A stretch of 64,000 bases of DNA. It comes from Alphaproteobacteria bacterium. GTDB taxonomy: Bacteria > Pseudomonadota > Alphaproteobacteria > UBA7985 > JAUIBT01. Positions 1 through 64,000 of this stretch are shown here, one piece after another (within the stretch, counting starts at the first letter, position 1; each line of letters begins with the position of its first letter). Location: positions 1 to 64,000 of the forward strand of contig JAUIDR010000003.1 of the NCBI GenBank assembly GCA_030428565.1. Reading direction: 5' to 3'. The notes beneath the pieces are model-generated. The model searched no databases. It was not told the DNA's origin and saw nothing but the letters and a program-made list of their open reading frames with translations. The position numbers and the translations under genes are program-made.

Positions 1-207
1 AGCCCCGGTCCTACCCAGGGCTCCCGCCTTCCTATCCAGGCGACTAAGAACGGCAGGCCCAGCCCCGGCGCACCCCTTTTGCGCCCCTGATGCATCCATG
101 GCGCGCCCCTGGCGCATTTCTGGCGCATATTCTGGCACGACCCTGGCGTCAGCTAACAAATTATCAGATTTTAAGGCCCGCGGTGGCCCGCCCAAAGAGG
201 ACCCACA

Positions 208-1026
208 ATGAGTGAACAAGGATCACAGAGTTTGCTTGAAGTGAACAATATCGAGGTCATTTACAACCACCTCATATTGGTTCTGAAGGGCGTCTCTATG
301 AACGTCAAAAAGGGCGCGATCACCGCACTTTTGGGCGGCAATGGCGCTGGCAAGACCACGACGCTCAAGGCCATCTCTAACCTGCTGCAGTCCGAGCGCG
401 GGGAAGTGACCAAGGGCTCGATCGTCTACAACGGCGCCAGCATCACCCAAAAATCGCCGAGCGCGCTGGTCAAGAGCGGTGTCATCCAGGTCATGGAAGG
501 CCGCCACTGTTTCGAGCACCTCACCATTGAAGAAAACCTGTTGACCGGTGCTTATACACGCGGCGATGGGCGCGGCGCGGTCGCGCGCGATTTGGAGATG
601 GTCTATTCCTATTTTCCGCGTCTAAAAGAACGCCGAAAATCGCAAGCGGGCTACACCTCGGGCGGCGAGCAGCAAATGTGCGCTATCGGCCGAGCGATCA
701 TGTCTCGACCTGAAATGATCTTGCTGGATGAACCCAGCATGGGCTTGGCCCCCCAGTTGGTCGAAGAAATTTTTGAGATCGTGCGCAATTTGAACGTGGA
801 GCAGGGCGTCACCTTCTTGCTGGCCGAGCAGAACACCAACGTGGCGCTGCGCTATGCGCACTATGGCTATATTTTGGAAAACGGTCGCATCGTGATGGAT
901 GGGCCCGCCGAAGAAATCCGCGAAAATCCCGACGTCAAAGAGTTCTATCTGGGGATGTCGGAATCGGGTCGAAAGAGCTTCCGCGATGTGCGCTCCTATC
1001 GCCGTCGCAAGCGCTGGCTCTCATAG
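208..1026 (+). CDS. livF: Branched-chain amino acid-type ABC transporter ATPase (LivF)
   Basis: ATP-hydrolysing subunit of a HAAT-family importer for branched-chain amino acids or related carboxylates, acting on the cytoplasmic face of the membrane. The 272-residue product has Walker A (GGNGAGKT, residues 43-50), an ABC signature (TSGGEQQ, about 150) and Walker B (ILLDEP, about 171). The switch region reads LLAEQN, with Gln where most ABC ATPases have His; LivF proteins normally have this. An AGAGGA ribosome site precedes the ATG. The basic C-terminal tail (RSYRRRKRW) is slightly longer than usual. The gene is followed closely by a PaaK-like ligase. In proteobacteria such pairs often belong to liv-type clusters, so the permease and binding-protein genes are probably left of the window. 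Family certain; substrate unknown. Confidence 0.93.
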   Translation: MSEQGSQSLLEVNNIEVIYNHLILVLKGVSMNVKKGAITALLGGNGAGKTTTLKAISNLLQSERGEVTKGSIVYNGASITQKSPSALVKSGVIQVMEGRHCFEHLTIEENLLTGAYTRGDGRGAVARDLEMVYSYFPRLKERRKSQAGYTSGGEQQMCAIGRAIMSRPEMILLDEPSMGLAPQLVEEIFEIVRNLNVEQGVTFLLAEQNTNVALRYAHYGYILENGRIVMDGPAEEIRENPDVKEFYLGMSESGRKSFRDVRSYRRRKRWLS

Positions 1027-1173
1027 GCCGGACGCACGAACGGAACGATCATGATACGCCCCCCATGGAGTTGGTTGCTAGCGGCCAACAAACCCAAAAC
1101 CAGCGCGCTGTCGGCGACGCAGGACGCCCCCGCTGCGTCCGCCCAACCGGTCGATGGCGCAGTAAGGACCGCT

Positions 1174-2397
1174 ATGTCAAAGTTCTATGATGACCTGGAG
1201 ACCCGTAGCAGCGACGCGCGCGAGGCCGATCTGTTCGCGCAGCTGCGTAGTCTGGTCGCCGCCGCGATGAAAAATTCGGCGCACTACGCCAAGAGCTTTC
1301 AGGGGATTGATCCCAACAGCCTGACCGACCGCGCAGCGCTGGCGGGCTTGCCGGTTCTGCGTAAATCAGACTTGGCCGAAATCCAAGCCGCAGACCTGCC
1401 TTTTGGCGGCGTCAATGCCATTCCCGCCGGGCAATTCCAGCGCATCTATCAATCGCCCGGTCCGATCTATGAAGCGGTGACAACAGCGCACGCGGGCAAA
1501 CGCATGGACCGCTTTTTGCATGCCATGGGCGTCACCAGCAGTGACGTCGTGCACAACTGCTTTTCCTATCATTTTACGCCAGCGGGTCTGATGTTCGATG
1601 CGGCCGCCCAGGCGATCGGCGCTCTGGTGTTTCCGGCCGGTGTTGGCCAGACGCAATTGCAGGCCCGCGCGGCGCATGACCTGGGCTCGACCGTTTATGC
1701 TGGCACGCCGGATTTCTTGTTGAAAATCATGCAAGAGGCCAAAGAGCAGGGCCTGGCGCTAAAATTCAGCAAGGCCGGGGTCAGCGGCGGTGCTTTGTTC
1801 CCAAGCCTGCGCGAGGAATACCGCCAAGCGGGCGTGACCTGCACCCAATGCTATGCCACCGCCGAGGCAGGCCTAATCGCCTATGAGAGCGAGAGCCAAG
1901 AGGGCATGATCGTTGACGAGAACGTCATCTTGGAGATCGTGCGACCCGGCACCGGTGATCCCGTCGGCGAAGGCGAGGTCGGCGAGGTTTTGGTCACGGT
2001 AATGGACCCGCAATTCCCCTTAATCCGTTTGGCGACCGGCGATTTGTCGGCTGTTCTGCCGGGTGCTAGTCCATGCGGGCGCAGCAATATGCGTATTAAG
2101 GGCTGGATGGGGCGCGCTGACCAGGCCGCCAAGGTCAAGGGCATGTTCATCCGCCCCGAACAAATCGCCCAGCTGTTGAAGGCCGTGCCCAGCATCGCGC
2201 GCGCCAAAGCGGTTGTTAGCCGTGAGGGCGAGAGCGACCACCTGGAACTGTTGTGTGAGAGCGAGAGTGGGGATTCGGCTGCATTTGCGAGCGCGGCGCA
2301 AGCGGCGCTGAAGCTGTCCGCTGACATCAAGATCGTGCCGGTTGGCAGTCTGCCCAACGACGGCCTGGTGATCGAGGACAAGCGCGACTATTCTTAG
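1174..2397 (+). CDS. PaaK-like (phenylacetate-CoA ligase family) adenylating protein
   Basis: Member of the phenylacetate-CoA ligase branch of adenylate-forming enzymes. The ATG at 1174 is preferred: TAAGGA lies just upstream, and the protein then begins MSKFYDDLETRS, like family members. An in-frame start at 1051 would add 41 low-conservation residues without a good ribosome site. The C-terminal half has the family block PLIRLATGDLS, then SPCGRSNMRIKGWMGRADQ. The glycine-rich ATP loop (SSGTTGKP in PaaK) is replaced by YQSPGPIYE near residue 93. This occurs in PaaK-like proteins of liv-type clusters, so the gene is not obviously broken, but ligase activity is uncertain. It is probably co-transcribed with livF and could activate or bind the imported acid. 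A clear paralogue is fused to the C terminus of the protein at 56328-60212. Confidence 0.85.
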   Translation: MSKFYDDLETRSSDAREADLFAQLRSLVAAAMKNSAHYAKSFQGIDPNSLTDRAALAGLPVLRKSDLAEIQAADLPFGGVNAIPAGQFQRIYQSPGPIYEAVTTAHAGKRMDRFLHAMGVTSSDVVHNCFSYHFTPAGLMFDAAAQAIGALVFPAGVGQTQLQARAAHDLGSTVYAGTPDFLLKIMQEAKEQGLALKFSKAGVSGGALFPSLREEYRQAGVTCTQCYATAEAGLIAYESESQEGMIVDENVILEIVRPGTGDPVGEGEVGEVLVTVMDPQFPLIRLATGDLSAVLPGASPCGRSNMRIKGWMGRADQAAKVKGMFIRPEQIAQLLKAVPSIARAKAVVSREGESDHLELLCESESGDSAAFASAAQAALKLSADIKIVPVGSLPNDGLVIEDKRDYS

Positions 2398-2454
2398 CGC
2401 CAATGCGTGAAACCCATTCGATAAAGCGCGCTCAAGACACGGTCTACAAGCAAT

Positions 2455-2493
2455 AAAAAGGCGGCAGAGGAGATTTCCTCTACCGCCTTTTTT
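2455..2493. terminator. Bidirectional Rho-independent terminator
   Basis: A 12-bp stem (2460-2471 with 2476-2487, one mismatch) closes on a 4-nt loop. It is flanked by AAAAA on the left and TTTTTT on the right, so it can end transcription of the livF/PaaK unit and also of nusG coming from the other side. Confidence 0.85.
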
Positions 2494-2555
2494 CGTGCCG
2501 TTGAGTTGTAGTCTTGGCGACAGCTGCTTGGTTGCCGGCGCTTGGTCAAGCGCCT

Positions 2556-2662
2556 CTTGGAGCGTGGGGTGCCGGTATTGCGACGGCCCTTCCGCTCTAG
2601 CCGACTGATTTCTAACGCAAGTCCATGCTTGCTTGTGTTGCCACTTATTCGCGGCCCGCAAT
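2556..2662 (+). repeat. Dispersed structured intergenic repeat, copy A
   Basis: One of three copies of an element of about 110 bp (others at 21910-22020 and 56171-56280). It shares the exact 18-nt core GACTGATTTCTAACGCAA and similar flanks with them. It contains hairpin-forming arms, for example GCAAG-tccatg-CTTGC. Its right end touches the nusG stop codon (nusG is on the other strand). This is the most diverged copy. No coding potential was seen. Confidence 0.8.
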
Positions 2663-3202
2663 CTAGGAGCGCTTTTCGACCTGGTTGTAGGTCAGCTCGA
2701 CCGGGGTCGCGCGGCCAAAGATTGATACAGACACGGTGACCACTTGCTTGTCGGGGTCCACGGCTTCAACGATACCCTGGAAGGTCGCAAAGGGACCGTC
2801 TTTGACCTCGACGTTCTCGCCAATTTCGAAAACGATATCGCTCGGGATCGAAGCGGTGCCCTCTTGCATCTGCTGCAACATTGTCTGGGCTTCGCGCTCG
2901 GAAATCGGAATGGGCTTGCCCTTCATGCCCAAAAAGTCGGTCACACGCGCGGTGTTCTTGACTAAGTTCCAGGCTTCATCGGTCAGCTGCATGCGCACGA
3001 TGATATAGCCGGGGAAGAATTTGCGCTCGGAATCGTAGGTCTTGCCGCGACGCACTTCTTTTACGGTCTCAGAGGGCACCAGTAGCTGGTCGAACTGATC
3101 GGCAATCCCTTTCTTATCGGCTTGCTCTGCGATGCTCTCACAGACCTTTTTCTCAAAGCCGGAAAAGACGTGGACCACGTACCAGCGGAATGGAATCGCC
3201 AT
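2663..3202 (-). CDS. nusG: Transcription termination/antitermination protein NusG
   Basis: Binds RNA polymerase, increases processivity, and links it to Rho or the ribosome. The 179-residue protein starts RWYVVHVFSGFEKKV (NGN domain). It ends in a KOW domain (FEIGENVEVKDGPFATFQGIVEAVD..., from about residue 125). Length and ends are normal. It lies 3 nt after secE and downstream of tRNA-Trp, a common order. What is odd is the other side: rplK, which usually follows nusG, is absent. Instead the stop codon touches a dispersed repeat, then a terminator and a convergent unrelated gene. Confidence 0.97.
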   Translation of the reverse strand: MAIPFRWYVVHVFSGFEKKVCESIAEQADKKGIADQFDQLLVPSETVKEVRRGKTYDSERKFFPGYIIVRMQLTDEAWNLVKNTARVTDFLGMKGKPIPISEREAQTMLQQMQEGTASIPSDIVFEIGENVEVKDGPFATFQGIVEAVDPDKQVVTVSVSIFGRATPVELTYNQVEKRS

Positions 3203-3205
3203 GTC

Positions 3206-3388
3206 TTAACGCCCCAGCAGCAGGTTAATCAGGGTAAAATAGAACTGATCGGCCAGGAAGAACAGCAGCGCAAAGAAAGTGCCCATGATGAACACCATCG
3301 CGGTCGTGGCCAGCACTTCACCGCGCTTGGGCCAGGTGACCTTGCTGACTTCTTGGCGAACTTCGCGCAAAAAACGCACTACATTCAT
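3206..3388 (-). CDS. secE: Protein translocase subunit SecE
   Basis: Small essential SecYEG subunit with a single membrane span. The 60-residue protein has the hallmark VRFLREVRQEVSKVTWPKRGEV followed by one hydrophobic helix (TTAMVFIMGTFFALLFFLADQFYF). The ATG at 3388 is preferred over the one at 3400, because the AAGGA sequence would overlap the upstream ATG but sits about 11 nt before this one. It is followed 3 nt later by nusG. Confidence 0.95.
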   Translation of the reverse strand: MNVVRFLREVRQEVSKVTWPKRGEVLATTAMVFIMGTFFALLFFLADQFYFTLINLLLGR

Positions 3389-3543
3389 GGAACCAACCAT
3401 CCTTATTATCGCGCCCAGAACGTTTCGCCTGGGTCGTAAATCTCACATATGTCGGGAAAGACCGCGCTAATCCTGCGACTTGATGGGCTTCATATGGGCC
3501 AGCTTGCAAGGCGGAGCAAGGACTTGGTTGTAAATCGTCGCGA

Positions 3544-3619
3544 TGGCAGGGGCGGAGAGACTCGAACTCCCGACACTCGGTTTTGGAGACCGATGCTCTA
3601 CCAACTGAGCTACGCCCCT
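3544..3619 (-). tRNA. tRNA-Trp (anticodon CCA)
   Basis: A 76-nt cloverleaf on the minus strand from AGGGGCG to CGCCCCTGCCA, with the 3' CCA encoded. The D arm is GCTC-AGTTGGTAGA-GC. The anticodon stem TCGGT/ACCGA encloses the loop CTCCAAA, giving anticodon CCA (Trp). The T arm contains GTTCGAGTC. It lies upstream of secE-nusG on the same strand and is probably co-transcribed with them. Confidence 0.97.
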
Positions 3620-3658
3620 AGCGCGACGCCTACAGCAGCCTGTACGCGACAGACGCCC

Positions 3659-3687
3659 TTACTAAGCCAGGCAAGGGCGGCTAACAA
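3659..3687 (-). promoter_or_regulatory. Candidate sigma-70 promoter for tRNA-Trp/secE/nusG
   Basis: On the minus strand TTGTTA (-35) is followed by 17 nt and TAGTAA (-10), then a GC-rich discriminator (GGGCG), typical of stable-RNA promoters. It lies about 40 nt upstream of the tRNA. Read by eye only. Confidence 0.45.
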
Positions 3688-3700
3688 GCCTTTTTTTGTG

Positions 3701-3732
3701 AAAAAATGGCGGCAAATTGGGCCGCTGGCCGC
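3701..3732 (-). terminator. Possible terminator of the aldo/keto reductase gene
   Basis: On the minus strand GGCGG...CCGCC forms a short stem followed by ATTTTTT, about 40 nt after the stop codon at 3774. The stem is weak and the loop long. Confidence 0.35.
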
Positions 3733-3773
3733 CCGCTGGTCGCCTACTGGCTGCCTACTGGTCCCTGGGCGGT

Positions 3774-4607
3774 CTAGTCCCAGTCGGGCGCGGTCGGAAC
3801 CTTGCTGCGATCAACGATCCTATACATGTGCTGCGCGCCCAAGGCGTCGATGCGCGCGATCTGCTCTGCGCTGAGCGCATCGGCCTTGGCTGCAAAGTTA
3901 GCGGCCAGGTTTTTAGGCTTTGTCGACATGGCATTAAAGGCGACGCCTTTGGCCAAAATCCAGCTAAGTGTGACCTGAGCGGGGCTGAGCCCGGCTTCTT
4001 CTGCGATAGCGACGATTGTGGGTTCGCTTAGGGCCTTGCCGCGCGCAACCGCGCAATACGCCGTCAGGGGGATGCCCAGCTCATCGGCGGCAGCGGCGAC
4101 GTGGCTTTGATCCAGCAAAGGGTGAAACTCGATCTGATTGCAAGCAATCGGCACCTCAAGTTGTTGGCTGGCGGCGCGCATCATGGCGATGGTGTAGTTG
4201 GAGATGCCGACGTGACGGGCTAGGCCGCGCTGCTGGGCTTCTTGCAACAGTCTTAGAGCTTCGGCGTTGTTGCCCTGCGGGTCGGGCCAATGCAGCAGTA
4301 GGCAATCGATTTGTGAACAGTCCAGGGCCTTGAGGCTGGCCTCCAGCGAGGGCCAGAAGTCGCGCGCATTCGTGTTGGCGGGTGCTATCTTGGTGGTCAA
4401 CAGCAGACTGTCGCGCGCGACCGGGCTGGTGCGCAGGGCTTGCCCGACCGCCGCCTCGTTGCCATACATTTGTGCGGTGTCAATGGCGCGATAGCCAAGG
4501 GCCAGGGCCGCGTGCAGCGCTTCGATCAATGGCTCGCCATCGAGGGGGAAGGTGCCGAAGCCGCGCACAAAGGCGGGGTCTTGATAGGGGGAAGCGGTAG
4601 CGGACAT
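3774..4607 (-). CDS. Aldo/keto reductase (2,5-diketo-D-gluconate reductase type)
   Basis: NADPH-dependent carbonyl reductase of the AKR superfamily, cytosolic. With the ATG at 4607 (AAGGA about 7 nt upstream) the protein is 277 residues, the normal AKR5-type length. The catalytic tetrad is visible as Asp43 and Tyr48 (DTAQMYGNE), Lys73 (LLLTTKI) and His106 (LLLHWPDP). The cofactor region VTLSWILAKG is near the C terminus. The N terminus is shorter than usual, lacking the first beta-hairpin motif and starting directly near GFGTFPL. An open frame extends upstream to 4796 but has no conserved features. It stands alone, divergent from the catabolic run at 5090. Substrate not predictable. Confidence 0.9.
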   Translation of the reverse strand: MSATASPYQDPAFVRGFGTFPLDGEPLIEALHAALALGYRAIDTAQMYGNEAAVGQALRTSPVARDSLLLTTKIAPANTNARDFWPSLEASLKALDCSQIDCLLLHWPDPQGNNAEALRLLQEAQQRGLARHVGISNYTIAMMRAASQQLEVPIACNQIEFHPLLDQSHVAAAADELGIPLTAYCAVARGKALSEPTIVAIAEEAGLSPAQVTLSWILAKGVAFNAMSTKPKNLAANFAAKADALSAEQIARIDALGAQHMYRIVDRSKVPTAPDWD

Positions 4608-4840
4608 GCTGGTTCCTTGTGTTAGGTGAGAGGGGTTGGCCGTTATTGCGGCCTTGGGAGCCGGTTCCTGTGGTCGGTTGTTTGGCCCAGATGTTAGAGC
4701 CAGAGGCTGAGCCCCGGAGGTTGAGCCCCGCGCTGAGCAGGGGCAAGTGCAAGATCCGGCGCTGGGATAGCACCGGGGTAACATCCCGGGCAGCACCAGA
4801 GAAGCATCGGGGCGATACTGGGGTGGCGCTGTGGCCGAGC

Positions 4841-4876
4841 GAATCCCAGCAACAGGAATCCCAGTAACAGGAATCC
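4841..4876 (+). repeat. 15-bp tandem repeat (2.4 copies)
   Basis: CAGCAACAGGAATCC then CAGTAACAGGAATCC, preceded by a partial copy. It lies in the 482-bp gap between the divergent genes at 4607 and 5090. Apart from this repeat and the promoter and palindrome near 4939-4996, I see nothing else in that gap. Confidence 0.7.
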
Positions 4877-4938
4877 TAGCACCCGGGGCAGCGTCGCAAA
4901 ACCGGGTGTCAAACTTGCGCCCCTGCCCATCTTCTATC

Positions 4939-4996
4939 TTGCCAAACTCGCCCAGTTACCGTAAAGATAAATCGATGGTATGTCACTAACTAGTTA
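4939..4996 (+). promoter_or_regulatory. Candidate promoter and operator of the catabolic cluster
   Basis: TTGCCA (4939-4944), 17 nt, TAAAGA (4962-4967) forms a plausible sigma-70 promoter. Just downstream is the 10-bp palindrome TAACTAGTTA (4987-4996), in the position of a repressor operator. The stretch is AT-rich in an otherwise GC-rich region. Inferred by eye. Confidence 0.35.
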
Positions 4997-5089
4997 TTTC
5001 TAATTGGATGTATTTTCGCCTCTAGACGGGCGCGGTCAAGCCGCTAGAATTGCACCAGATCAGCCGGACACAAAGCGAGTAAGCTGGGT

Positions 5090-6673
5090 ATGACAAAACA
5101 AAGAACCGCCGAGCAGGCTGTAGCCCTTATTCCTGACGCCGCAGTGGTGGCGGTGAATTCTTCCAGCGGCTTGTGCTGCCCCGATGCGGTGCTAGCCGCC
5201 CTGGGCGCGCGCTTTGAGCAGACCGGCGCGCCGCGCAATCTGACCAGCGTTCACCCGATTGCAGCGGGGGACATGTTCGGCACTAAGGGCGTCGATCACA
5301 TCGCTAAACCTGGCTTGCTGGCTAAGATTATCGGCGGCTCCTATCCTTCGGGCCCGTCGTCGGCCGAGCCACCGCTCATTTGGCAAATGATAACAGCCAA
5401 CCAGCTCAAGGCCTACAACGTGCCCAGCGGCATCGTTTTTGACATGTTGCGCGAGGGCGCGGGTCAGCGCCCTGGAGTTCTGACCAAGGTCGGCATGCAG
5501 ACCTTTGTTGATCCCGATCAAGAAGGCTGCGCCATGAACGATGCGGCCAAGAGTGATCCCATCGTCAAGCGGGTCGAATTTGAAGGTGACGACTGGCTCT
5601 ATTTCCAAGCGATCCGCCCGGACGTGGCCATCATCCGCGGTTCGGTCGCCGACGAGCGCGGCAACATCAGTTTTGAAAACGAAGGCGCCTATCTGGGCGC
5701 CATGGAAATGGCACTGGCGGCGCGCAATTGCGGTGGTCTGGTCATCGCACAGGTTAAAAACGTCGTGCAGGCGGGAACGATTAAAGCTCACGATGTGCGC
5801 GTGCCCGGCAATCTCGTTGATTGCGTGGTCGAAGCCCCCGACCAGTTGCAGACCACCGCTACGCCCTTTGACCCCGCTATTTCGGGGGCCGTGATCCGAC
5901 CGTTATCGAGCTTTCGCCGCCCGCCCTTCGATGTCGCCAAGGTCATCGCGCGCCGCGTCGCTCAGGAGCTGAAGAACGGCCAAGCGGTCAATATCGGCTT
6001 TGGTATTTCGGCCAACGTACCGCGTATCTTGTTGGAAGAAGGCCTGCACGGCCAGGTGACTTGGGTCATCGAGCAAGGCGCTGTTGGCGGCGTGCCCTTG
6101 CTGGAGTTCAAGTTCGGCTGCTCTGCCAATGCCGAGGCCTACGTCGCCTCGCCGCATCAGTTCGCCTATTTCCAAGCCGCGGGCTTTGATGCCTCGCTGC
6201 TATCCTTTTTGCAGATCGACAAACAGGGCTCGGTCAACGTCTCCAAGCTGGCGGCAATCCCGCACCGAACTGCGGGCGCTGGCGGCTTTGTCGATATTAC
6301 CACGCGCGCCCGGCGCATCTATTTTTCGGGCTATTTCAATGCCGGGGCCAAGTACGCTATCGAGGATGGGCAGCTCAAAATCACCAAAGAAGGCAAGATC
6401 GCTAAGTTCGTCGATAAAGTCGATCAGGTCTCGTTTTCAGGCGAACGCGCTTTGGCTCAAGGCCAGCAGGCGACCTACATCACCGAGCGTTGCGTCATCG
6501 AATTGCGGCGTCAGGGGCTGACCGTGACCGAAATTGCCCCCGGCATCGATCTGCAAAGCCAAGTGCTTGACATGGCCGCCACGCCGCTGCAGGTCGCCGA
6601 TGATCTGAAGGTCATGGACGCGCGCTTGTTCCAGCCCGAACCCATGGGCCTGGTGTTGGAGCCCAAGGTATGA
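5090..6673 (+). CDS. Acyl-CoA:acetate/3-ketoacid CoA-transferase (fused alpha-beta)
   Basis: Moves CoA between an acyl-CoA and a free carboxylate (class I CoA-transferase, propionate or acetoacetate CoA-transferase type). The 527-residue protein contains both halves fused in one chain. The second half has the nucleophile motif EQGAVGG with Glu328 as the predicted catalytic residue, and the family block AYVASPHQFAYFQAAGFDASLLSFLQID follows. It is first of the co-oriented catabolic genes and overlaps the enoyl-CoA hydratase by 4 nt (ATGA), so the two are translationally coupled. Together they suggest breakdown of a short acid through its CoA ester. Its ribosome site is weak. Confidence 0.9.
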   Translation: MTKQRTAEQAVALIPDAAVVAVNSSSGLCCPDAVLAALGARFEQTGAPRNLTSVHPIAAGDMFGTKGVDHIAKPGLLAKIIGGSYPSGPSSAEPPLIWQMITANQLKAYNVPSGIVFDMLREGAGQRPGVLTKVGMQTFVDPDQEGCAMNDAAKSDPIVKRVEFEGDDWLYFQAIRPDVAIIRGSVADERGNISFENEGAYLGAMEMALAARNCGGLVIAQVKNVVQAGTIKAHDVRVPGNLVDCVVEAPDQLQTTATPFDPAISGAVIRPLSSFRRPPFDVAKVIARRVAQELKNGQAVNIGFGISANVPRILLEEGLHGQVTWVIEQGAVGGVPLLEFKFGCSANAEAYVASPHQFAYFQAAGFDASLLSFLQIDKQGSVNVSKLAAIPHRTAGAGGFVDITTRARRIYFSGYFNAGAKYAIEDGQLKITKEGKIAKFVDKVDQVSFSGERALAQGQQATYITERCVIELRRQGLTVTEIAPGIDLQSQVLDMAATPLQVADDLKVMDARLFQPEPMGLVLEPKV

Positions 6674-7467
6674 GCCAAGCCTCGCTGCCCCAACCCGGCG
6701 ATACGCGCCTGCGCTTGGAATGGCAAACGGCGGGTATTGCGCTTTTGACCATCGACCACGCCGAGCGTCGCAACGCGCTGGATATGGCGCTGGTCGAGGC
6801 GCTAGGTGCGCTCTGTCCCCAGCTGGAGCGTGTCGCTGAGTTGCGCTGTCTGCTCGTCACTGGCGCGGGCGACAAGGCTTTTTGTTCGGGCGGCGATATC
6901 GAAGCTTGGTCGCAACTCTCGCCTGAAGATTTCGGCCGTTTTTGGCTGCGCGAGGGTAATCGGGTCTTTGATGCCTTAGCTCAGCTTCGCCAGCCGGTGA
7001 TCGCGGTACTGCAAGGCCACTGCCTGGGCGGCGGCCTAGAGCTGGCCGCTTGCGCGGACTATCGCGTTGGCGAGAGCCATATCAAACTGGGTCAACCCGA
7101 ACCGGGCCTTGGCATCGTGGCCGGCTGGTCGGGCAGCCAACGCCTGACCCGGCGCTTTGGTGGACAGGTCGTGCGGCGCATGCTGCTGATGGGTGAGATT
7201 CTACAAGCGGACGAGGCCCAACGCTTAGGCCTGGTTGATCGCCTCGCCGACAAGGGCCAGGGGCTGGCGGCTGCACTGGAGCTAGCCAAGGTCGTTGCCG
7301 GTCGCTCCCCGCGCGCGACCGAGATCAGCAAGATGATGATCAATGCCGCAGAAGGCGAAGAAGCTGGGCGCGTGCTGGATGCGCTGGCGGGGAGTACGGC
7401 GGCGGCCTCGCGCGAGTTGGCCGAAGGGCTGGCCGCCTTTCGGGACAAGCGCAGACCCCAATTCTAG
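6670..7467 (+). CDS. Enoyl-CoA hydratase/isomerase family protein
   Basis: Crotonase-fold enzyme, 265 residues, the usual length. The oxyanion-hole segments are seen in AFCSGGDIE (about residue 72) and HCLGGGLELAACADYRV (about 117). The catalytic-loop region LGQPEPGLGIVAGWSGSQRL holds the Glu expected of hydratases. It overlaps the preceding CoA-transferase gene at ATGA. The pair probably handles an unsaturated or hydroxy acyl-CoA. The exact reaction (hydration, isomerisation or hydrolysis) cannot be told from sequence alone. Confidence 0.9.
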   Translation: MSQASLPQPGDTRLRLEWQTAGIALLTIDHAERRNALDMALVEALGALCPQLERVAELRCLLVTGAGDKAFCSGGDIEAWSQLSPEDFGRFWLREGNRVFDALAQLRQPVIAVLQGHCLGGGLELAACADYRVGESHIKLGQPEPGLGIVAGWSGSQRLTRRFGGQVVRRMLLMGEILQADEAQRLGLVDRLADKGQGLAAALELAKVVAGRSPRATEISKMMINAAEGEEAGRVLDALAGSTAAASRELAEGLAAFRDKRRPQF

Positions 7468-7546
7468 GGCAAGGCACGCCAGCTTCGCCGAACCAAGACA
7501 AGCGCGGCCCGTCTCGGAGGCCTCGCGCAAGATAGGACTAAGATCC

Positions 7547-8320
7547 ATGACCCAACAGGTCGCATTTATCACAGGGGCCAACCGAGGCATCGGCCTTGCT
7601 ATCGCTCAAGCGCTGGCGGCAAAGGGTTTTGCTGTGGCCATCAATGGCTTGCAGGACGACGACAGTTTGGCCGCTGCAGTGGCCAGCATCACCGATCAAG
7701 GCGGGCGGGCGATTAAAGTCCCCGGCGACGTGAGCGCCCTGGATCAGCAGGACGCCATGCTAGCCCAAGCTGAAGATGCGTTGGGGCCTCTGACGACCCT
7801 CATCAACAACGCGGGCGTTGCGGCCATGGCGCGGGGCGATCTGCTGGATGTCACTGAGGCCTCTTACGATCGTTGTATGGCCATCAATGCCAAAGCGCCC
7901 TTTTTCTTCTCGCAAGCCTTCGCCAAGCGCTTGGTAGGCCGTCGGCGCGAGGAAGCACTGTTTTATAGCCTGATTAATATCACGTCGTCGTCGGCGCGGG
8001 CTGTGTCGGTCAGCCGCTTGGAATACTGCGTTTCCAAAGCGGCGGCGGCCATGATGACCCAGGGCTTTGCCGTGCGCTTGGGCCAAGAGGGCATCGCGGT
8101 CTACGACATTCAGCCGGGCGTCATCGCAACCGATATGACCGCACCCGTCATCGAAGAATACCAGCGCCGCATTGATGAGGAGGGGCTGACCGTCTTGCCG
8201 CGCGTTGGCACGCCGCAAGATATGGGTTCGATTGCCGCCATGCTGGCCAGCGGGGGCATGCCTTACACCACCGGGCACGTCATTTCTGCCGACGCGGGAC
8301 TGTTAATTTCGCGCTATTGA
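7547..8320 (+). CDS. SDR-family oxidoreductase (FabG-like)
   Basis: NAD(P)-dependent classical short-chain dehydrogenase, 257 residues from the ATG at 7547. It has the cofactor motif TGANRGIG (residues 9-16), NNAG near 88, catalytic Ser in ITSSSARAVS, and YCVSK (Tyr-x3-Lys). Upstream in-frame starts would add nonconserved sequence overlapping the hydratase gene. Position in the run suggests it oxidises a hydroxy intermediate of sugar or acid breakdown rather than serving fatty-acid synthesis, but this is inference. Confidence 0.9.
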   Translation: MTQQVAFITGANRGIGLAIAQALAAKGFAVAINGLQDDDSLAAAVASITDQGGRAIKVPGDVSALDQQDAMLAQAEDALGPLTTLINNAGVAAMARGDLLDVTEASYDRCMAINAKAPFFFSQAFAKRLVGRRREEALFYSLINITSSSARAVSVSRLEYCVSKAAAAMMTQGFAVRLGQEGIAVYDIQPGVIATDMTAPVIEEYQRRIDEEGLTVLPRVGTPQDMGSIAAMLASGGMPYTTGHVISADAGLLISRY

Positions 8321-8356
8321 CCCGATCATTTCATTTAGATGCAAGGATTTACGAGC

Positions 8357-9511
8357 ATGTCGTTGCTGCTTCCAGATGCCCAAGGCGCGCTTAGCGCCTA
8401 CACCATGAAGGCCGAACCGATTGTGGGTCAAGCGCTGAGCCCGGATGCCTCGCGGGTGGTCTTTGCAGCGGCCCATGTCGTGGCGGACCCGCTAGCCGAC
8501 GCCGATCCCTCGGGCGCACCGGCGCTGGATTGGCAAGCCACGCTGGCCTTCCGCCGCCATCTGCATGGCCTGGGCTTGGGCATTGCTGAAGCGATGGATA
8601 CTTCCCAGCGCGGGATGGGTTTTGACTGGCCGACCGCCTTGGAGCTGATCAAGCAGACCCGCCAAGAGCTGCCCGATGCGCTGGTCTTTTACGGCGCAGG
8701 CACCGATCAACTGGAGGCCAGCCAGGCGCGCGATTTGGCCCAGGTCGAAGCGGCCTATGGCGAGCAGATCGAGGCCATTCAGGCCGTGGGTGGGCGCATG
8801 ATCTTGATGGCTAGCCGCGCTTTGGCGCGGGTCGCGAGCAGCCCTGCGGATTATAAGCGCGTCTATGCTAGCGCTCTTGCGGCCTGCGATCAGCCGGTCA
8901 TTTTGCATTGGTTGGGGGACATGTTCGACCCGGCACTTGCGGGCTATTGGGGCAGCGATTCCTTTGAAGCGGCGCTGGAGACCTGCCTTGAGATTATCGA
9001 AGACAACAAGGCCAAGGTCGATGGCATCAAAATCTCTTTGCTGGATAAGGATAAAGAGATCGCTATGCGCCGCCGCTTGCCTGCGGGCGTGCGCATGTAT
9101 ACCGGCGACGATTTTAACTACCCCGAGCTGATTGCTGGCGATGAGCAGGGCTTTTCCCATGCGCTGTTGGGCATCTTCGATCCGCTGGCGGGCGTGGCTG
9201 CCGCGGCCATCAATCGCCTGGATGCGGGCGACCCGACTGGATTTCATGCACTGATGGACCCCACCGTGCCGCTGGCGCGAGAGATCTTCCGCGCACCGAC
9301 CCAATACTACAAGACCGGGGTGGTGTTCTTGGCCTGGCTCAACGGTCTGCAAGATCACTTCGTTATGATTCAAGGCCACCAGGCCATGCGCTCCTTACCC
9401 TATTTTGCATCGGTCTTTCGTTATGCCGATCAAGCGGGGGTCTTGATGGCCCCCGATCTGGCCAAAGAACGCATGCGCCGCCTGCTGACGCTCTACGGCG
9501 TCGAGGGCTAG
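8357..9511 (+). CDS. DUF993 dihydrodipicolinate synthase-like (aldolase-type) protein
   Basis: TIM-barrel protein of the DUF993 family, annotated in genomes as dihydrodipicolinate synthase-like. The ATG at 8357 has AAGGA 9 nt upstream and gives MSLLLPDAQGAL, a start typical of the family; the ATG at 8339 lacks a site. The product is about 384 residues. A candidate Schiff-base lysine lies in VDGIKISLLDKDKE (near residue 225). It is followed 3 nt later by a sugar phosphate isomerase/epimerase-like gene, a pairing that suggests an aldolase or dehydratase step on a sugar-derived keto acid. Actual reaction unknown. Confidence 0.85.
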   Translation: MSLLLPDAQGALSAYTMKAEPIVGQALSPDASRVVFAAAHVVADPLADADPSGAPALDWQATLAFRRHLHGLGLGIAEAMDTSQRGMGFDWPTALELIKQTRQELPDALVFYGAGTDQLEASQARDLAQVEAAYGEQIEAIQAVGGRMILMASRALARVASSPADYKRVYASALAACDQPVILHWLGDMFDPALAGYWGSDSFEAALETCLEIIEDNKAKVDGIKISLLDKDKEIAMRRRLPAGVRMYTGDDFNYPELIAGDEQGFSHALLGIFDPLAGVAAAAINRLDAGDPTGFHALMDPTVPLAREIFRAPTQYYKTGVVFLAWLNGLQDHFVMIQGHQAMRSLPYFASVFRYADQAGVLMAPDLAKERMRRLLTLYGVEG

Positions 9512-9514
9512 GCC

Positions 9515-10426
9515 ATGAGCGCGGCTGAGGCACAAACGCTTAGGGACTTCAGTCAGGATGCCAGCTTGCTGGCGCTCAACACCGCGACGTTGGGCCATAA
9601 TCTGGATGGCTTTGGTGCGGGCTGGTCTTGCGAACGTGTGATTGATGCCTGCGCCGAGCGCGGGTTGGGCGGTATTACGTTTTGGCGGCGAGAAATCGCG
9701 CCCATCGGTACGCCGCTCGCCGCTTTTGAAGCGCGGGCGACTGAGGTCGGTAAAAGGGTGCGCGCTTTCGGTATGCAGGTGGCGGGCCTGTGTCGAACTC
9801 CCTTTGTCGTCGGTCGCACCACTCCGCAGCCACTCAGTGCCATGTTTGATGACTTCAAGGCTTCAATCGACATGGCAGCCGCTCTTGGCGCAGCGACCCT
9901 GACCATCGTCGTCGGCGGTGTCGAGCCGGGCCACAATCTGCGCCAAAGCTTGGCGATGGTGCAAGATCGGGTGGGCCAGATGGCCGACTATGCCGCCGCT
10001 CGAGGGGTGGGGCTTGGCCTGGAGCCGCTCAATCCGGTCTATGGCGGCAATCGGTCTTGCCTGACCACGGTGCGCGATGCGGTGAATATGATCGACGCGC
10101 TGAGCCATCCCGCGATCGGACTGGCGGTCGATGTCTACCACGTTTGGTGGGATCTGAGCCTCGCCGAGCAGCTCCAGCGGCTCAAGCCAGAACAAATCCA
10201 CGGATTTCATCTCTGCGATTGGCTGGAGGACACCGAGGATTTTTTGCTAGACCGCGGCATGATGGGGGACGGCGTAGCCGATCTTAAGCACTTGCGCGCG
10301 GCGGTCGAGGGCGCGGGCTACCGCGGGCTGTGCGAAGTTGAGATCTTTTCCAAGCGTAGTTGGTGGACCAAGGCCCCCGAGGAGGTCTTGGACACCTGCG
10401 TCGCGCGTTTCAAGGAGGTTTGTTAA
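9515..10426 (+). CDS. Sugar phosphate isomerase/epimerase (AP-endonuclease-2-like TIM barrel)
   Basis: Xylose-isomerase-like TIM-barrel protein, 303 residues. Metal-binding positions typical of the fold are visible: Glu in LGLEPLNP, Asp and His in AVDVYHVWWD, His in IHGFHLCDW, and Glu in GLCEVEIFS. It starts 3 nt after the DUF993 gene. Its stop overlaps the next start (TAATG), so the three genes are coupled. The likely role is isomerising or epimerising a sugar or keto-sugar; the substrate cannot be assigned. Confidence 0.88.
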   Translation: MSAAEAQTLRDFSQDASLLALNTATLGHNLDGFGAGWSCERVIDACAERGLGGITFWRREIAPIGTPLAAFEARATEVGKRVRAFGMQVAGLCRTPFVVGRTTPQPLSAMFDDFKASIDMAAALGAATLTIVVGGVEPGHNLRQSLAMVQDRVGQMADYAAARGVGLGLEPLNPVYGGNRSCLTTVRDAVNMIDALSHPAIGLAVDVYHVWWDLSLAEQLQRLKPEQIHGFHLCDWLEDTEDFLLDRGMMGDGVADLKHLRAAVEGAGYRGLCEVEIFSKRSWWTKAPEEVLDTCVARFKEVC

Positions 10427-10842
10427 TGATCCGACAAGAGAGCCATTTGAGTTCGGCGGCGGCCGGGCGTTTGGTCAGCGAAGCGCTGGCCTACGCTGAG
10501 GCACGCGGCTGGGCGGTCTGCGTGGCGGTCTGCGATGCCTCGGGCAGCTTGCTCGCCCTGCAGCGCAGCGACGCTTGTATTCGCCCGGCGATTGATTTTG
10601 CCATGGACAAGGCCTTTACGGCGGCGGGATTGCGGCGCGAGACCCAGGCTTTTTTTGAACGCTGTCAGGAAAAGCCCGCGCTGGCGCAAGGCATGACCAA
10701 CCGCGAGCGTTTGTTGGTCTTTCCGGGCGGACTGCCTGTCATGGTCGACGGGGTTTGCGTTGGCGCGATTGGCGTCTCAGGGGCCAGCGACGAGGAAGAC
10801 GTCGAGTGTGGTCGCGCGGCATTGGCGGCGCTCGGTCTTTAA
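10426..10842 (+). CDS. GlcG/HbpS family protein (haem-degrading domain)
   Basis: Small alpha/beta protein of the GlcG/HbpS family (138 residues). It carries the family pattern of CVAVCDASGSLLALQRSDACIRPAIDFAMDKAFTA, then FPGGLPVMVDGVCVGAIGVSGAS near the end. The start at 10426 has a perfect AAGGAGGT ribosome site and overlaps the preceding stop by one base (TAATG). Family members sit in glycolate, aldehyde and sugar catabolic operons. Their biochemical role in that setting is unclear, and haem binding is shown only for some. Confidence 0.85.
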   Translation: MIRQESHLSSAAAGRLVSEALAYAEARGWAVCVAVCDASGSLLALQRSDACIRPAIDFAMDKAFTAAGLRRETQAFFERCQEKPALAQGMTNRERLLVFPGGLPVMVDGVCVGAIGVSGASDEEDVECGRAALAALGL

Positions 10843-11039
10843 CCGGCTCAAAGAGTGGAGCGGGTTTCGATCTCGAAGCGGGATTGAAGAGCGCGAAGGA
10901 CGCACGAAAGCCGTAGTTTGCCTCGGAAAATGCGGCGCTGTGCCGCTTGACCTCCTGGCGCTAACCCGGTAACTAGATAGTGAATTATGAGGCGCTTATG
11001 CCTCGACCAAGCAGCTTAACGGGCAAGAGGTGTCCAGAC

Positions 11040-12638
11040 ATGGCAGATCAAGGTTACGATTACATCATCGTTGGCGGCGGCTCGTCGGGTTGCGTTTTGG
11101 CAGCGCGCCTGTCTGAGATGGCCGATGCGCGGGTCTTGCTGTTGGAGGCTGGCGGCAAGGATAGTAACCCCTTCCTGCACATGCCGGTAGGCTTTGCCAA
11201 GTTTACCGCGGGCCCTTTGACTTGGGGCTTTAAGACCGCACCGCAACGCCATGCCAACGGGCGCGAAATACCCTATGCGCAAGGGCACGTTTTGGGCGGT
11301 GGGTCTTCGATCAATGCCGAGATTTACACCCGTGGCAACGCCATCGATTATAACCGCTGGGCTCAAGAAGAAGGGTGTCCGGGCTGGTCGTTTGATGAGG
11401 TCTTGCCCTATTTTAAGCGCTCTGAGGGCAACGCTATTTTGTCGGGCAAGTACCACGGGACCGATGGGCCGCTGGGGGTCTCGAACCTCACCAATCCCAT
11501 GCCTTTGTCTTCGGCTTTCGTGCAGTCCTGCCAAGAGCTGGGCATGCCCTATAACCCCGATTTCAACGGCGCGCAGCAGGCCGGTGCCAGCCACTATCAA
11601 ACCACGATCCGAAAAGCCAAGCGCTGCTCGGCGGCGGTCGGCTATTTGCGTCCGGCACTGGGGCGAGCCAACTTGACCGTCAAGACCAATTGCCAGGTTC
11701 AGCGCCTGGTGTTTGAAGGCCAAAGGGCTGTTGGTGTTGAGATCGTCGAGGGTGGGCGCGCGCGCCTCATTCGCGCGACAAGCGAGGTTATCTTGACCTC
11801 GGGCGCGATTAACTCGCCCAAATTGATGATGCTGTCGGGCGTGGGGCCCGCCGATCACTTGCGCCAGCACGGTATAGATGTGCACCACGATCTGCCGGGG
11901 GTGGGGCAAAACCTGCAAGACCACTTTGGCATTGATATCGTCTATGAGCTGAAGGGCGCCGACAGCTTGGACAAATACAACAAGCTGCACTGGATGGTCG
12001 CTGCGGGCTTGCAGTACAGCTTGTTCAAGACCGGGCCTGTGACCTCCAACGTCGTCGAAGGCGGAGCGTTTTGGTACGCCGATAAGGATCAAGACCAGCC
12101 CGACTTGCAGTTCCACTTCCTTGTCGGGGCGGGTGTTGAGGAAGGTGCGCCCGCCATTTCTTCCGGCTCGGGCTGCACGCTCAATTCCTACACGCTACGC
12201 CCAAAAAGTAGAGGCTCGGTGACGCTGGCTTCAAGTGATATCCGCGACATGCCGATCATTGACCCCAACTTTGTCGCCGATCCTTACGATCTCAAGACCT
12301 CGGCCGAAGGCGTCAAAATCAGCCGCGAAATCCTCAATCAGCCCGCCATGGCCAAGTATATCAAGCGCGAGCATTTCCCCGGCGATCAGGTGCGCAGTCA
12401 GGCGGATTTTGAGAATTATGCTCGCCAATATGGCCGCACCTCTTATCATCCCGTGGGAACCTGTAAAATGGGTCAGGACGATATGGCCGTGGTCGATCCC
12501 AGCTTGCGCGTGCGCGGTATGGAAGGGCTGCGGATCTGCGATTCGTCTGTCATGCCTAGCCTGATTGGCTCGAATACCAACGCACCCTCGATCATGATCG
12601 GGGAGAAAGCCAGCGATCTTATTCGTGGCAACCGCTAG
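11040..12638 (+). CDS. GMC-family FAD oxidoreductase (choline dehydrogenase-like)
   Basis: FAD-dependent alcohol dehydrogenase of the glucose-methanol-choline family, about 532 residues from the ATG at 11040 (AGAGG upstream). The dinucleotide fold is YIIVGGGSSGCVLAARL near the N terminus. The GMC signature regions are GHVLGGGSSINAEIYTRG (about 85) and TSGAINSPKLMMLSGVGP. The catalytic His is in SYHPVGTCKMG and the catalytic Asn in GSNTNAPSIMIGE. There is no signal peptide, so it is probably cytoplasmic. It likely oxidises the primary alcohol of the imported compound. Its stop codon lies inside the first unit of a tandem repeat array. Confidence 0.92.
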   Translation: MADQGYDYIIVGGGSSGCVLAARLSEMADARVLLLEAGGKDSNPFLHMPVGFAKFTAGPLTWGFKTAPQRHANGREIPYAQGHVLGGGSSINAEIYTRGNAIDYNRWAQEEGCPGWSFDEVLPYFKRSEGNAILSGKYHGTDGPLGVSNLTNPMPLSSAFVQSCQELGMPYNPDFNGAQQAGASHYQTTIRKAKRCSAAVGYLRPALGRANLTVKTNCQVQRLVFEGQRAVGVEIVEGGRARLIRATSEVILTSGAINSPKLMMLSGVGPADHLRQHGIDVHHDLPGVGQNLQDHFGIDIVYELKGADSLDKYNKLHWMVAAGLQYSLFKTGPVTSNVVEGGAFWYADKDQDQPDLQFHFLVGAGVEEGAPAISSGSGCTLNSYTLRPKSRGSVTLASSDIRDMPIIDPNFVADPYDLKTSAEGVKISREILNQPAMAKYIKREHFPGDQVRSQADFENYARQYGRTSYHPVGTCKMGQDDMAVVDPSLRVRGMEGLRICDSSVMPSLIGSNTNAPSIMIGEKASDLIRGNR

Positions 12639-12737
12639 CGCTCGGCCTGCAATACCGCTAGCGCTCGGCCGCAATCCCGCTAGCGCTCGGCCGCAATCCC
12701 GCTAGCGCTCGGCCTGCAATCCCGCTAGCGCTCCGCT
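12632..12737 (+). repeat. 22-23 bp tandem repeat array, nearly five copies
   Basis: Units CCGCTAGCGCTCGGCC(T)GCAAT(A/C) start at 12632, 12655, 12677, 12699 and 12722 (the last is partial). The first unit contains the last residue and TAG stop of the GMC oxidoreductase gene. Each unit carries the palindromes GCTAGC and AGCGCT. There are no spacers, so it is not a CRISPR. Confidence 0.9.
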
Positions 12738-12903
12738 GGGCATTCGCAAGGTCGTCGTCATCCAACTTGGGGGGCGAACCGCAATCCGGAAAACGGGTTT
12801 GCGTCCTGGGGGCTTTGTTCTAACCTTGCAGGGTCTATAAGGCGCAGCTTGCGGCCAGATCGGCCCGCTATCCACTCATGCCATGCTGGGGAAAGAGCTC
12901 TAC

Positions 12904-13725
12904 ATGAAATTCGTTAGTTTTCAGTCCGATGAGGCCGCGGGTGTCGGCATCATAGATGATCAAGGCCAGGTTCGCGATGCTTCGGCCATGGTGCCGTCTT
13001 TGGACTTTCGCGCGCTGCCGACCCTCAATGCTAATTTCCTGCCTTTGGTCAGCGGCGATGTGCGGCTGCATTCACCCATAGGTCGACCGGGAAAGTTTAT
13101 CTGCATTGGCTTGAACTACGCCGATCACGCCGCTGAAACGGGCATGGCAGCGCCGTCTGAACCCATTGTCTTTATGAAGGCTGCCTCGGCAAGCTGCGGG
13201 CCTTTTGATGATTTACGCCTGCCCAAGGGGTCTGTCAAAACAGACTGGGAGGTCGAGCTGGGCGTTGTGATCGGCAAGCCCGCCAAGTACGTCAGCCAGG
13301 ACGCCGCTTTGGAGCATGTCGCGGGCTATGTCGTGACCAACGATGTCTCGGAGCGCGAATTCCAGATCGAGCGCCAGGGACAGTGGACCAAGGGCAAATC
13401 TTGCGACACCTTTGGACCTATCGGCCCCTGGCTCGTGACTCCCGACGAAGTGCCGGACCCGCAAAATCTGCGCTTGTGGACCAAGGTCAACGGTGAGACG
13501 CTGCAAGATGGCTCGACCAAGACCATGATTTTCGGCGTGGCTGAACTCATCTCCTACCTGAGCCAGTTTATGACCTTGGAGCCGGGCGACGTCATTTCGA
13601 CCGGGACACCGCCGGGCGTTGGCATGGGTCTGAAGCCCCAACGCTTTTTGAAAGATGGAGATGTGATCGAGGTCGGTATTGAGGGCCTGGGGGCTCAGCG
13701 TCAACGCGTCGTGGCGGACCGCTAG
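12904..13725 (+). CDS. Fumarylacetoacetate hydrolase (FAH) family protein
   Basis: Metal-dependent C-C hydrolase or isomerase of the FAH family (273 residues). The family core is ICIGLNYADHAAETGM, then the metal ligands in DWEVELGVVIG and in VVTNDVSEREFQIER, and the C-terminal VISTGTPPGVGMG. The ATG at 12904 is preferred, with GGGGAAAGAG upstream; 12883 has no site. Relatives include ureidoglycolate lyase and 2,4-diketo-3-deoxy-acid hydrolases of L-sugar breakdown. The latter fits the neighbouring SDR, glycerate kinase and sugar transporter, but this is inference. Confidence 0.9.
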   Translation: MKFVSFQSDEAAGVGIIDDQGQVRDASAMVPSLDFRALPTLNANFLPLVSGDVRLHSPIGRPGKFICIGLNYADHAAETGMAAPSEPIVFMKAASASCGPFDDLRLPKGSVKTDWEVELGVVIGKPAKYVSQDAALEHVAGYVVTNDVSEREFQIERQGQWTKGKSCDTFGPIGPWLVTPDEVPDPQNLRLWTKVNGETLQDGSTKTMIFGVAELISYLSQFMTLEPGDVISTGTPPGVGMGLKPQRFLKDGDVIEVGIEGLGAQRQRVVADR

Positions 13726-13728
13726 ACC

Positions 13729-15051
13729 ATGACCACTGCCGAGGCTCAACGCGAAATGACCGCCGTTAGCGCTTTGGATCCGCGCGCGCAGTGCTTGTCG
13801 CTGTTCGAAGCGGCCTTGGGTGTCGCCTTGCCCAAGGGTCGTTTTGAGCCTCTTCCAGAACCGCCAGAGGACGGCGGGCGCGCGCTGGTCTTGGGTGCGG
13901 GCAAGGCCGCGGCGAGCATGGCGCTGGCCTTTGAAGCAGCTTGGCGCGCGCGCTATCCTGACGTCGCGCTGGAAGGGCTGGTCATCACTCGCTATGGGCA
14001 CGAGGCCGCCCTCGAAGCTGGACAACCGCCGAGCCAGATCCAACAAAGCTTGGCCGCCCATCCCGTGCCCGACGAGGCGGGGCTCGCGGCTACGCAAGCC
14101 CTGATGGCCCGCGCCGAGGCAGCGGGCCCCAAGGATTTGGTGGTTTTTCTGCTGTCGGGCGGCGCGTCGGCCTTGTTGGTGGCCCCGGCAGAGGGAGTGA
14201 GCCTGGCTGAAAAGCAGGCTGTCGGCAAAGCTCTGTTGAAAGCAGGGGCTAACATTGAAGCCATGAACGCCGTGCGCCAAACCCTGTCGGCGGTCAAAGG
14301 TGGACGCCTGGCCGCGCTGGTCGCGCCCGTGCGCCTTGTGACCTACGCCATTTCCGATGTGCCGGGTGATGTGCCCGCGGTAATTGGCTCTGGGCCGACG
14401 AGCCCGGCGCTTAGCGATGCAGAAGGTGCGCTGGCTCTTTGCGCGCGCTTTGGCATCGACCTTGACCTCAAGCTGCAAGCGGCCATGCGGTCCAATCCCA
14501 GCCCCACGGTTGAGGCGGGTGATTTTCGCATGATCGCAACACCGCAAATGGCGTTGGAGGCTGCCGCTCAGCGCGCGAAGGAGCAGGGCCTAGACCCAAT
14601 GATCCTGTCCGACTGTGTAGAGGGCGAAGCGCGCGAGGTCGCGCAAGTCATGGCCAGCTTGGCCAAGCAAGTGCAGCGCCACGGCCAGCCGCTCGCTGCG
14701 CCTTGCGTGCTGTTATCTGGCGGCGAGACCACGGTTACCGTTCGCGGCCAAGGGCGCGGCGGACGCAACGCTGAATACTTATTAGCTCTGGCGATCGCCT
14801 TGGATGGTCTGGCGGGTGTCACCGCTCTGGCTTGCGATACCGACGGCATAGACGGCATCGAAGACAACGCGGGTGCCATCATCGATCCAACTACCTTGAG
14901 CCGGGCGCAGGCTTTGGGGCTGGATGCGCGCGCCTACCTGGACAACAACGACGCCTACAGCTTTTTCGAGGCGCTGGGCGATTTGGTGCTGACCGGCCCG
15001 ACCCTGACAAACGTCAACGATTTCAGGGCGATAGTCATTACCCCAAGCTAG
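13729..15051 (+). CDS. Glycerate 2-kinase, MOFRL family
   Basis: Phosphorylates D-glycerate (to 2-phosphoglycerate in characterised class II members) and so feeds C3 products into glycolysis. The 440-residue protein has VLGAGKAAASMALAFE (about 48), LLSGGASALL, NAVRQTLSAVKGGRLA, ISDVPGDVPAVIGSGPTSP, and the C-terminal MOFRL domain with LSGGETTVTVRGQGRGGRN and CDTDGIDGIEDNAGAI. It lies 3 nt after the FAH gene. Sequences match GckA/TtuD-type proteins; I leave the symbol open because the pathway is not proven. Confidence 0.9.
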   Translation: MTTAEAQREMTAVSALDPRAQCLSLFEAALGVALPKGRFEPLPEPPEDGGRALVLGAGKAAASMALAFEAAWRARYPDVALEGLVITRYGHEAALEAGQPPSQIQQSLAAHPVPDEAGLAATQALMARAEAAGPKDLVVFLLSGGASALLVAPAEGVSLAEKQAVGKALLKAGANIEAMNAVRQTLSAVKGGRLAALVAPVRLVTYAISDVPGDVPAVIGSGPTSPALSDAEGALALCARFGIDLDLKLQAAMRSNPSPTVEAGDFRMIATPQMALEAAAQRAKEQGLDPMILSDCVEGEAREVAQVMASLAKQVQRHGQPLAAPCVLLSGGETTVTVRGQGRGGRNAEYLLALAIALDGLAGVTALACDTDGIDGIEDNAGAIIDPTTLSRAQALGLDARAYLDNNDAYSFFEALGDLVLTGPTLTNVNDFRAIVITPS

Positions 15052-15176
15052 ACGCATTGGGCGGCTTTTGAGCTGTTGGCCGTGCCAGTTGGTTGCTTGG
15101 CAGGCAGGGCTGTGCCAGGCTCTGCGCCAACCCGGCGACAAGACGCCTCCTCTTGCCTTCAGAAGGTTCCCGCCCC

Positions 15177-16553
15177 ATGGCTCAAACGCCCCAGTCCCCC
15201 GGTACGCGCGGCTATTCGGTGCCGCTGGCCCGGCGCGCCGCCTACGGCTTGCCCGATGTCGGCGTTGGCATCTTTGTAACGCTGAAGGCGGTGCTGCTGC
15301 TGCCCTTCATGACCAAGTATCTGGGCATCCCGATTGAGATGGCGGGCTTGGTCCTGACCGCCGGGCTGTTGCTCGACATTCTCACCGATCCGATTGTGGG
15401 CTGGTTGTCCGATAATACGCGCGGGCGCTGGGGCAAACGGGTGCCCTACATCGCGGGTGGCGCGGTGGTGCTGGCCGTGGCGACAGTGCTGATTTTCGCG
15501 GTGCCGTCAGATTGGCAGGGAGCGGCAGCAGCGCGCTGGGTCTTTGCAAGCTTTGTGCTCGCGACATTGGGCTATACGCTGATCATCATTCCCCATGGCT
15601 CCATGACGGCTGAGATGACGCTAAACCCCATCGAGCGGTCGTCGCTCACGGGCTGGCGCATGGCGCTGTTCTCGGTCGGCATTTTGATCGCAGGCGGCGT
15701 GTTACCGGGCATTATCGAAGCCTTCGGCGGCGGGCGCAGCGGCGCGTTTTGGGGCTACTTAGCGATGATGCCGCTGATTATCGTGCCGACCTGGCTGGCC
15801 TGCTGGGCGATCAAGCGGTATGACCAAGCACCGCCACAGCCCCTGCAAAGCCCTTGGGCGCAAATCGCGACAGTTCTGAAAAATCGCAATTTTCTGCTGC
15901 TAATGGCGTTATTCTCCCTGCAACTGCTGGGGTTCGGACTCATTACGCAGTCGATTGATTTTTTCTCAACTTATCTGGTTTTGGACCAAGACCCAGGCGG
16001 CTTTTTTGGGCTGGTCGGCATGCTGGGCACTTTCGCCACTATGTTTGCCTTGGTGACGCTGGCCTCAATGGCCTCGCAGCCGTTTTGGACCTTCGTGTCG
16101 GCACGGCTCGGTAAGATGCGTGCCTATCAGTTTGGCATGGCTGGCTTTGCTCTGTTGATGGCCGGATTCTACTTCACCCTGCCCAGCTATGACATCAATG
16201 CCACCTGTTGGTACGTGGTGGCGATCGGCATCTTCTATGGCTGTCTGCTGCAACTGCCCTGGGCGCTGATGCCCGACCTAATCGAAGCTAGCCTGGATAA
16301 GGAGCGGCGCGGGATTGGCGCCTTCAACGCCTATTGGCTATTTGGTCAAAAGCTGGCCAATGCCGTTGGACCGGGATTATTGGCGCTGATTTTGGGCCGC
16401 TATGGTTGGCAGGAGAGCACGCAGGGGGCCATTGATCAGGGGGATGCCGCCATCTCGGCCCTGGCGGTCAGCATGACGCTGTTACCCGCGGGCATCTTCG
16501 CCTTCAGCGTGGCGCTGCTGGTCTGGCTGGAGCGGCATTTACAGAAGGGCTAG
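15177..16553 (+). CDS. MFS transporter, GPH (glycoside-pentoside-hexuronide):cation symporter type
   Basis: Twelve-helix inner-membrane symporter (458 residues), MFS_2 family. The ATG at 15177 has AGAAGG 10 nt upstream. The signature loop between helices 2 and 3 reads DPIVGWLSDNTRGRWGKRVPYI (about residues 64-85). The equivalent second-half region includes EASLDKERRGIGAFNAYWLFGQK. It ends the catabolic run and is the likely uptake route for its substrate, probably a sugar or uronate. Its end faces glk, 50 bp away, without an obvious terminator between. Confidence 0.88.
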   Translation: MAQTPQSPGTRGYSVPLARRAAYGLPDVGVGIFVTLKAVLLLPFMTKYLGIPIEMAGLVLTAGLLLDILTDPIVGWLSDNTRGRWGKRVPYIAGGAVVLAVATVLIFAVPSDWQGAAAARWVFASFVLATLGYTLIIIPHGSMTAEMTLNPIERSSLTGWRMALFSVGILIAGGVLPGIIEAFGGGRSGAFWGYLAMMPLIIVPTWLACWAIKRYDQAPPQPLQSPWAQIATVLKNRNFLLLMALFSLQLLGFGLITQSIDFFSTYLVLDQDPGGFFGLVGMLGTFATMFALVTLASMASQPFWTFVSARLGKMRAYQFGMAGFALLMAGFYFTLPSYDINATCWYVVAIGIFYGCLLQLPWALMPDLIEASLDKERRGIGAFNAYWLFGQKLANAVGPGLLALILGRYGWQESTQGAIDQGDAAISALAVSMTLLPAGIFAFSVALLVWLERHLQKG

Positions 16554-16603
16554 CTGGTACAGAAGCGGGGCGGGCGGCCAACAACAAAGCCCTGACCCGT
16601 TGG

Positions 16604-17599
16604 TTAAGACGCCGCGGCTTCCTCAAGCGCGTCCATCAAGGCATAGAGCGCGCCGTAAAATGGCGTCTCGTCGGTCTCGATCAAGAAAATCGGGGTGCGC
16701 TCGGGGATGTGCGACATGCGGCCTTTGTATTCAAAGCCCGCGCGCAGGCTGCCTTCCGCCAACAGGGGTTTCAGCCCTTGGGCGACGCCGCCGGTCAGAT
16801 ACATGCCGCCGTAAGCGGTGAAGATCAGGCAAAGATCGCCCATGTAAGAACCCAGCATGCGCAGATAGCGTAACGCCACGGCGCGCGCCGGACTGGCCGG
16901 ATCGGTCAAGGCTTGCGCGGCGATATCGGCCGCGCTCAGCGGCGCAAGTTCGGGGTTCATCAGGCGATACAGCGCTTCCAAGCCAAAGCCAGCCAGCAGG
17001 CGCTCGGCAGATACGCGATGATGCTCGCGCCAATAACGGGCCAGCAATTCTGCCTCAAAGGCATCTTGAGGCGCAAAGGAGATGTGACCGCCTTCGCCTT
17101 GCACGGCTGCATAGTGGCCTTGGTCTGTCACCAGCGCGCCGATGCCAAGGCCGGTACCTGGCCCCAAAATGACACGCGGAGCGGCGGGCGCGGCAGGGCG
17201 GCCGCCGATCTGGGTCAGCACATCGGGTTGTAAAAAGGGTAGACCCAGGGCTTGGGCTTCATAGTCGTTGATGACCTTGACCAGCGACAAGCCAAACTGG
17301 GCAGCCAGTCCTTTAGCGCTGAAGGCCCAGGGTGAATTGGTGAAGTGGAAATGATCACCGGTCACGGGCCCCGCGACCGCAATGCAAGCGGCCTCCGGCT
17401 TGGCTCCAGTCTGGCTGAGGTAGGCGGCAATGGCCTCGGCCGGGGTGGTGTAGTTGGCCACCTTCAGCTTGGTCAGTGCCTTGATTTTGGGCTTGCTCTC
17501 TTGGCCAAGGGGCGTGGTCTCGTCGCTCACCGCCTTGGCGTTGGCGAGCGCAAAACGGGCATTGGTGCCGCCGATATCGGCCAAAAGAACTTGCGTCAT
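16604..17599 (-). CDS. glk: Glucokinase
   Basis: ATP-dependent phosphorylation of glucose to glucose 6-phosphate. The 331-residue protein has the ROK-unrelated bacterial Glk pattern: [15 protein letters not shown] at the N terminus, [12 protein letters not shown] with the catalytic Asp (about 110), [13 protein letters not shown] (about 145), and [14 protein letters not shown]. The start overlaps the edd stop as ATGA. It is the last gene of zwf-pgl-edd-glk, so glucose entry and the upper Entner-Doudoroff route are made together. Confidence 0.96.
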
Positions 17600-19431
17600 G
17601 AGAAAATCGAGGCTCCTTGATCTGCCGGGCCTACCGCTGCTCTAAAGGGGGCGAACAGCTCGCGGCCAAGTCCAAAACCTGACTGCGCCAAATGCGCGGG
17701 CTTTGCAAGAGGGCGTTGCGCCAGCTCCGCATCGTCGCCGACCACCGTCAGGCTGCGCGCCTCGGCGTCCAGGCGCAGGACATCGCCGTCTTGCAGGCGC
17801 GCGATCAAGCCGCCGTCCAGCGCTTCGGGGGTCACGTGGATCGCTGCGGGCACCTTGCCTGAAGCGCCCGACATGCGCCCGTCGGTGACCAATGCTACCT
17901 TAAAGCCCAGGTTCTGCAACACCGACAAAGCCGGGGTCAACTTGTGTAGTTCAGGCATGCCGTTGGCTTTGGGGCCTTGGTAGCGCAAGACGACCACGAC
18001 ATCGCGGTGCAGCTCGCCAGCCTTATAAGCGGCCAGCGCTTCATCCTGATCGCTAAAGACCGCGCAGGGGGCTTCCACGACCCAACGCTCGCGCTCGACG
18101 GCTGAGGTCTTGATGACCGCGCGTCCCAGGTTGCCGCTGAGCAAGCGCAGGCCGCCGTCCTCTTGGAAGGGTTGGCTGGCCGGGCGCACGACGTCGAGGT
18201 CTCCACTGGCTTCGGCCACCGGTTCATAGCGCAGCGCGCCGGTGTCATCCAAGCTCGCGCGTTGTTGCATGTGCGCCAGGCCCTGGCCCATGTTGGTACG
18301 GACATCGCCGTGCAGTAGGCCAGCGGCTACCAATTCGCGGATCAAGAAGGGCAAGCCACCAGCCTCCTCCATGGCGTTCACGTCGGCTTGGCCGTTAGGA
18401 TATACGCGGGTGAGAAGCGGGGTCAGCTTGGAAAGGGCGTCCATATCCTCCCAGGTAATTTGGATGCCAGCGGCCTTGGCGACCGCGATCCAGTGAATGG
18501 TGTGATTGGTCGAACCGCCGGTGGCCAGCAGCATAATCAGTGCGTTGACGATAGAGCGCTCGTCGATCACCTGGCTGATGGGGCGGAAATTTTCGCCCAA
18601 GCCAGAGATGTCGATCGCCACGCGGGTCGCTTCCTCGGTTAGGGCTTGGCGCAGCGGCGTGCCCGGATTGATGAAGGCCGCACCGGGCACGTGCAGGCCC
18701 ATGACTTCCACCAGGGCTTGGTTGGAGTTGGCCGTGCCGTAGAAGGTGCAAGTGCCCGCTGAGTGGTAGGACTTGCTCTCAGCTTCCAACAGGGCGGCTT
18801 GGTCGATCTTGCCTTGAGCGTATTCCTCGCGAATGCGCGCCTTTTCCTTGTTCGGCAGGCCTGAGGGCATGGGGCCAGCGGGCACGAAGACCGCGGGCAG
18901 GTGGCCAAAGGTCAGGGCGGCAATCAGCAATCCGGGGACGATCTTATCGCAAATCCCCAGATAGAGCGCCGCGTCAAACATGTTGTGCGATAGGCCGACC
19001 GAGGCGGACAAGGCAATCGTATCGCGGCTGAACAGCGACAGCTCCATGCCGGGTTGACCTTGGGTGACGCCATCGCACATGGCAGGCACACCGCCTGCGA
19101 CCTGTGCCACAGCGCCCAAGGCTTCCGCCTTGGCTTTGATGATATCTGGATAGGTGCCATAGGGCTGGTGCGCCGACAGCATGTCGTTGTAGGCGGTGAC
19201 GATGGCCAGATTGGCCGCCTGCTTTCCGGCCAGGCGCTTCTTATCGTCCATGCCGCAGGCCGCAAATCCGTGCGCCAGATTGCCACAAGATAGCACTTGC
19301 CGGTTCGGGCCGTCAGAGATGGCGATCGCCATGCGCGACAGGTAGTCCTGACGGCTGGCACGCGAGCGCTCTATTATGGCCTGCGTGATGGCAGCAATTT
19401 CGGGGCGAACTTCGGGGGTTGAGGGGCTCAT
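17596..19431 (-). CDS. edd: 6-Phosphogluconate dehydratase
   Basis: Entner-Doudoroff enzyme converting 6-phosphogluconate to 2-keto-3-deoxy-6-phosphogluconate. It belongs to the IlvD/EDD Fe-S dehydratases, at 611 residues the usual length. Family blocks include [51 protein letters not shown] and [23 protein letters not shown]. The ATG at 19431 overlaps the pgl stop (TAATG) and is preferred over a TTG at 19443. The 3' end overlaps glk. The aldolase gene eda, often next to edd, is not in the window. Confidence 0.96.
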
Positions 19432-20126
19432 TAGGGGCACCAATAGACGTTCAAGGTTTTGGTAGGGTGGTTGATGAAAGCGGCGATCGGCGCCGCGATG
19501 GGATCGCCGCTCTTGGCCGCTTCATAGACAGCGCGCTTGGCGGCGCCTTCGATGTGCAAATACCAGCGATCCATTTTGGCCAGGCCCGCTAGGGTCCAGG
19601 TCAAGCGGCGGTGCGGGGCGTCTTGCGGTTGATTGCTGGCCAGGTCGTTGGGGTTGCTGGGATCCAACAGCGCCGCCGTGGTGTCCAAATTGGGAAAGAT
19701 AGAGGCCGTGTGGGCATCGCCGCCCATGCCCAATACCGCAAGGCTGGGCCCTTGGCTCAAGGCGGTCTGGTAGGCTGCTAGAGCTTGAGCTTGTTCCTGC
19801 GGGTCGTCACTGTAGAGCGGCAAGGCTTGCCCGATGCCGCGCATTAGGTGCTGCTGCAAAAGCCGCAGGTTCGAGTCCTTTTGGTCGGCGGGCACACAGC
19901 GTTCGTCCACCAGGCCCACTTGGGCAAAGGCCACTGGCGAGGGCGCGCGCGCGTTTAGCGCATCGAACAAGGGCACGGGGGTCGAACCGCCCGAGAACAA
20001 CAGCAACGGTAGGGGGCTGCCTTGCGGGGCGTCGGGATCGACTTCGGCAAATACGAAGTCTTCGATCTCGTCGGCCAAGCTCTCGATCATGTCTTGGCGA
20101 TCATGAAAGAAATTTTCCTGTATCAC
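19431..20126 (-). CDS. pgl: 6-Phosphogluconolactonase
   Basis: Hydrolyses 6-phosphogluconolactone to 6-phosphogluconate. The 231-residue protein of the DevB/SOL type shows [37 protein letters not shown] and [15 protein letters not shown]. The start is GTG at 20126, overlapping the zwf stop (GTGA). Its stop overlaps the edd start (TAATG). This tight packing ensures coordinated synthesis. Confidence 0.95.
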
Positions 20127-21613
20127 GCGGGGGTTTCCTCGTGCCAGCGGTTATTATCTTTATATATCATATAGTTAGAATCCAGCGGTCCCCAGCTGCC
20201 CGCTGCATAACTGCGTGGCTTGTCGCTAGAGTGCTCCCAGTGTGACAACAGGGGGCCGATCCAACGCCAAGCCGCTTCGACCTCATCGCGGCGCATGAAC
20301 AGGGTCGAGTTGCCCCGTACCACGTCCAACAACAAGCGTTCGTAGGCGTCGGGAAAATGCAGGTTGAATTCTTTTTGGAACGACAGATCCAGCTTGACTT
20401 GACGCAAGCGCATACCGCCCGGGCCGGGGTCTTTGGTCATCAGCTCCAGCGATACACCCTCGTCGGGCTGTAGGCGCAAGACCAAGCGATTGGGCTGCAT
20501 TTGGCTGCTGGTTATGGTGTCATCAAAGACCGAGTGGGCGACCTGTTTGAACTGAATGACGATCTCAGAATGGCGGCTGGCCAGGCGCTTGCCGGTGCGC
20601 AGATAGAAGGGAACGCCCTTCCAGCGCCAATTATCGACGAAGGTGCGCAGGGCAACAAAAGTCTCGGTGCGGCTGTCTTGCCCCAGCTCATCTTGATAGC
20701 CGGGAACCTCCTCACCGCCGATTGCACCCTTTTCGTACTGACCAAAGACAACATCGCCGTTGATGGCTTCGGGCCAGGGGCGCAAGGCATTGAGAACCTT
20801 CAGCTTTTCGTCGCGCAGCATGTCTTGTTCAAGCTGCGATGGCGGCTCCATAGCCACCAAACACAACAGCTGGAGCAAGTGGTTTTGCACCATATCGCGC
20901 ATGGCGCCATAGCGGTCATAGTAGCCCGCGCGCTCGCCCAGGCCGACGGTCTCAGCCACGGTGATTTGCACGTGGTCGATGTGGTCAGCATCCCAAACGT
21001 GGGTGAACAGAATGTTCGAAAAGCGCAGGGCGGCCAGGTTTTGTACGGTTTCTTTGCCCAGGTAGTGGTCGATGCGGTAAATTTGGCTCTCATCGAAGTG
21101 CGCGCGTACCTGGTCGTCGATTTGCTGGAAGGTCTCCAAATCGCGACCAACGGGCTTTTCCAGCACGATGCGGGCGTTGTTTTCGTGCAGGCCAACCGCG
21201 TGCAAATTGGCGGCGGTTTGTCCGAACAAGCTAGGCGCCATGGCCAGATAATAGACGCGAATCGCGTCAGGTTCTTGTTCCAAGACCGTCTTCAGTGCCT
21301 CAAAGTCTTCCAGCTTTGTGACGTCCAGGCAAAGATAGGTCAGGCGCTGGGCAAAGCGCGGCCAAGCGGTCTCAGGAAACTGCGCGCCTAGGTGCTCTTG
21401 GCAGTTTTCCTTGACCATCGCGATAAAGTCTTCATGCGGGGTCTCATGGCGGGCTGCGCCGAATATGCGCGCCTTTTCAGGTAGTTGCCCATCGTCCTCA
21501 CGTTGGAGCAGAGACGGGTAGAGCTTGCGAAGCGCCAGATCACCGGTCCCGCCAAAAACGAGATAATCAAAGGGATCGACGGGGATAATGCGCGCTGAGG
21601 AAGGTTGGTTCAT
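20123..21613 (-). CDS. zwf: Glucose-6-phosphate 1-dehydrogenase
   Basis: First committed step of the oxidative pentose phosphate and Entner-Doudoroff routes. The 496-residue protein has the NADP-binding loop GGTGDLALRKLYP (residues 21-33) and the active-site signature RIDHYLGKE (about 179-187). It is first of four overlapping genes. A 14-bp perfect palindrome lies 75 nt upstream of its start and may be the operator of the operon. Confidence 0.97.
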   Translation of the reverse strand: MNQPSSARIIPVDPFDYLVFGGTGDLALRKLYPSLLQREDDGQLPEKARIFGAARHETPHEDFIAMVKENCQEHLGAQFPETAWPRFAQRLTYLCLDVTKLEDFEALKTVLEQEPDAIRVYYLAMAPSLFGQTAANLHAVGLHENNARIVLEKPVGRDLETFQQIDDQVRAHFDESQIYRIDHYLGKETVQNLAALRFSNILFTHVWDADHIDHVQITVAETVGLGERAGYYDRYGAMRDMVQNHLLQLLCLVAMEPPSQLEQDMLRDEKLKVLNALRPWPEAINGDVVFGQYEKGAIGGEEVPGYQDELGQDSRTETFVALRTFVDNWRWKGVPFYLRTGKRLASRHSEIVIQFKQVAHSVFDDTITSSQMQPNRLVLRLQPDEGVSLELMTKDPGPGGMRLRQVKLDLSFQKEFNLHFPDAYERLLLDVVRGNSTLFMRRDEVEAAWRWIGPLLSHWEHSSDKPRSYAAGSWGPLDSNYMIYKDNNRWHEETPA

Positions 21614-21687
21614 GCTGATCTTATCACTATTGATGAGCGGTCGGCTGTTCTAGCGCTCTGATCTGGCTAGGTCTAGCGTCGGCATAA

Positions 21688-21701
21688 GTTCGAATTCGAA
21701 C
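21688..21701. promoter_or_regulatory. 14-bp perfect palindrome upstream of zwf
   Basis: GTTCGAATTCGAAC is perfectly self-complementary and lies in an AT-rich patch about 75 nt before the zwf start. Two TTAAATG direct repeats lie next to it. It looks like a dimeric repressor site for the glucose operon. No regulator gene is nearby. Confidence 0.4.
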
Positions 21702-21775
21702 ATTAAATGTTGTTAAATGAAAATTCATGTCGGTGCAAGCCAGGATTTCCAGTTCGAGCGCCCGCTGCCGCCTGT

Positions 21776-21840
21776 CGGGCAAAGGAGGGCGGGCAAAGGG
21801 GGGCGGGCAAAGGGCGGCGGGCGCGGAGGCCGGGCAAGGG
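21776..21840 (+). repeat. 14-bp G-rich tandem repeat (about four copies)
   Basis: CGGGCAAAGG(A/G)GGG units begin at 21776, 21790 and 21804, followed by degenerate copies. The array lies in the 406-bp gap between zwf and the glycosylase gene. The rest of that gap holds the palindrome at 21688 and repeat copy C. Confidence 0.8.
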
Positions 21841-21909
21841 AGCGCGGCCGCGGCCGTCGCGCATTCGTTTCACGGGGGCTCGCCAGCCAGCGGAATTGAC
21901 TTTGTTGGC

Positions 21910-22020
21910 CTTAGCGCAAGCCGCAAATGAGTGGCAAAACAAGTGCGCATGAATTTGCGTTAGAAATCAGTCAGCTAGAGCGGATGGGCTGTTGTAACAC
22001 CGACGCCCGACGCTCTAGGC
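21910..22020 (-). repeat. Dispersed structured intergenic repeat, copy C
   Basis: Minus-strand copy of the element also found at 2556 and 56171. It starts at the TAG of the glycosylase gene. It has the 8-nt inverted arms CTAGAGCG...CGCTCTAG, the exact core GACTGATTTCTAACGCAA, and a second stem CGCAAAT...ATTTGCG. Where the other copies differ in sequence the stems are kept, which hints at selection on RNA or DNA structure. Confidence 0.85.
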
Positions 22021-22763
22021 TAGCGCTCCGCTTTGGGTTTTGCCTTGGCGCTTGCTGGCTGTGCTTTCGCGCCCGCTGATTTGGCGCTCTTTGACTGGGC
22101 GTTTTGGCTACCCTTGTCGCCTTCCTCGCCGTCTTGACCGGACAGCGTCGCGGCCCCGTAAAAGCGCCACAAGAACAGGCTGCCTGCCGAGCGATAGGGC
22201 CGCCAATGCTCAATCAGTGGCGCAGACAGTTTGCGAGATTTGGGGCGCTCGTCGAGGGCCATGAGCTGTTGCAGGCCCACTTGTAGTGCCAAATCGTCAG
22301 CGGGCCAAACATCGCGCCGGCCCAGCGCGAACATGAGGTAAATTTCTGCGCTCCAGCGCCCAAAGCCTTTGAGCGCGGTTATGCGTTCCACAACGTCTTC
22401 ATCATCCAGACCGGGCCAGGCCGCCATATCGAGCCCGCCATCGGTGGCCGCGCGTGCCAGCCCCAAGGAATAGCCCGCTTTTTGGCGCGACAGGCCCAGA
22501 GCGCGCAGCCCGTCTTCGCCCGCCTCAAGCAGGTCGCGCGGGTCGGGCTCTTCGCCCATTGCGTCGGCCAGGCGGCCCCAAATGGTCGCCGCTGCCTTGG
22601 TGGAGAGCTGCTGGGCGACGATGATTCGCAACAAAGTTGAAAGCGTGTGCGGGCGTTGGCGCGCTTCGGGAAGGCCGATAGCGGGCAGATGGCGCGCAAC
22701 GAGGTCACATCGTTCAGCTAATTGTTGCAGGTCTTGTTCGACGGCGCTCTGATCAAAGCTCAC
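22020..22763 (-). CDS. DNA-3-methyladenine glycosylase II-like (AlkA/HhH-GPD)
   Basis: Base-excision repair glycosylase removing alkylated purines. The 247-residue protein has the helix-hairpin-helix and GPD region LKGFGRWSAEIYLMFALGRRDVWPADD (about 133-160), whose Asp pair includes the catalytic residue. Earlier is ILRIIVAQQLSTKAA, typical of the family. The last 40 residues are a Lys/Ala/Ser-rich tail (KSAKSAGAKAQ...) not part of the fold. Its start overlaps the end of the extensin-like gene by 11 nt, and its stop adjoins repeat copy C. Confidence 0.9.
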   Translation of the reverse strand: MSFDQSAVEQDLQQLAERCDLVARHLPAIGLPEARQRPHTLSTLLRIIVAQQLSTKAAATIWGRLADAMGEEPDPRDLLEAGEDGLRALGLSRQKAGYSLGLARAATDGGLDMAAWPGLDDEDVVERITALKGFGRWSAEIYLMFALGRRDVWPADDLALQVGLQQLMALDERPKSRKLSAPLIEHWRPYRSAGSLFLWRFYGAATLSGQDGEEGDKGSQNAQSKSAKSAGAKAQPASAKAKPKAER

Positions 22764-24231
22764 ACTGTTCCCACCGGCCCATGTCTACATGCAGGTGGTT
22801 AGCGTGCGCCTTGTTGGAGTGGGGAGTCAAGACCAGCTTGAAAGCGCGGCAAGCGCTCTTGGTAATCGCATGCCACGCGCGGCGTTTGGCGTTGCCGCTG
22901 GGATCGCTGTCGGCGGTCACGTCCAGGCTGGGGCGCTGTGATTTGGGGGCCATCTCCATCGGTTCCATCAGGGCCCAATCTAGATGGTCGCCCCAGTCTT
23001 TCTTGACGTTGAGGGTCAAATCACCCGAGGTCTCAAGGGCGCCGATATCCAGGGCATTGCCTGAAGCGTGCTCGGACAAGCGGCCCTTGGATCGGAAACT
23101 ACAGCGATAGGCGGAATAGTGCCGGATGGCGGTCAACTGTGAACCGGTGCTGCGCGCGACGGTCTGGCTCAAGTCGCCCTCAACCCACTTCACGAGTCGC
23201 TTGGCGTAGCCGCAGTTGAGTTTGGCGGCGGGCTTGATGGCGACCGAGCCAATCCGGCTAATGGCCACGCCATCGCTCATGCCGCATCCGTCCTCATTCT
23301 GGAAGGCCGACAGCGGTTCGAAGACGACATTCATGCGGGCAAGATCGCGCAAGCACTTATCATCGGCGGCGGGCATGGGATTGGCGGGGACCGAGCGTGT
23401 CTCCGAGCTGCTTGGCTGGGCGGGGATCCGCGCTTTGCTGACAACGGGTGAGGGCGGGGCACTGGCCACACGCCGGGTCTGCTTGACACGAATTTGGTTG
23501 GCGCTGGGGTCGATCAAATCGACAAAGCGGCGTGCGGCGCGCTGCAGCGGGTCTTTGGGCAGTGGGCGTTGCTTTGTGACATAGACCACTTCGACGTAGG
23601 CTTCATCGCCCTCTTGTCCGGCGACGGCCACGGCATCCAAGTCCCCCATGAGGGCAGCGCTTGAAGGGCTGGCGGGGGCAACCAAGCCCGCGGGCGACGC
23701 ACCACTGCTAAGCTGGGTCTCTTTGGGCTGAAGGCCGACAAGCGCGGCGACTTTGAATGGCTTGGGTTGCGGAAGCGGCAGGGCGCTAGCGGGCTGTTCG
23801 CTCTCTTTAAAGCTCAGCGTGGCGGCGGGGGCTTGGGTTGCCTGACTGGAGGGCTCCTGAAACGCGGGCTCTTGATTTGGGCTCGACGTGGCGGCGATCG
23901 CGGTCGGTGCGGGCTGCGGCGCGCCCTCATCAAGCGGCAAGAGCAAGACCAAAGCAGGTGCCCGCTTGGCGGCGGGCAGGGGCGCGGAGACCAAGCTATA
24001 CAGGCGTAAGCGCAGGGGCTTTGGCGGGGGCGGCGCGATTAAGGTGCCTAAGACATTGACCGGCTCCAGGCCTTGCGCCTGGCTGGCCCCGCTAGTCAAA
24101 CCAAGGCCCACGAAAACGCTCACGAAAAGGCTCGCAACAAGGGCAGGGGTCGCGAAGGGCCACGGCCCGGCTGCTCGCAAGGGCTTTTGCCAGAATGTTG
24201 CTTTGATAACCAAGGGGCGTAGGTGCATCAA
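22753..24231 (-). CDS. Extensin-like C-terminal domain exported protein
   Basis: Exported protein of 492 residues. A signal peptide is predicted at residues 1-53 (long n-region, hydrophobic LVASLFVSVFVGLGL, cleavage near SQAQG). A Pro/Ala/Ser-rich low-complexity stretch of about 220 residues follows. The C-terminal extensin-like domain (about 290-492) contains SEHASGNALDIGAL and HANHLHVDMGRW. The conserved His/Asp pattern resembles D-Ala-D-Ala carboxypeptidase folds, suggesting a periplasmic cell-wall role. The domain also has four or more Cys that could pair. Function not proven. It overlaps the glycosylase gene. Confidence 0.85.
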   Translation of the reverse strand: MMHLRPLVIKATFWQKPLRAAGPWPFATPALVASLFVSVFVGLGLTSGASQAQGLEPVNVLGTLIAPPPPKPLRLRLYSLVSAPLPAAKRAPALVLLLPLDEGAPQPAPTAIAATSSPNQEPAFQEPSSQATQAPAATLSFKESEQPASALPLPQPKPFKVAALVGLQPKETQLSSGASPAGLVAPASPSSAALMGDLDAVAVAGQEGDEAYVEVVYVTKQRPLPKDPLQRAARRFVDLIDPSANQIRVKQTRRVASAPPSPVVSKARIPAQPSSSETRSVPANPMPAADDKCLRDLARMNVVFEPLSAFQNEDGCGMSDGVAISRIGSVAIKPAAKLNCGYAKRLVKWVEGDLSQTVARSTGSQLTAIRHYSAYRCSFRSKGRLSEHASGNALDIGALETSGDLTLNVKKDWGDHLDWALMEPMEMAPKSQRPSLDVTADSDPSGNAKRRAWHAITKSACRAFKLVLTPHSNKAHANHLHVDMGRWEQCEL

Positions 24232-24293
24232 GCGCGCGGCTTTCTTCTACTGTGGGCGTAAGGGGCCATCGTCGGTCGCGCGCTTGGCGCAGC

Positions 24294-25031
24294 TTAGGAC
24301 GACGAACCCGACCGCCAGCCTTGTCGAACAAAGGCGGCCAGAATGAGATAGAGTATCTTTGTACCCGCTCTAAACGAGCCCCACAAGTTGCCGCTTACCT
24401 TAGAGCGACCTTTGCGACGGCAGGCATAGGGCAGGGCAACCTCGCACCATCTGAGGTTCAATTGGGCAGCCTTGATCTGCATTTCAACCGTCCATCCGAA
24501 ATTGCGATCCTGCATATGGAGCCGCCGATAGGCGGACCAGGTGAGCGCGCGAAACGGTCCCAGATCCTGAAACGCATGCCCCCAAATTAGGCGAATGAGC
24601 CCGCCCGCTAGCCAGGAGCCGAATCGCTGTGGCACACTTAGAGCCCCCGGCTCGGCCAGCGGCAGGCGGTTGGCCAGCGCTAGATCGACCTCGCCTGCCA
24701 GGATTGGGGCAATCAGTTTGGGGAGATTGGCGGGATCATCGGCAAAGTCAGCGTCCAAAAACACCAAGATATCGGGCGGCTCGTGTTGTTCCAGCCAGGC
24801 GATGGCCGCTAAACAGGCCGCACCATAGCCACGCTCGGGCTCTATGACCACGGTTGCCCCCGCTTGTCGGGCCAGTTCGGGCGTAGCATCGCTGGAGCCA
24901 TTATCGCCGACGACTACGCGTGCAACTTCGGGCGGAATGGCGGCCAGCAAGCCGGGCAAGCTCTCTGCCTCGTTCAGGGCGGGAATGGCGACCGCAATGC
25001 GCGGCGGCGGGGGGGCGGTTAGATCGGGCAT
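24294..25031 (-). CDS. Family 2 glycosyltransferase
   Basis: GT-A fold transferase of 245 residues. It has AVAIPALNEAESLPGLLAAIP at the N terminus, GDNGSSDATPELA for nucleotide binding, and LVFLDADFADDP as the metal-binding Asp motif. Similar to dolichyl-phosphate mannose synthase and undecaprenyl-phosphate glucosyltransferases, but without C-terminal membrane helices; there is one weakly hydrophobic segment. It lies 34 nt after a multi-span GT87-like gene. A lipid-linked donor made by this protein could supply that enzyme (inference). Confidence 0.88.
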   Translation of the reverse strand: MPDLTAPPPPRIAVAIPALNEAESLPGLLAAIPPEVARVVVGDNGSSDATPELARQAGATVVIEPERGYGAACLAAIAWLEQHEPPDILVFLDADFADDPANLPKLIAPILAGEVDLALANRLPLAEPGALSVPQRFGSWLAGGLIRLIWGHAFQDLGPFRALTWSAYRRLHMQDRNFGWTVEMQIKAAQLNLRWCEVALPYACRRKGRSKVSGNLWGSFRAGTKILYLILAAFVRQGWRSGSSS

Positions 25032-25065
25032 AGAATATCGCTCGACTGGGGTGCTAATTTGGGGA

Positions 25066-26643
25066 CTAGCTCGGGTTTGAGTGCTGGCTCGCTTCGTTCT
25101 GGGGATGGCGCGGGCGGCGCGGGCCTTTGTTCATGTGCTTGGCGCGAAGCTGAGCAATAGCCAGCCAGGCCAACCAAACCAAGATGGGGCCAAACTCCAG
25201 CCAGACCAAGCCTTGATCGAACCAGGGCGTCCAATCTTGAGCCTGGGCTTGAAAGCGCCAGTAATAGAGCGGCAGCGTCGCACTTAGGGCCAACAGCGGC
25301 CAAACCGGGCGCAGCAGCAAGGCGGGGAACAGCCAAATGTAGTACCAGGGAAATTGCGTCGGCGAGGTCATGAACAAGAGCGCGGCGACCCACAAGAAGG
25401 CGGTCGGTGCCGTCGTGCCTCGCCGCCAGAAATAGAGCGATAGGCCAGCCACCAGGCCTGCGACCATCCAACGGGTCACGCGTTCGGCCAGGCTCAGTTC
25501 TAGGCCGACGATTTGATGCCAAAAGCCCTTGGCGGCCATAAAGAGGCTATCGTTCATTTCCCAGCGCTGGGCGTAAGCGACCAAGCCCGATTGCGCCTGA
25601 TTGCCCTGCAAAATGCCGCTGACCATAGGCCAAAAGACCAGTGCCGTCGCCAGGCCTGCCAGCAAGCCAAGGCCCAGCGCGCGCGCCAAGTTTGCCCGCC
25701 AATCCCGCCCTGCGATCCAAGGAGCGAGCACCGGCAGCAAGACCAGAGGCCAGATTTTGACGCCCGCCGCCAATACGACCGCCACGGTCGCCAGAGCAGA
25801 GCCGATGCTTCGTTGCGCCCAGCGCATGGTCAGCAGCGCCAAGGCCATAAAGGGCAGCATCAATGCATCCATGTGCAGCGAGTTGGCCACCTCTTCGATC
25901 AAAAGCGGGTTCCACCAATACCCCAACAGCCAATACAACGGCTGTCCCCATGCGCGCAGCAGCACCGCAAAGAGCGCCAGGCTCATCAGCTCCCACAGCA
26001 TCAGCAAGATTTGAAAACCGCTGATCGAATAGGGTGCCAGCCAATGCGCAACAGCAAAAATCGCTTGGGCCACCGGCGGATAGAGGCTGGCTAACCAAGG
26101 ATGGTTGATCTTGTACAGGATCTTTAGAGCGTCGGGCTCGGCTTCGACCAGCGCGCGTTGGGCTGCCAAAAAGGGATCACGCGCGCCGGCAAAGCTGGGG
26201 GCAATCTTGACCGTTTGCGGGGGGAGAACGTAGGGATTCTGGCCGTTGGCACTCAGCGCGCCGTCCCAGAGGTAGCGCCATGCATCATCCTCGAACAAGG
26301 GCGCCGAGCCGAGCCAGGTCAGGCGCAAAACGAGCCCGACCAGGACCAAAAAAGCCAGGCCCCAACCGTACGACAGGGCGCGCACGCCGGGCGCGGGGGC
26401 GGAACGGGGGCCCTCAAGGCTGAGGCTTGGGCGTTGAAACCACCAGAGCCCCGCCAAAAACCAGGCGCCCAATCCTGCCAAGCCAGTGGCAAGGCGCCCG
26501 GAGCCGAGCGCTGGAGTTGTCCGGGCAGAGTTCAGATCGACCTGCCAGCGCAACAAAGCGGTGCCCAGCAACAAGATCAAGGCCCAAATCGCGATCTGCC
26601 CATAGGTGGTGCGAACCAGGCCGAACGCTCTATTGCGCGTCAT
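25066..26643 (-). CDS. GT87/DUF2029-type integral membrane glycosyltransferase
   Basis: Polytopic membrane protein of 525 residues with about 11 hydrophobic segments. The acidic motif LFEDDAWRYLWDGALSANGQNPY in the first periplasmic loop is typical of GT-C enzymes using polyprenyl-phosphate sugars. The ATG at 26643 overlaps the end of the DUF547 gene by 14 nt and is followed directly by the first membrane span; an upstream in-frame start at 26760 would put 39 hydrophilic residues in front. It forms a unit with the GT2 gene, probably for envelope glycan or glycolipid modification. Confidence 0.82.
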   Translation of the reverse strand: MTRNRAFGLVRTTYGQIAIWALILLLGTALLRWQVDLNSARTTPALGSGRLATGLAGLGAWFLAGLWWFQRPSLSLEGPRSAPAPGVRALSYGWGLAFLVLVGLVLRLTWLGSAPLFEDDAWRYLWDGALSANGQNPYVLPPQTVKIAPSFAGARDPFLAAQRALVEAEPDALKILYKINHPWLASLYPPVAQAIFAVAHWLAPYSISGFQILLMLWELMSLALFAVLLRAWGQPLYWLLGYWWNPLLIEEVANSLHMDALMLPFMALALLTMRWAQRSIGSALATVAVVLAAGVKIWPLVLLPVLAPWIAGRDWRANLARALGLGLLAGLATALVFWPMVSGILQGNQAQSGLVAYAQRWEMNDSLFMAAKGFWHQIVGLELSLAERVTRWMVAGLVAGLSLYFWRRGTTAPTAFLWVAALLFMTSPTQFPWYYIWLFPALLLRPVWPLLALSATLPLYYWRFQAQAQDWTPWFDQGLVWLEFGPILVWLAWLAIAQLRAKHMNKGPRRPRHPQNEASQHSNPS

Positions 26644-27493
26644 TGAGGGCCCAGTCGTAGTGATGTCCCGAAATGCGCTGAACTGTTTTGAGGCCTTGGG
26701 CAAGTTCGCCCTCGGCGTAGGCCTGCATGTGGGCAATGACCCCGGCATCGGTGCCGCCAAAATCTTCTTTAAACCAATGATAGATGGAGGAGACCTGTAG
26801 GCGACCGTTTTCTAGGCTGACGCCGCGCGGATGGTTGATGTAGTCGTGCGCGCCCAGCTCTAACAGGTCGTGCAAGTTGGCGGCCGTAAAAGCGCGCGGG
26901 ATCAAGTTCGGGCAGGAATAGGAGGCGCAATTGACCGCGTAATGAACGCGTGGATCGGCAAAACCGGGGCGCAAGATGCCGTGCTCCATGTTGTCCAAAC
27001 TGAGCATTTGGCCTTCGACGCTGACCCGCGGGCGCTTCCAGGGACCGCCAAAGCCCAGGACGCCGTCAATCTGGCGAATGGAGCGCAAGGGGTAGTTTTC
27101 TAGCACCAGTTTGACCGTTAGCGCGTTGTAGAAATTGATCCAATAGGCCATAGCCTCGTCACGCTCGAACTGCGAGGGACTGAGGGCGGACAAGCTGTCC
27201 AAATAGGCTGACAAAGCGCCCAGCTCGCCGCGCGCCTGGCTGTAGTCCAGGCGGGTCACACTGCCATCGCCCGGTTTGACGTAGCGCTGCAAAAAGCCGT
27301 CCCAAAAAGCATGGTCCAGACGCTGACCGCTGGTGCCGCTGGGGCTGGCAAAACGGCTGAGGTCTTGGGCGAAGGCTGGAGCGGTTATGGCCAGGGAAGC
27401 CAGCAGAAAAACGACCGACGCAGCCAATTGAGCGAGGAGGCGTCGGCGTGGTTTAGACAGGAAAGAAGGGCGGCAAGAGGCGGCGATCAACAT
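26630..27493 (-). CDS. DUF547 exported protein
   Basis: Periplasmic protein of 287 residues with a signal peptide (basic start, LLAQLAASVVFLLASLAITAPAFA, cleavage about residue 42). The DUF547 core shows MAYWINFYNALTVKLVLENYP and VHYAVNCASYSCPNL, whose Cys and His are the conserved family residues. The family is common in proteobacteria and resembles a cysteine-peptidase-like fold, but no reaction is known. The 3' end overlaps the GT87-like gene, suggesting coupling. Confidence 0.87.
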   Translation of the reverse strand: MLIAASCRPSFLSKPRRRLLAQLAASVVFLLASLAITAPAFAQDLSRFASPSGTSGQRLDHAFWDGFLQRYVKPGDGSVTRLDYSQARGELGALSAYLDSLSALSPSQFERDEAMAYWINFYNALTVKLVLENYPLRSIRQIDGVLGFGGPWKRPRVSVEGQMLSLDNMEHGILRPGFADPRVHYAVNCASYSCPNLIPRAFTAANLHDLLELGAHDYINHPRGVSLENGRLQVSSIYHWFKEDFGGTDAGVIAHMQAYAEGELAQGLKTVQRISGHHYDWALNDAQ

Positions 27494-28091
27494 GAGGCAA
27501 TCATCTTTCTTTTCGCGCCAGTCGGCAAGTGCTGACGTTCAAGCGGGGGCGTGTGGGCGGTCTGTTCTGGCGCTCTGCGCTGCCGTGTCGTGCCCATGCC
27601 CGGCACTATAGCGATCCGCCCGATCACGAGCGCGTCACGCTCGCGTTAGATTGCGGGACCAGCCTTCTCAAGGCGGTGAGCAACTTCGTTACAATTGTTT
27701 ACATTACCTTGTTTGGCGATGCGACCGCCGCTGTGCCTGTCACTTTGCCACCCGCTCTGCTGCGCTCTTGATACGGCCTCGACTGGTATGCAAAACGCCC
27801 GATGGCGCGTGTCTGGAACTCGGTCTACAAAGCCAGTTAAAGGGGCCTAGCGGCGCGCCGGGGGAGTGACGCTTCAAAGGCCAGCGCACGGCATAATCGT
27901 AAAGAGAAGTTCCCTCATCCAAACGGGTTAAATTAAGGCAAACAAGCGGCAACTTGGCAGCCTGTTTGTGGCATTTGCGAGTGGCTCGGTGAAATCGCTA
28001 GCGCTACGGGGGGCATATGCATTACCACAGGTTGTTATACGCCTGTCCAATTTCGACCTGAACTTATTCCCACGTCTACCCCAGACCCGGC
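27494..28091. other. 598-bp gap without a recognisable gene
   Basis: This gap separates the divergent DUF547 and M23 genes, so it should hold promoters for both. Visible features are a perfect hairpin CGAGCG-cgtca-CGCTCG (27627-27643), an inverted repeat CAAACA...TGTTTG (27939-27968) and ACAGG...CCTGT near 28025-28043. No open frame here resembles a protein. Confidence 0.5.
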
Positions 28092-29711
28092 ATGCCCCAT
28101 TATTATGACCTGCATTTTAATGCAGCCCAACTGACCAAGCCTGAACCGCATTGGATCGTGCAACGCTTTGGCAAGCGCTTTGAAGAAAAGCAGCTTATTC
28201 TGCGTTCGCCCGGCGAAGTCCATGTCTTTAACATTTCGACGGTCTTTCAGTTCATCATTGTCTGCATTCTGGGCGCGATTCTGCTGGCGGTAGTCATGCT
28301 CTCGCTCTGGGGGCTCTATAATGCCGCCATGGGCTCCTATTACCGGCGCGCAATTCACGAGCAGCGCCTGGCCAACGCCTGGATGTTAGACCGCGTTAAG
28401 GAGAGCCAAGGACAGCTTGCTATGGTCGAGCGCCAATTGCGCAGCCTGGCCAGCGCCGACGGTGCCGCCAATCAGGGAGCTGGACAAGATTCGATTGCAC
28501 TATTGGATTCCATCGCACAGGCCCGCCAATCGACGACGCAATCCTTGGGCTTTGCTGCTGAAGATCAGACCACCGCGCTGGCCACGGTCAGCAATTTGGG
28601 GCGGCGGGTTGGTCTGGCCGACGAGCAGTTCCGCGATATGAGCGAACAAATCCAGACGCTCAAGACCAAATTGGTCAAAGAAAACAAGCTGCGCCTGGGT
28701 CTGGAAGCCGAACGCGACGGCCTCAATCGACAGGTCGCCAGTCTGCAATCCAATTTTGACGAGACCGCGCGCCAACTGGCGGCCTCGCAGTCGCACGCCA
28801 AGGGGCTCAGCAAGCAGCTGGAAGCGACCGAGAACCTTATTAACGCCGACCAAGACGCCATCCGGACCGAAATGGCGAGCCTAACCGGGCTGGTCCGACA
28901 GCTCGAATCCTCGCTGGATAGCAAGGAGTTGGCCTTGGTCGAGGCGCAGACCCGTCAGAAGGCCGCCGAACGTCAGCTCGACGAAGCCAAGCAGATGGTG
29001 GATGAGATGCAGACCCAAGTGGCGCGCAGCTTTGCCAGCGAACGCGAGCCCCTTGCCAACGCGATACAGGCCAAAGAGGGGGCGTTTAAGCGGGCGGGCC
29101 TTAGGGCGCGCGATTACTTGCCGAAAGAAACGCCCGAACTTTCCTACGCGGGGCTAGGTGGTGCCATGACCTTGCCGTCTGGCGCGCCAGACTTTCAGTC
29201 GTCACAGAGCCTAGATCAAGCCCGAGTGCTGTTGGCCAATGCCGCGCCGACCATGGCGGCACTCAAGCTGCGCGCCGAGGCCCTGGATTCGGTGTTTGAC
29301 CGCCTGCCGTTCCGAAAACCGGTGTCTGATGCACGTCTGACAAGTGGCTTTGGCCGCCGCGTGCATCCTGTCACCAAGAAAAAGGGTGCCATGCACTATG
29401 GAATCGACTTTGCCAGCGGTAAGGGAACGCCGATTCTGGTTTCAGGCCAAGGCAAAGTGGTATATGCCGGTCCGCGAGGAACCTTCGGAAATTTCGTGGA
29501 AATCGACCACGGCTATGGTTTCAAGTCGCGCTATGCGCACTTGCAAAAAGTGTTGGTGAGCGTCGGGGATGTCGTTCAGCCTGGCCAAAAGATTGCTCTG
29601 ATGGGCAACACGGGCCGCTCAACGGGGACGCACCTGCACTACGAAATAAAAATCGGCGAAGACCGCCACAATCCACTGACTTTCATAAAGGCAGCAAAAC
29701 ATGTTCTCTAA
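28092..29711 (+). CDS. M23 (LytM) family peptidase with coiled coil
   Basis: Membrane-anchored peptidoglycan endopeptidase, 539 residues. An N-terminal cytosolic stretch of about 50 residues is followed by one membrane helix (FQFIIVCILGAILLAVVMLSLWGL, 51-75). Next is a long coiled coil (about 95-310), then the M23 domain (about 410-530). Zinc ligands are present: His435 and Asp439 (HYGIDFA), and His514/His516 (HLHYE). The domain should therefore be active. It overlaps the bactofilin gene by 11 nt. Such peptidase-bactofilin pairs set cell shape in other alphaproteobacteria, where the bactofilin positions the enzyme. The ribosome site is poor. Confidence 0.92.
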   Translation: MPHYYDLHFNAAQLTKPEPHWIVQRFGKRFEEKQLILRSPGEVHVFNISTVFQFIIVCILGAILLAVVMLSLWGLYNAAMGSYYRRAIHEQRLANAWMLDRVKESQGQLAMVERQLRSLASADGAANQGAGQDSIALLDSIAQARQSTTQSLGFAAEDQTTALATVSNLGRRVGLADEQFRDMSEQIQTLKTKLVKENKLRLGLEAERDGLNRQVASLQSNFDETARQLAASQSHAKGLSKQLEATENLINADQDAIRTEMASLTGLVRQLESSLDSKELALVEAQTRQKAAERQLDEAKQMVDEMQTQVARSFASEREPLANAIQAKEGAFKRAGLRARDYLPKETPELSYAGLGGAMTLPSGAPDFQSSQSLDQARVLLANAAPTMAALKLRAEALDSVFDRLPFRKPVSDARLTSGFGRRVHPVTKKKGAMHYGIDFASGKGTPILVSGQGKVVYAGPRGTFGNFVEIDHGYGFKSRYAHLQKVLVSVGDVVQPGQKIALMGNTGRSTGTHLHYEIKIGEDRHNPLTFIKAAKHVL

Positions 29712-30300
29712 AGGATCAAAAGACGAGCCCGCATCTATGAACACACAGCAACAATCTCATGCCCACGCCAACGGCAGCGCCACTGGCTTCGCCACGGGCC
29801 AAGCTGGCATCCAGCGCCCGCAGACCCCGCAGCAGGCGCAAGGCAGCAGCTCGGTTTCTGTCATCAGCGCCGATCTTAAAATCGTTGGCAATATGATCTG
29901 CCAAGGCGCGATACAGGTCGATGGCGAGGTCGAGGGCGATATCGAGACCAAGCAGCTTACTATCGGCGAAAATGCGCGTATCTCGGGCACGGTCAAGGCC
30001 GATACCATCCGCGTGGCGGGTAACGTTGAAGGCCAGTTGTCGGCAACCACCGTCGTTCTGCTGAAGACCGCACGTGTGACCGGCGATATTGTGCACAAAG
30101 ATCTGGCGATCGAGACCGGGGCTTACCTGGAAGGCAACGTTCGCCGCTCAGAAAACCCGGGGGCCAGCCAGTTGGGCGGCTTCGGTGCGCGCAACAGCGC
30201 GATGGGCGGTGCTTCGGCTTCTGCCAATGGCGCAAGCCCGTCGGCCAGCAGCAGCGAGCGCCCCTTGTACGGCTCTCAGACCAGCCAGACCAGCTCCTAA
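29701..30300 (+). CDS. Bactofilin
   Basis: Self-assembling cytoskeletal protein of the bactofilin family (DUF583), 199 residues. The central beta-helical domain (about 50-150) is made of short repeats (SADLKIVGNMICQGAIQVDGEV, TIGENARISGTVKADTIRV). It is flanked by disordered Gln/His-rich and Ser/Ala-rich tails. The start at 29701 has AAGGCAG upstream; a second ATG at 29737 is possible. It overlaps the M23 peptidase gene, its likely partner in local peptidoglycan remodelling. Confidence 0.93.
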   Translation: MFSKGSKDEPASMNTQQQSHAHANGSATGFATGQAGIQRPQTPQQAQGSSSVSVISADLKIVGNMICQGAIQVDGEVEGDIETKQLTIGENARISGTVKADTIRVAGNVEGQLSATTVVLLKTARVTGDIVHKDLAIETGAYLEGNVRRSENPGASQLGGFGARNSAMGGASASANGASPSASSSERPLYGSQTSQTSS

Positions 30301-30390
30301 CTCCTAGGCCGCGTCGCTCCTGGCGCAGTTGAGCGTAAGTTGGGCTAGCGGGCCAAGGGGGCTCCGGCTAGGGGATCTCGGACACGAGGA

Positions 30391-30424
30391 CTCGGGTACG
30401 GGGGCTCGGGTACGGGGGCGCGGG
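30391..30424 (+). repeat. 14-bp tandem repeat (2.3 copies)
   Basis: CTCGGGTACGGGGG occurs twice in a row from 30391 plus a partial copy. It lies between the bactofilin gene and its terminator. Confidence 0.75.
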
Positions 30425-30478
30425 CCAGGGATCTGGCAACTTGGTGCCTGTGGCTGCATCGCAGCGACCAAAAAATAA

Positions 30479-30506
30479 GCGCGGTCCATTCGGGCCGCGT
30501 TTTTTT
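30479..30506 (+). terminator. Rho-independent terminator after the bactofilin gene
   Basis: An 8-bp stem CGCGGTCC/GGGCCGCG (one G-T pair) with loop ATTC is followed by seven T. It is about 180 nt after the stop. Between this terminator and cysH only the inverted repeat at 30714 stands out. Confidence 0.85.
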
Positions 30507-30713
30507 GTGATCTTAGGCCGCTTACAGCTGCAGCTCCCTTGCACAGCGAGTTTTGATGCAGGTTGGGTGGTTTTGGGTGCCGCGATGGTCTGCTTCCCGT
30601 TTGATGCAAGCGCTTACGCTCTGGGCGCTGTCTAGCGGGGCGAGCGGATCGACCGCCAATGTTCGGCGCAAAAGCGCTGGGCTTCAACAATGTCCTTATT
30701 TTGTACTGGGTAT

Positions 30714-30738
30714 TGAGATTTGGCGGGAAATAATCTCA
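30714..30738 (+). promoter_or_regulatory. Inverted repeat upstream of cysH
   Basis: TGAGATT-N11-AATCTCA is a perfect 7-bp dyad about 90 nt before the chosen cysH start. The arms flank GGCGGGAAAT. No strong -35/-10 pair fits around it, so it may be an activator site. The regulator is unknown. Confidence 0.4.
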
Positions 30739-30825
30739 CAATAGGGCTCTAAGAACACTGTTGCCAGGAAGAATGTGTGCTTGTGCGGCTTGCTGTGCAT
30801 CCCCTGGCCATCGAGGAAGAGCCCC

Positions 30826-31791
30826 ATGACCGACAGCTATGAACCCAGTGCCTACCCTATCTCTGCAGCGGAGGCGGGCCTGACATGGAGCGAAGCGGCG
30901 AGCGAAGAGGCGCCCCAACAGGCGCCCCAAGCGGCGGCGCAAGAAACATCACAGCAGCGGTCTGAGCTGCGCCTGGACGGAGCGCGCCTTGCCTTGCAAC
31001 GCCCTAGCCGCGCCGATCTGGCCCAACAACCGGTGGCCAGGCCACGCCAGCCTGAAGCACCGACCTGGCCCGAGGGTGGCTTTGATCCGGAACTGGAGCG
31101 CTTGCAAGCGGCCTATCTGCCCGACAGCGGCCACTTCGATTTGGCGGGCGCGCTGCTGGACCCGGCGCTGGCCAATATTGCGTTGGTCTCCTCCTTCGGT
31201 ACGGAATCGGCTGTCTTGCTGCACTTGGTCAGCCAGATCCGTCCCGATGTGCCCGTAGTCTTTTTGGACACCGGGCGGCACTTTCCTGCGACCCTGGATT
31301 ATGTGGACCAACTCACCGAGTTGCTGGGGCTCAACCTGCTGCGAGTCAAGCCGGATGCCACCCTCGTGGCGGGCGAAGATCCCGACGGTGGCTTGGCCAA
31401 GAGTAATCCCGACATGTGCTGTAATTTGCGCAAGACTTTCCCGCTGGCCGACACCTTGGCGGGCTTTGATGCCTGGATATCGGGGCGCAAGCGCTTCCAA
31501 GCCAGTTCGCGTGCCGCCATTCCTGTGTTTGAGCGCGACGGGCAAAAGATCAAGCTGAACCCCTTGGCTCTGTGGAGCAAGCAGGGCGTTGACGATTACC
31601 GCGCCCGATTTGCGCTGCCGCCACATCCGCTGGAGCAGTTCGGCTTCTTGAGCATTGGCTGTGAGCCTTGCACCCGGGCCGTGGCCGAAGGCGAAGACCC
31701 GCGCGCGGGCCGCTGGGCGCACAGCCCTGAAAAGCAAGAATGCGGCATTCACCTGAGCCCGGAAGGGCGTTGGGTGCGCTCCAAGCCCTAG
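30826..31791 (+). CDS. cysH: Assimilatory APS reductase (PAPS reductase family, Fe-S type)
   Basis: Reduces adenylyl sulfate to sulfite in sulfate assimilation. The protein is 321 residues from the ATG at 30826 (GAGGAAGAG upstream). It has the PP-loop-like VSSFGTESAVLLHLV (about 120), VFLDTGRHFPATLDYV, MCCNLRK (about 197), SGRKRFQASSR and CEPCTR (about 280). The catalytic Cys is in KQECGIHL near the C terminus. The paired Cys motifs (CC and CxxC) mark the [4Fe-4S] APS-using type rather than the thioredoxin-dependent PAPS type. The first 75 residues are an unusual Ala/Gln/Pro-rich extension (EEAPQQAPQAAAQ) before the conserved fold. Other sulfur genes are not adjacent. Confidence 0.93.
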   Translation: MTDSYEPSAYPISAAEAGLTWSEAASEEAPQQAPQAAAQETSQQRSELRLDGARLALQRPSRADLAQQPVARPRQPEAPTWPEGGFDPELERLQAAYLPDSGHFDLAGALLDPALANIALVSSFGTESAVLLHLVSQIRPDVPVVFLDTGRHFPATLDYVDQLTELLGLNLLRVKPDATLVAGEDPDGGLAKSNPDMCCNLRKTFPLADTLAGFDAWISGRKRFQASSRAAIPVFERDGQKIKLNPLALWSKQGVDDYRARFALPPHPLEQFGFLSIGCEPCTRAVAEGEDPRAGRWAHSPEKQECGIHLSPEGRWVRSKP

Positions 31792-31839
31792 CATGACGTG
31801 GCGCTTGGGGCTCATCAGGGTGTGTTTATCGAGATTGGC

Positions 31840-31904
31840 GGTCTGGGCTAGCGGTCTGGGCTAGCGGTCTGGGCTAGCGGTCTGGATTGGCGGTTTGGGG
31901 TAGG
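31840..31904 (+). repeat. 13-bp tandem repeat array (five copies)
   Basis: GGTCTGGGCTAGC occurs three times exactly from 31840, then GGTCTGGATTGGC and a degenerate fifth copy. It fills most of the gap between the ends of the convergent cysH and membrane-protein genes. Confidence 0.9.
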
Positions 31905-31927
31905 GGGCGTCTTGCTCGGTTTAGGCG

Positions 31928-32878
31928 CTATGGCGTGTCCAAGGCCGCGCAAGCTTCCTCGTTGATGCTCACCTTGGTAAGCGGCGCTTCGTCTTCGCTG
32001 CGAAAATCAAAGGTGAAGGTGCCGCCGGCTTCGAAAATGGGCCGATAGAGTTGGTCTTCACAGTAGTCGCGAACCAGGCTCTGGTTGAGCGCCTCAAGAT
32101 CAACGCTTTGAGGATCAACCGTGTCCACGAGCGACATGACGAACGTCAGAGTATCATCTTCGACGCTGGCGGACAGCAGGGGATTGCCTTCTTCGCCAAT
32201 GCCAGACCGCTCAGCTTCTGCGATCGAGTCTAGGGTCATTTTCAATCCGCCTACCCTGATGTAAAGGCCGAAGTCGGGCTCGATTTCCAGATTTTCGATG
32301 CCCTTGGTCTCGATTTCAGCTTCAATCTCCGCAACGGCATCGCTTATCGGCTGCGTAATGCGCCTTTGTTCTTTTCCCAGGAAATAGACGCCCACCATGC
32401 AGGCCACGCCGACCAAAAAGGCGAGGCCTCCCTTAAGAAGGCCCGGCAGCTTAACGTAGTCGCCAACGGGTTCATCGCGCGACGGGCCAAAGATGAACCA
32501 CAACCAGCCAATGACAGGGATAAAGGCAATTACGGCTGCGATGCTGCGGCCGTAGAGGTCGCGCCCGCGCGCAACCGCTATCTGACCGTAAAAGAAGCCG
32601 AAAAGAAGTAGCAGCACAAAGATAAGGCCGAGCTGCCCCACAAGGCCGAACGAGATGCCGATTTCTGGCAGGACAAAGCGGGAAGCAAAGACCAGCAGCT
32701 TGAAACCGAAGTGCATCAAAAGGGACAAGGCGAAAAAAGAGCCGCGCGCCATGATGCCTTTGGGTTTGCCGATGGTTGCGCCCAAAAGCCCGCCGAGGAG
32801 CAGCGCCCCGAAGATCACCAGACTTGACTGGGTTTGGCCGAGCGTCATGAATTGTAGGGCGAGTTGGTTGAGGGTCAT
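31928..32878 (-). CDS. Unknown integral membrane protein with C-terminal soluble domain
   Basis: I do not recognise this protein as a named family. From the ATG at 32878 (AAGGCGG upstream) it has 316 residues. There are five predicted membrane spans (about 18-36, 47-69, 76-100, 111-131, 148-168), then a soluble domain of about 145 residues. Between spans 3 and 4, ARGRDLYGRSIAAVIAFIPVIGWLWFIFGPS faintly resembles DUF805 proteins. The soluble part begins with a helix rich in Glu (AVAEIEAEIETKG) and ends with Cys residues in YCEDQL and EEACAAL that could pair. A promoter with an embedded operator-like dyad precedes it, so expression is probably controlled. It stands alone. Confidence 0.7.
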   Translation of the reverse strand: MTLNQLALQFMTLGQTQSSLVIFGALLLGGLLGATIGKPKGIMARGSFFALSLLMHFGFKLLVFASRFVLPEIGISFGLVGQLGLIFVLLLLFGFFYGQIAVARGRDLYGRSIAAVIAFIPVIGWLWFIFGPSRDEPVGDYVKLPGLLKGGLAFLVGVACMVGVYFLGKEQRRITQPISDAVAEIEAEIETKGIENLEIEPDFGLYIRVGGLKMTLDSIAEAERSGIGEEGNPLLSASVEDDTLTFVMSLVDTVDPQSVDLEALNQSLVRDYCEDQLYRPIFEAGGTFTFDFRSEDEAPLTKVSINEEACAALDTP

Positions 32879-32953
32879 AGGGGCCGCCTTGGTGCATCGA
32901 TTAATATTGTCGGATCTACTCCACATTAAAACAGTGTGCAATATAGGATGCAC

Positions 32954-32982
32954 GTCATAAATGTAGCACTTTAAAAGTGCAA
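32954..32982 (-). promoter_or_regulatory. Promoter with embedded operator for the membrane protein gene
   Basis: On the minus strand TTGCAC, 17 nt, TATGAC forms a good sigma-70 promoter 75 nt before the start at 32878. The dyad GCACTTT-A-AAAGTGC (32966-32980) overlaps the -35 and spacer, the classic position for a repressor. Confidence 0.5.
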
Positions 32983-33346
32983 AATACGGTGTTTCCTCGC
33001 CTGAGCTTCGGCAAGTGGCGGTGCGCGAAGTTCTATGACAACCTGTCTAGAACCAAGCCCGAGCGAGTTTTCTCGCTTGCAAGGGTGCATTTGTGGCCAA
33101 TTCAAGCGGGTTGGGCGTTGGGTGCGTCCCATTCGACGAAATGGGTTCAAGTGTCTGACGTTTGTCTTGGTACGCCAGGCATCTGGGCGTTGTCGGCTGT
33201 GGTGGCTGGCTCGGGTGGCTGGCGGATGTGGCTAGCTTTGGTGGTTGGGGGCGCATGCGATATCCAAAGCGATGAGTACCAGTCCCAGCGCAACCGATGC
33301 GCAGGGCACGTCCGACAAGCCCCATGAGCAGGGCGCGCCCGCTGAT
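32983..33346. other. Intergenic stretch without a recognisable gene
   Basis: Part of a 745-bp gap. Beyond the promoter at its left and the tandem array at its right I see only GC-rich sequence with scattered GGCTGGC/GTGGC runs and no convincing open frame. Confidence 0.4.
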
Positions 33347-33472
33347 GGTTGCCCCGTCTTTGTGCTGCCCCGTCTTTGTGCTGCCAGAAGGGCGGACTGC
33401 CAGATGATCGGACTGCCAGAGGATCGGACTGCCAGGGGAGCGGACTGCCAGGGGAGCGGACTGCCAGGGGAG
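33347..33472 (+). repeat. Two adjoining 16-bp tandem repeat families
   Basis: TGCTGCCCCGTCTTTG-type units (33347, 33363, partial 33379) run directly into five units of CGGACTGCCAG(G/A)GGA(G/T) (33393, 33409, 33425, 33441, 33457). Both have a 16-bp period, and the last three copies are identical. This lies just beyond the terminator of the large barrel gene. Confidence 0.9.
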
Positions 33473-33502
33473 CGCGGCCACCAAAGGGGGAGCCGTACAG
33501 GC

Positions 33503-33527
33503 AAAAAAAGGGCCCCACGTGGGACCC
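33503..33527 (-). terminator. Terminator of the large outer-membrane protein gene
   Basis: On the minus strand the near-perfect palindrome GGGTCCCACGTGGGGCCC (33510-33527) is followed by seven T, about 95 nt after the stop at 33624. Confidence 0.85.
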
Positions 33528-33623
33528 TCTTTATATGCTCTGCCGCTTGTTGACCTTGCCACCAGTTCGGCTCGCTCGGCATTCAGCGTTCAGTTGTGGC
33601 GCGTTCGTTGCGGCGCTGCCGCT

Positions 33624-36600
33624 TTAGAACTTGGCAATGGCGTTGATGAACCAGCCCGAAGCGTTGGCGTCGGTGTTGGTCAGATCATCGCTGATGCTTG
33701 AGAAGTTGTAGCCACCGCCGATTTTGAAGTTGTCGCCGATATGGCGATAGACCCCGACCAGCGCGCCGTACTTGGTCTGTTGGCTCTCTTGGTGGTGCAA
33801 AATGCGGCCTTCAAGCAGGGCATCCCAATTCTTGACCACGTGGAAGTCGGCCCGCAACACACCTAGGTGGGCGGTTGAGGAGTAGAAATCGTTGCTGGCC
33901 GCGTCGACCGTGCGTTGGCCCAGCTTCAGGCCGTACTTGGCGCCCAGGGTAATCTGGGGGGCAACATCGAAGGCCACGTCGGCCGACAGAATGTGCGAGC
34001 GCTGCTTATAGGCTCCATTGGCGGCGTTAGCCACGGTGTCAGAGGGCAGGTCTGCATAGAAGCGATACTTGAACAGCGCGTTCAAACGGTCGTTGTCGAT
34101 CGGGCGGTAGGCCGCACCGATATCGCCGTCAATGAAGTTGCCGTTCTGGAGCTGGCCGTTCTTATCAGAGATGAAAGCGGCGATTTTGGCGGACAAGCGC
34201 CAGTTCGGATCGACTTTATAGCTGGCGTTGGCCTTGGCAAGCCAGGTGCGCGCGTCTTGACCCATAGCGTTGGTGTCGGCGCGGTATTCAAGAGCTGCAC
34301 CAATCTTGCTGTTGTCGATTGAGAAACCGACCGAGCCGCTGGCTGCGATCCGGCGCAGGTCATTGCCGGTGACGACGTCCTTAACGTTGCCGACTTCGAC
34401 CGCGGTGCTGAGGCTCCAATTATCGTTGGGGGTGTAGTTGACGCCGTAAGAGTGGGTCAGGCCGGTGATGCCAAAGCCCTCATGGATCAGGTGCTCTTCG
34501 CCGAAGACCGACAGGCTGTCGGTAAAGCGGGTCTTGCCACCAACCGTGACTTTGCCCACGGTGGGGTCAAAGACCTTGGCGCCGCTGGAGCTGCCGGTAC
34601 CGGTGTTGGTTCTAAAGCCGGTCTCATAAGCGCCATAGAAGTTGGTGCGGTCATTGTGGGCGTAGTCGATCCCCAAACGTGCTGCCACCTGCTGGGCATC
34701 CAAGGCGTAAGAAACTTCGCCATCAGCGGTCAGCTTCTCGTTGATCTTGGCGCTGCCGCCCACGCCCAAAATGGTCTCTTTCAGGCTGGGATCGTCGGCG
34801 GTGACGGTGGTCTGGCCGAAGACGCGCGCCTTGGTGCCTTCTGAGATGTTGTAGGCCAGCTCGGCGCCTACGTCGGTCTTGGCGCCCTGCGCGGTGGTGT
34901 TGAGATAGCCGATGCCCAAGCCCGCTTCCAGTGCGCCGAAGGTCTGGCGTACATCGACTTGCGCGGTTGTGGTGCTCTCGCTGGTATCCAGGTTATCGAC
35001 GCGGGTCGCTTTGGCGGTCACGGCGCTGCCGGTCTCGCCAATGGGGATGTCGGCGCTGACGCCATAGCGACGCTCGTTGTTGGCGGTGTAGTTGCCTTCG
35101 CCTGCAAAGCCTTGGTCGCGTTGCTGGAAGTAGGCGCCTAGGCGGCCTTGGACGCTGGTTACGCCCAAATCGGCCAGGTCAACCGCCGCTTCAACGCCAT
35201 AAGCGCGCGCCTGGGGGTTGGCGACGACGATCGCCGTATCGGCACAAGTCGTTCCGCCCGCTGTGTTGGAGTTGGTGGCATTACAGGAGGTAAAGCCACC
35301 ATCGCTTGACGAGGTTGTAGTAACCGCTGTGCCGGCGCTCTGCGCTACCTCGCCCTTGATGTAGGTACCAGCGCTGACCTGCAGCTTTACATCGGCACCA
35401 ACCACGGTCTTTTCTTCGCCGGTGGTGTTGTCGTATTGGCCTGTCAGGCCGACGCCGACGTTATCCCCGATCCAGCCGCCGACGCGGCCACCGGCCAGGA
35501 AATTGTCGCCGATTTGGCTGGTGGTGGGGGTGAATTCATAGTTGACCACCAAATAGGCCGGATTGCCGCCGCCGTTGGGGGTCAAAGTGGTGATGAAGTT
35601 ATCATCAAAGGTCGATTGCAGCGGATAGGACAGGATGATCCGCCCTTGAATATAATCAACGTCGTAGTCTTCTTCGGGCACCAACTCGCGCGAGTTGAGC
35701 ACCACGCCGGTGTTGGGGTCGCGTGCTTCGATGCGAACCTTTTCCGAGCCGACGGTGATATCCTGGTTTGACAAGAAATACAGCGAGCCACCCGTGCCGC
35801 GGAACTCGTCGCGCTGGGGCAGGGTGCCCGGCTGAGCGGCAAAAGCTTGCACCTGCACATGGCTGTCGCCGTTGTTATTCTTGGCGTTCGACAGGTATTG
35901 CGCGCTGGCTCCATAGAGGCCGCGATTAATGGTGATGAATTGATTGCCGGTAATGTTGGTCTGATAGTTGCCCCACATGGCGTAGGACTCGTCTTTTTCG
36001 ATCCGCACATAGAACTTGCCCTGGGTTGGGGCCAGATCTTCGATCGTGGAGCCGTCGCCGTAGACCGGATAGTACTTGTCGGGGTCGATGCGCGCCAACA
36101 GGTTGGCCGGGTCTTTTTTGTCGATGTTCTGGATGATTTCTTCCAGGGTGCCGTGACCCGTATCCGCCATAGCCGTCAACAGAACGTCGCCGCGGATCTT
36201 GCCACGGACAAAGAAGGCCACGCGGCCGTCAACTTGGATGTCGCCATAACCAGTGGTGTCGCCAACGAAAGCGGCCGGACCTGTGTTCTTGGTCGATCCC
36301 ACGGTCAAATCGCCCAGCGCGACATAGAAAACTTCATCCTCAGGGATGGTCAGCTCACGGCTGAAATTCAGGCCCCGGCGGTAAAGATCAACCACGGCCA
36401 CTGTGACTTGATGTGAACCAGATGGCAGAATTTCGCGCGCAACAAAGTCACCGTTGTTATCGACCGGGACGCGCTCGCCCAGAACGTAGGCCAGGTGGCC
36501 TTGTGGCGCGCCGCGACCAAAGACCGTGACCGCGCCGCCAGAGACATTGATGCTGCTGACCGCCAATGTGTTTTGATCCCAGGCTTCGCCCAGGTCGTCA

Positions 36601-37280
36601 AAGCTATCGCCTTCAGCCAGGCCGCCGCGATCGTCGATGAGCAACAGCTTGGGCTCGGTCTCGTCCCAATTGCCGTTTTCATCATAGACGCGCAGGACGT
36701 ACTGCAATTGGCGTCCACGAAGCGAGCTGTCCACAAAACGCAGCGGCGTGACCTTGCCCTCAGCGACGGGCAAGACTTGCACCGGGCGGCCCTTGACCGA
36801 GGACTTGACGTCGAAGATGCGTACTTCAGCCCGCTGGACCCAGTAGGAGTAGTTCCAATAGGCGGTAAAGGAGTGGGTGTTGGTGACGTTGCCGTTCGCG
36901 TCAACCACGGGCTCGGCCGAATTCGGGTTCAGCAGCACGATATTGGCCGATTTTTCTACGTTCAGGCCGTCGAACTGGATCTTGATGTCGGTGCCTTGCG
37001 CTGTGCCTGCCGCGCCTTGGCTGCCGGATTGCGGCGCGCCGTCAACGCTGATCTGAAACGGCGAGGGCTGCGGCGCATTGGCCACGGGCGCAGACGCTTG
37101 CGGCGCCACGGTCTTCGAAATGACGGTGTCTTGGGTCTGTGCGGCGGCAAGGTCTTGGTTTGTTTGCGCCTGCGCGTCCAACATCCAACCACAACCGCAA
37201 GCCATAATCAAAAGGCTAGCCAGTCCCAACTTTGGGCTAAATGTGTGGAAAGGCCCTAGGTTTCTTTTGGCCAAGTTCAT
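33624..37280 (-). CDS. Large outer-membrane beta-barrel protein with N-terminal Ig-like region
   Basis: Exported protein of 1218 residues. An N-terminal signal sequence runs to about residue 39 (LASLLIMACGCGWMLDAQAQ). A low-complexity Ala/Gln/Pro segment follows. A beta-rich periplasmic part (about 95-340) includes an Ig-like or carboxypeptidase-regulatory-like unit (VSGGAVTVFGRGAPQGHLAYVLGERVPVD split by turns). The middle part carries GRVAFFVRGKIRGDVLLTAMADTG and KFYVRIEKDESYAMWGNYQ. The last 550 residues alternate polar and apolar strands and end in Phe (INAIAKF), the outer-membrane insertion signature. Similar barrels are often encoded beside giant surface proteins, but none is nearby. 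It has no clear TonB box. Role unknown; a structural, export or surface-anchoring function is possible. Confidence 0.78.
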   Translation of the reverse strand: MNLAKRNLGPFHTFSPKLGLASLLIMACGCGWMLDAQAQTNQDLAAAQTQDTVISKTVAPQASAPVANAPQPSPFQISVDGAPQSGSQGAAGTAQGTDIKIQFDGLNVEKSANIVLLNPNSAEPVVDANGNVTNTHSFTAYWNYSYWVQRAEVRIFDVKSSVKGRPVQVLPVAEGKVTPLRFVDSSLRGRQLQYVLRVYDENGNWDETEPKLLLIDDRGGLAEGDSFDDLGEAWDQNTLAVSSINVSGGAVTVFGRGAPQGHLAYVLGERVPVDNNGDFVAREILPSGSHQVTVAVVDLYRRGLNFSRELTIPEDEVFYVALGDLTVGSTKNTGPAAFVGDTTGYGDIQVDGRVAFFVRGKIRGDVLLTAMADTGHGTLEEIIQNIDKKDPANLLARIDPDKYYPVYGDGSTIEDLAPTQGKFYVRIEKDESYAMWGNYQTNITGNQFITINRGLYGASAQYLSNAKNNNGDSHVQVQAFAAQPGTLPQRDEFRGTGGSLYFLSNQDITVGSEKVRIEARDPNTGVVLNSRELVPEEDYDVDYIQGRIILSYPLQSTFDDNFITTLTPNGGGNPAYLVVNYEFTPTTSQIGDNFLAGGRVGGWIGDNVGVGLTGQYDNTTGEEKTVVGADVKLQVSAGTYIKGEVAQSAGTAVTTTSSSDGGFTSCNATNSNTAGGTTCADTAIVVANPQARAYGVEAAVDLADLGVTSVQGRLGAYFQQRDQGFAGEGNYTANNERRYGVSADIPIGETGSAVTAKATRVDNLDTSESTTTAQVDVRQTFGALEAGLGIGYLNTTAQGAKTDVGAELAYNISEGTKARVFGQTTVTADDPSLKETILGVGGSAKINEKLTADGEVSYALDAQQVAARLGIDYAHNDRTNFYGAYETGFRTNTGTGSSSGAKVFDPTVGKVTVGGKTRFTDSLSVFGEEHLIHEGFGITGLTHSYGVNYTPNDNWSLSTAVEVGNVKDVVTGNDLRRIAASGSVGFSIDNSKIGAALEYRADTNAMGQDARTWLAKANASYKVDPNWRLSAKIAAFISDKNGQLQNGNFIDGDIGAAYRPIDNDRLNALFKYRFYADLPSDTVANAANGAYKQRSHILSADVAFDVAPQITLGAKYGLKLGQRTVDAASNDFYSSTAHLGVLRADFHVVKNWDALLEGRILHHQESQQTKYGALVGVYRHIGDNFKIGGGYNFSSISDDLTNTDANASGWFINAIAKF

Positions 37281-37394
37281 ATTAATTTGTCCGCATAAAA
37301 GGCGTGTTGGGTCGCTTAAAATCTCACAGGAACGGCGCGCTATGCTAATGAATTCAACCCAGAGTTGCTTACTTCAATAGGTAAGGCAACGACA

Positions 37395-37419
37395 TTCTAA
37401 TCATATTCGCAGATTAGAA
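37395..37419 (-). promoter_or_regulatory. Operator-like dyad upstream of the barrel protein gene
   Basis: TTCTAATC-N9-GATTAGAA is a perfect 8-bp inverted repeat about 115 nt upstream of the start at 37280. A -10-like TATGAT (minus strand, 37400-37405) overlaps one arm. The surrounding 200 bp are clearly more AT-rich than the rest of the window. Confidence 0.45.
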
Positions 37420-37635
37420 ATATCTGACGCAAGTTTACGAATTTGCAACGCAACTGCTGGTTTGGGATTCGCATTATTCTTATTAAGCTCAAACTATATC
37501 GGGAAACCGACCGGTTGTTAAAGCTCTAATTTTGCAACCAAAAAAACCAAGAGGTTACAAAACTGGCCGTTTGCCTAGAACATATGCCCATATAGGTAGG
37601 CTGCTATCCTTACGCACGAAAACGAAAGATCTTAG

Positions 37636-37722
37636 ATGACATTCTCCCCTGCGGTTCGCCGGCTCTCACAAGGCCTGCTGGTGTTTTGCGTAGTCGCCAC
37701 GGGTTGGTACTGCCTGTTCTAA
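37636..37722 (+). CDS. Possible 28-residue membrane mini-protein
   Basis: A short open frame from ATG to TAA encodes a basic N terminus (MTFSPAVRRLSQ) followed by a hydrophobic stretch (GLLVFCVVATGWYCLF) that could span the membrane. The weak ribosome site (GAAAGAT) and lack of a known family make this speculative. It lies in the 778-bp gap upstream of the XpaC-like gene. Besides this frame, the gap holds the dyad at 37395 and the tandem repeat at 37900. Confidence 0.25.
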   Translation: MTFSPAVRRLSQGLLVFCVVATGWYCLF

Positions 37723-37899
37723 CGCGGCTTTTGACCTCCATGGCCTGGCTTGGCAAAGGCTAAGTTGGCAACGTTAATGTGGGGCACCGGTGATGGCACC
37801 GCAATCCAGTGATGTTACGGAACGCTGGCGTTACAAAGTCGCCTGGAGCGGCCCTTGCGGTCTTGGCAAAAGCAGCGCGCGCGAGAGATAGCGGCTGCT

Positions 37900-37944
37900 A
37901 TGCCGGGGATTGAAATGCCGGGAATTGAAATGCCGGGGTTTTGA
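37900..37944 (+). repeat. 15-bp tandem repeat (three copies)
   Basis: ATGCCGGGGATTGAA, ATGCCGGGAATTGAA and ATGCCGGGGTTTTGA follow one another from 37900. Confidence 0.85.
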
Positions 37945-38058
37945 TTTTGGGGGCTTAGATCGTGGGGCTTGGCGCATGACGGCGCTGCAGGCTATGGTGC
38001 TGCCCGGCGCTGTGCCTTGTAATTTGCAGGCTGCGTTAATGTAGCCAGTTAGGATATC

Positions 38059-39039
38059 ATGAAAGATAGACAGAGCTTCAAGGCTGCGCGGCGTATCCTT
38101 CGCCCCGATCAAAAGGGTAGCCACAGGGCGCCGGGCAGGCATGCCAACCCGCTGGCGGGACGCGGTTCGGGCCTATTGCTCGCGGTCCTACCGATCTTTT
38201 TGGTGCCCGCCTTGATGTGGAAGTTTTTAACGCTGCGCATCGACCAAGCGCTGGTGCTGGTGCTGGCCATGGTGGCCCTGGGCATGGCCGCGGCTCTGGT
38301 CCGCCGTGGACAAATCCTGCATGCTGCCTACGATGAGGCCGTCATGGCCAAAGCGCCACCCTGGCCCGTGAAGGGGCTCGCCTATGCGCTGATCGCTCTG
38401 GCGGTCGGTGGCAGCCTGGCCCTGGCCTCGCCCGCGACGCTGGCGACCGCGGTGGTCTTGGGGGTGTTGGCGGGGGGCTGCGCGCTGGCGGCTTATGGCT
38501 TGGACCCCTTGAGCGATAAATCACCGGCCCGCCAGAGCGGTGAAGCAGACAGCGCACATGACGCGCGGGTCTGGCAACACATCGAGGCGGCAGAACACAA
38601 GATCGTGACCCTGCGGGACCGGGCGCGCCATCTGGAGCGCTTGTCGGCTGAATCTGGTTTGGGTCGTGATCCAGCGCTGTCGCAAAAGCTGCTGGCTATG
38701 GCGGCCAAGATAAAAAGCGTGGCCGACAAAGCCTCACGCGTGGTCGCACTGGTGCAAAACGACCCCTCCGATATCAATCAGGCGCGGCGCTTTTTTGTCA
38801 CCTACCTGGATCAGGTCGCGCAAGTCACCGACAAATACCACAGCTATGCCGATCAGGCCCGCGAGGCCGGACAGATTCGCCGCCTCAACGAGCTCAGCGG
38901 TGCCTATTTGCGCGTGCTGGAGACCATCGAAGCAGCCTGCGTCGAGCAGATTGAGCGCCTGCAAGCGCATGATTTGATGGATTTGGAGGTGCAAATAGAG
39001 GTGCTTCAAACTCAGTTGGATCGCGAGGGGCTAGTTTGA
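38059..39039 (+). CDS. XpaC-like membrane protein (5-bromo-4-chloroindolyl phosphate hydrolysis family)
   Basis: Protein of 326 residues with a basic N terminus and four hydrophobic segments in pairs (LLLAVLPIFLVPALMWKFL, ALVLVLAMVALGMAAALV, then two between about 110 and 155). A helical cytosolic domain (about 170-326) follows, with the XpaC pattern of LRDRARHLE and FFVTYLDQVAQVTDKYHSY. XpaC proteins are usually encoded next to TelA, as here (TelA starts 120 nt later). The old name refers to a colony assay; no enzymatic site is visible. A membrane-stress or tellurite-resistance-linked scaffold role is likely. Confidence 0.82.
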   Translation: MKDRQSFKAARRILRPDQKGSHRAPGRHANPLAGRGSGLLLAVLPIFLVPALMWKFLTLRIDQALVLVLAMVALGMAAALVRRGQILHAAYDEAVMAKAPPWPVKGLAYALIALAVGGSLALASPATLATAVVLGVLAGGCALAAYGLDPLSDKSPARQSGEADSAHDARVWQHIEAAEHKIVTLRDRARHLERLSAESGLGRDPALSQKLLAMAAKIKSVADKASRVVALVQNDPSDINQARRFFVTYLDQVAQVTDKYHSYADQAREAGQIRRLNELSGAYLRVLETIEAACVEQIERLQAHDLMDLEVQIEVLQTQLDREGLV

Positions 39040-39159
39040 TATAGCTTTTTGACGAACGGGTTAGATTTCTGACCACCCATTATCAGCGCCACTATGGCCA
39101 ATGCGTCGCGCCACCAAGTTGGGTGCAATGCGAAAGCTGGCTAGCTAAGGAATGCCCTC

Positions 39160-40434
39160 ATGACAGATACCCCCACCGCAGCGCCGACTAAGAGCGAAGA
39201 CGACGCAAGCACCCTTGCATTGCCCAGCCTGCCCACGGCGGTTGATCGCGGCGTCGCCGAATTGCCGCCAGAAGTCCTGTTGGATCTTAGCAACAAGATC
39301 GAAAGCAGCGATGAAGAGAGCCTGATCGAGCAGTTCAAGGCCCAAATCGAGATGGAAGATAGTAACTCCATCATCTATTTTGGTAGTCAGGCCCAGGCGC
39401 AATTGACCGAAATCTCTGACCTGATGCTTGAAGGCGTGCGCAATAAAGAGACCGGCAAGGCGGGCCAAGCGCTGAACGATATGGTGGGCCGCCTACGTGA
39501 TCTTAAGCTGGACGGCATCGACGCTTCCAAACGTCCCAACTGGTTGGCGCGCTTGTTCGGCGCGCGCTCAAAGGTCGAGAGCTTTTTGAACCAATACGCT
39601 GAAGTGCGCGGTCAGATCGACAGCCTGTCCGACAATCTTGAGCAGCACAAGACCGGCCTGCTGACCGATGTGGCCAGCCTGGACCGCTTGTATGACGCCA
39701 ACCTGGACTATTTCCACACGCTGGAACTCTATATCCAGGCGGGCGAACGCAAGTTGAGCGAATTAGACGACAGCATCATTCCGGATTTTGCCAAAGAAGT
39801 CGAAGCATCGGGCGATGTCATAGATGCTCAGCGCCTGCGCGACCTGCGCACCGCGCGCGACGACTTGGAGCGCCGCGTCCATGACCTCAAGCTGACCCGC
39901 CAAGTCACCATGCAGTCGTTGCCCTCGATCCGTTTGGTCCAGGAAAACGACAAAGCGTTGGTGAATAAAATCAACTCGACATTGGCCAATACGGTGCCCT
40001 TGTGGCGCCAGCAGATGGCGCGCGCTGTGACCATTATGCGTTCTGCGGATGCGGCCAACACGCTCAAAGAGGCCAGCGATCTGACCAACGAGCTGTTGAC
40101 GGCCAACGCCGACCAGTTGCGCGAGGCCAATCGCGAGACCCGCGAGCAGATTGAGCGCGGGATTTTCGATATTGAATCGGTCAAGCAGGCTAACGACCAG
40201 TTGATCGCTACCATCGAAGACAGCTTGCAAATCCGCGAAGAAGGTCAAGCCAAGCGCCGCGAAGCCGAAGAGACCTTGGCGGCTTGCGAGGCTGAGCTCA
40301 AGGTCATGCTGAAGGCCGCTCAATCGCGCGCGGCGGTTGAGCAAGCCGCACGAACCGCCGAGAGCGAAGAAGCAGCCGAGGCGGCGGAGGCAGGCGGGGA
40401 TGCCGACGGCGGGCCCGCTGGAGATGGCAACTAG
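39160..40434 (+). CDS. telA: TelA-family toxic anion resistance protein
   Basis: Cytosolic, almost entirely alpha-helical protein of 424 residues matching the TelA/KlaA family. Typical segments are VGRLRDLKLDGIDASKRPNW, LYDANLDYFHTLELYIQAGE, RVHDLKLTRQVTMQSLPSIRLVQEND and LPSIRLVQENDKALVNKINS. It is acidic, with Ala/Glu-rich ends. TelA relatives confer tellurite or other toxic-anion resistance in some settings and occur in predicted membrane-linked stress systems. Here it follows an XpaC-like gene and precedes SPFH and zinc-ribbon genes, which supports such a system. The symbol is by family. Confidence 0.9.
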   Translation: MTDTPTAAPTKSEDDASTLALPSLPTAVDRGVAELPPEVLLDLSNKIESSDEESLIEQFKAQIEMEDSNSIIYFGSQAQAQLTEISDLMLEGVRNKETGKAGQALNDMVGRLRDLKLDGIDASKRPNWLARLFGARSKVESFLNQYAEVRGQIDSLSDNLEQHKTGLLTDVASLDRLYDANLDYFHTLELYIQAGERKLSELDDSIIPDFAKEVEASGDVIDAQRLRDLRTARDDLERRVHDLKLTRQVTMQSLPSIRLVQENDKALVNKINSTLANTVPLWRQQMARAVTIMRSADAANTLKEASDLTNELLTANADQLREANRETREQIERGIFDIESVKQANDQLIATIEDSLQIREEGQAKRREAEETLAACEAELKVMLKAAQSRAAVEQAARTAESEEAAEAAEAGGDADGGPAGDGN

Positions 40435-40738
40435 ACCTGGCGAAAGCAGGCAAGGTGGGCGCAATGCGGGCTCTGAGCTTGGCAAGTGCCCGTTGCTCGA
40501 CTAGCTTGTGGGAGGAGCGACGAGGCTTGCGCTTTGTTGTTGTGGCCACAGGAGCGACGTTGCGGAGCGGGCCATCGGATGCAAGCGCAAGGGTGGCTTG
40601 CGCCCAGGTCGGCCAAACTGGCCAAAGTGGCCAGCCGATCAGCTAGCGCGCGCGTTGCCCAGGATGCGAGCGCATTGCGCAAGGATGAATGAGCGGGCCG
40701 CGTCCTAGCGCGTGCCAAACCAGAAGGGAAAAGAGCCG
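40435..40738. other. 304-bp gap inside the XpaC-TelA-SPFH module
   Basis: No gene, terminator or clear promoter is recognisable. The stretch is GC-rich with repeated GGCCAAAGTGGCC-like fragments near 40608-40635. Whether the genes to both sides share a transcript is open. Confidence 0.4.
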
Positions 40739-41944
40739 ATGGGACTGTTTGATATCTTCTCAAGCCAATTCATCGATATCATCGAATGGCTGGACGATAG
40801 CAGCGACACCTTGGTGTATCGTTTCGAGCGCCACGACAACGCCATCAAGAACGGAGCCAAGCTCACCGTTCGCGAAGGCCAGATGGCGGTGTTTGTCAGC
40901 CAAGGCCAGACGGCTGATGTCTTTGGGCCCGGCATGTACGAATTGTTGACAGCCAACCTGCCGATTTTGACCGACCTCAACCATTGGGATCACGGTTTTT
41001 CTTCGCCCTTCAAGGCTGAAGTCTATTTCTTCAACATGCGTCGCTTTGGCGATCTGAAATGGGGAACGCGTAACCCCATCATGCTGAATGATAGCGAATT
41101 CGGCCCCCTGCGTTTGCGCGCCTTTGGCACCTATGAAATGCGCATCGGCGATCCGCAAAAGCTATTGGTGCAGGTCGTAGGCACCGACGGCCATTTTACC
41201 ATGGACGAGATTTCAGACCGCTTGCGCAATATAATCGTCTCCAAATTCTCGACCAGCCTGGCGGCTGCGGGTATTCCGGCGCTTGAACTGGCGGCAAACT
41301 ACCAGCAATTGGGCTGTCTGGTGGCCGATGATCTGGATTCAGATTTCAGCGACTACGGCGTCAAATTGGAAGATTTTTGGGTCGAAAACATCTCCTTCCC
41401 GCCGCGCGTCGAAGAGGCTTTGGACAAGCGCTCGTCGGTGGAAATGGTGGGCGACCTGTCGCGCTATTTCCAATACCAGCAAGCCGAAGCGCTGGGCGAA
41501 GCCGCGGGCGCGGACAACGCCATGGGCGCCGGCGTGGGGGCTGGGCTCGGCGCGGGCCTGGGCGCGGCCATGGGAGCCAATATGGGAGCCAATATGGCGG
41601 CGGGCATACCCGCGAGCAGCGCGCCAACACCCGAACCAGATCCCGAACCCGTGCTGCGCGCGAGCCCGGCTGAGCCCGTAGCCAGTCCCGCCGTGCCCGC
41701 AATGCCGGGCTTACCCACCGATCTTGAATACCATCTGGGCATCGACGGTGAGGTCAAAGGCCCCTTTGATGCCGAGGCCATGGTAGACATGCTGCAATCG
41801 GGAGAGATCAACGGTGAGACCCTGGCTTGGACCGCTGGTATGGAAGGCTGGGAGCCCATGTCAGACATCGAAGAGCTGGCGGGCGTCATGGAGCACCTGC
41901 CGCCACCCATGCCCAGCCCTTTGCCCGGACCGGCTGCCAGCTAG
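40739..41944 (+). CDS. SPFH-domain protein with C-terminal GYF_2 domain (YdjI-like)
   Basis: Protein of 401 residues. The ATG at 40739 has GAAGGGAAAAGAG upstream and gives MGLFDIFSSQFIDIIEW, the usual family start. The N-terminal two thirds (about 1-255) is a virion-core/SPFH-like domain, as in Bacillus YdjI. A Gly/Ala/Met-rich linker (about 260-300) follows. The end is a GYF_2 domain (about 320-375: GPFDAEAMVDMLQSG, LAWTAGMEGWEPM) that probably binds proline-rich or linear motifs. There is no membrane span. Its neighbour is a YdjG-like zinc-ribbon protein, as in the Bacillus ydjFGHI operon, where the PspA homologue YdjF is also present. PspA is missing here. Confidence 0.85.
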   Translation: MGLFDIFSSQFIDIIEWLDDSSDTLVYRFERHDNAIKNGAKLTVREGQMAVFVSQGQTADVFGPGMYELLTANLPILTDLNHWDHGFSSPFKAEVYFFNMRRFGDLKWGTRNPIMLNDSEFGPLRLRAFGTYEMRIGDPQKLLVQVVGTDGHFTMDEISDRLRNIIVSKFSTSLAAAGIPALELAANYQQLGCLVADDLDSDFSDYGVKLEDFWVENISFPPRVEEALDKRSSVEMVGDLSRYFQYQQAEALGEAAGADNAMGAGVGAGLGAGLGAAMGANMGANMAAGIPASSAPTPEPDPEPVLRASPAEPVASPAVPAMPGLPTDLEYHLGIDGEVKGPFDAEAMVDMLQSGEINGETLAWTAGMEGWEPMSDIEELAGVMEHLPPPMPSPLPGPAAS

Positions 41945-41959
41945 CGCCGTCTTTCTCGC

Positions 41960-43078
41960 ATGTCAGAAACGCTGCTCCACAAGCCTTGTTCGACTTGCGG
42001 CGCGACCCTGCAGTATCAGCCGGGCGCCAGCAGTTTGGACTGTCCTTATTGCGGTAGTCAGAACGGCATTATTGCTGCGCCCGGCGATCTGGAGCGCTTT
42101 GATTTGCAGTCGGCCACCACGGCGGGTGAGCGCGAGAAGGACTTGCCGCCCGAGCGGCGCTTATCTTGCCCGTCTTGCGGCGGTGAGGCCATCATGGCGC
42201 CGCAGGTCTTTGCGCAAAGTTGTAGCTTTTGCGAGACCGTCCTGATCGACCAAGATACCAGTTTGCGCCGCTTTGAGCCGCAAGGTCTATTGCCCTTTGG
42301 CGTCGATGAAGATCAGGCGCGCCAGCGGCTCAAGCGCTGGCTGAAAAGCTTGTGGTTCGCGCCTTCCTCACTGGTCAAACTCGCTCGCCCAAAGCAGCGC
42401 CTGCGCGGTATCTATGTGCCCTATTGGGCTTTCGATGCGCGCACGCAGACCGACTATCGCGGTCAACGCGGGACGGTGCATCGTGTGACCCGCCGCGTCC
42501 AAGTTATGCGCAACGGCAAGAGCCAGTGGCAGACCCGCAGCCAAAGTGTGACCCGCTGGCGGCCGGTATCGGGGCAGGTGGCGCGCGAATTTGAGGATTT
42601 TTTGATCCAGGCCGACGGCGGGCTTGAGGCGCTTGCCGATCGGCGCTTTTCCTCCTGGGATACCGGCGCGCTCGAAGCTTATAACCCGGACTATTTGCCC
42701 GGTTATGAAGCGCGGCTCTATGGCGTGGATTTGGTCGCAGGCTGGCAGGCGGCGACCATCGCCATGGAAGGGGTCATTCGCCAAGACATTCGCCGCGATA
42801 TCGGCGGCGACAAGCAGCGGATTAACACGCTGAACACGCACTATTGGGATCAGCGCTTTACCCTGGTGTTGCTGCCGATCTGGTTTTCAGAATTCAGCTT
42901 TGGTCGCAAGCGTTTCCAGGTGGTCATCAATGGCCGCACGGGCGAGGTTCGGGGCCAGCGGCCTATTGCCTGGTGGAAGGTGGCGGTTGCCGCTTTGCTG
43001 GCCCTGGGCTTGGTCGCTGGGGCCTTGCTGATCGCGGCTCAGTTCGAGGGTGTCAGCCTGGCTCCGCCGGGCTTTTAG
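41960..43078 (+). CDS. Double zinc-ribbon membrane protein (YdjG-like)
   Basis: Protein of 372 residues starting 15 nt after the SPFH gene. Two zinc ribbons stand at the N terminus: CSTCGATL...CPYCGSQ (about 10-35) and CPSCGGEA...CSFCETV (about 70-95). A globular domain of about 220 residues then contains LRGIYVPYWAFDARTQTDYRGQRG. The C terminus has one membrane helix (VAVAALLALGLVAGALLIAAQF) and a very short tail. The architecture matches YdjG-type TFIIB-like zinc-ribbon proteins that recruit SPFH partners to the membrane. The role is inferred from that parallel only. Confidence 0.83.
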   Translation: MSETLLHKPCSTCGATLQYQPGASSLDCPYCGSQNGIIAAPGDLERFDLQSATTAGEREKDLPPERRLSCPSCGGEAIMAPQVFAQSCSFCETVLIDQDTSLRRFEPQGLLPFGVDEDQARQRLKRWLKSLWFAPSSLVKLARPKQRLRGIYVPYWAFDARTQTDYRGQRGTVHRVTRRVQVMRNGKSQWQTRSQSVTRWRPVSGQVAREFEDFLIQADGGLEALADRRFSSWDTGALEAYNPDYLPGYEARLYGVDLVAGWQAATIAMEGVIRQDIRRDIGGDKQRINTLNTHYWDQRFTLVLLPIWFSEFSFGRKRFQVVINGRTGEVRGQRPIAWWKVAVAALLALGLVAGALLIAAQFEGVSLAPPGF

Positions 43079-43110
43079 GCCTGGTCAATCGCCACTATAG
43101 CGCGATAGAC

Positions 43111-44523
43111 TCAGAGCTTGGGCGGGCAGCGCCCCGGCCAGTCGCTGGCTTCATGATAGGCCTGACCCATGGCCAACAGCTTAGCATCTGCGCCCGTAGG
43201 GCCGAACAATTGCATGCCCATCGCCAGCCCTTCAGGCGAAAATCCAACGGGCAGGTTCAGGCAAGGTAGACCCGCCAGGCTGACCGGGACCACAACTTCC
43301 ATCCAGCGGTGGTAGGTGTCCAGCGCCTGCCCATTTATGCTCTGGGGCCAGCGCCACTCCGCGGGGAAAGGCCAGACCTGCGCCGAGGGCAGCACCAGAG
43401 CGTCGAAATCCGAAAAGAGCCGCGCTGCCGTCGCGTACCATTGCGAGCGAATTTCGCTGGCTGCAAAGAAGTCGGCCAGGCGTAAGGATAGGCCTTGTTC
43501 GATCTCCCACAAGGTCTCTGGCTTGGTCTGGGCACGCTTGGCGGGATCGTCGATCAAATCGCGTTTGGCGTTGGCGTTAATACCCGCGCGCAGCTGGGTC
43601 CAAGAGCGCCAAAGCTGGTCAGCGGCAAAGGGTGGCTGGATGGCTTCGACCGCCGCGCCCCGCTCTTCGAACAGAGCTAACCCAGCCTCGCAGAGCGCGA
43701 GTATGCCGGGCTCGCAGGCATAGGCGCCGCCCCAATCGCCCAGCCAACCGATGCGCTTGCCCTTGAGGGTTGCACCAAAATCGGCGCTGAAGTCTTGCTT
43801 GGGACGGTCAAAGGGAACCTCGGGATTGGGGCCTGCCAAGACCGACAGCAACAAAGCCAGATCTTGCGGGTTGCGTGCCATGGGTCCGTCGGTTGCCAGC
43901 GTCGAAATAAAGGCCTCCTTGCCCGCGTCACCCGGCACCAATCCCCAACTTGGACGAAAGCCGTAGACATTGCAGAAGGCTGCCAGATTGCGCAATGAGC
44001 CCATCATGTCGGAGCCGTCAGCCAGCGCGAGCATGCGCGCGGCCAGTGCTGCTGCGGCGCCCCCTGACGAGCCCCCCGCGCTGCGAGACAGGTCGTAGGG
44101 GTTGCGGGTCGTGCCGTGGACGGGATTAAAGCTGTGCGATCCGTGACCCCACTCGGGCGTGTTGGTCTTGCCAGTGATGATGGCGCCTGCCGCGCGCAGG
44201 CGGGCAGCGAGCAGATCGTCCTGATCGGGGATGTGATCGGCATAGATGGGCGAGCCGTAGGTCGTTCGTATCCCCTTGGTTGCGACCAAATCTTTTACCG
44301 CAATCGGCAGGCCCGCTAGCGGGTGAGACGCACTAGGGCGTGGGCTGGCTGCTGCTTCATTCATCAAGTCGTCGCGCGCTCGCAAGGAGACAAGCGCGTT
44401 GAGCTTGCCGTTCACCGCATCAATGCGCGCCAAATGAGCCTGCATGACCTCTGGGGCCGTGACTGTGCCAGCGCTTAGCCTGGCCAGCAGTTCGCAAGCG
44501 CCAAGTTGGGTCAAATCGTGCAT
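43111..44523 (-). CDS. Amidase (amidase-signature family)
   Basis: Hydrolase of the Ser-cisSer-Lys amidase-signature family, 470 residues. The catalytic Lys is in PIAVKDLVATKG (about 77). The Gly/Ser-rich signature is SRSAGGSSGGAAAALAARM (about 140), with the cis-Ser there and the nucleophile in GSDMMGSLRNLA. The family often has GGS where this has MGS, a mild change. It is GatA-like, but there is no gatB/gatC nearby, so it is more likely a catabolic or detoxifying amidase. It is 39 nt from the pyrC end on the same strand. Confidence 0.9.
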   Translation of the reverse strand: MHDLTQLGACELLARLSAGTVTAPEVMQAHLARIDAVNGKLNALVSLRARDDLMNEAAASPRPSASHPLAGLPIAVKDLVATKGIRTTYGSPIYADHIPDQDDLLAARLRAAGAIITGKTNTPEWGHGSHSFNPVHGTTRNPYDLSRSAGGSSGGAAAALAARMLALADGSDMMGSLRNLAAFCNVYGFRPSWGLVPGDAGKEAFISTLATDGPMARNPQDLALLLSVLAGPNPEVPFDRPKQDFSADFGATLKGKRIGWLGDWGGAYACEPGILALCEAGLALFEERGAAVEAIQPPFAADQLWRSWTQLRAGINANAKRDLIDDPAKRAQTKPETLWEIEQGLSLRLADFFAASEIRSQWYATAARLFSDFDALVLPSAQVWPFPAEWRWPQSINGQALDTYHRWMEVVVPVSLAGLPCLNLPVGFSPEGLAMGMQLFGPTGADAKLLAMGQAYHEASDWPGRCPPKL

Positions 44524-44562
44524 AGCGGATGGCCCTTGCTGATTGGTTCGCGCACCCCTAGC

Positions 44563-45690
44563 TTAGGACGCCTCTTCGACCGCCCAATAAAGCTCAAAGC
44601 CGGGGTCAAAGACCGTGACTGTTTGGCCGTCCTCGACCGGAATCTGAGTGGGGTAAGCAACCGGCTGATCCTGCTTGACCAGGGTCAAGGCTTGCTCGTT
44701 GGCGGGCAGGCCATAGAAGGCGGGACCATTGAGGCTAGTGAAAGCTTCCAATTTATCCAAGGCGCTTTCGGCTTCAAAGACCTGGGCTAGGCAACTCATG
44801 GTGTTGGGCGCGGTGAAAATGCCCGCACAGCCGCAAGCGGCCTCTTTGGTATGGGTGGCGTGGGGCGCGGAATCGGTGCCCAAGAAAAAGCACGCATCGC
44901 CCGAGGTCGCCGCTTCGACCAGCGCCAGGCGGTGTGCCTCGCGCTTGGCCACCGGCAGGCAATAGTAGTGCGGGCGCACGCCGCCGACCAACAGGTGGTT
45001 GCGATTGATAATCAGGTGGTGGGTGGTCAGCGTGGCCGCCATGCCTTGCGCTTGGCTGCGCACGAAGTCCAGGCCGTGGCGGGTGGTGACGTGCTCCATG
45101 ACGATCCGCAGCTCTGGCAAGCGTTGGCGCAGCGGCGCCAAAACCCGCTCAATAAAGACGGCCTCACGGTCGAAAATATCAATGTCGGCATCGGTCACTT
45201 CGCCGTGGACGCAGAGCGGCAGGCCCAGCTCGGCCATGGTCTCCAGGAAGGGCATGACCTTTTCGATATCGCGCACACCGGAGTCCGAGTTGGTGGTCGC
45301 GCCCGCCGGGTAAAGCTTGACCGCGCGTACTAGGCCGTCGCCGACGCCTTGGCGCAAATCGGCTGGGTCGCTGGCCTCGGTCAGGTAGAGCGTCATCAGA
45401 GGCTCGAAATTGCTCCCTGCTGGTAGGGCCGCCAAAATCCGCTCGCGATAGGCGGCGGCGTCATGGCTGCGGACCACCGGCGGCACCAAATTTGGCATGA
45501 TGATCGCGCGCGCAAAGTGGCGAGCGGTCTCACTGGCCACCGCCTGGAGCATGGCGCCATCGCGAAGATGCAAGTGCCAATCGTCCGGGCGACGGATGGT
45601 AAGGCGCTGGGGAGTGGCCTGGGCTTGAGCCTGAGGGGCAGCCTGGGCTTGAGCCTGAGGGGCGGCCTGGCGAGTGCGCGCGTCGGTCAT
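44563..45690 (-). CDS. pyrC: Dihydroorotase (class II)
   Basis: Closes the ring of carbamoyl aspartate to dihydroorotate in pyrimidine synthesis. The 375-residue protein has metal ligands in WHLHLRDG, the carboxylated Lys in [12 protein letters not shown], His in LCVHGEVTD and MEHVTTRHG, and Asp in FLGTDSAPH. The core is normal, but an N-terminal tail of about 30 residues (Ala/Gln/Pro repeats) precedes LTIRRPDDW. That tail is encoded by a 24-bp tandem duplication. No alternative start codon lies between tail and core, so the tail is probably translated. It sits 8 nt after yciI. Confidence 0.95.
45617..45664 (-). repeat. 24-bp coding tandem duplication in the pyrC N-terminal tail
   Basis: Two units of 24 bp (45617-45640 and 45641-45664, one mismatch) encode the Ala/Gln/Pro tail ahead of the dihydroorotase fold. 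The length keeps the frame. Confidence 0.85.
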
Positions 45691-45698
45691 GTCGGCGC

Positions 45699-45986
45699 CT
45701 ACTTAACGAAGTTGTCGAGGACCGAATAAAGGCGGGTCGAAGCGAACAGGCCGGCCTTCTGGTAGGGATCGGCTGCAAAGAAGGCCTCAGCATCAGCCTT
45801 GCTGTCGGCATCGACGACTACCAGCGATCCAATCATGTCGCCATCGTCGTTCAGCATGGGCGAGCCTGCCACGACGCGCAGGTCAAAGTTGGCTGCTGCG
45901 CCCAGGTGCTCCAAATGCGCCGCACGGGTCTGTTTGCGCAGCTCTAGGCCGCCTTCCTTGTCCATCGCGTAGAAACTAAACAGCAC
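45699..45986 (-). CDS. YCII-related (YciI-like) protein
   Basis: Small ferredoxin-fold protein of the YCII family, 95 residues. The GTG at 45986 is preferred over the ATG at 45998: GGAGGA lies 4-5 nt upstream, and the product then begins at the family start ([12 protein letters not shown]). Conserved features are the HLEHLGA His region, the [25 protein letters not shown] core and [13 protein letters not shown]. Function uncertain; the family is thought to include small-molecule hydrolases or lyases. Probably co-transcribed with pyrC. Confidence 0.88.
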
Positions 45987-46192
45987 GGAATCCTCCATCC
46001 AAGGGATATTTTCGAGGCCGCTTGCTTAGACCAAGCATCAGGGCTCGGCAAGCCGGAGCGCACAAAGTCTGAAAAATTGGGCAAATTCCTGCCCAAACAC
46101 TGAGCGATTAGCACAAATTTTCACCACGATGGACGACGGCTCTTCCCAGGTGTTTGTTTTCCGGGCAAACGCTGGCGCATAAACGCGGGGCG

Positions 46193-46236
46193 TTGATTTA
46201 GATCAAGCCAAAAGAGCGCCGAGGAGCCATTACACT
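46193..46236 (+). promoter_or_regulatory. FNR/FixK-type box and promoter of amt
   Basis: TTGATTTAGATCAA (46193-46206) fits the FNR/FixK consensus TTGAT-N4-ATCAA perfectly. A -10-like TACACT lies at 46231-46236, placing the box centre about 43 bp upstream of the expected transcript start, as for class II activation. The gap 45987-46293 holds nothing else I recognise; no sigma-54 site was seen. Confidence 0.6.
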
Positions 46237-46293
46237 TGGCAGCCTACGAGCGCCCCATAAGTCCCCGCGTGGGAACGTACAAAGGAAATCGGC

Positions 46294-47484
46294 ATGAATG
46301 CAGCAGATACAGCGTGGATAATGACCGCGACGGCCCTGGTCCTGATGATGACCTTGCCAGGGTTGGCTTTGTTTTATGGTGGCTTGGTGCGCGCCAAAAA
46401 CGTCATCTCAATTTTTATGCAGTGCTTTAGCATCGCCGCGGTGGCGTCGGTACTTTGGATCTTGGTGGGCTACACCTTAGCGTTTGACGGCACCGGAGCC
46501 GTGATCGGCGGGCTGGGCAAGGCGCTGTTGTGGGGCGTAACGCCCGACAGCCTGTCAGGCAGCATTCCCGAAGTCGGCTTTGTGCTGTTCCAAATGACCT
46601 TCGCCATCATCACCCCGGCGCTGATCATCGGTGCTTTTGTTGAGCGCATCCAATTCAATTTCGTGATCGCGTTTTCCGCTTTGTGGGGACTTTTGGTCTA
46701 TGTGCCCGTCGTGCATTGGATCTGGGGCGGCGGCTTCTTGTCGAGCTGGCTGGCCACCATTGACTTTGCGGGCGGTCTGGTCGTTCACGAGACCGCGGGG
46801 CTTTCCGCGCTGGTGGTGGCCTTCTTCTTGGGCAAGCGTCGGGGCTTTCCTAGCAAGCTGATCCCGCCGCATTCGCCGGTTTTGACCGCGATCGGTGCGG
46901 GCCTGTTGTGGGTCGGATGGTTCGGCTTCAACGGCGGCTCGCAATTGGCGTCTGACGGCGGCGCGGCCAATGCCATGCTGGTCACGCACACATCGGCAGC
47001 GATGGCGGTCATTGCCTGGGTTGCGCTGGATGTGCTGCGCTTTGGTAAAGCCACCTTGATCGGCGCGGTAACCGGCATGGTTGCTGGCCTGGCGACCATC
47101 ACCCCAGCGGCAGGCGTTGCGGGAGTACCAGGTGCCCTATTGTTGGGCCTGCTGTCGGGCATCATTTGCAACCTGGCCTGTGGTTGGGTCAAAGGCTGGA
47201 TGAAGATCGACGACAGCTTGGACGTCTTTGCCGTTCACGGCATCGGCGGCATGCTGGGCGCGCTGTTGGCCCCGCTGGTCGGTGCGGTCTATTTTGGCGG
47301 CCAGGGCATCGGCAACGCCAGCTTCTTGGGCCAAATTCTGTCGATCTTGATCGTTGGTGTCTACACGCTGGCTATTACGGTTCCGCTGGTGTTGGGCGTG
47401 CGTGCGGTCTTCGGCCTGCGTGTCGATGACGAAGCCGAAGATCAGGGCTTGGATTTGGCCTCACACGGCGAAGCCAACGCCTAA
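46294..47484 (+). CDS. amt: Ammonium transporter
   Basis: Inner-membrane ammonium channel of the Amt/Rh family, 396 residues with about 11 spans. The pore His pair is in GGLVVHETAGLSALV (about 165) and FAVHGIGGMLGALL (about 314). It starts with AAGGAAA 8 nt upstream of the ATG. In many proteobacteria glnK precedes amt; here none is adjacent, and the promoter shows an oxygen-responsive-type box instead. The residues after the first pore His (ETAG rather than the common INAG) are a modest variation. A strong terminator follows. Confidence 0.93.
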   Translation: MNAADTAWIMTATALVLMMTLPGLALFYGGLVRAKNVISIFMQCFSIAAVASVLWILVGYTLAFDGTGAVIGGLGKALLWGVTPDSLSGSIPEVGFVLFQMTFAIITPALIIGAFVERIQFNFVIAFSALWGLLVYVPVVHWIWGGGFLSSWLATIDFAGGLVVHETAGLSALVVAFFLGKRRGFPSKLIPPHSPVLTAIGAGLLWVGWFGFNGGSQLASDGGAANAMLVTHTSAAMAVIAWVALDVLRFGKATLIGAVTGMVAGLATITPAAGVAGVPGALLLGLLSGIICNLACGWVKGWMKIDDSLDVFAVHGIGGMLGALLAPLVGAVYFGGQGIGNASFLGQILSILIVGVYTLAITVPLVLGVRAVFGLRVDDEAEDQGLDLASHGEANA

Positions 47485-47531
47485 GCGCACTAGCCGCAGC
47501 GAGGCTGCGGAGCTGGCAAGTAAAGCGGGGG

Positions 47532-47565
47532 GGCTGGCCTGGGAAATCCTGGGCCGGCCTTTTTT
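47532..47565 (+). terminator. Rho-independent terminator of amt
   Basis: The stem GGCTGGCC (47532-47539) pairs with GGCCGGCC (47552-47559), with one G-T pair, followed by six T. Confidence 0.85.
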
Positions 47566-47711
47566 CTTGCGCTTCGACAGGCCAGAGCCACGCTCACGAT
47601 CCGGCGCGTTGGGATAGGCAGCCTGGCTATTCCACAAGGGAGTCGATATACTAGCGTTCTGGGCGTTAGCCGCAGAGCCTCACGCCAACAAGCGACAGGA
47701 AAGGCCCCCTT

Positions 47712-50321
47712 ATGTCATCACGCGCAGCCATGCTTTTTGAGATCGGGACGCGGTGTTTGTTGGCGCTGATGGTTGCCCGGCGGTCTGTCTTTAACGCGAG
47801 CCGAGCGGGCGTGCTGGTTGTGATCGCCAGTCTGGGGGCGATTTTATGGGCCGCGCCGATGGCCAGCGCTCAAAATTCGGGCCCTTACGGGCAAGCGGTG
47901 GTGATTATCATCGCTAACACGGAATACAGCCAGACCGACGACGTTTCCTATGCTGCGCGCGATGCCGATGCCTTCGAGGTTTTCGCCCGCGACGTCCTGC
48001 ACGCGCGCGTTTATCGCTACGACAATATGGGCACCAACCAAATGGGTGAGTTCTTCGGCATCGAAGGGCGTCCGGGCAGCCTCACCAACCATATTCTGGC
48101 GCCCAATACCGATCTTTACATTTACTATGCCGGGCACGGTACCCACGATGCGCCAGCGGACGGCAGCAAGGCGCGCAACTACATAATGCCGGTTGATGCC
48201 AACCCCGATCAGCGCTTTTTGGCGCGTCAGGCCTACGCACTGGAAGATTTAAAGCGCAGCCTCAATACCTTGCAAAATGGGCTGCTGTCGCAAGGCCGCA
48301 TTACACTGGTGCTTGAATCATGCTTTTCGGGCTTGAGCCCCAGCGCCGACGGCGGTGCTTCAAAGGGCTTGGTGCAGGGCGTTTCAGCGCCGCCACTGGG
48401 CCGCGCGCAAGACATTGAGACTCAAGACATCCGTTTGTGGGCGGCGACCTCGCCCGATACCGACTACGCAGTCTGGGATACCGAGTTTCAACGCGGCGTC
48501 TTTACCGACTCGTTGCTGTCGGGACTGCACGGCGGACGCGCGGATGCCGACGGCGATTTCAAAGTCACCGCCCAAGAGATGCAAAACTTCGTCACCTCGG
48601 CGGTTAATCGCCGCGTTGCTGCTCTGGGCAAGGGCGGGGCCAGCTTCCAGCAGCGCCCGATCTTCGTCGGCATGGACGGCGAAGATGTGGTGGTCAGCTA
48701 TCAGGGCGCGACATACCCCTCCTATTCGACCGACAAAGAGCGCGCCTACGTCGAGCGCTTTTTGGGCGAAGAGCTCATACAAGCAGCGTCTGATGCCCAA
48801 GATAGTGGCGATCTTGGCGCTATGAGCAGCGCCGCCGATGGCCTGCGCAACTATCTGACCCAATGCAGCTTTTGCGACGAGCGTACCGAGATCAACCGCG
48901 AATTGGCCAGTCTGAACGATGTGCTGAGCGCTTGTAAGGTCGAGGGGCGCTTTTTGGATCGCATCTTGGCGGACGAAAATATGAGCCGTCTGACGCGCTT
49001 TTTGGATCGCCTAGAGTGCGAGCAAATGCGCCTGGCCACGCAAGCTTGCCTGACCAGTGCCGACTTTGGCAGCGAGGCCTGCGGCTGTTTGGGCGATGAG
49101 GAGTGCCGCACCAAGCCGCAAGTTCAAATCAGCCCCTGCCAACAGGAATGGGATGGGGTCAAGACCGCAGCCGTCAGTGCCAAGGACACGCGCGCGCTGG
49201 CCACCTTCTTACGCCAAAAAGCCAGCGAGTGTTCGGCTGAGATCAAAGACGCTAAGCAGACCTTGGGCCAATTGTGTGAAGATCTAGCGCGCCAGGCGCG
49301 TTTGGGCGACAGCAACGCCAATCGCGCGACGCTGGAGCGCTTCGTCTCCCAGCACCGCGATTGCGCGACGCAGGTGACCTTGGCCAACTCTCAGATCCGC
49401 AGCCTGATAGAGCAAGAAGCGAACTCTGTCTGTAAAACAAGCTATGAAAAAGTGCGCAAGGCGGCGCTCAATCTTCAAGATACCAAAGCGCTGGCGAACT
49501 ATGTGTCGAGCCAAAGACAAAACTGCTCGACGGAAGCTAGGCTGGCCCAGCAGACCCTGGATAAACTGTGTGATGACTTGGCAAGAACCGCGCGCCTTGG
49601 GCGATCGGATGCCAATGCGGCGATGCTGGAACGTTTCGTCACCCATCATGGCGCGTGTCGTTCCCAGGTGGCGCGGGCCCGCGCGCAAATCCGCTCGCTG
49701 CGCGAGGAAGCCCAAGGCGAAGCTTGCCGTGATCGCTTTGATCTGATTAAGGGCTCGGACGACGAAGCCAGCTACACCGATTTCATTCGCTCTAACCCGA
49801 GCTGTAGCGCTGAAGTCGCAGAAGCCTACCGCCAAATCGACCTGTTGGTCAGCCGCAAACGCCAGTGCCAACAAGCATTCGTGCAAGCAGAGAGCCAGAA
49901 CAATAGCCAAGCCTTAGCGCGGTTTATGCAAAATTATAGCCACTGCAGCGAGCAGATCCCTGAGGCGGCCCGGATGATGCTCTATTGGCAACAGCAGGAG
50001 AGCCAACCCGCCAATCCTTACCCCTATGACGGCGTTTATATCGGTCGACGGGGCTATACCGGTTCCGGCCGTCCCAGCAAGACCAAGTGGTGTTTGTCGC
50101 GCTATAACTTCACCATGACCGTGCAGAACCACCGCGTTACCTTTGACTCTGACGGTCGCTATTGGCAGGGCTATGTCAATGACAACGGTCAAATTAAGAT
50201 CGAACACAGCGGTATTTCGCCTGCGCCCAAGCACAATACTTGGATTAGGGGATCGCTTAGCAATGCCGAGATGTATAATGGCTATTGCGGTTATGGCTAC
50301 TTCACCGTCCAGCGCCAATAA
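47712..50321 (+). CDS. Exported caspase-fold protein with 98-residue Cys-rich repeats
   Basis: Protein of 869 residues. A signal peptide or anchor spans about 30-54 (VLVVIASLGAILWAAPMASA). A C14 caspase-like domain follows (about 58-330), with catalytic His142 (YYAGHG) and Cys204 (LVLESCFSG). From about 390 the protein is helical and rich in regularly spaced Cys. Two full repeats of exactly 98 residues begin at Cys476 and Cys574, and a third, diverged one begins at Cys672. Each unit contains two Cys-to-Cys helical hairpins (motifs LxxLCxDLAR, ATLERFV, QIRSL). The last 95 residues form a beta-type domain (YDGVYIGRRGY to the C terminus) with two Cys. The even Cys pattern suits disulfides outside the cytoplasm. 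Function unknown; the repeat region could bind a partner or the envelope. Confidence 0.82.
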   Translation: MSSRAAMLFEIGTRCLLALMVARRSVFNASRAGVLVVIASLGAILWAAPMASAQNSGPYGQAVVIIIANTEYSQTDDVSYAARDADAFEVFARDVLHARVYRYDNMGTNQMGEFFGIEGRPGSLTNHILAPNTDLYIYYAGHGTHDAPADGSKARNYIMPVDANPDQRFLARQAYALEDLKRSLNTLQNGLLSQGRITLVLESCFSGLSPSADGGASKGLVQGVSAPPLGRAQDIETQDIRLWAATSPDTDYAVWDTEFQRGVFTDSLLSGLHGGRADADGDFKVTAQEMQNFVTSAVNRRVAALGKGGASFQQRPIFVGMDGEDVVVSYQGATYPSYSTDKERAYVERFLGEELIQAASDAQDSGDLGAMSSAADGLRNYLTQCSFCDERTEINRELASLNDVLSACKVEGRFLDRILADENMSRLTRFLDRLECEQMRLATQACLTSADFGSEACGCLGDEECRTKPQVQISPCQQEWDGVKTAAVSAKDTRALATFLRQKASECSAEIKDAKQTLGQLCEDLARQARLGDSNANRATLERFVSQHRDCATQVTLANSQIRSLIEQEANSVCKTSYEKVRKAALNLQDTKALANYVSSQRQNCSTEARLAQQTLDKLCDDLARTARLGRSDANAAMLERFVTHHGACRSQVARARAQIRSLREEAQGEACRDRFDLIKGSDDEASYTDFIRSNPSCSAEVAEAYRQIDLLVSRKRQCQQAFVQAESQNNSQALARFMQNYSHCSEQIPEAARMMLYWQQQESQPANPYPYDGVYIGRRGYTGSGRPSKTKWCLSRYNFTMTVQNHRVTFDSDGRYWQGYVNDNGQIKIEHSGISPAPKHNTWIRGSLSNAEMYNGYCGYGYFTVQRQ

Positions 50322-50435
50322 GGCGCAACCCATCGGGCTTTCGGCGGTTACTAGGGGCTCTTGGGGCCTTTCCCGGCCTGGGATCGCTGAGGATTGGCCA
50401 AGGAGTAGCCCATGCGGTCCTTACAGGGGGCCTCG

Positions 50436-53400
50436 CTAGCGCGTTAAGGGAACCAGCACCGGTTGCCCATAGTAAGGTTGCGGGACCAGAACCGGTGCCG
50501 GAGCCGGCGCGGGGTAGTAGACCTGCGGCACGGGCGGTGGCGAGGCAAACACGCCCTGATTGGCATAACCCTGATTGGTAAAGCCCTGGTTCACATATCC
50601 CTGATTGGCAAAGCCCTGGTTGGCAAAGCCCTGACCAGCGTAGCCCGGATTGATGTAGGCTTGGCCGCTGTTGGTAGCGCCGCCAAAACCAGCACCCGGC
50701 AAAAGCGTGTTGCTTGCGGGATCGGCGGTCTGCGGTGATAGTCCCGAAACCAGACCCGAATTTAGGCCAGAAGGATGGTTGCCGACCGACGGCGTGTTCA
50801 CTGGCGTGGGGTTGGTTGTGGTCGGCTGTTGGGGCTGCTGGGGCTTTTGCGGTGCGCGCTTGCGCTCGGCTGCGGCGGTGCGCTTGGTCTTGTGGCCATC
50901 TTGCGCGATGCCCAAAGCGGCCAGGCCTCGTTCGGCCTCGCGATCAAAGCTGCGCCCGACGCGAAAGCCGCGCGCTTTCATAGCGATCGAGAGCTGACCA
51001 TTTTGCCAGTCGCGCATTCCGTTAAACAGGTCAGCAAAAATGGGACCAGCGATGCCGCCACCTGTGGCGCGCTTACCCAGTGATTCGGGCGTATCATAGC
51101 CGACAAACACCGCGATCAAGGTGTGCTCGTCAAAGCCAATAAACCAGGCATCGCGCGCGGCGTTACTGGTGCCCGTCTTGCCCATCAAGGGATAGGGCAC
51201 TTTGGCTTGGGTCGAACGGCCTGTGCCTTGCACCATGACCTGACGCAGCATGCCTTGCAGGTCTTTGGCCGCTTGCTGACTGACCGCCGCTTCGCCATCC
51301 AAGAGCTGACAGAAAGCCGACATGAGGCATTGCTCGCGGCTCTCTTGTTGGGCGCTAAACAGCAGCACGCCGTCTGAACCCTCTACGTGGGCCAGGGTCG
51401 TCGGCTGGCGATAGACGCCGTGGTTGGCAATCGCTGCGTAGGCCGCAGCCAGGCGCATCAAGCTGGTCTCGTTGGCTCCCAGGACCACCGAAGGATTGCT
51501 AAGCGGGGCGTCATAGAGGCGAAGGGCTTGCAGGGTCTGATTGATCGGCCCCAGTCCCAGCTTTTGGTACAGCCGCACCATCGGCACATTGCGCGAATAG
51601 GTCAGCGCTTTGGACAAGCTGATATTGCCCCAAAACTTGCGGTCATAGTTCTGCGGGCTCCAGTCGGGCGCGCCCGGCGAGCGGATGGTCAATTTTTGGT
51701 CAGCCAGTTTGGTGTTTGGCGACAAGCCATTGCTGAGCGCGGCCAACGCCACGAAGGGCTTTATGGTCGAACCCGGTTGGCGCAGGGCCTGGGTGGCGCG
51801 ATTGAAGTGCGAAAGTTTGGGCGAGACACCGCCGACCAGCGCCTTGATTTGGGCGGTCTGGGTGTCCATGACTAGCGCTGCACCGCTGAGCAGCGGCAGT
51901 TGGCGCAAGCGATAGCGCGGCAGGCCTAGGCTGGTGCTTTCTGCTGGTGCTTCGCCATTGTCGCGGGGGGTTGCATCGGCGTTCGCCGAGGCATTCATCT
52001 GGGCACTCACCTCCACATAGGCTGCGTTGAGCAAAGAGGCGGCGTTACCGGGCAAGGCAGGCTCTTCGCCTTGGTCCTTGCCGGGGCCTGTGCCGGGCAG
52101 CTCGGCCGGGCGTTCGGCCAGCGCTTCGACCCAAACAACATCGCCTGGAAACAAAACCTGATCGACGCGTTCGGGGTAGGGGCCGGGGCCTTGGCCAAAG
52201 CGGTAGGGACGCGCCCAGGCCATGTCTTCAAGGCGCATGCGTCCTTCTTGGCCGGTCTTGAACAGCAGGCGTGCTTGTGCGCCGCTGGTTTGAATGATCA
52301 GGGCCGGGCGCCAGCCGGGGAAGACCTGCGCGAGTTGCAGGTCCAAGAAGGCGCGATCCCAGCCTTTTTCGTGCAGATTGAGCCGCTGAATGGGGCCGCG
52401 AAAGCCTTCTTTCACATCCAAAGTAAGGATGTGCTCCTGCAGGGTCATTTCGGCGAGCTGTTGCAAGTCGGGGTCCAAGCTGGAGCGCGCTTGCAGGCCC
52501 TGCGAATAGATGGCGGCCTCGCCAAAGCGCTGTTCGAGCTCACGTTGGACTTCAAGATCGAAATAGCTCGACGGTGAGCCGCGCAGGCCATAGTGAATGG
52601 TCTGAGGCAAGCTTTGGGCTACCGCGTACTGGGCATCGAGTTGCGAAATGATGCCCGCCTCTGCCATGCGCGCCAGCACCCAATCGCGGCGTTCTTTGGC
52701 CGCTTCGGGATGGCGTAAGGGGTGGTAGTTGTTGGGGCCCTTGGGCAGAGCGGCCAAAAAGGCGGCTTCGCTCAGGTCCAAATCTTTGATCGATTTGCCG
52801 AAATAGCGTTCGGTAGCTGCTCCGACCCCATAGGTGTTGACCCCGAAAAAGACCTCGTTGAGGTAGATTTCCAGGATCTGAGACTTTTCAAGGCGTTGTT
52901 CCAGCTTGGCGGCCAGGATGGCCTCGCGCAGCTTGCGCATAAATGTGCGATCGGCGCCGACGTACATCTTGGCGACTTGTTGGGTGATGGTCGATCCACC
53001 CAACGCGCGCTGCTTTTGGTAAGAACGCTTGATGTTGGCAAAAGCCGCGCGCAGCAAGGAAATGCCGTCGACGCCTCCATGCTCAAAGAAGCGCTGATCT
53101 TCGGCGACCAGAAAGGCATAAATCAAGTGGTCCGGCAAATCTTCGTAGGGCACGAACAGGCGATATTCGCGCGACAAGCGGAACATGGCATTGCCGCTTT
53201 GATCGGTCACTTCGGTGGCCACCACCGGGCGATAGCGATACAGCGGTGAAGGGTCCGGCACCGTGCTGGCAATCATAAAAAAGGCCACCACTCCACCAAG
53301 GCACGCAACCGCCAGCCCGCTGGCAATCCAAGTCACGGCAAAAGCGGTGAAACGCAGCAAGGGCAAAGACACCCGCATCGCCAGAGCGCGGAACAAAAAC

Positions 53401-53534
53401 CGCAGCGGCGCAAGCAGGGCCGATAGCATGAGCGCGAGCAAGTTGGACTTTGCTTTGCGTTCGACCAGGCGAGAGTGTTGATGTAAGGGGCGCGGTGCCC
53501 TACTTAACGAGGAGCGAGCCTGATGGGTTGGCAC
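50436..53534 (-). CDS. mrcA: Penicillin-binding protein 1A
   Basis: Bifunctional class A peptidoglycan synthase, 1032 residues. A membrane anchor is at about 63-95. The glycosyltransferase domain (GT51) has EDQRFFEHGGVDGISLLRA near 144 and GGSTITQQVAK. An OB-like insert follows. The transpeptidase domain has SxxK at Ser589-Lys592 (PGSTIKPF), the YSRN motif and GKTGTSN (about 785). After about 890 comes a long disordered tail rich in Pro, Asn and Gly. It includes six 5-residue repeats of the (F/Y)-x-N-Q-G type from a 15-bp DNA repeat. Divergent from the S49 peptidase gene. Confidence 0.95.
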   Translation of the reverse strand: MPTHQARSSLSRAPRPLHQHSRLVERKAKSNLLALMLSALLAPLRFLFRALAMRVSLPLLRFTAFAVTWIASGLAVACLGGVVAFFMIASTVPDPSPLYRYRPVVATEVTDQSGNAMFRLSREYRLFVPYEDLPDHLIYAFLVAEDQRFFEHGGVDGISLLRAAFANIKRSYQKQRALGGSTITQQVAKMYVGADRTFMRKLREAILAAKLEQRLEKSQILEIYLNEVFFGVNTYGVGAATERYFGKSIKDLDLSEAAFLAALPKGPNNYHPLRHPEAAKERRDWVLARMAEAGIISQLDAQYAVAQSLPQTIHYGLRGSPSSYFDLEVQRELEQRFGEAAIYSQGLQARSSLDPDLQQLAEMTLQEHILTLDVKEGFRGPIQRLNLHEKGWDRAFLDLQLAQVFPGWRPALIIQTSGAQARLLFKTGQEGRMRLEDMAWARPYRFGQGPGPYPERVDQVLFPGDVVWVEALAERPAELPGTGPGKDQGEEPALPGNAASLLNAAYVEVSAQMNASANADATPRDNGEAPAESTSLGLPRYRLRQLPLLSGAALVMDTQTAQIKALVGGVSPKLSHFNRATQALRQPGSTIKPFVALAALSNGLSPNTKLADQKLTIRSPGAPDWSPQNYDRKFWGNISLSKALTYSRNVPMVRLYQKLGLGPINQTLQALRLYDAPLSNPSVVLGANETSLMRLAAAYAAIANHGVYRQPTTLAHVEGSDGVLLFSAQQESREQCLMSAFCQLLDGEAAVSQQAAKDLQGMLRQVMVQGTGRSTQAKVPYPLMGKTGTSNAARDAWFIGFDEHTLIAVFVGYDTPESLGKRATGGGIAGPIFADLFNGMRDWQNGQLSIAMKARGFRVGRSFDREAERGLAALGIAQDGHKTKRTAAAERKRAPQKPQQPQQPTTTNPTPVNTPSVGNHPSGLNSGLVSGLSPQTADPASNTLLPGAGFGGATNSGQAYINPGYAGQGFANQGFANQGYVNQGFTNQGYANQGVFASPPPVPQVYYPAPAPAPVLVPQPYYGQPVLVPLTR
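50554..50643 (-). repeat. 15-bp coding tandem repeat in the PBP1A tail
   Basis: Six 15-bp units of the CCCTGATTGGCAAAG type run from 50554 to 50643. They encode repeated Asn-Gln-Gly pentapeptides in the disordered periplasmic tail. Confidence 0.9.
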
Positions 53535-53685
53535 AATATTGCAATTTCGAAATGAGATTTATGAAATGCCAGCAACCTAAGGTAGTTTGCTGCAAGGTGC
53601 AACGCTGGCATGACCCGATCACCAAAGCACCCCAATTGGTCCGGCTTTTGCCATAGTTGAAATGAATTGAAGGAGGCAGGCGCTC

Positions 53686-54570
53686 ATGCTGCACTGGACG
53701 AAATCGAAGATTACCGGCGCGGGGCCAAGCGTTGCCGTTGTGCGCCTGCAAGGCACGATTGCTGCAGGTGGCGGCCGATTTTCCAAGAATATCAACATCG
53801 AAACGGTGGCAGAACCGCTGGAGCGCGCGTTTAGAAGTAGGGCAAGCAAGGCCGTATTTTTGATTATTAATTCGCCAGGCGGCTCGCCGGTGCAGTCCTC
53901 CTTGGTGGCCAAGCGGATTCGCTATCTGGCCGATAAACACAAGAAACCGGTCTATGCCGTGGTCGAGGATGTGGCGGCTTCGGGTGGCTATTGGATCGCG
54001 TGCGCCGCGGACGAGATTTTTGCCGATGCCGCCTCGATTATCGGTTCGATTGGGGTTATCCGCGCGGGCTTTGGATTCAACGAGTTGATCGGGCGCTATG
54101 GCATCGACCGCCGCGTGACAACGGCGGGTGAAAACAAGCTGAAGTTGGACCCATTTCAGGCCGAAAAAGACAGCGATAAGGTCTGGCTAGAGGGCCTGAT
54201 GCAGGGTTTGCACCAGACCTTTATTGACCACGTGCGCAACCACCGCAAAGACATGCTCCAGGGCGATGATGCCAGCTTGATGAACGGTGATGTCTGGTTG
54301 GGGCCGCAAGCCGCTGAGCTGGGGCTGATTGATGGTCTGGGCGACTTGATGAGCGTGGCCCAGGACAAATTTGGTCCCAAAGTCCGCCTGCAAGTCTTTG
54401 GTCAGCGTCGCGGCGGCCTGTTGTCGATGATGGGCGCCAGCGGGGGTGGACTCTTCGGCGGCTTGGCAGGGCTGGCGGCCAATCTAGGCGACGGGCGGCA
54501 GGGCTCATGGGCCAACCAAGCCCTGGAGGCCTTGGAAGAAAAGGCGCTCTGGTCGCGTTACGGTCTCTGA
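53686..54570 (+). CDS. S49-family serine peptidase (SppA/SohB-like)
   Basis: Protease of the signal-peptide-peptidase A family, 294 residues, single-domain. The predicted nucleophile is Ser99 (DVAASGGYW) and the general base Lys151 (TAGENKLKLDPF). A strong AGGAGG site precedes the ATG. There is no N-terminal membrane helix, unlike most SppA proteins, so it is probably cytosolic or peripherally bound. The C-terminal region (LLSMMGASGGGLFGGLAGLAANLGDG) is Gly-rich. The intergenic region with PBP1A contains the palindrome ATTTCGAAAT (53544-53553). Confidence 0.9.
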   Translation: MLHWTKSKITGAGPSVAVVRLQGTIAAGGGRFSKNINIETVAEPLERAFRSRASKAVFLIINSPGGSPVQSSLVAKRIRYLADKHKKPVYAVVEDVAASGGYWIACAADEIFADAASIIGSIGVIRAGFGFNELIGRYGIDRRVTTAGENKLKLDPFQAEKDSDKVWLEGLMQGLHQTFIDHVRNHRKDMLQGDDASLMNGDVWLGPQAAELGLIDGLGDLMSVAQDKFGPKVRLQVFGQRRGGLLSMMGASGGGLFGGLAGLAANLGDGRQGSWANQALEALEEKALWSRYGL

Positions 54571-54680
54571 AGCGCGATTACTTGGGGTTCAGACCGGTGA
54601 GTTACCGCCAATCAAGCGCCTTGTATGGCAAAGCCTAGCTGTGCTGGATTTCGCGCGTGCCTGATCTCAAGGATGCTGAC

Positions 54681-54728
54681 TTCCAGGCGTAGTAAATTCT
54701 AGGCGTAGTGAATTCCAGGCGTGATGAG
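54681..54728 (+). repeat. 16-bp tandem repeat (three copies)
   Basis: TTCCAGGCGTAGTAAA, TTCTAGGCGTAGTGAA and TTCCAGGCGTGATGAG lie in succession within the 327-bp gap after the S49 peptidase gene. Nothing else is recognisable there. Confidence 0.85.
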
Positions 54729-54897
54729 GCGGGCTTGATGGCGGTGGCCGGACAAGGCATAGTGGCGGCTCTTTCGGTAGGAAGGGAACGCCTTTCTGGG
54801 GTGGCTCTAGCATCCAGAGCGGCCTTCCTTCTGGCCCGACGGCCATCCTCGACTAGATCGGCGCTCATGCGGCGCCCTCAGACACACTCAGGATACG

Positions 54898-55170
54898 ATG
54901 TTTTCTTTTGGCAAGCTGGTCTCTTTTGCGCTGATACTGCTGGGGCTCTGGAGCCTGTTCCGCTTCATGGGGCGTTTGGATAAAGCCCGGCGGGATAAAC
55001 CCAACGCCGGCAAACAGCGCCGCGACACGTCGGGCAACGCGAACAAGGCCGGCAGCAGCAGGCGGCAAAAGCCCAACATGGTGCAAGCCAACACGCTGGT
55101 GCAGTGCCCCAAATGCGATCTGTACCACGAGGCTGGCAAGCCCTGCCCGGATTGTAACCCACGCGCTTAA
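54898..55170 (+). CDS. Small membrane-anchored zinc-ribbon protein
   Basis: Protein of 90 residues: an N-terminal hydrophobic helix (KLVSFALILLGLWSLFRFM), a basic linker rich in Arg, Lys and Asn, and a C-terminal rubredoxin-like knuckle, CPKCDLYHEAGKPCPDC. The four Cys can hold one zinc. It resembles small uncharacterised alphaproteobacterial proteins; I know no function. An AGGATA sequence lies before the ATG. The location between an S49 peptidase and SixA gives little clue. Confidence 0.75.
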   Translation: MFSFGKLVSFALILLGLWSLFRFMGRLDKARRDKPNAGKQRRDTSGNANKAGSSRRQKPNMVQANTLVQCPKCDLYHEAGKPCPDCNPRA

Positions 55171-55211
55171 TGCTGCGGGCTCGCGGTCACGAACTCCCCG
55201 ATTGGGGCGCG

Positions 55212-55265
55212 CGGTTTGGGGCTCCCGGTTTGGGGCTCCGGGTTTGGGGCTCCGGGTTTGGGGAC
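55212..55265 (+). repeat. 14-bp tandem repeat (about four copies)
   Basis: CGGTTTGGGGCTCC occurs twice from 55212, then two GGGTTTGGGG(CT/A)CC variants. It lies between the zinc-ribbon and SixA genes. Confidence 0.88.
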
Positions 55266-55454
55266 CATTAGATGATCGTCAGAAAAAAAAGGGCGCGCGC
55301 AACAAGCTGTTGTGCCACCACCTTTGCAAAAACTGTAGAGCAAGGCTTGTCAAGCTGGACCGTCAGGCACTAGGCTAACCCACGTATTTTACGTGCTGCC
55401 CAACGATCCATCGACGCCGTTCGAGTGGAGGCAAGGGCTAGGGAGCGGCAAGGT

Positions 55455-56174
55455 ATGGCTGAGCATCGGGAGCATGCGCCATTCGATCCGACCACCGGCG
55501 ATTTCGTCGGCGGCAAAGCTGCGGACCGCGAAGCCGCAAGCGCCCCTGTTGCGGGCGGCCTAACCGCTAATGGTCGCCGCAAGGAACTCTTGATACTACG
55601 CCACGCCAAATCCAGTTGGGAGCAGCCCAGTCTTCGCGATTTCGACCGTCCGCTGAGTGCGCGCGGCAAGGCTGCCGCCCCGCTGATGGGCCGTTATATC
55701 AAAGACATGTTTGATGAACCCTTGGACTGCGTTTTGGTCTCCAGCGCTCAACGGACGCGCCAGACCTGGCAACGCCTGGGCCTAGAGGCAGCGATCACGC
55801 GCCCGCCGATGTTCTTAGACAGCCTCTATCTGGCGGCTCCTGCGACCATCGCCAAAGCGTTGCGCGAATACGTTTGGCCCAAGGCCCGGCGGGTGCTGTT
55901 AATCGGCCACAATCCCGGCTTGCAGGCCTTTTGTCAGGCCGCTGCCGACGCCTGGGGCGGCGAGCAAGACCAAGAGGCACGCGCCCGTTTGGTACAAAAA
56001 TTTCCTACCGCTGCAATGGCCCGCTTTTCGCTCACCGGTGCTTGGCAGTCGCTGGGCCCCAAACCAGCTAGCGACGCGCCGCCCGCGCCCGGCCAGCTTG
56101 AGTCTCTGGATCTCAATTTGGCTGATCTGCGTCTGCTGAGCTTTGATACCCCGCGCGCTCTGCAGACGGCCTAG
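55455..56174 (+). CDS. SixA-type phosphohistidine phosphatase
   Basis: Histidine-phosphatase-superfamily protein. The start at 55455 gives 239 residues; a GTG at 55425 is an alternative. A disordered N terminus of about 45 residues precedes the catalytic motif LLILRHAKSSW, where RHA replaces the RHG of most relatives, as in SixA. The second His is in VLLIGHNPGLQAF. The surrounding DFDRPLSARGKAAAPLMG is typical of SixA-like proteins. They can remove phosphate from His in phosphorelay or PTS proteins. The target here is unknown. The stop codon begins repeat copy B. Confidence 0.87.
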   Translation: MAEHREHAPFDPTTGDFVGGKAADREAASAPVAGGLTANGRRKELLILRHAKSSWEQPSLRDFDRPLSARGKAAAPLMGRYIKDMFDEPLDCVLVSSAQRTRQTWQRLGLEAAITRPPMFLDSLYLAAPATIAKALREYVWPKARRVLLIGHNPGLQAFCQAAADAWGGEQDQEARARLVQKFPTAAMARFSLTGAWQSLGPKPASDAPPAPGQLESLDLNLADLRLLSFDTPRALQTA

Positions 56175-56280
56175 AGCGTCGGGCGCGGGTGCAGCAACAG
56201 CCCATCCGCTCTAGCTGACTGATTTCTAACGCAAGTCCATGGGCACTCGTGTCGCTACTCGTTCGCGGCTTGCGCTAGCG
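56171..56280 (+). repeat. Dispersed structured intergenic repeat, copy B
   Basis: This copy starts at the TAG of the SixA gene. It has the perfect arms CTAGAGCG...CGCTCTAG, an inner GGGC...GCCC pair, the invariant core GACTGATTTCTAACGCAA and a second stem CGCAAG...CTTGCG. It shares most positions with copy C and about three quarters with copy A by eye. Confidence 0.87.
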
Positions 56281-56327
56281 AAATGGCCAGACCGGCTGCG
56301 CCGCCTCGGGATCGCATCCCGCCTTAC

Positions 56328-59300
56328 CTACGCGCCGCGACGATCGACGATCAAGGGCCCGTAGGGCGAGATCGAGCCTTGCGGGCGAAGGATGGTCTGC
56401 CCTTCAAGACCGGTAAAAATGTGCAGCTCGCGATTGCCGTCGTGGACCAGCTTGTCTTCATCGGCGTCGGGTCTGGCGACCAAATTGAGCGTCACACCTT
56501 GCACATCGTCGATCTGGATCAGGCCCGCTTCCGCGTCAGGCAAGGCTTCCAGCAACGCCAGAACTTGTGCGCCGTGCAGGGCCGAGCCGTCCTCAAAGAA
56601 CAGCACTTCATCCTTTGCACCCATCCAGCCTTGAATCTTGGTGTTGCTGCGTTGCGAGGGGCTGCTGTCTTGCAGCTCACGCGTTAGAACGCCGGTCGCG
56701 ATACGGAACAAGGGCGTGTGCTTGTCTAGCCGCGTGACCACCAGCTCCCCGATTTCACCCGCGTTGACCTGCTCGCCGGTCGCGGGATCGCAGATCTCGA
56801 CGATCAAGCGTTCGCTACAAACGAAGGGCGCTTCGCCCGCTGGCTGATAGGCGATCATGCCAAAGAATTCATCCATCATCGTGCCGGTGATGGAAATGCG
56901 TGGGAAGGCCAACTTCAGGGCTTCTGGGATCTGGTCGTTGGCTTGATCGACGACCGCGATGCGCAGCGGCAGTGCCGTGACGCCTTGTTCCTTGGCGGTC
57001 GCGAGCATCGCGATGAGGGATTCAGCGGGGCCAACAAAGACATCGACGTCAAATTCGATCACCGTTTTGAGCAGGCGCGGCACGTCCACATCGCCCACCG
57101 CGATCGGCGTTGTCCCCAAGCTGAGCGCTGCGGCCTGCATCATAGCGCCGTGCGTCCCGCCATCGAAGGAGTAGGCGTTGAGCAAGATGTGCTTGTCGGT
57201 CACGCCCGCAGCATACAGGGCCGGTGCAGCATTGGCCCAATCGCCAAAACGGCCGACCGCGATGCGCGCGCCAGAGACCGACGCCAAGATCTGTTTGAGG
57301 TCATTGGACGGGGTGGTGGTCAGACCGCCAAAGGGCGGTTTGTCCGCTTGGGCCTCGAACAATGATGACAGGGGTGTGGTCGGAAAGCCGCGCAGCGCGT
57401 TGCGGCTGGTCATCTCATTGTGGTCCACGCTGTCCCAAACAAAATCCCAAAAGCGGGCTTTGGCCTGTGCTAACTCCATGAACATGGGCAGAGCCTCAAA
57501 CAGCATGGCCTCGCGCTCTGCTGCCTCCATGGTCTCCTGGCTATCTTTGGGGATCGGGGCTACGTCGCCAATGCTGCGCGGCGGCGCCTGTGTGACTTTG
57601 AAATCAAAGGTATGGGCGGGGGTCTCAGGCTTGCTGGTCTCGGCCAAGATTTCAAATTCATGGTCGGGCTCTGCGGCGGGCTGGCTCTCATCGCCCGCGG
57701 CCTTGGCTTCGACCTCTGCGGCGGCTTCTGCTTCTGCGGCGGCTTGGCCGGTGCTAGCGACCAAGGGATTGGCTGGCGCTGCGGGGCTCGGCTCGCCATG
57801 CGTGTCAGCCTCGTTGATCTCAACGTCGCGCTCCTGGTCCGAGGGCGGTTCGTCGCTTGCAGTTTGCTCGTCGCTTTCCGTGTCAATTGGTTGGCCCAAC
57901 TCGCTTAGGTCGGGCGCGCCCAGCGCGTCGTCGTCCGCCGCCAGGCCCGCCAGGTCGTCAACGCGCGCCGCATCGTCCAGCGCGGACCCGTCCGGGCTCA
58001 GTTCGTCGCTCGCAAGCGCTTCTGGTTCGGATTCGGATGCCGGTCCCGGTTCTGCTTCTGGTCCCAGTTCTGCTTCTGGTTCCGGTTCTGCTTCGGGTTC
58101 CGGTTCTGCTTCGGGTTCCGGTTTTGGGCTTGGATCCAGGCCCACAGCTTGCGGCTCAGGAAAGGCGGTCAGCGGCGTTTCCTTGTCTTGTTGCAAATCG
58201 AGGATGTTGGCAAACAGGTCCAAGGCCTCGGGGTTGGCCAGCGCTTCTTTGTTTTTGACGGCGCGGCCATGCACGACATCGCGCACCGCCAGTTCGGTGA
58301 TCTTGCCCGACTTGGTGCGCGGGATATCGTCAACCGCCACGATAATCGCGGGCACGTGGCGCGGGCTACATTCAGCGCGCACGCGCTTGCGGATGTCCGC
58401 GCGCAGATCATCGCTCAGTGCCACGCCGTCAGCCAAGCGCAAAAACAGCACGACGCGGGTGTCGTCCTGCCATTCCTGGCCGATGACCAGCGCCTCGGCC
58501 ACTTCGTCGAAGGTCTCGACCTGGCGATAGAGCTCAGCGGTGCCAATACGCACGCCGCCGGGGTTCAGCGTCGCGTCCGAGCGGCCATAGACCAACATGC
58601 CGCCGCGCTCGTTCAACGAAACATAATCGCCGTGGGTCCAGATACCCTCAAAGCGGTCAAAGTAAGCGTCGTGGAAGCGCTGACCGTCGGGGTCGTTCAA
58701 AAAGCCCAGCGGTACGGAAGGGAAGGGCTTGGTGCAGACCAGCTCACCCTTTTCGCCGACGACCGGGTTTCCTTCTTCGTCGAAAACGTTGGTCGCCATA
58801 CCCAAGCTGCGCTTTTGAATTTCGCCGCGATAGACTGGCGAGATGGGCGAGCCGCCCATAAAGCAACTGACAATGTCGGTGCCGCCGGAGACCGACGATA
58901 AGCACAGGTCTTCTTTGACGTTCTGATACACGTAGTCAAAGCTCTCGTGCACCAGCGGCGAACCGGTTGAAGCCAATACGCGCAATTCGCTCAACAGGCG
59001 CCCGGCCTTGGGTTTGAATTCCTGCTTGCGCAGCGCATCCAGATATTTGGCCGAGGTGCCGAAGAAGGTCACGCGTTCGGCTTCGGCCATGTCCCACAAG
59101 ATTTCCGCCGAGGGATAGAAAGGCGAGCCATCATAAAGAACGATGGTGGCTTTCAGCGCCAGGTTGCTGACCAGCCAATTCCACATCATCCAGCCGCAGG
59201 TCGTGAAATAGAAGACCCGATCACCCTCGCTGATATCGCAGTTGAGGCCCATTTCGGCCAGGTGCTTGAGCAAGACACCGCCTTGACGGTGGATGATGCA

Positions 59301-60212
59301 TTTGGGCGCACCGGTGGTGCCCGAGGAGAACATGATATAGAGCGGCTCATCGAAGTCTTGGCGCACGAACGTCAGCGCATGGGGCTCATAGCCAGCCAAG
59401 ACCTGATCCAGGCGCTGGGCTTTTTCGATGTGCGAGATCTCGGGCGCCGGCTCTAAGAAGGGCTGCACCAGAACGCCTTGCAGGCTTGGCAGGCCCGGTA
59501 CGATCTCCTCGACTTTGGGCAGAATGCCGATGGCTTTGCCCGCATAGCGGTAGCCGTCTACGGTTATCAGCACCTTGGGCTCGATCTGTTCAAAGCGGTC
59601 TAGTACGCCACGCACGCCAAAGTCGGGTGACGCTGAAGAGAAGACCGCGCCCAAGCTGGAGGTGGCCAGCATGGCAACGATGGCTTCGGGGATGTTGGGG
59701 ATGTAGGCGGCCACGCGGTCGCCGCGCTCGACACCCAAATCCTTCAGCGCTTGTTGCATGCGTGAGACTTGATCGCACAGCTCTTGGTAGCTCAGGGCCG
59801 AGCGGCGGCCTTCTTCGGTCCAAGAGACAATGGCCAGGCTGTCGGGGTCGCGATCGCGCAGCAGGTTTTCTGCAAAATTGAGCTTGGAGGTCGGGAAGAA
59901 GCGCGCGTTCTTCACATCATCGCCGTTGACCAGAAACGGCGCATAGCCGGGGTCGCCTACAACGTCGAACTGCTCCCAGATCTGTTCCCAAAAGTCCTCG
60001 ACGCGCGCGACAGACCAGTCATAGGTACTGTCGTAGTCTTTCAGCTCGGTACCGTATTCTTCGTTGACCTTCTGCATGAAGCGCCAAAGCCGTGTCGCGG
60101 CAATACGCTCTTCTCCCGGAGCCCACAGCAGGGCGTTGCTGTCGCTCGTTGCGTTGGCTTGAGCGGTGCCCAGGTCTTCAGAGCCTGTATCTGTGGGGTT
60201 TAGGTCGGTCAT
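56328..60212 (-). CDS. Acetoacetyl-CoA synthetase fused to a degenerate PaaK-like domain
   Basis: Protein of 1294 residues from the ATG at 60212 (GGAGG 4 nt upstream). Residues 1 to about 665 are a complete acetoacetyl-CoA synthetase: ATP loop FSSGTTGAPKCI (about 304), LVYGRSDATLNPGGVRIG, and catalytic Lys637 in RTKSGKITELAVRD. Then comes an acidic low-complexity linker of about 220 residues with Pro-Glu repeats. Residues from about 895 to the end match the PaaK-like protein at 1174-2397 (IVEICDPATGEQVNAGEIGELVV, PLFRIATGVLT, SNTKIQGWMG). The second domain lacks the ATP loop and ends in VDRRGA where the paralogue has EDKRDYS, so it is probably non-catalytic. A regulatory or substrate-sensing role is possible. 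No frameshift is seen. It is divergent from an SDR gene. Confidence 0.9.
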   Translation of the reverse strand: MTDLNPTDTGSEDLGTAQANATSDSNALLWAPGEERIAATRLWRFMQKVNEEYGTELKDYDSTYDWSVARVEDFWEQIWEQFDVVGDPGYAPFLVNGDDVKNARFFPTSKLNFAENLLRDRDPDSLAIVSWTEEGRRSALSYQELCDQVSRMQQALKDLGVERGDRVAAYIPNIPEAIVAMLATSSLGAVFSSASPDFGVRGVLDRFEQIEPKVLITVDGYRYAGKAIGILPKVEEIVPGLPSLQGVLVQPFLEPAPEISHIEKAQRLDQVLAGYEPHALTFVRQDFDEPLYIMFSSGTTGAPKCIIHRQGGVLLKHLAEMGLNCDISEGDRVFYFTTCGWMMWNWLVSNLALKATIVLYDGSPFYPSAEILWDMAEAERVTFFGTSAKYLDALRKQEFKPKAGRLLSELRVLASTGSPLVHESFDYVYQNVKEDLCLSSVSGGTDIVSCFMGGSPISPVYRGEIQKRSLGMATNVFDEEGNPVVGEKGELVCTKPFPSVPLGFLNDPDGQRFHDAYFDRFEGIWTHGDYVSLNERGGMLVYGRSDATLNPGGVRIGTAELYRQVETFDEVAEALVIGQEWQDDTRVVLFLRLADGVALSDDLRADIRKRVRAECSPRHVPAIIVAVDDIPRTKSGKITELAVRDVVHGRAVKNKEALANPEALDLFANILDLQQDKETPLTAFPEPQAVGLDPSPKPEPEAEPEPEAEPEPEAELGPEAEPGPASESEPEALASDELSPDGSALDDAARVDDLAGLAADDDALGAPDLSELGQPIDTESDEQTASDEPPSDQERDVEINEADTHGEPSPAAPANPLVASTGQAAAEAEAAAEVEAKAAGDESQPAAEPDHEFEILAETSKPETPAHTFDFKVTQAPPRSIGDVAPIPKDSQETMEAAEREAMLFEALPMFMELAQAKARFWDFVWDSVDHNEMTSRNALRGFPTTPLSSLFEAQADKPPFGGLTTTPSNDLKQILASVSGARIAVGRFGDWANAAPALYAAGVTDKHILLNAYSFDGGTHGAMMQAAALSLGTTPIAVGDVDVPRLLKTVIEFDVDVFVGPAESLIAMLATAKEQGVTALPLRIAVVDQANDQIPEALKLAFPRISITGTMMDEFFGMIAYQPAGEAPFVCSERLIVEICDPATGEQVNAGEIGELVVTRLDKHTPLFRIATGVLTRELQDSSPSQRSNTKIQGWMGAKDEVLFFEDGSALHGAQVLALLEALPDAEAGLIQIDDVQGVTLNLVARPDADEDKLVHDGNRELHIFTGLEGQTILRPQGSISPYGPLIVDRRGA
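58043..58114 (-). repeat. 18-bp coding tandem repeat in the fusion linker
   Basis: Four 18-bp units (58043, 58061, 58079, 58097) encode a Pro/Glu/Ala run in the linker between the two adenylating domains. Confidence 0.88.
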
Positions 60213-60331
60213 CCTGCCTCCAGCGGTCTTGCTTGGTTTGCCTTCGTCGCCTTGGCTAGCAGGACGAAGGCACTGCGGTGGGTCTCGGGTCGGTCCGCAC
60301 CTGCCCTTGTGTCGCAGGCTGTGTTGACGTA

Positions 60332-60423
60332 AGGCAGACGTGTGTCTGCCTGCAACGGTGCGTCTGCGCCTGATCGGGGGTGAACCGACAACCCAGGCTA
60401 GCAATACTGCCTGTAAGCAGGCA
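60332..60423. promoter_or_regulatory. Two inverted repeats in the divergent promoter region
   Basis: AGGCAGAC-GTGT-GTCTGCCT (60332-60351) is a perfect 8-bp dyad. TGCCTG-TAAG-CAGGCA (60408-60423) is a second perfect dyad sharing the TGCCT/AGGCA element. They lie between the acetoacetyl-CoA synthetase fusion and the SDR gene, so one regulator could control both. The first could also form an RNA hairpin. Confidence 0.45.
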
Positions 60424-60461
60424 AAACAATGCCGTCATGCTCTTATCGTGAGGAAAATGAA

Positions 60462-61253
60462 ATGGATTTGGGTCTTAAGGGTCGAAAAGCTCTTGTAATG
60501 GGTGCGTCGCGCGGGCTGGGAAAGGCCATTGCACGCGCCATGGCAGCCGAGGGCGCGAACCTCATGCTGACCGCGCGCAATAAGCAGAGCCTCGATGCTT
60601 TGGCACAAGAATTGACCAGTGCCCATGGTGTTAGCGTTGAGACCATGGCCGTTGATACCGGCGATAGCGCCAGCATGGCCGCGCTGCTGGAGTGGATCGC
60701 TTCGGTTGACCACCTGGACTGCTTGCTGGCCAATACCGGTGGCCCCAAGCCGGCCGCCGCGCCCGGCATCCCTGACGAGGTCTGGCGCAGCGATTTCGGG
60801 GCCATGGTCGCACCCATGATCGCGCTGATGGATGCTGCGGTTGCGCGCATGAAGGAACAGAAGTTTGGGCGCATCATGGTCATTACCTCAAGCGGTATTG
60901 TGCAGCCCATTCCGGTCCTGGCGGTCTCCAATACCTTGCGGGCTTCGATCGCGGCCTATGGCAAGACCCTGGCCGACCAAGTGGCCGCCGACAATATCAC
61001 CATCAATATGATTATGCCCGGTCGCATCCAGACTGAGCGGGTCGAGGAGCTGGATTCTTCGGTTGCTGAGCGCAGTGGCAAGTCGATCAGCGATGTACGC
61101 GATGCTGCCAAGGCCACCATTCCGGCGGGCCGCTATGGCACCCCTGAAGAATTTGCGGCTGTCGCGACTTTCTTCCTATCCGATCCCGCTGGCTATGCCA
61201 CCGGCAACCTGGTGCGCGTCGATGGCGCCGCGATAAAGGGCATCTGGGCCTAA
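60462..61253 (+). CDS. SDR-family protein lacking the catalytic Tyr-x3-Lys
   Basis: Short-chain dehydrogenase-fold protein, 263 residues from the ATG at 60462 (GAGGA 7-8 nt upstream; the in-frame ATG at 60429 has no site). The cofactor loop GASRGLGKAIA, the ARNKQSLD segment and ITSSGIVQP with the catalytic Ser are present. Where YxxxK is expected the sequence is LAVSNTLRAS, so the Tyr and Lys are replaced. A recognised subgroup of FabG-like proteins shares SNxxR here, so this is not a simple decay. It may be redox-inactive or use another mechanism. The pairing with acetoacetyl-CoA synthetase suggests ketone-body or polyhydroxyalkanoate-related metabolism (inference). Confidence 0.85.
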   Translation: MDLGLKGRKALVMGASRGLGKAIARAMAAEGANLMLTARNKQSLDALAQELTSAHGVSVETMAVDTGDSASMAALLEWIASVDHLDCLLANTGGPKPAAAPGIPDEVWRSDFGAMVAPMIALMDAAVARMKEQKFGRIMVITSSGIVQPIPVLAVSNTLRASIAAYGKTLADQVAADNITINMIMPGRIQTERVEELDSSVAERSGKSISDVRDAAKATIPAGRYGTPEEFAAVATFFLSDPAGYATGNLVRVDGAAIKGIWA

Positions 61254-61255
61254 TG

Positions 61256-61287
61256 AAAAACCGCCCGGCAGTAAAGTTGTCGGGCGG
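61256..61287 (-). terminator. Terminator between convergent SDR and CitE-like genes
   Basis: The 10-bp stem CCGCCCGGCA/TGTCGGGCGG (61261-61287, one G-T pair) with a 7-nt loop is followed on the minus strand by five T. It serves the CitE-like gene best; on the plus strand the T run is poor. Confidence 0.75.
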
Positions 61288-61317
61288 CTTCGTTCGCTTC
61301 AGAAACACCAACGGGCG

Positions 61318-62181
61318 CTAAGCTGCGTTGCGGTCTGCCCCGCTGCGGTCTGCCTCGTCGAGCAGGGCTTGGGCTTGGTCGGCGTGCAGCGCTTCGATCA
61401 TACGGCCCCCCAAACGCGCGATTGATTTACCTTCGGCTTTGGCCTGGGCGAAGGCCTCGACCATGGCCTGTGCTTCAGCGATGTCTTCGTTGCTCGGGCC
61501 AAAGGCGTTATGGCAGGCCTCGATGGTAGCCGGATGCACCAAGGATTTGCCATCATAGCCATAAGACTTGGCTTGTAAGGCGGCCGCCATGAAGCCCGCA
61601 TCGTCTTTGACGTTGGCGTGGACCCCATCAATGGCCAAGCGCCCCATGGCTTTGGCGGCCAAGGCCACTTGCTGCATGACAAGCGCGACGTTGGAACGGT
61701 CGGGAGCCAGGCTTACCCCCAGTTCTTTGGCGTAATCCTCCAGCCCCAACATCAGCGCTTTCACACGATGGCTGGCGTTGGCGATTTCAGCAGCGTGCAA
61801 CACACCCAAGGGGCTCTCGATCATGGGCCAGATCTCGCCAGCGGTCGAGGCGGCAAAGCTGCGGACTTGCTCGGCGCTCTCGACCTTTGGCAGCACCAAA
61901 ATTTCAGGGCGGATTTGCTCCAGCAGCGCCAGATCAGCGGCATGATGGACCGTATCGCCCGCGTTGATCCGCACCGCCAAGCGCGCTTGCACCCGTTGAT
62001 CAGATACGAAGACCGAACGAATGCGCTGGCGGGCTTCGGCCTTGGCGTCTGGCAGGGCGCTATCTTCCAAATCCAACACGATAACATCGGCCTGCAATTG
62101 GCTAAGCTTAGCCATGGCGCGGGGGTTGGCGGCCGGAACATATAAGATCGAGCGGTAGCGTTGGCGGGCGTTTTGAGGCAT
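61318..62181 (-). CDS. CitE/HpcH-type CoA ester lyase
   Basis: TIM-barrel lyase of the HpcH/HpaI-CitE superfamily, 287 residues from the ATG at 62181 (AGGGA upstream). Markers are RSILYVPAANPRAMAK, VIVLDLEDSALPDAK with metal-binding acidic residues, RINAGDT, VLPKVES, PMIESPLGVL and GLEDYAKELG, then AIDGVHANVKDDAG. The size and YVPAANP start fit malyl-CoA, methylmalyl-CoA or citramalyl-CoA lyases rather than the citrate-lyase subunit, since no citF/citD is present. It splits a malyl-type CoA ester to an acyl-CoA and glyoxylate or pyruvate. Confidence 0.88.
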   Translation of the reverse strand: MPQNARQRYRSILYVPAANPRAMAKLSQLQADVIVLDLEDSALPDAKAEARQRIRSVFVSDQRVQARLAVRINAGDTVHHAADLALLEQIRPEILVLPKVESAEQVRSFAASTAGEIWPMIESPLGVLHAAEIANASHRVKALMLGLEDYAKELGVSLAPDRSNVALVMQQVALAAKAMGRLAIDGVHANVKDDAGFMAAALQAKSYGYDGKSLVHPATIEACHNAFGPSNEDIAEAQAMVEAFAQAKAEGKSIARLGGRMIEALHADQAQALLDEADRSGADRNAA

Positions 62182-62264
62182 GACACAAGTCCCTAAGAGA
62201 GCGGATACGAGCACAAACACCGCGCGGACGCGCGCGGGTTCGCTCTGAACGCGAATGCGATGGA

Positions 62265-63110
62265 ATGAATTTGCTGCCTATGAATAGCTACCCACTGGTC
62301 TCACTGCAATCGCATGTGGCATTTGGCTATGTCGGCAATGCTGTCGCGGTGCCCGCGCTCCAAAGCCTAGGGCGCGAGGTCTGGCCCCTCAATTCGGTCA
62401 GTTTGAGCAACCATAAGGGCTATGGTTCCTGGCAGAGCCTGGCCGATCCTTTGGATGTCGCCATGGGTCTGGCCAGTCTTGACGCGCAGCTTGATTGGTC
62501 GCAAACGGCATTGCTCAGCGGCTATTTGGCCAAAGCAGAGCAGGGTTTGGCGCTCGGTGATTACATCGCAACGCGTCCGCCAGGCTTCTATTTGCTCGAT
62601 CCGGTCCTGGGGGATGAAGCACCGGGTCTCTATGTCGATCCGGCTTTGGTGCCGGTCTATCGCGATGCGCTGGTGCCGCGCGCGCATGCGGTCTGCCTCA
62701 ACTACTTCGAGTTTTGCACTTTGACCGGCTGCCTCGCGCCCGATGCGCTGCCGGCTGCGTTGTTGGCTTGGGTGCCCGCAACGGTCTTGGTGACATCCGT
62801 ACCCACGGCGAGCGGGTTGGCCTTGTGGGCTAAGCAGAGCAGCGCGCTTTGGCGGCTGGAGACGCCCAAACTCGAAGCACAACCCAGCCGGATGCCCAAT
62901 GGTTTGGGCGATCTGGCGTCGGCGCTGATGCTAGACGGCCTGCTGCGCGGCCAGTCTTTGCCCGCACTGATGGAGGGGCTGGCGGACCGGCTATTCGCCT
63001 TGCTGGAGGCAAGCTTGCAACAAGGCCGACGGGAGTTAGACCTGATCGGCCAGCGTCAGCTCTTGATCGAGGCTCCGGCCAGATTTACCGCAACGGCGAC
63101 TGCGGGCTAG
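62265..63110 (+). CDS. pdxY: Pyridoxal kinase-like protein
   Basis: Phosphorylates pyridoxal for vitamin B6 salvage; ribokinase-fold, 281 residues. It has VSLQSHVAFGYVGNAVAVPALQ, LNSVSLSNHKGYGSW, LLDPVLGD and the anion-hole/catalytic-base region NGLGDLASALMLDGLL (Asp in GxGD, about 215). In most PdxY the loop reads GTGD; the change to GLGD is conservative. Residues around LNYFEFCTLTG correspond to the usual TPNxxE segment but lack the typical wording. The start at 62265 or 62280 is uncertain. It ends within the CTAG shared with the convergent ccmB stop. Confidence 0.86.
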   Translation: MNLLPMNSYPLVSLQSHVAFGYVGNAVAVPALQSLGREVWPLNSVSLSNHKGYGSWQSLADPLDVAMGLASLDAQLDWSQTALLSGYLAKAEQGLALGDYIATRPPGFYLLDPVLGDEAPGLYVDPALVPVYRDALVPRAHAVCLNYFEFCTLTGCLAPDALPAALLAWVPATVLVTSVPTASGLALWAKQSSALWRLETPKLEAQPSRMPNGLGDLASALMLDGLLRGQSLPALMEGLADRLFALLEASLQQGRRELDLIGQRQLLIEAPARFTATATAG

Positions 63111-63772
63111 CTGCGATTATGGTGCAGCGCTAGGCTGGCGGTACCAAGACTGAGTGGCAGCAACAGGCAGGCCAGTCCCGCCAGAGCGTACCAAGCGCTG
63201 GCGCCGTTCATGGCTTGTTGGCTCAAAGTCACCGCGCCGACGCCAAAAATCAGCACCGGGATCATCAAGGGCAGTGCAATCAGCGGGATCAATAGGCTGC
63301 TTTTGCGCGCACCCAGCGATAAAGAGGCCGCGATCAGGCCCAGCGAAGTGAGGCTGGGCGTGCCAAGCAGAAGGCTCGACACCAGCAAGCCCGTAACTTG
63401 GCCCGGCAGGAAATACAGCAAGGTCATAATCGGCGTCATGGCCACCAAGGGTAGGGCGGTCAGCAACCAGTGAACCAGCCATTTGGCCAGCACGTATTCC
63501 AAGCTGACAATGGGGGCTAGCAGAATTTGATCCAGCATGCCGCTGCGTTCGTCGCGGGCGAAGAGGGTGTCCAAATTGAGAAGCACCGCCAACATGCCCA
63601 CGACCCAGACGATAGCGGGCGCGGTTTGCTGCAACAGCGCTTTGCCGACGCCTAGGCCAAAAGGAAAAAGGCTCAGCGTGATGGCGAAGAACATGACCAC
63701 GGTCAGAAGGTCGCCGGTGCGGCGCATCGACAGCCGCCATTCGCGACGAAAACAGGTCCAAAAGCCGGTCAT
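63107..63772 (-). CDS. ccmB: Haem exporter protein CcmB
   Basis: Membrane subunit of the CcmABCD haem-export/release complex for cytochrome c maturation. The 221-residue protein has six hydrophobic spans and the family opening FWTCFRREWRLSMRR followed by VVMFFAITLSLFPFGLG and LDTLFARDERSGMLDQILLAP. The start overlaps the ccmA stop (ATGA). The order ccmA-ccmB is standard; ccmC may not lie next, because pdxY is convergent on the other side. Confidence 0.95.
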   Translation of the reverse strand: MTGFWTCFRREWRLSMRRTGDLLTVVMFFAITLSLFPFGLGVGKALLQQTAPAIVWVVGMLAVLLNLDTLFARDERSGMLDQILLAPIVSLEYVLAKWLVHWLLTALPLVAMTPIMTLLYFLPGQVTGLLVSSLLLGTPSLTSLGLIAASLSLGARKSSLLIPLIALPLMIPVLIFGVGAVTLSQQAMNGASAWYALAGLACLLLPLSLGTASLALHHNRS

Positions 63773-64000
63773 GGCGAAGGTGCCTCGCTGTTTTCTTGTG
63801 GCGCCAAAGCAGCCGACGCATCAACCGGCAGGCTGGCGACTAATGGGCTGGCGACTAATGGGCTCGCACCGCTTGCGCTGGGCGCTAGCGTCATAACGCG
63901 GGCCTTGTCTGTCAGGCCCGGTGCGTCCTGGTGGCTGATGAGGATGCAGGCGCCATTTTGCGCGACATGGTCTTGAATCAGCGCCATGACCCAAGCGACG
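63769..64000 (-). CDS. ccmA: Cytochrome c biogenesis ATPase CcmA, partial (3' end)
   Basis: Only the C-terminal 76 residues are in the window; the gene continues past the right edge. The reading frame runs VAWVMALIQDHVAQNGACILISHQDAPG, where SHQD is the switch His region of the ABC ATPase. After this the normal protein would soon end, but here about 45 extra residues (Ala/Ser/Pro-rich) follow, including a 15-bp exact duplication (63831-63860) encoding LVASP twice. It is translationally coupled to ccmB (ATGA). Confidence 0.9.
   Translation of the reverse strand, partial: VAWVMALIQDHVAQNGACILISHQDAPGLTDKARVMTLAPSASGASPLVASPLVASLPVDASAALAPQENSEAPSP
63831..63860 (-). repeat. 15-bp coding tandem duplication in the ccmA tail
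   Basis: Two exact 15-bp units, GGCTGGCGACTAATG, at 63831 and 63846 encode LVASP twice on the minus strand, in the low-complexity C-terminal tail. Confidence 0.88.

Follow-up and report, generated by a model that had tools for sequence, protein, structure and literature searches.

Gene location and domain layout

An 869-residue protein is encoded on the forward strand at positions 47712 to 50321 of the window, the whole stretch of 64,000 nucleotides that was analyzed. It consists of an export leader (residues 1 to 53, 47712 to 47870), a caspase (C14) domain (residues 55 to 330, 47874 to 48701), a Cys-rich helical segment with eight Cys (residues 331 to 470, 48702 to 49121), six Cys hairpins, and a C-terminal domain (residues 770 to 869, 50019 to 50318) that has two Cys (794 and 859). 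Promoter and terminator patterns at the gene occurred at chance level only, and a plasmid collection gave no match.

The hydrophobic core of the leader, at about residues 34 to 45, has a mean of 2.95 over 12 residues and is followed by an ASA|Q cleavage motif. Similar leaders were present in eight of eight relatives, with the leader sequence itself not conserved (35 to 37% identity). The signal sequence reported in a first-pass annotation of this DNA is thus supported, and the protein is expected in the periplasm or at the surface. Translation may in fact begin at Met7 or at Met20.

Caspase domain and catalytic features

The Pfam family PF00656 matched residues 63 to 318 with 37 bits (cut-off, 21.4; E value, 3.7e-9). 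The match spans both caspase halves in a single score. Catalytic His142 (48135 to 48137) lies within YYAGHGTHD and Cys204 (48321 to 48323) within LVLESCFSG, and the dyad was invariant in 24 aligned sequences. In an AF2 model built on the 24-sequence alignment, pLDDT in the caspase part was mostly 80 to 96. VIA-align of model residues 1 to 279 gave a Z score of 21 to MALT1, caspase-3, and caspase-8 over 207 to 215 residues. Structure matches of the full model were confined to the caspase part, and the protein at full length had no match by sequence in the PDB. The earlier assignment of a caspase fold with intact His142 and Cys204 is therefore confirmed by the PF00656 match, the invariant dyad, and the structural alignment. 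The protein is almost certainly an exported C14 cysteine peptidase, and it is probably active.

Asp84 aligned with an acidic pocket position and was invariant, whereas the residue at Cys-2, where the S1-pocket Asp is expected (pocket position from PMC6426788), is Glu202 rather than Asp. Following the pocket logic of that study, an acidic pocket made by Asp84 and Glu202 would select Arg or Lys at P1. An EF-hand-like loop, DADGDFKVTAQE, was read from the sequence in the small-subunit region (residues 278 to 289, 48543 to 48578), and the alignment has a similar acidic loop in relatives. Such a loop could make the activity calcium-dependent. According to a review, p10-less C14 members are calcium-independent (PMC5756287).

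Cysteine hairpin repeats

The first-pass annotation had described exact 98-residue repeats with first Cys at 476, 574, and 672. This is correct for two copies, in which Cys 476, 507, 522, and 551 correspond to Cys 574, 605, 620, and 649, each at +98; these blocks are 47% identical in amino acids and 52% in nucleotides. In the third block only the first Cys keeps the register. Its Cys residues (672, 698, 719, and 745) follow one another at 26, 21, and 26 residues, where the first two blocks have 31, 15, and 29, and the ungapped identity is 9%. The underlying unit is a single Cx25-30C hairpin of 46 to 52 residues with two Cys, present in six copies. The proposed Cys-divided helical hairpins are thus retained, but as units of this length and not of 98 residues. 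From the unit profile and the Cys spacing, hairpins 1 and 2 were placed at residues 476 to 521 (49137 to 49274) and 522 to 573 (49275 to 49430). Hairpins 3 (574 to 619, 49431 to 49568) and 4 (620 to 671, 49569 to 49724) are the +98 copies of hairpins 1 and 2, respectively. Hairpin 5 (672 to 718, 49725 to 49865) lies outside the 98 register and is followed by hairpin 6 (719 to 767, 49866 to 50012).

The unit profile, which was built in part from these copies, recovered all hairpin copies, with per-genome E values down to 2.5e-21. Both Cys were kept in 30 of 30 aligned units from six hairpin-bearing proteins, partly by construction as the units were cut at Cys. As judged by the profile, the recurrence of the hairpin is not due to chance. 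The ortholog in genome G002 (contig C97; 85% identity) has a hairpin layout identical to that of the window protein. In the ortholog in genome G001 (contig C6; 67% identity), three near-identical hairpins of 47 to 49 residues replace the 98-residue pair. The exact spacing of 98 is therefore most likely left over from a single duplication of a hairpin pair in some members of the genus, not a functional ruler.

In the AF2 model, the repeats form an alpha solenoid in which short helices occur beside long ones (pLDDT mostly 80 to 95; 24-sequence alignment). The helical repeats, at a pLDDT of about 80 to 94, support the hairpins that had been proposed from the sequence, and the disulfide pairing itself is one that we infer. 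The number of noncatalytic Cys is even (22 or 26) in each of nine mature proteins, which are related to one another; the window protein has 22 and one catalytic Cys. Each hairpin is probably closed by one disulfide. When the repeat and terminal regions were searched alone, as the first-pass annotation had proposed, no annotated Pfam or NCBIfam family scored above its cut-off, and the hairpin profile returned only noise from the PDB.

Other alphaproteobacterial caspases contain a Trp-anchored unit (W type) with the pattern WxxI..S....YLxxFPxGxFaxLAxxR. When a profile built from 30 Cys units was compared with one from 15 W units, hhalign gave a probability of 91% and a score of 29.0, whereas the highest score in 100 column shuffles was 14.3. 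The Cys-unit profile also matched a frame of another G001 caspase (contig C53) with an E value of 4.1e-4. In the Cys units, the Trp is mostly replaced and the Gly of PxG has become Cys. By these profile comparisons, the C-type and W-type repeats are homologous. No convincing Cys hairpins turned up beyond the genus in the profile search (2 of 385 genomes and one weak match, E value of 0.008). Taken together, the profile similarity and this restriction to the genus indicate that the Cys repeat would be a disulfide-braced variant of the W-type repeat, which is known yet unnamed as far as the searched libraries show. Hairpin units in the C-terminal parts of three further proteins (L017, L018, and L052) have kept the Trp but also contain, at the turn, a Cys pair (YLSSCQPVCAF). 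These units are possible intermediates between the two types.

C-terminal domain

The first-pass annotation closed the chain with a separate beta domain. A separate, conserved domain of 100 residues was found, 80 to 91% identical in the two orthologs, but the beta strands are predicted with low confidence (pLDDT about 30 to 40, 40 when the domain was folded alone, and below about 50 in the full AF2 model). The domain had no match elsewhere among 385 genomes of the class, its sequence returned only noise from the PDB, and it had no match in PHROGs. DUF7154 (PF23673) scored 18 to 19 bits against a cut-off of 27 in all three orthologs (E values, 0.0014 to 0.0037). No DUF7154 member was found in 289 genomes of the class, and the control genomes of that search were likewise without a match. 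The score below the cut-off could be fortuitous or could point to a distant relationship. A relationship to the FDGxWxG tails of L045 or L026, as a divergent form, was not supported by hmmsearch or hhalign and was dropped. The disulfide form of the hairpin and the conserved terminal domain are the genus-specific elements of the protein.

Orthologs, paralogs, and selection

Full-length orthologs were confined to the three genomes of the genus (G000, G001, and G002), and were absent from the order's eight remaining genomes and from 385 genomes of the class outside the genus. The caspase half resembles many exported caspases across the class at about 28 to 37% identity. A regular expression for order-level caspases returned nothing. 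In the window genome, at least six genes are caspase-like. One of them (L051, 2102 to 5299, reverse strand) combines the caspase-like part with PG_binding_1-like and FGE-sulfatase domains, a published caspase combination. An exported caspase from another alphaproteobacterium (L043, 961 to 2826, forward strand) has a tail that scores just above the cut-off of the NCBIfam LIC10280 family.

Each of the three genus genomes also holds a head-to-head pair of paralogs (L049, L053, and L054) with caspase domains about 50% identical. All six paralogs share the caspase and the Cys-rich segment, and their tails are PG_binding, PAN, or SH3. One paralog of the pair has Cys hairpins followed by a PG_binding_1-like tail (22.2 and 17.9 bits against a Pfam cut-off of 23) and in G001 also PAN_4, both just under the cut-off; the other ends in SH3_3. 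By Pfam, the window protein has no PG_binding, SH3, or YARHG module, such modules being in the paralogs. In all three genomes, the two divergent exported caspases are flanked by an exported protein with TSP3 repeats (calcium type) and a further open reading frame (L049, 3548 to 13999; also L053 and L054). This conserved cassette of TSP3 protein and paired caspases may be a functional unit.

In comparison with the 85% ortholog, pN/pS was lowest in the Cys-rich segment (0.07), followed by the caspase (0.08) and the terminal domain (0.09), and reached 0.19 in the repeats. In comparison with the 67% ortholog, it was 0.15 in both the caspase and the terminal domain, 0.24 in the Cys-rich segment, and 0.50 in the repeats, the alignment of which is uncertain in this pair. 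Synonymous sites were near saturation in these estimates. The caspase, the Cys-rich segment, and the terminal domain are under strong purifying selection. Selection on the repeats is relaxed and the stalk drifts, as expected for a spacer of tolerated length.

Gene neighborhood and proposed role

In G000 and G002, the gene lies between an ammonium transporter gene and a convergent gene for a class A penicillin-binding protein; a gene for an S49 peptidase lies beyond. In G001 it is located elsewhere and adjoins uvrB-like and undecaprenyl-diphosphatase-like genes, named from their sequences. G002 keeps the window order but the G001 neighbors differ, so the gene has no conserved operon partner. 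The C terminus of the neighboring penicillin-binding protein (about 50550 to 50640, reverse strand) has tandem F/Y-x-NQG repeats (GFANQGFANQGYVNQGFTNQGYANQG), a run that differs in the G002 ortholog.

We propose that the protein works in the cell envelope. The hairpin stalk, presumably braced by disulfides as a variant of the W-type repeat, would be a spacer or a protein-binding arm. The swappable C-terminal module would fix the enzyme to an envelope ligand, by analogy with the PG_binding, SH3, and PAN modules, which probably have this function in the paralogs. The result would be localized cleavage of envelope proteins in processing or quality control. We are confident of the identity of the protein as an exported caspase-family peptidase. 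The overall explanation, an envelope C14 protease placed by its C-terminal module at the end of a braced hairpin spacer, is the one that we favor with some reservation, and the specific role in localized processing or quality control is tentative. A role in envelope stress, which had also been suggested, is possible.

Alternatively, the enzyme could be secreted for nutrition or surface remodeling and act on foreign protein outside the cell, attached through its terminal module to a particle or to the surface of a cell. Bacterial metacaspases in water have been suggested to degrade extracellular protein (PMC4933709), and disulfide bracing suits an exposed protein. However, no secretion signal was recognized beyond the Sec-type leader, and the modules of the paralogs are of the peptidoglycan type. 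We consider this explanation unlikely.

Some other bacterial caspases act in conflict systems. A defense or conflict effector, in which the terminal domain or the repeats detect that an envelope is foreign or damaged and unleash the caspase to kill the cell itself or a neighbor, would be in keeping with the turnover of repeat number and make-up between species. The paralogs also match the NCBIfam family "caspase, EACC1-associated type," although far below the cut-off. However, no PADLOC family scored above noise (the best E value was 0.18, from helical stretches only), and there is no partner gene. The ammonium transporter and penicillin-binding protein neighbors are replaced in G001, and the terminal domain is strongly conserved, not variable. 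With an isolated gene among housekeeping neighbors and under purifying selection, the self-versus-foreign effector of the first-pass annotation is not upheld, and a conflict role is very unlikely.

Also very unlikely is a genus-specific envelope sensor-protease, in which an envelope ligand is bound by the disulfide-stapled stalk together with a terminal domain of new fold, and these two parts gate the caspase in the periplasm; if true, it would be a bacterial counterpart of an initiator caspase outside the cytoplasm. Least credible is a redox-gated enzyme with the disulfides of the hairpins and the Cys-rich segment as a switch, so that envelope reduction or misoxidation alters protease activity. 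The many noncatalytic Cys would be in keeping with it, but outside the cytoplasm paired Cys ordinarily form structural disulfides, and the repeats diverge quickly.

The envelope protease that we favor belongs to the exported bacterial caspases, a group that is common in Alphaproteobacteria. The genus offers a small natural series of one caspase with three different tails, so the role of the tail is testable by comparing paralogs. The genus also illustrates a possible route from a Trp-anchored hairpin repeat to a disulfide-braced one.

Comparison with known caspases

Bacterial metacaspases are abundant in Alphaproteobacteria and frequently begin with a helix, possibly a signal peptide; their partner domains include repeats, FGE-sulfatase, and peptidoglycan-binding domains (Asplund-Samuelsson and others, 2012; PMC3501461). 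Coggill and Bateman (2012; PMC3355149) described a secreted Bradyrhizobium caspase, A5ECX2, with a signal peptide, a caspase domain, and two C-terminal YARHG domains, which are small, helical, and repeated, and for which peptidoglycan binding was suggested. YARHG differs from the helical hairpin described here, and Cys pairs were not described for it (PMC3355149). Secreted caspases with peptidoglycan-binding or YARHG tails have thus been published, so this kind of protein is already known.

The closest likenesses are exported alphaproteobacterial PF00656 proteins of the orthocaspase type, such as L045, L043, and L040 and, in the window genome itself, the C89 protein, which have a leader, a caspase, and homologous helical hairpins as in the window protein. 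L045 and L043 also have a C-terminal domain after the hairpins, but that of L045 has no sequence match to the terminal domain described here. The W-type caspases have Trp at the start of the hairpin and SH3_3 or other tails, whereas the window protein has a Cys pair. The paralogs in the genus share the Cys-rich segment and, in one of the two, the Cys hairpins, but they differ in their tails (PG_binding with PAN, or PG_binding-like with SH3_3) and, unlike the window gene, have a conserved TSP3-repeat neighbor. The W-type caspases, the paralog tails, and the two published studies contradict the earlier statement that no known architecture matches. MaOC1 of Microcystis, the sole orthocaspase characterized by 2017, and the metacaspases are similar to the window protein in the p20 fold and the His-Cys dyad, and the window protein may also have their acidic pocket for basic P1 residues. 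However, metacaspases have a p10 domain, and the window protein has Glu instead of Asp at Cys-2. The new elements are the Cys hairpin and the terminal domain, the exported caspases themselves being already known. The window protein is a genus-specific form within the widespread exported bacterial caspases and not a new type of system.

Follow-up and report, generated by a model that had tools for sequence, protein, structure and literature searches.

In the window of 64,000 nucleotides, that is, the whole stretch of DNA that was analysed, a single gene encodes a complete acetoacetyl-CoA synthetase (AacS) that continues in frame through a long acidic linker into a degenerate, PaaK-like domain of the AMP-forming ligase type. 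The enzyme itself is known, and its combination with a putatively dead ligase domain is a new architecture; the C-terminal domain, which is kept by selection, probably serves within the protein as a regulatory or docking module without a described precedent. The open-access literature that was searched described neither an AacS joined to another ligase domain nor an AacS pseudoenzyme, in agreement with a preliminary description of this DNA that knew of no described example.

The fusion gene and its acetoacetyl-CoA synthetase part

The reading frame, for which the preliminary description gave no strand, runs on the minus strand from 60212 to 56331 (Table 1). It encodes 1294 residues with zero internal stops, as that description had it. 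An upstream TTG, which would give a 1358-aa ORF, is disfavoured as the start, because the ATG at 60212 has GGAGG just ahead of it. A divergent SDR gene adjoins the fusion gene, and there is no livF beside it.

Table 1. Coordinates of the fusion gene, its domains and motifs, and the free paralogue locus within the window.
Feature	Position	Strand	Basis or remark
Whole fusion gene	56328..60212	-	1294 aa + stop; ATG 60212, stop 56328-56330; architecture identical in G001 and G002
GGAGG ribosome-binding site, 5' of ATG 60212	60217..60221	-	Sequence
AacS domain, residues 27-674	58191..60134	-	TIGR01217 5.5e-268, PRK03584 3.8e-283, both over cut-offs
AacS ATP loop SSGTTGAPK, residues 296-304, intact	59301..59327	-	Translation, motif check
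AacS catalytic Lys637 in PRTKSGKITE, intact	58302..58304	-	Translation, motif check
Acidic Pro/Glu/Ala/Asp linker, residues 681-888	57549..58172	-	Composition; interspecies identity
Degenerate PaaK-like domain, residues ~889-1294	56331..57548	-	hhalign to LivF-linked family; PDB matches
A3 ATP-loop position, ASVSGARIA, residues 977-985, replacing PaaK ASSGTTGKP	57258..57284	-	60-sequence alignment
A7 Asp to Val1175 (TGD to TGV)	56688..56690	-	Alignment
A8/hinge GAKDEVLFFEDG, residues 1198-1209, replacing GRSDDMIILRG; Arg to Ala1199	56586..56621	-	Alignment
A10 Lys position, Pro1286 (EGK/DGK to YGP)	56355..56357	-	Alignment
Free paralogue of C-domain, probable source family	1051..2397	+	31% identity to fused domain; A7 Asp and A8 Arg kept, A10 Lys lost (DGL)
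ATPase of a LivF-type ABC transporter, immediately 5' of free paralogue	208..1026	+	NCBIfam LivF PRK11614 6e-61

The AacS part matches its family profiles in full, with 890.5 bits against the AacS equivalog TIGR01217 (cut-off 520.9) and 940.6 bits against PRK03584 (cut-off 639), and its nearest solved structure is the acetoacetate-CoA ligase PDB 4WD1 (1.7e-165). All of its ANL motifs are intact, namely A3 SSGTTGAPK (296), A7 GDYV (527-531), A8 YGRSD (542) and the A10 Lys (637); scores and motif positions together bear out the earlier claim of a complete AacS with its ATP loop and Lys637. A set of 18 AacS loci from other families has 97 strictly conserved columns, of which the fusion retains 95; the two departures are Asn324 in place of His and Leu561 in place of Ile. 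It is also the sole full AacS of the genome, in which the next match has 28% identity. We infer that the fusion gene encodes an active acetoacetyl-CoA synthetase. The AacS of other families ends within a few residues of 674 wherever the end is readable, and none of those checked carries a comparable extra C-terminal domain, whereas the fusion continues for 620 residues further; the total of 1294 aa is thus far outside the ~650-670 of a single-unit AacS, a difference of architecture that is no bar to membership of the enzyme family. A tie to PHB metabolism was considered and not made, since the searches yielded no more than a PHA-synthase match below its cut-off and numerous generic SDRs.

The linker comprises 208 residues, with 26% D+E, 3% K+R and a net charge of -48, and is probably disordered; the preliminary description had recognized its Pro/Glu/Ala/Asp character and put its length slightly too high, at about 220. 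Its identity to the two congeneric proteins is 62% and 39%, vs 81-93% for the flanking domains. Five islands within it (LGAPDLS, LGQP, INEADTH, PANPLV, and FDFKVT) were considered as binding motifs and set aside (P 0.25 for the longest run by column shuffle).

The same in-frame fusion is present in all three species available for the genus, one of uncultured alphaproteobacteria, that is, in the window and in two congeners (G001 and G002), and the linkers differ in both length and sequence while the frame is kept. The fusion is real and not an assembly artefact, and the sequence search thereby upholds the two-domain order that the preliminary description had read from one sequence. The two congeners are metagenome-assembled genomes, which could favour an assembly or sequencing artefact that joined two genes; however, they were assembled independently, and the same join in three species and three assemblies makes such an artefact scarcely credible. 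The sequencing error that the preliminary description had entertained is excluded, because the three species share the fusion with diverged, in-frame linkers.

Beyond the genus, in none of the eight other genomes of the order does a match to the C-domain lie in a frame that could accommodate AacS together with this domain, and no such frame was found in a class sample of 385 apart from the window's genome (G000) and G002, or in a phylum sample of 398 apart from G000. These samples together cover ~740 distinct other genomes, in which the longest other frame with a C-domain match has 738 aa. Frames of ~630-740 aa at other relatives of the C-domain were rejected as fusions, the additional part in those that were read being mostly the LivF gene in another frame. 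A scan of genome contigs recovered only the two congeners, and scans of viral contigs for C-domain relatives gave one fragment and otherwise nothing.

Three further observations concern the neighborhood of the gene. A short tandem repeat of the GGGCTCCGGGTTTG type occupies intergenic positions 55205-55265. Positions 50436-53534 encode a protein that resembles, by eye, penicillin-binding protein 1A and ends in NQGFANQGY-type repeats, and a similar repeat tail is found near the fusion in G002 (L039). Positions 47712-50321 encode an 869-aa protein with no NCBIfam match, the N-terminal part of which resembles, on visual inspection, a C14 (caspase-type) peptidase and is followed by repeated Cys-containing segments.

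A degenerate domain and its LivF-linked relatives

The C-terminal ~400 residues have zero significant matches in Pfam, and their NCBIfam matches (paak_haloarch, 3e-17; TIGR02155, 3e-11) are far below the family cut-offs, with 42.6 bits against the 646.3 required for PaaK (TIGR02155). The PDB matches found by phmmer and hmmsearch are PaaK-type enzymes, the best being 4R1L (2e-16). The family assignment rests decisively on profile comparison, in which the domain aligns to the profile of a LivF-linked PaaK-like family with an hhalign probability of 100 and E 1e-45 over 401/414 columns, vs a probability of 98.3% and E 2e-14 for canonical PaaK. The second domain is therefore PaaK-like, as first described, and its derivation is from the LivF-linked family, which stands apart from PaaK in the tree.

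All four adenylation motifs are replaced in all three fused copies, as judged from the 60-sequence alignment (Table 1). The losses of the SSGTTGKP loop (now ASVSGARI) and of the C-terminal Lys (EGK to YGP) agree with the first account, and the degeneration goes beyond it, in that the A7 Asp is gone as well, and with it the A8 Arg (GRSD to GAKD). The A7 Asp is present in 30/30 LivF-linked relatives, in 3/3 congeneric free copies, and in 13/13 PaaK. The likeness to PaaK (TIGR02155; 2Y27, 2Y4O, 4R1L) is one of superfamily, by sequence, whereas the fused domain is far under the PaaK cut-off and is without the ATP loop, A7 Asp, A8 Arg, and A10 Lys. Because these motifs are lost, the C-domain cannot be expected to adenylate, a prediction that is supported by the A3-loop mutagenesis tabulated for PaaK relatives (PMC8388817).

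The LivF-linked family, which was brought to light by this analysis, is widespread and has an unusual ATP loop, SPGPIYDPEG, in place of SSGTTGKP throughout. Its members (window positions 1051-2397; loci L043-L073) are free-standing proteins of ~410 aa, preceded in the same orientation by a LivF-type ATPase in 28/32 loci, and within 200 bases in 24; along with the A7 Asp they retain the A8 Arg (30/30) and mostly the A10 Lys (28/30). The fused domain is 28-35% identical to them, and it retains 61 of the 136 columns conserved in the free family; instead of the family signature (SPGPIYDPEG loop, TGD, GRAD) it has VSGARIAVG, TGV, and GAKD. Since the LivF-linked family is already without SSGTTGKP, the loss of that loop probably preceded the fusion; only the fused copy has lost the Asp of A7 and the Arg of A8.

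A maximum-likelihood tree unites the fused domain with the LivF-linked family in one clade apart from canonical PaaK (support 100/100), which rules out direct descent of the C-domain from the latter. When the fused domain was constrained to group with the free copy of its own genus, the likelihood was better than that of the quick free search by 11.8 units (p-AU 0.81). Moreover, the genus's free copy has 8-13 rare residues in common with the fused domain, vs 0-10 for the others, the 10 belonging to the free copy of a genome of the same order. The source of the fused domain is thus probably the genus's own LivF-linked copy, although both branches are long and attraction between them is possible. 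The genus retains this free copy and a canonical PaaK alongside the fusion; in the window's genome the latter is over the cut-off and encoded elsewhere (G000:C109). The free copy has itself lost the A10 Lys (DGL, 3/3) and has a stem of 0.96, longer than that of most relatives.

The stem of the fused domain measures 4.51 changes per column and its tips 0 to 0.15, and the combination of a very long stem with short tips indicates that the domain lost catalysis, then diverged rapidly, and then froze. Such a burst of change followed by freezing could also be read as the rebuilding of the domain into a different enzyme that acts on acetoacetyl-CoA or acetoacetyl-AMP by way of new invariant residues, and new invariant stretches, GRFGDWANAAPAL and GTMMDEFFGMIAYQP among them, are common to all three species. 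However, the C-domain matches no further catalytic family in Pfam or NCBIfam, and three sequences are too few to reveal a catalytic constellation; we regard new catalysis as unlikely.

Constraint on the fused domain and its possible roles

The C-domain is as well conserved among the three species as the enzyme to which it is attached, with identities to the congeners of 92.5% and 85.7%, compared with 92.0% and 80.6% for AacS. The dN/dS values are 0.041, 0.066, and 0.095 for the C-domain and 0.042, 0.152, and 0.145 for AacS, all of them rough, with synonymous sites near saturation. As the C-domain is well kept while the linker drifts, these comparisons indicate that it is under strong purifying selection. 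The disappearance of every catalytic motif would suit a passenger, the functionless relic of an accidental fusion, but a relic would be expected to drift as the linker does. The dN/dS (0.04-0.10) and identity (86-93%) of the C-domain match or surpass those of AacS, which makes a passenger very improbable.

We consider that there is about an even chance that the protein combines an active AacS with a pseudoenzyme module that acts in cis on AacS, whether through oligomerisation, through regulation or as a docking part. On this view, the LivF-linked PaaK-like gene of the genus would have contributed a copy that became attached to the 3' end of aacS by way of a long acidic tether; the module would then have lost ATP binding and catalysis and diverged quickly, until strong purifying selection for a role outside catalysis set in. 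The domain would most likely retain the fold of PaaK, along with the N-terminal part, and would join two AacS chains, or AacS and the free paralogue, thereby modulating the activity or position of AacS; a CoA ester or acid might still be bound in the remnant of the pocket. A dead second domain might also, as the preliminary description proposed, sense a CoA ester, bind a partner or channel acetoacetate. Dimerisation, ligand binding, and action on AacS are all put forward here as predicted properties of the domain.

In PaaK-type enzymes the A3-A5 half binds ATP and acid. Of the columns conserved in the free family, the fused domain keeps 15/20 in its N-terminal part vs 16/52 in the A3-A5 half (Fisher P 0.001), although the better retention may only reflect distance from the lost active site. 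PaaK1 and PaaK2 are homodimers, and their dimerisation goes with the N-terminal microdomain (PMC8388817). An oligomerisation or regulatory module is favoured because the N-terminal part is the best kept and because of this link to the PaaK1/PaaK2 dimers; dimerisation of the fused domain would be a property transferred from relatives that are only ~20-30% identical to it. The AlphaFold2 models have mean pLDDT values of 47.5 for the C-domain (4 sequences) and 32.1 for a 1200-residue stretch, so low that the pocket and dimer interface are not inspectable; a Foldseek search with the 47.5-pLDDT model places PaaK enzymes first at TM 0.23, which merely repeats the sequence result.

The known control of AMP-forming CoA ligases operates largely in trans, the catalytic Lys being acetylated. 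Acetyltransferases of the Pat type have two domains, the large one described as 'likely regulatory', and the PatA of S. lividans inactivates AacS (PMC4053389), a precedent in this pathway for a sizeable regulatory domain. That Pat regulates AacS in trans shows that AacS activity is worth controlling (PMC4053389). The likeness of the fusion to Pat-type enzymes is one of idea, a large fused domain that sets the activity of an acyl-CoA synthetase; Pat carries a GNAT domain and works on another protein in trans, whereas the extra domain of the fusion is a PaaK-like one of the AMP-forming type and belongs to the very protein that would be its target. A PF13607 search, which covers enzymes of the NDP-ligase type, found no Pat-type GNAT/NDP-ligase acetyltransferase. 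The locus G000:C88:13051 (L105:979-3147) encodes a 722-aa acyl-CoA synthetase of the NDP-forming type that has no GNAT domain.

The main rival to an in cis oligomerisation or regulatory module, possible but less likely, is that the domain serves as a docking or scaffold part, contributing neither catalysis nor allostery, and holds AacS at a partner such as a Liv-type importer or the free paralogue, so that an acid brought in by import or made nearby is activated on the spot. The position of the source family beside LivF in 28/32 loci is consistent with this, the long acidic tether would suit reach over distance, and the congeneric free paralogue is unusual in its lost A10 Lys and its stem of 0.96. 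The columns lost in the free paralogue also overlap those lost in the fused domain (19/25, P 0.026), but the overlap is weak and may reflect common descent. As part of a docking role, a Liv-type transporter might, by tentative conjecture, be the carrier of acetoacetate. It is rather doubtful, if conceivable, that a dead subunit belonging to a Liv-linked ligase system was captured by AacS, with the fused domain pairing with the Lys-less paralogue (window positions 1051-2397) and placing acetoacetate activation at a Liv-type importer; if true, this would couple acetoacetate uptake to CoA activation via a pseudoenzyme adaptor.

If the favoured reading of an active AacS with a module acting in cis is true, the gene clearly exemplifies the conversion of a ligase into a pseudoenzyme inside a single lineage, and a CoA ligase with a built-in, selection-kept dead ligase domain would represent a new way to regulate or place an enzyme of this type.
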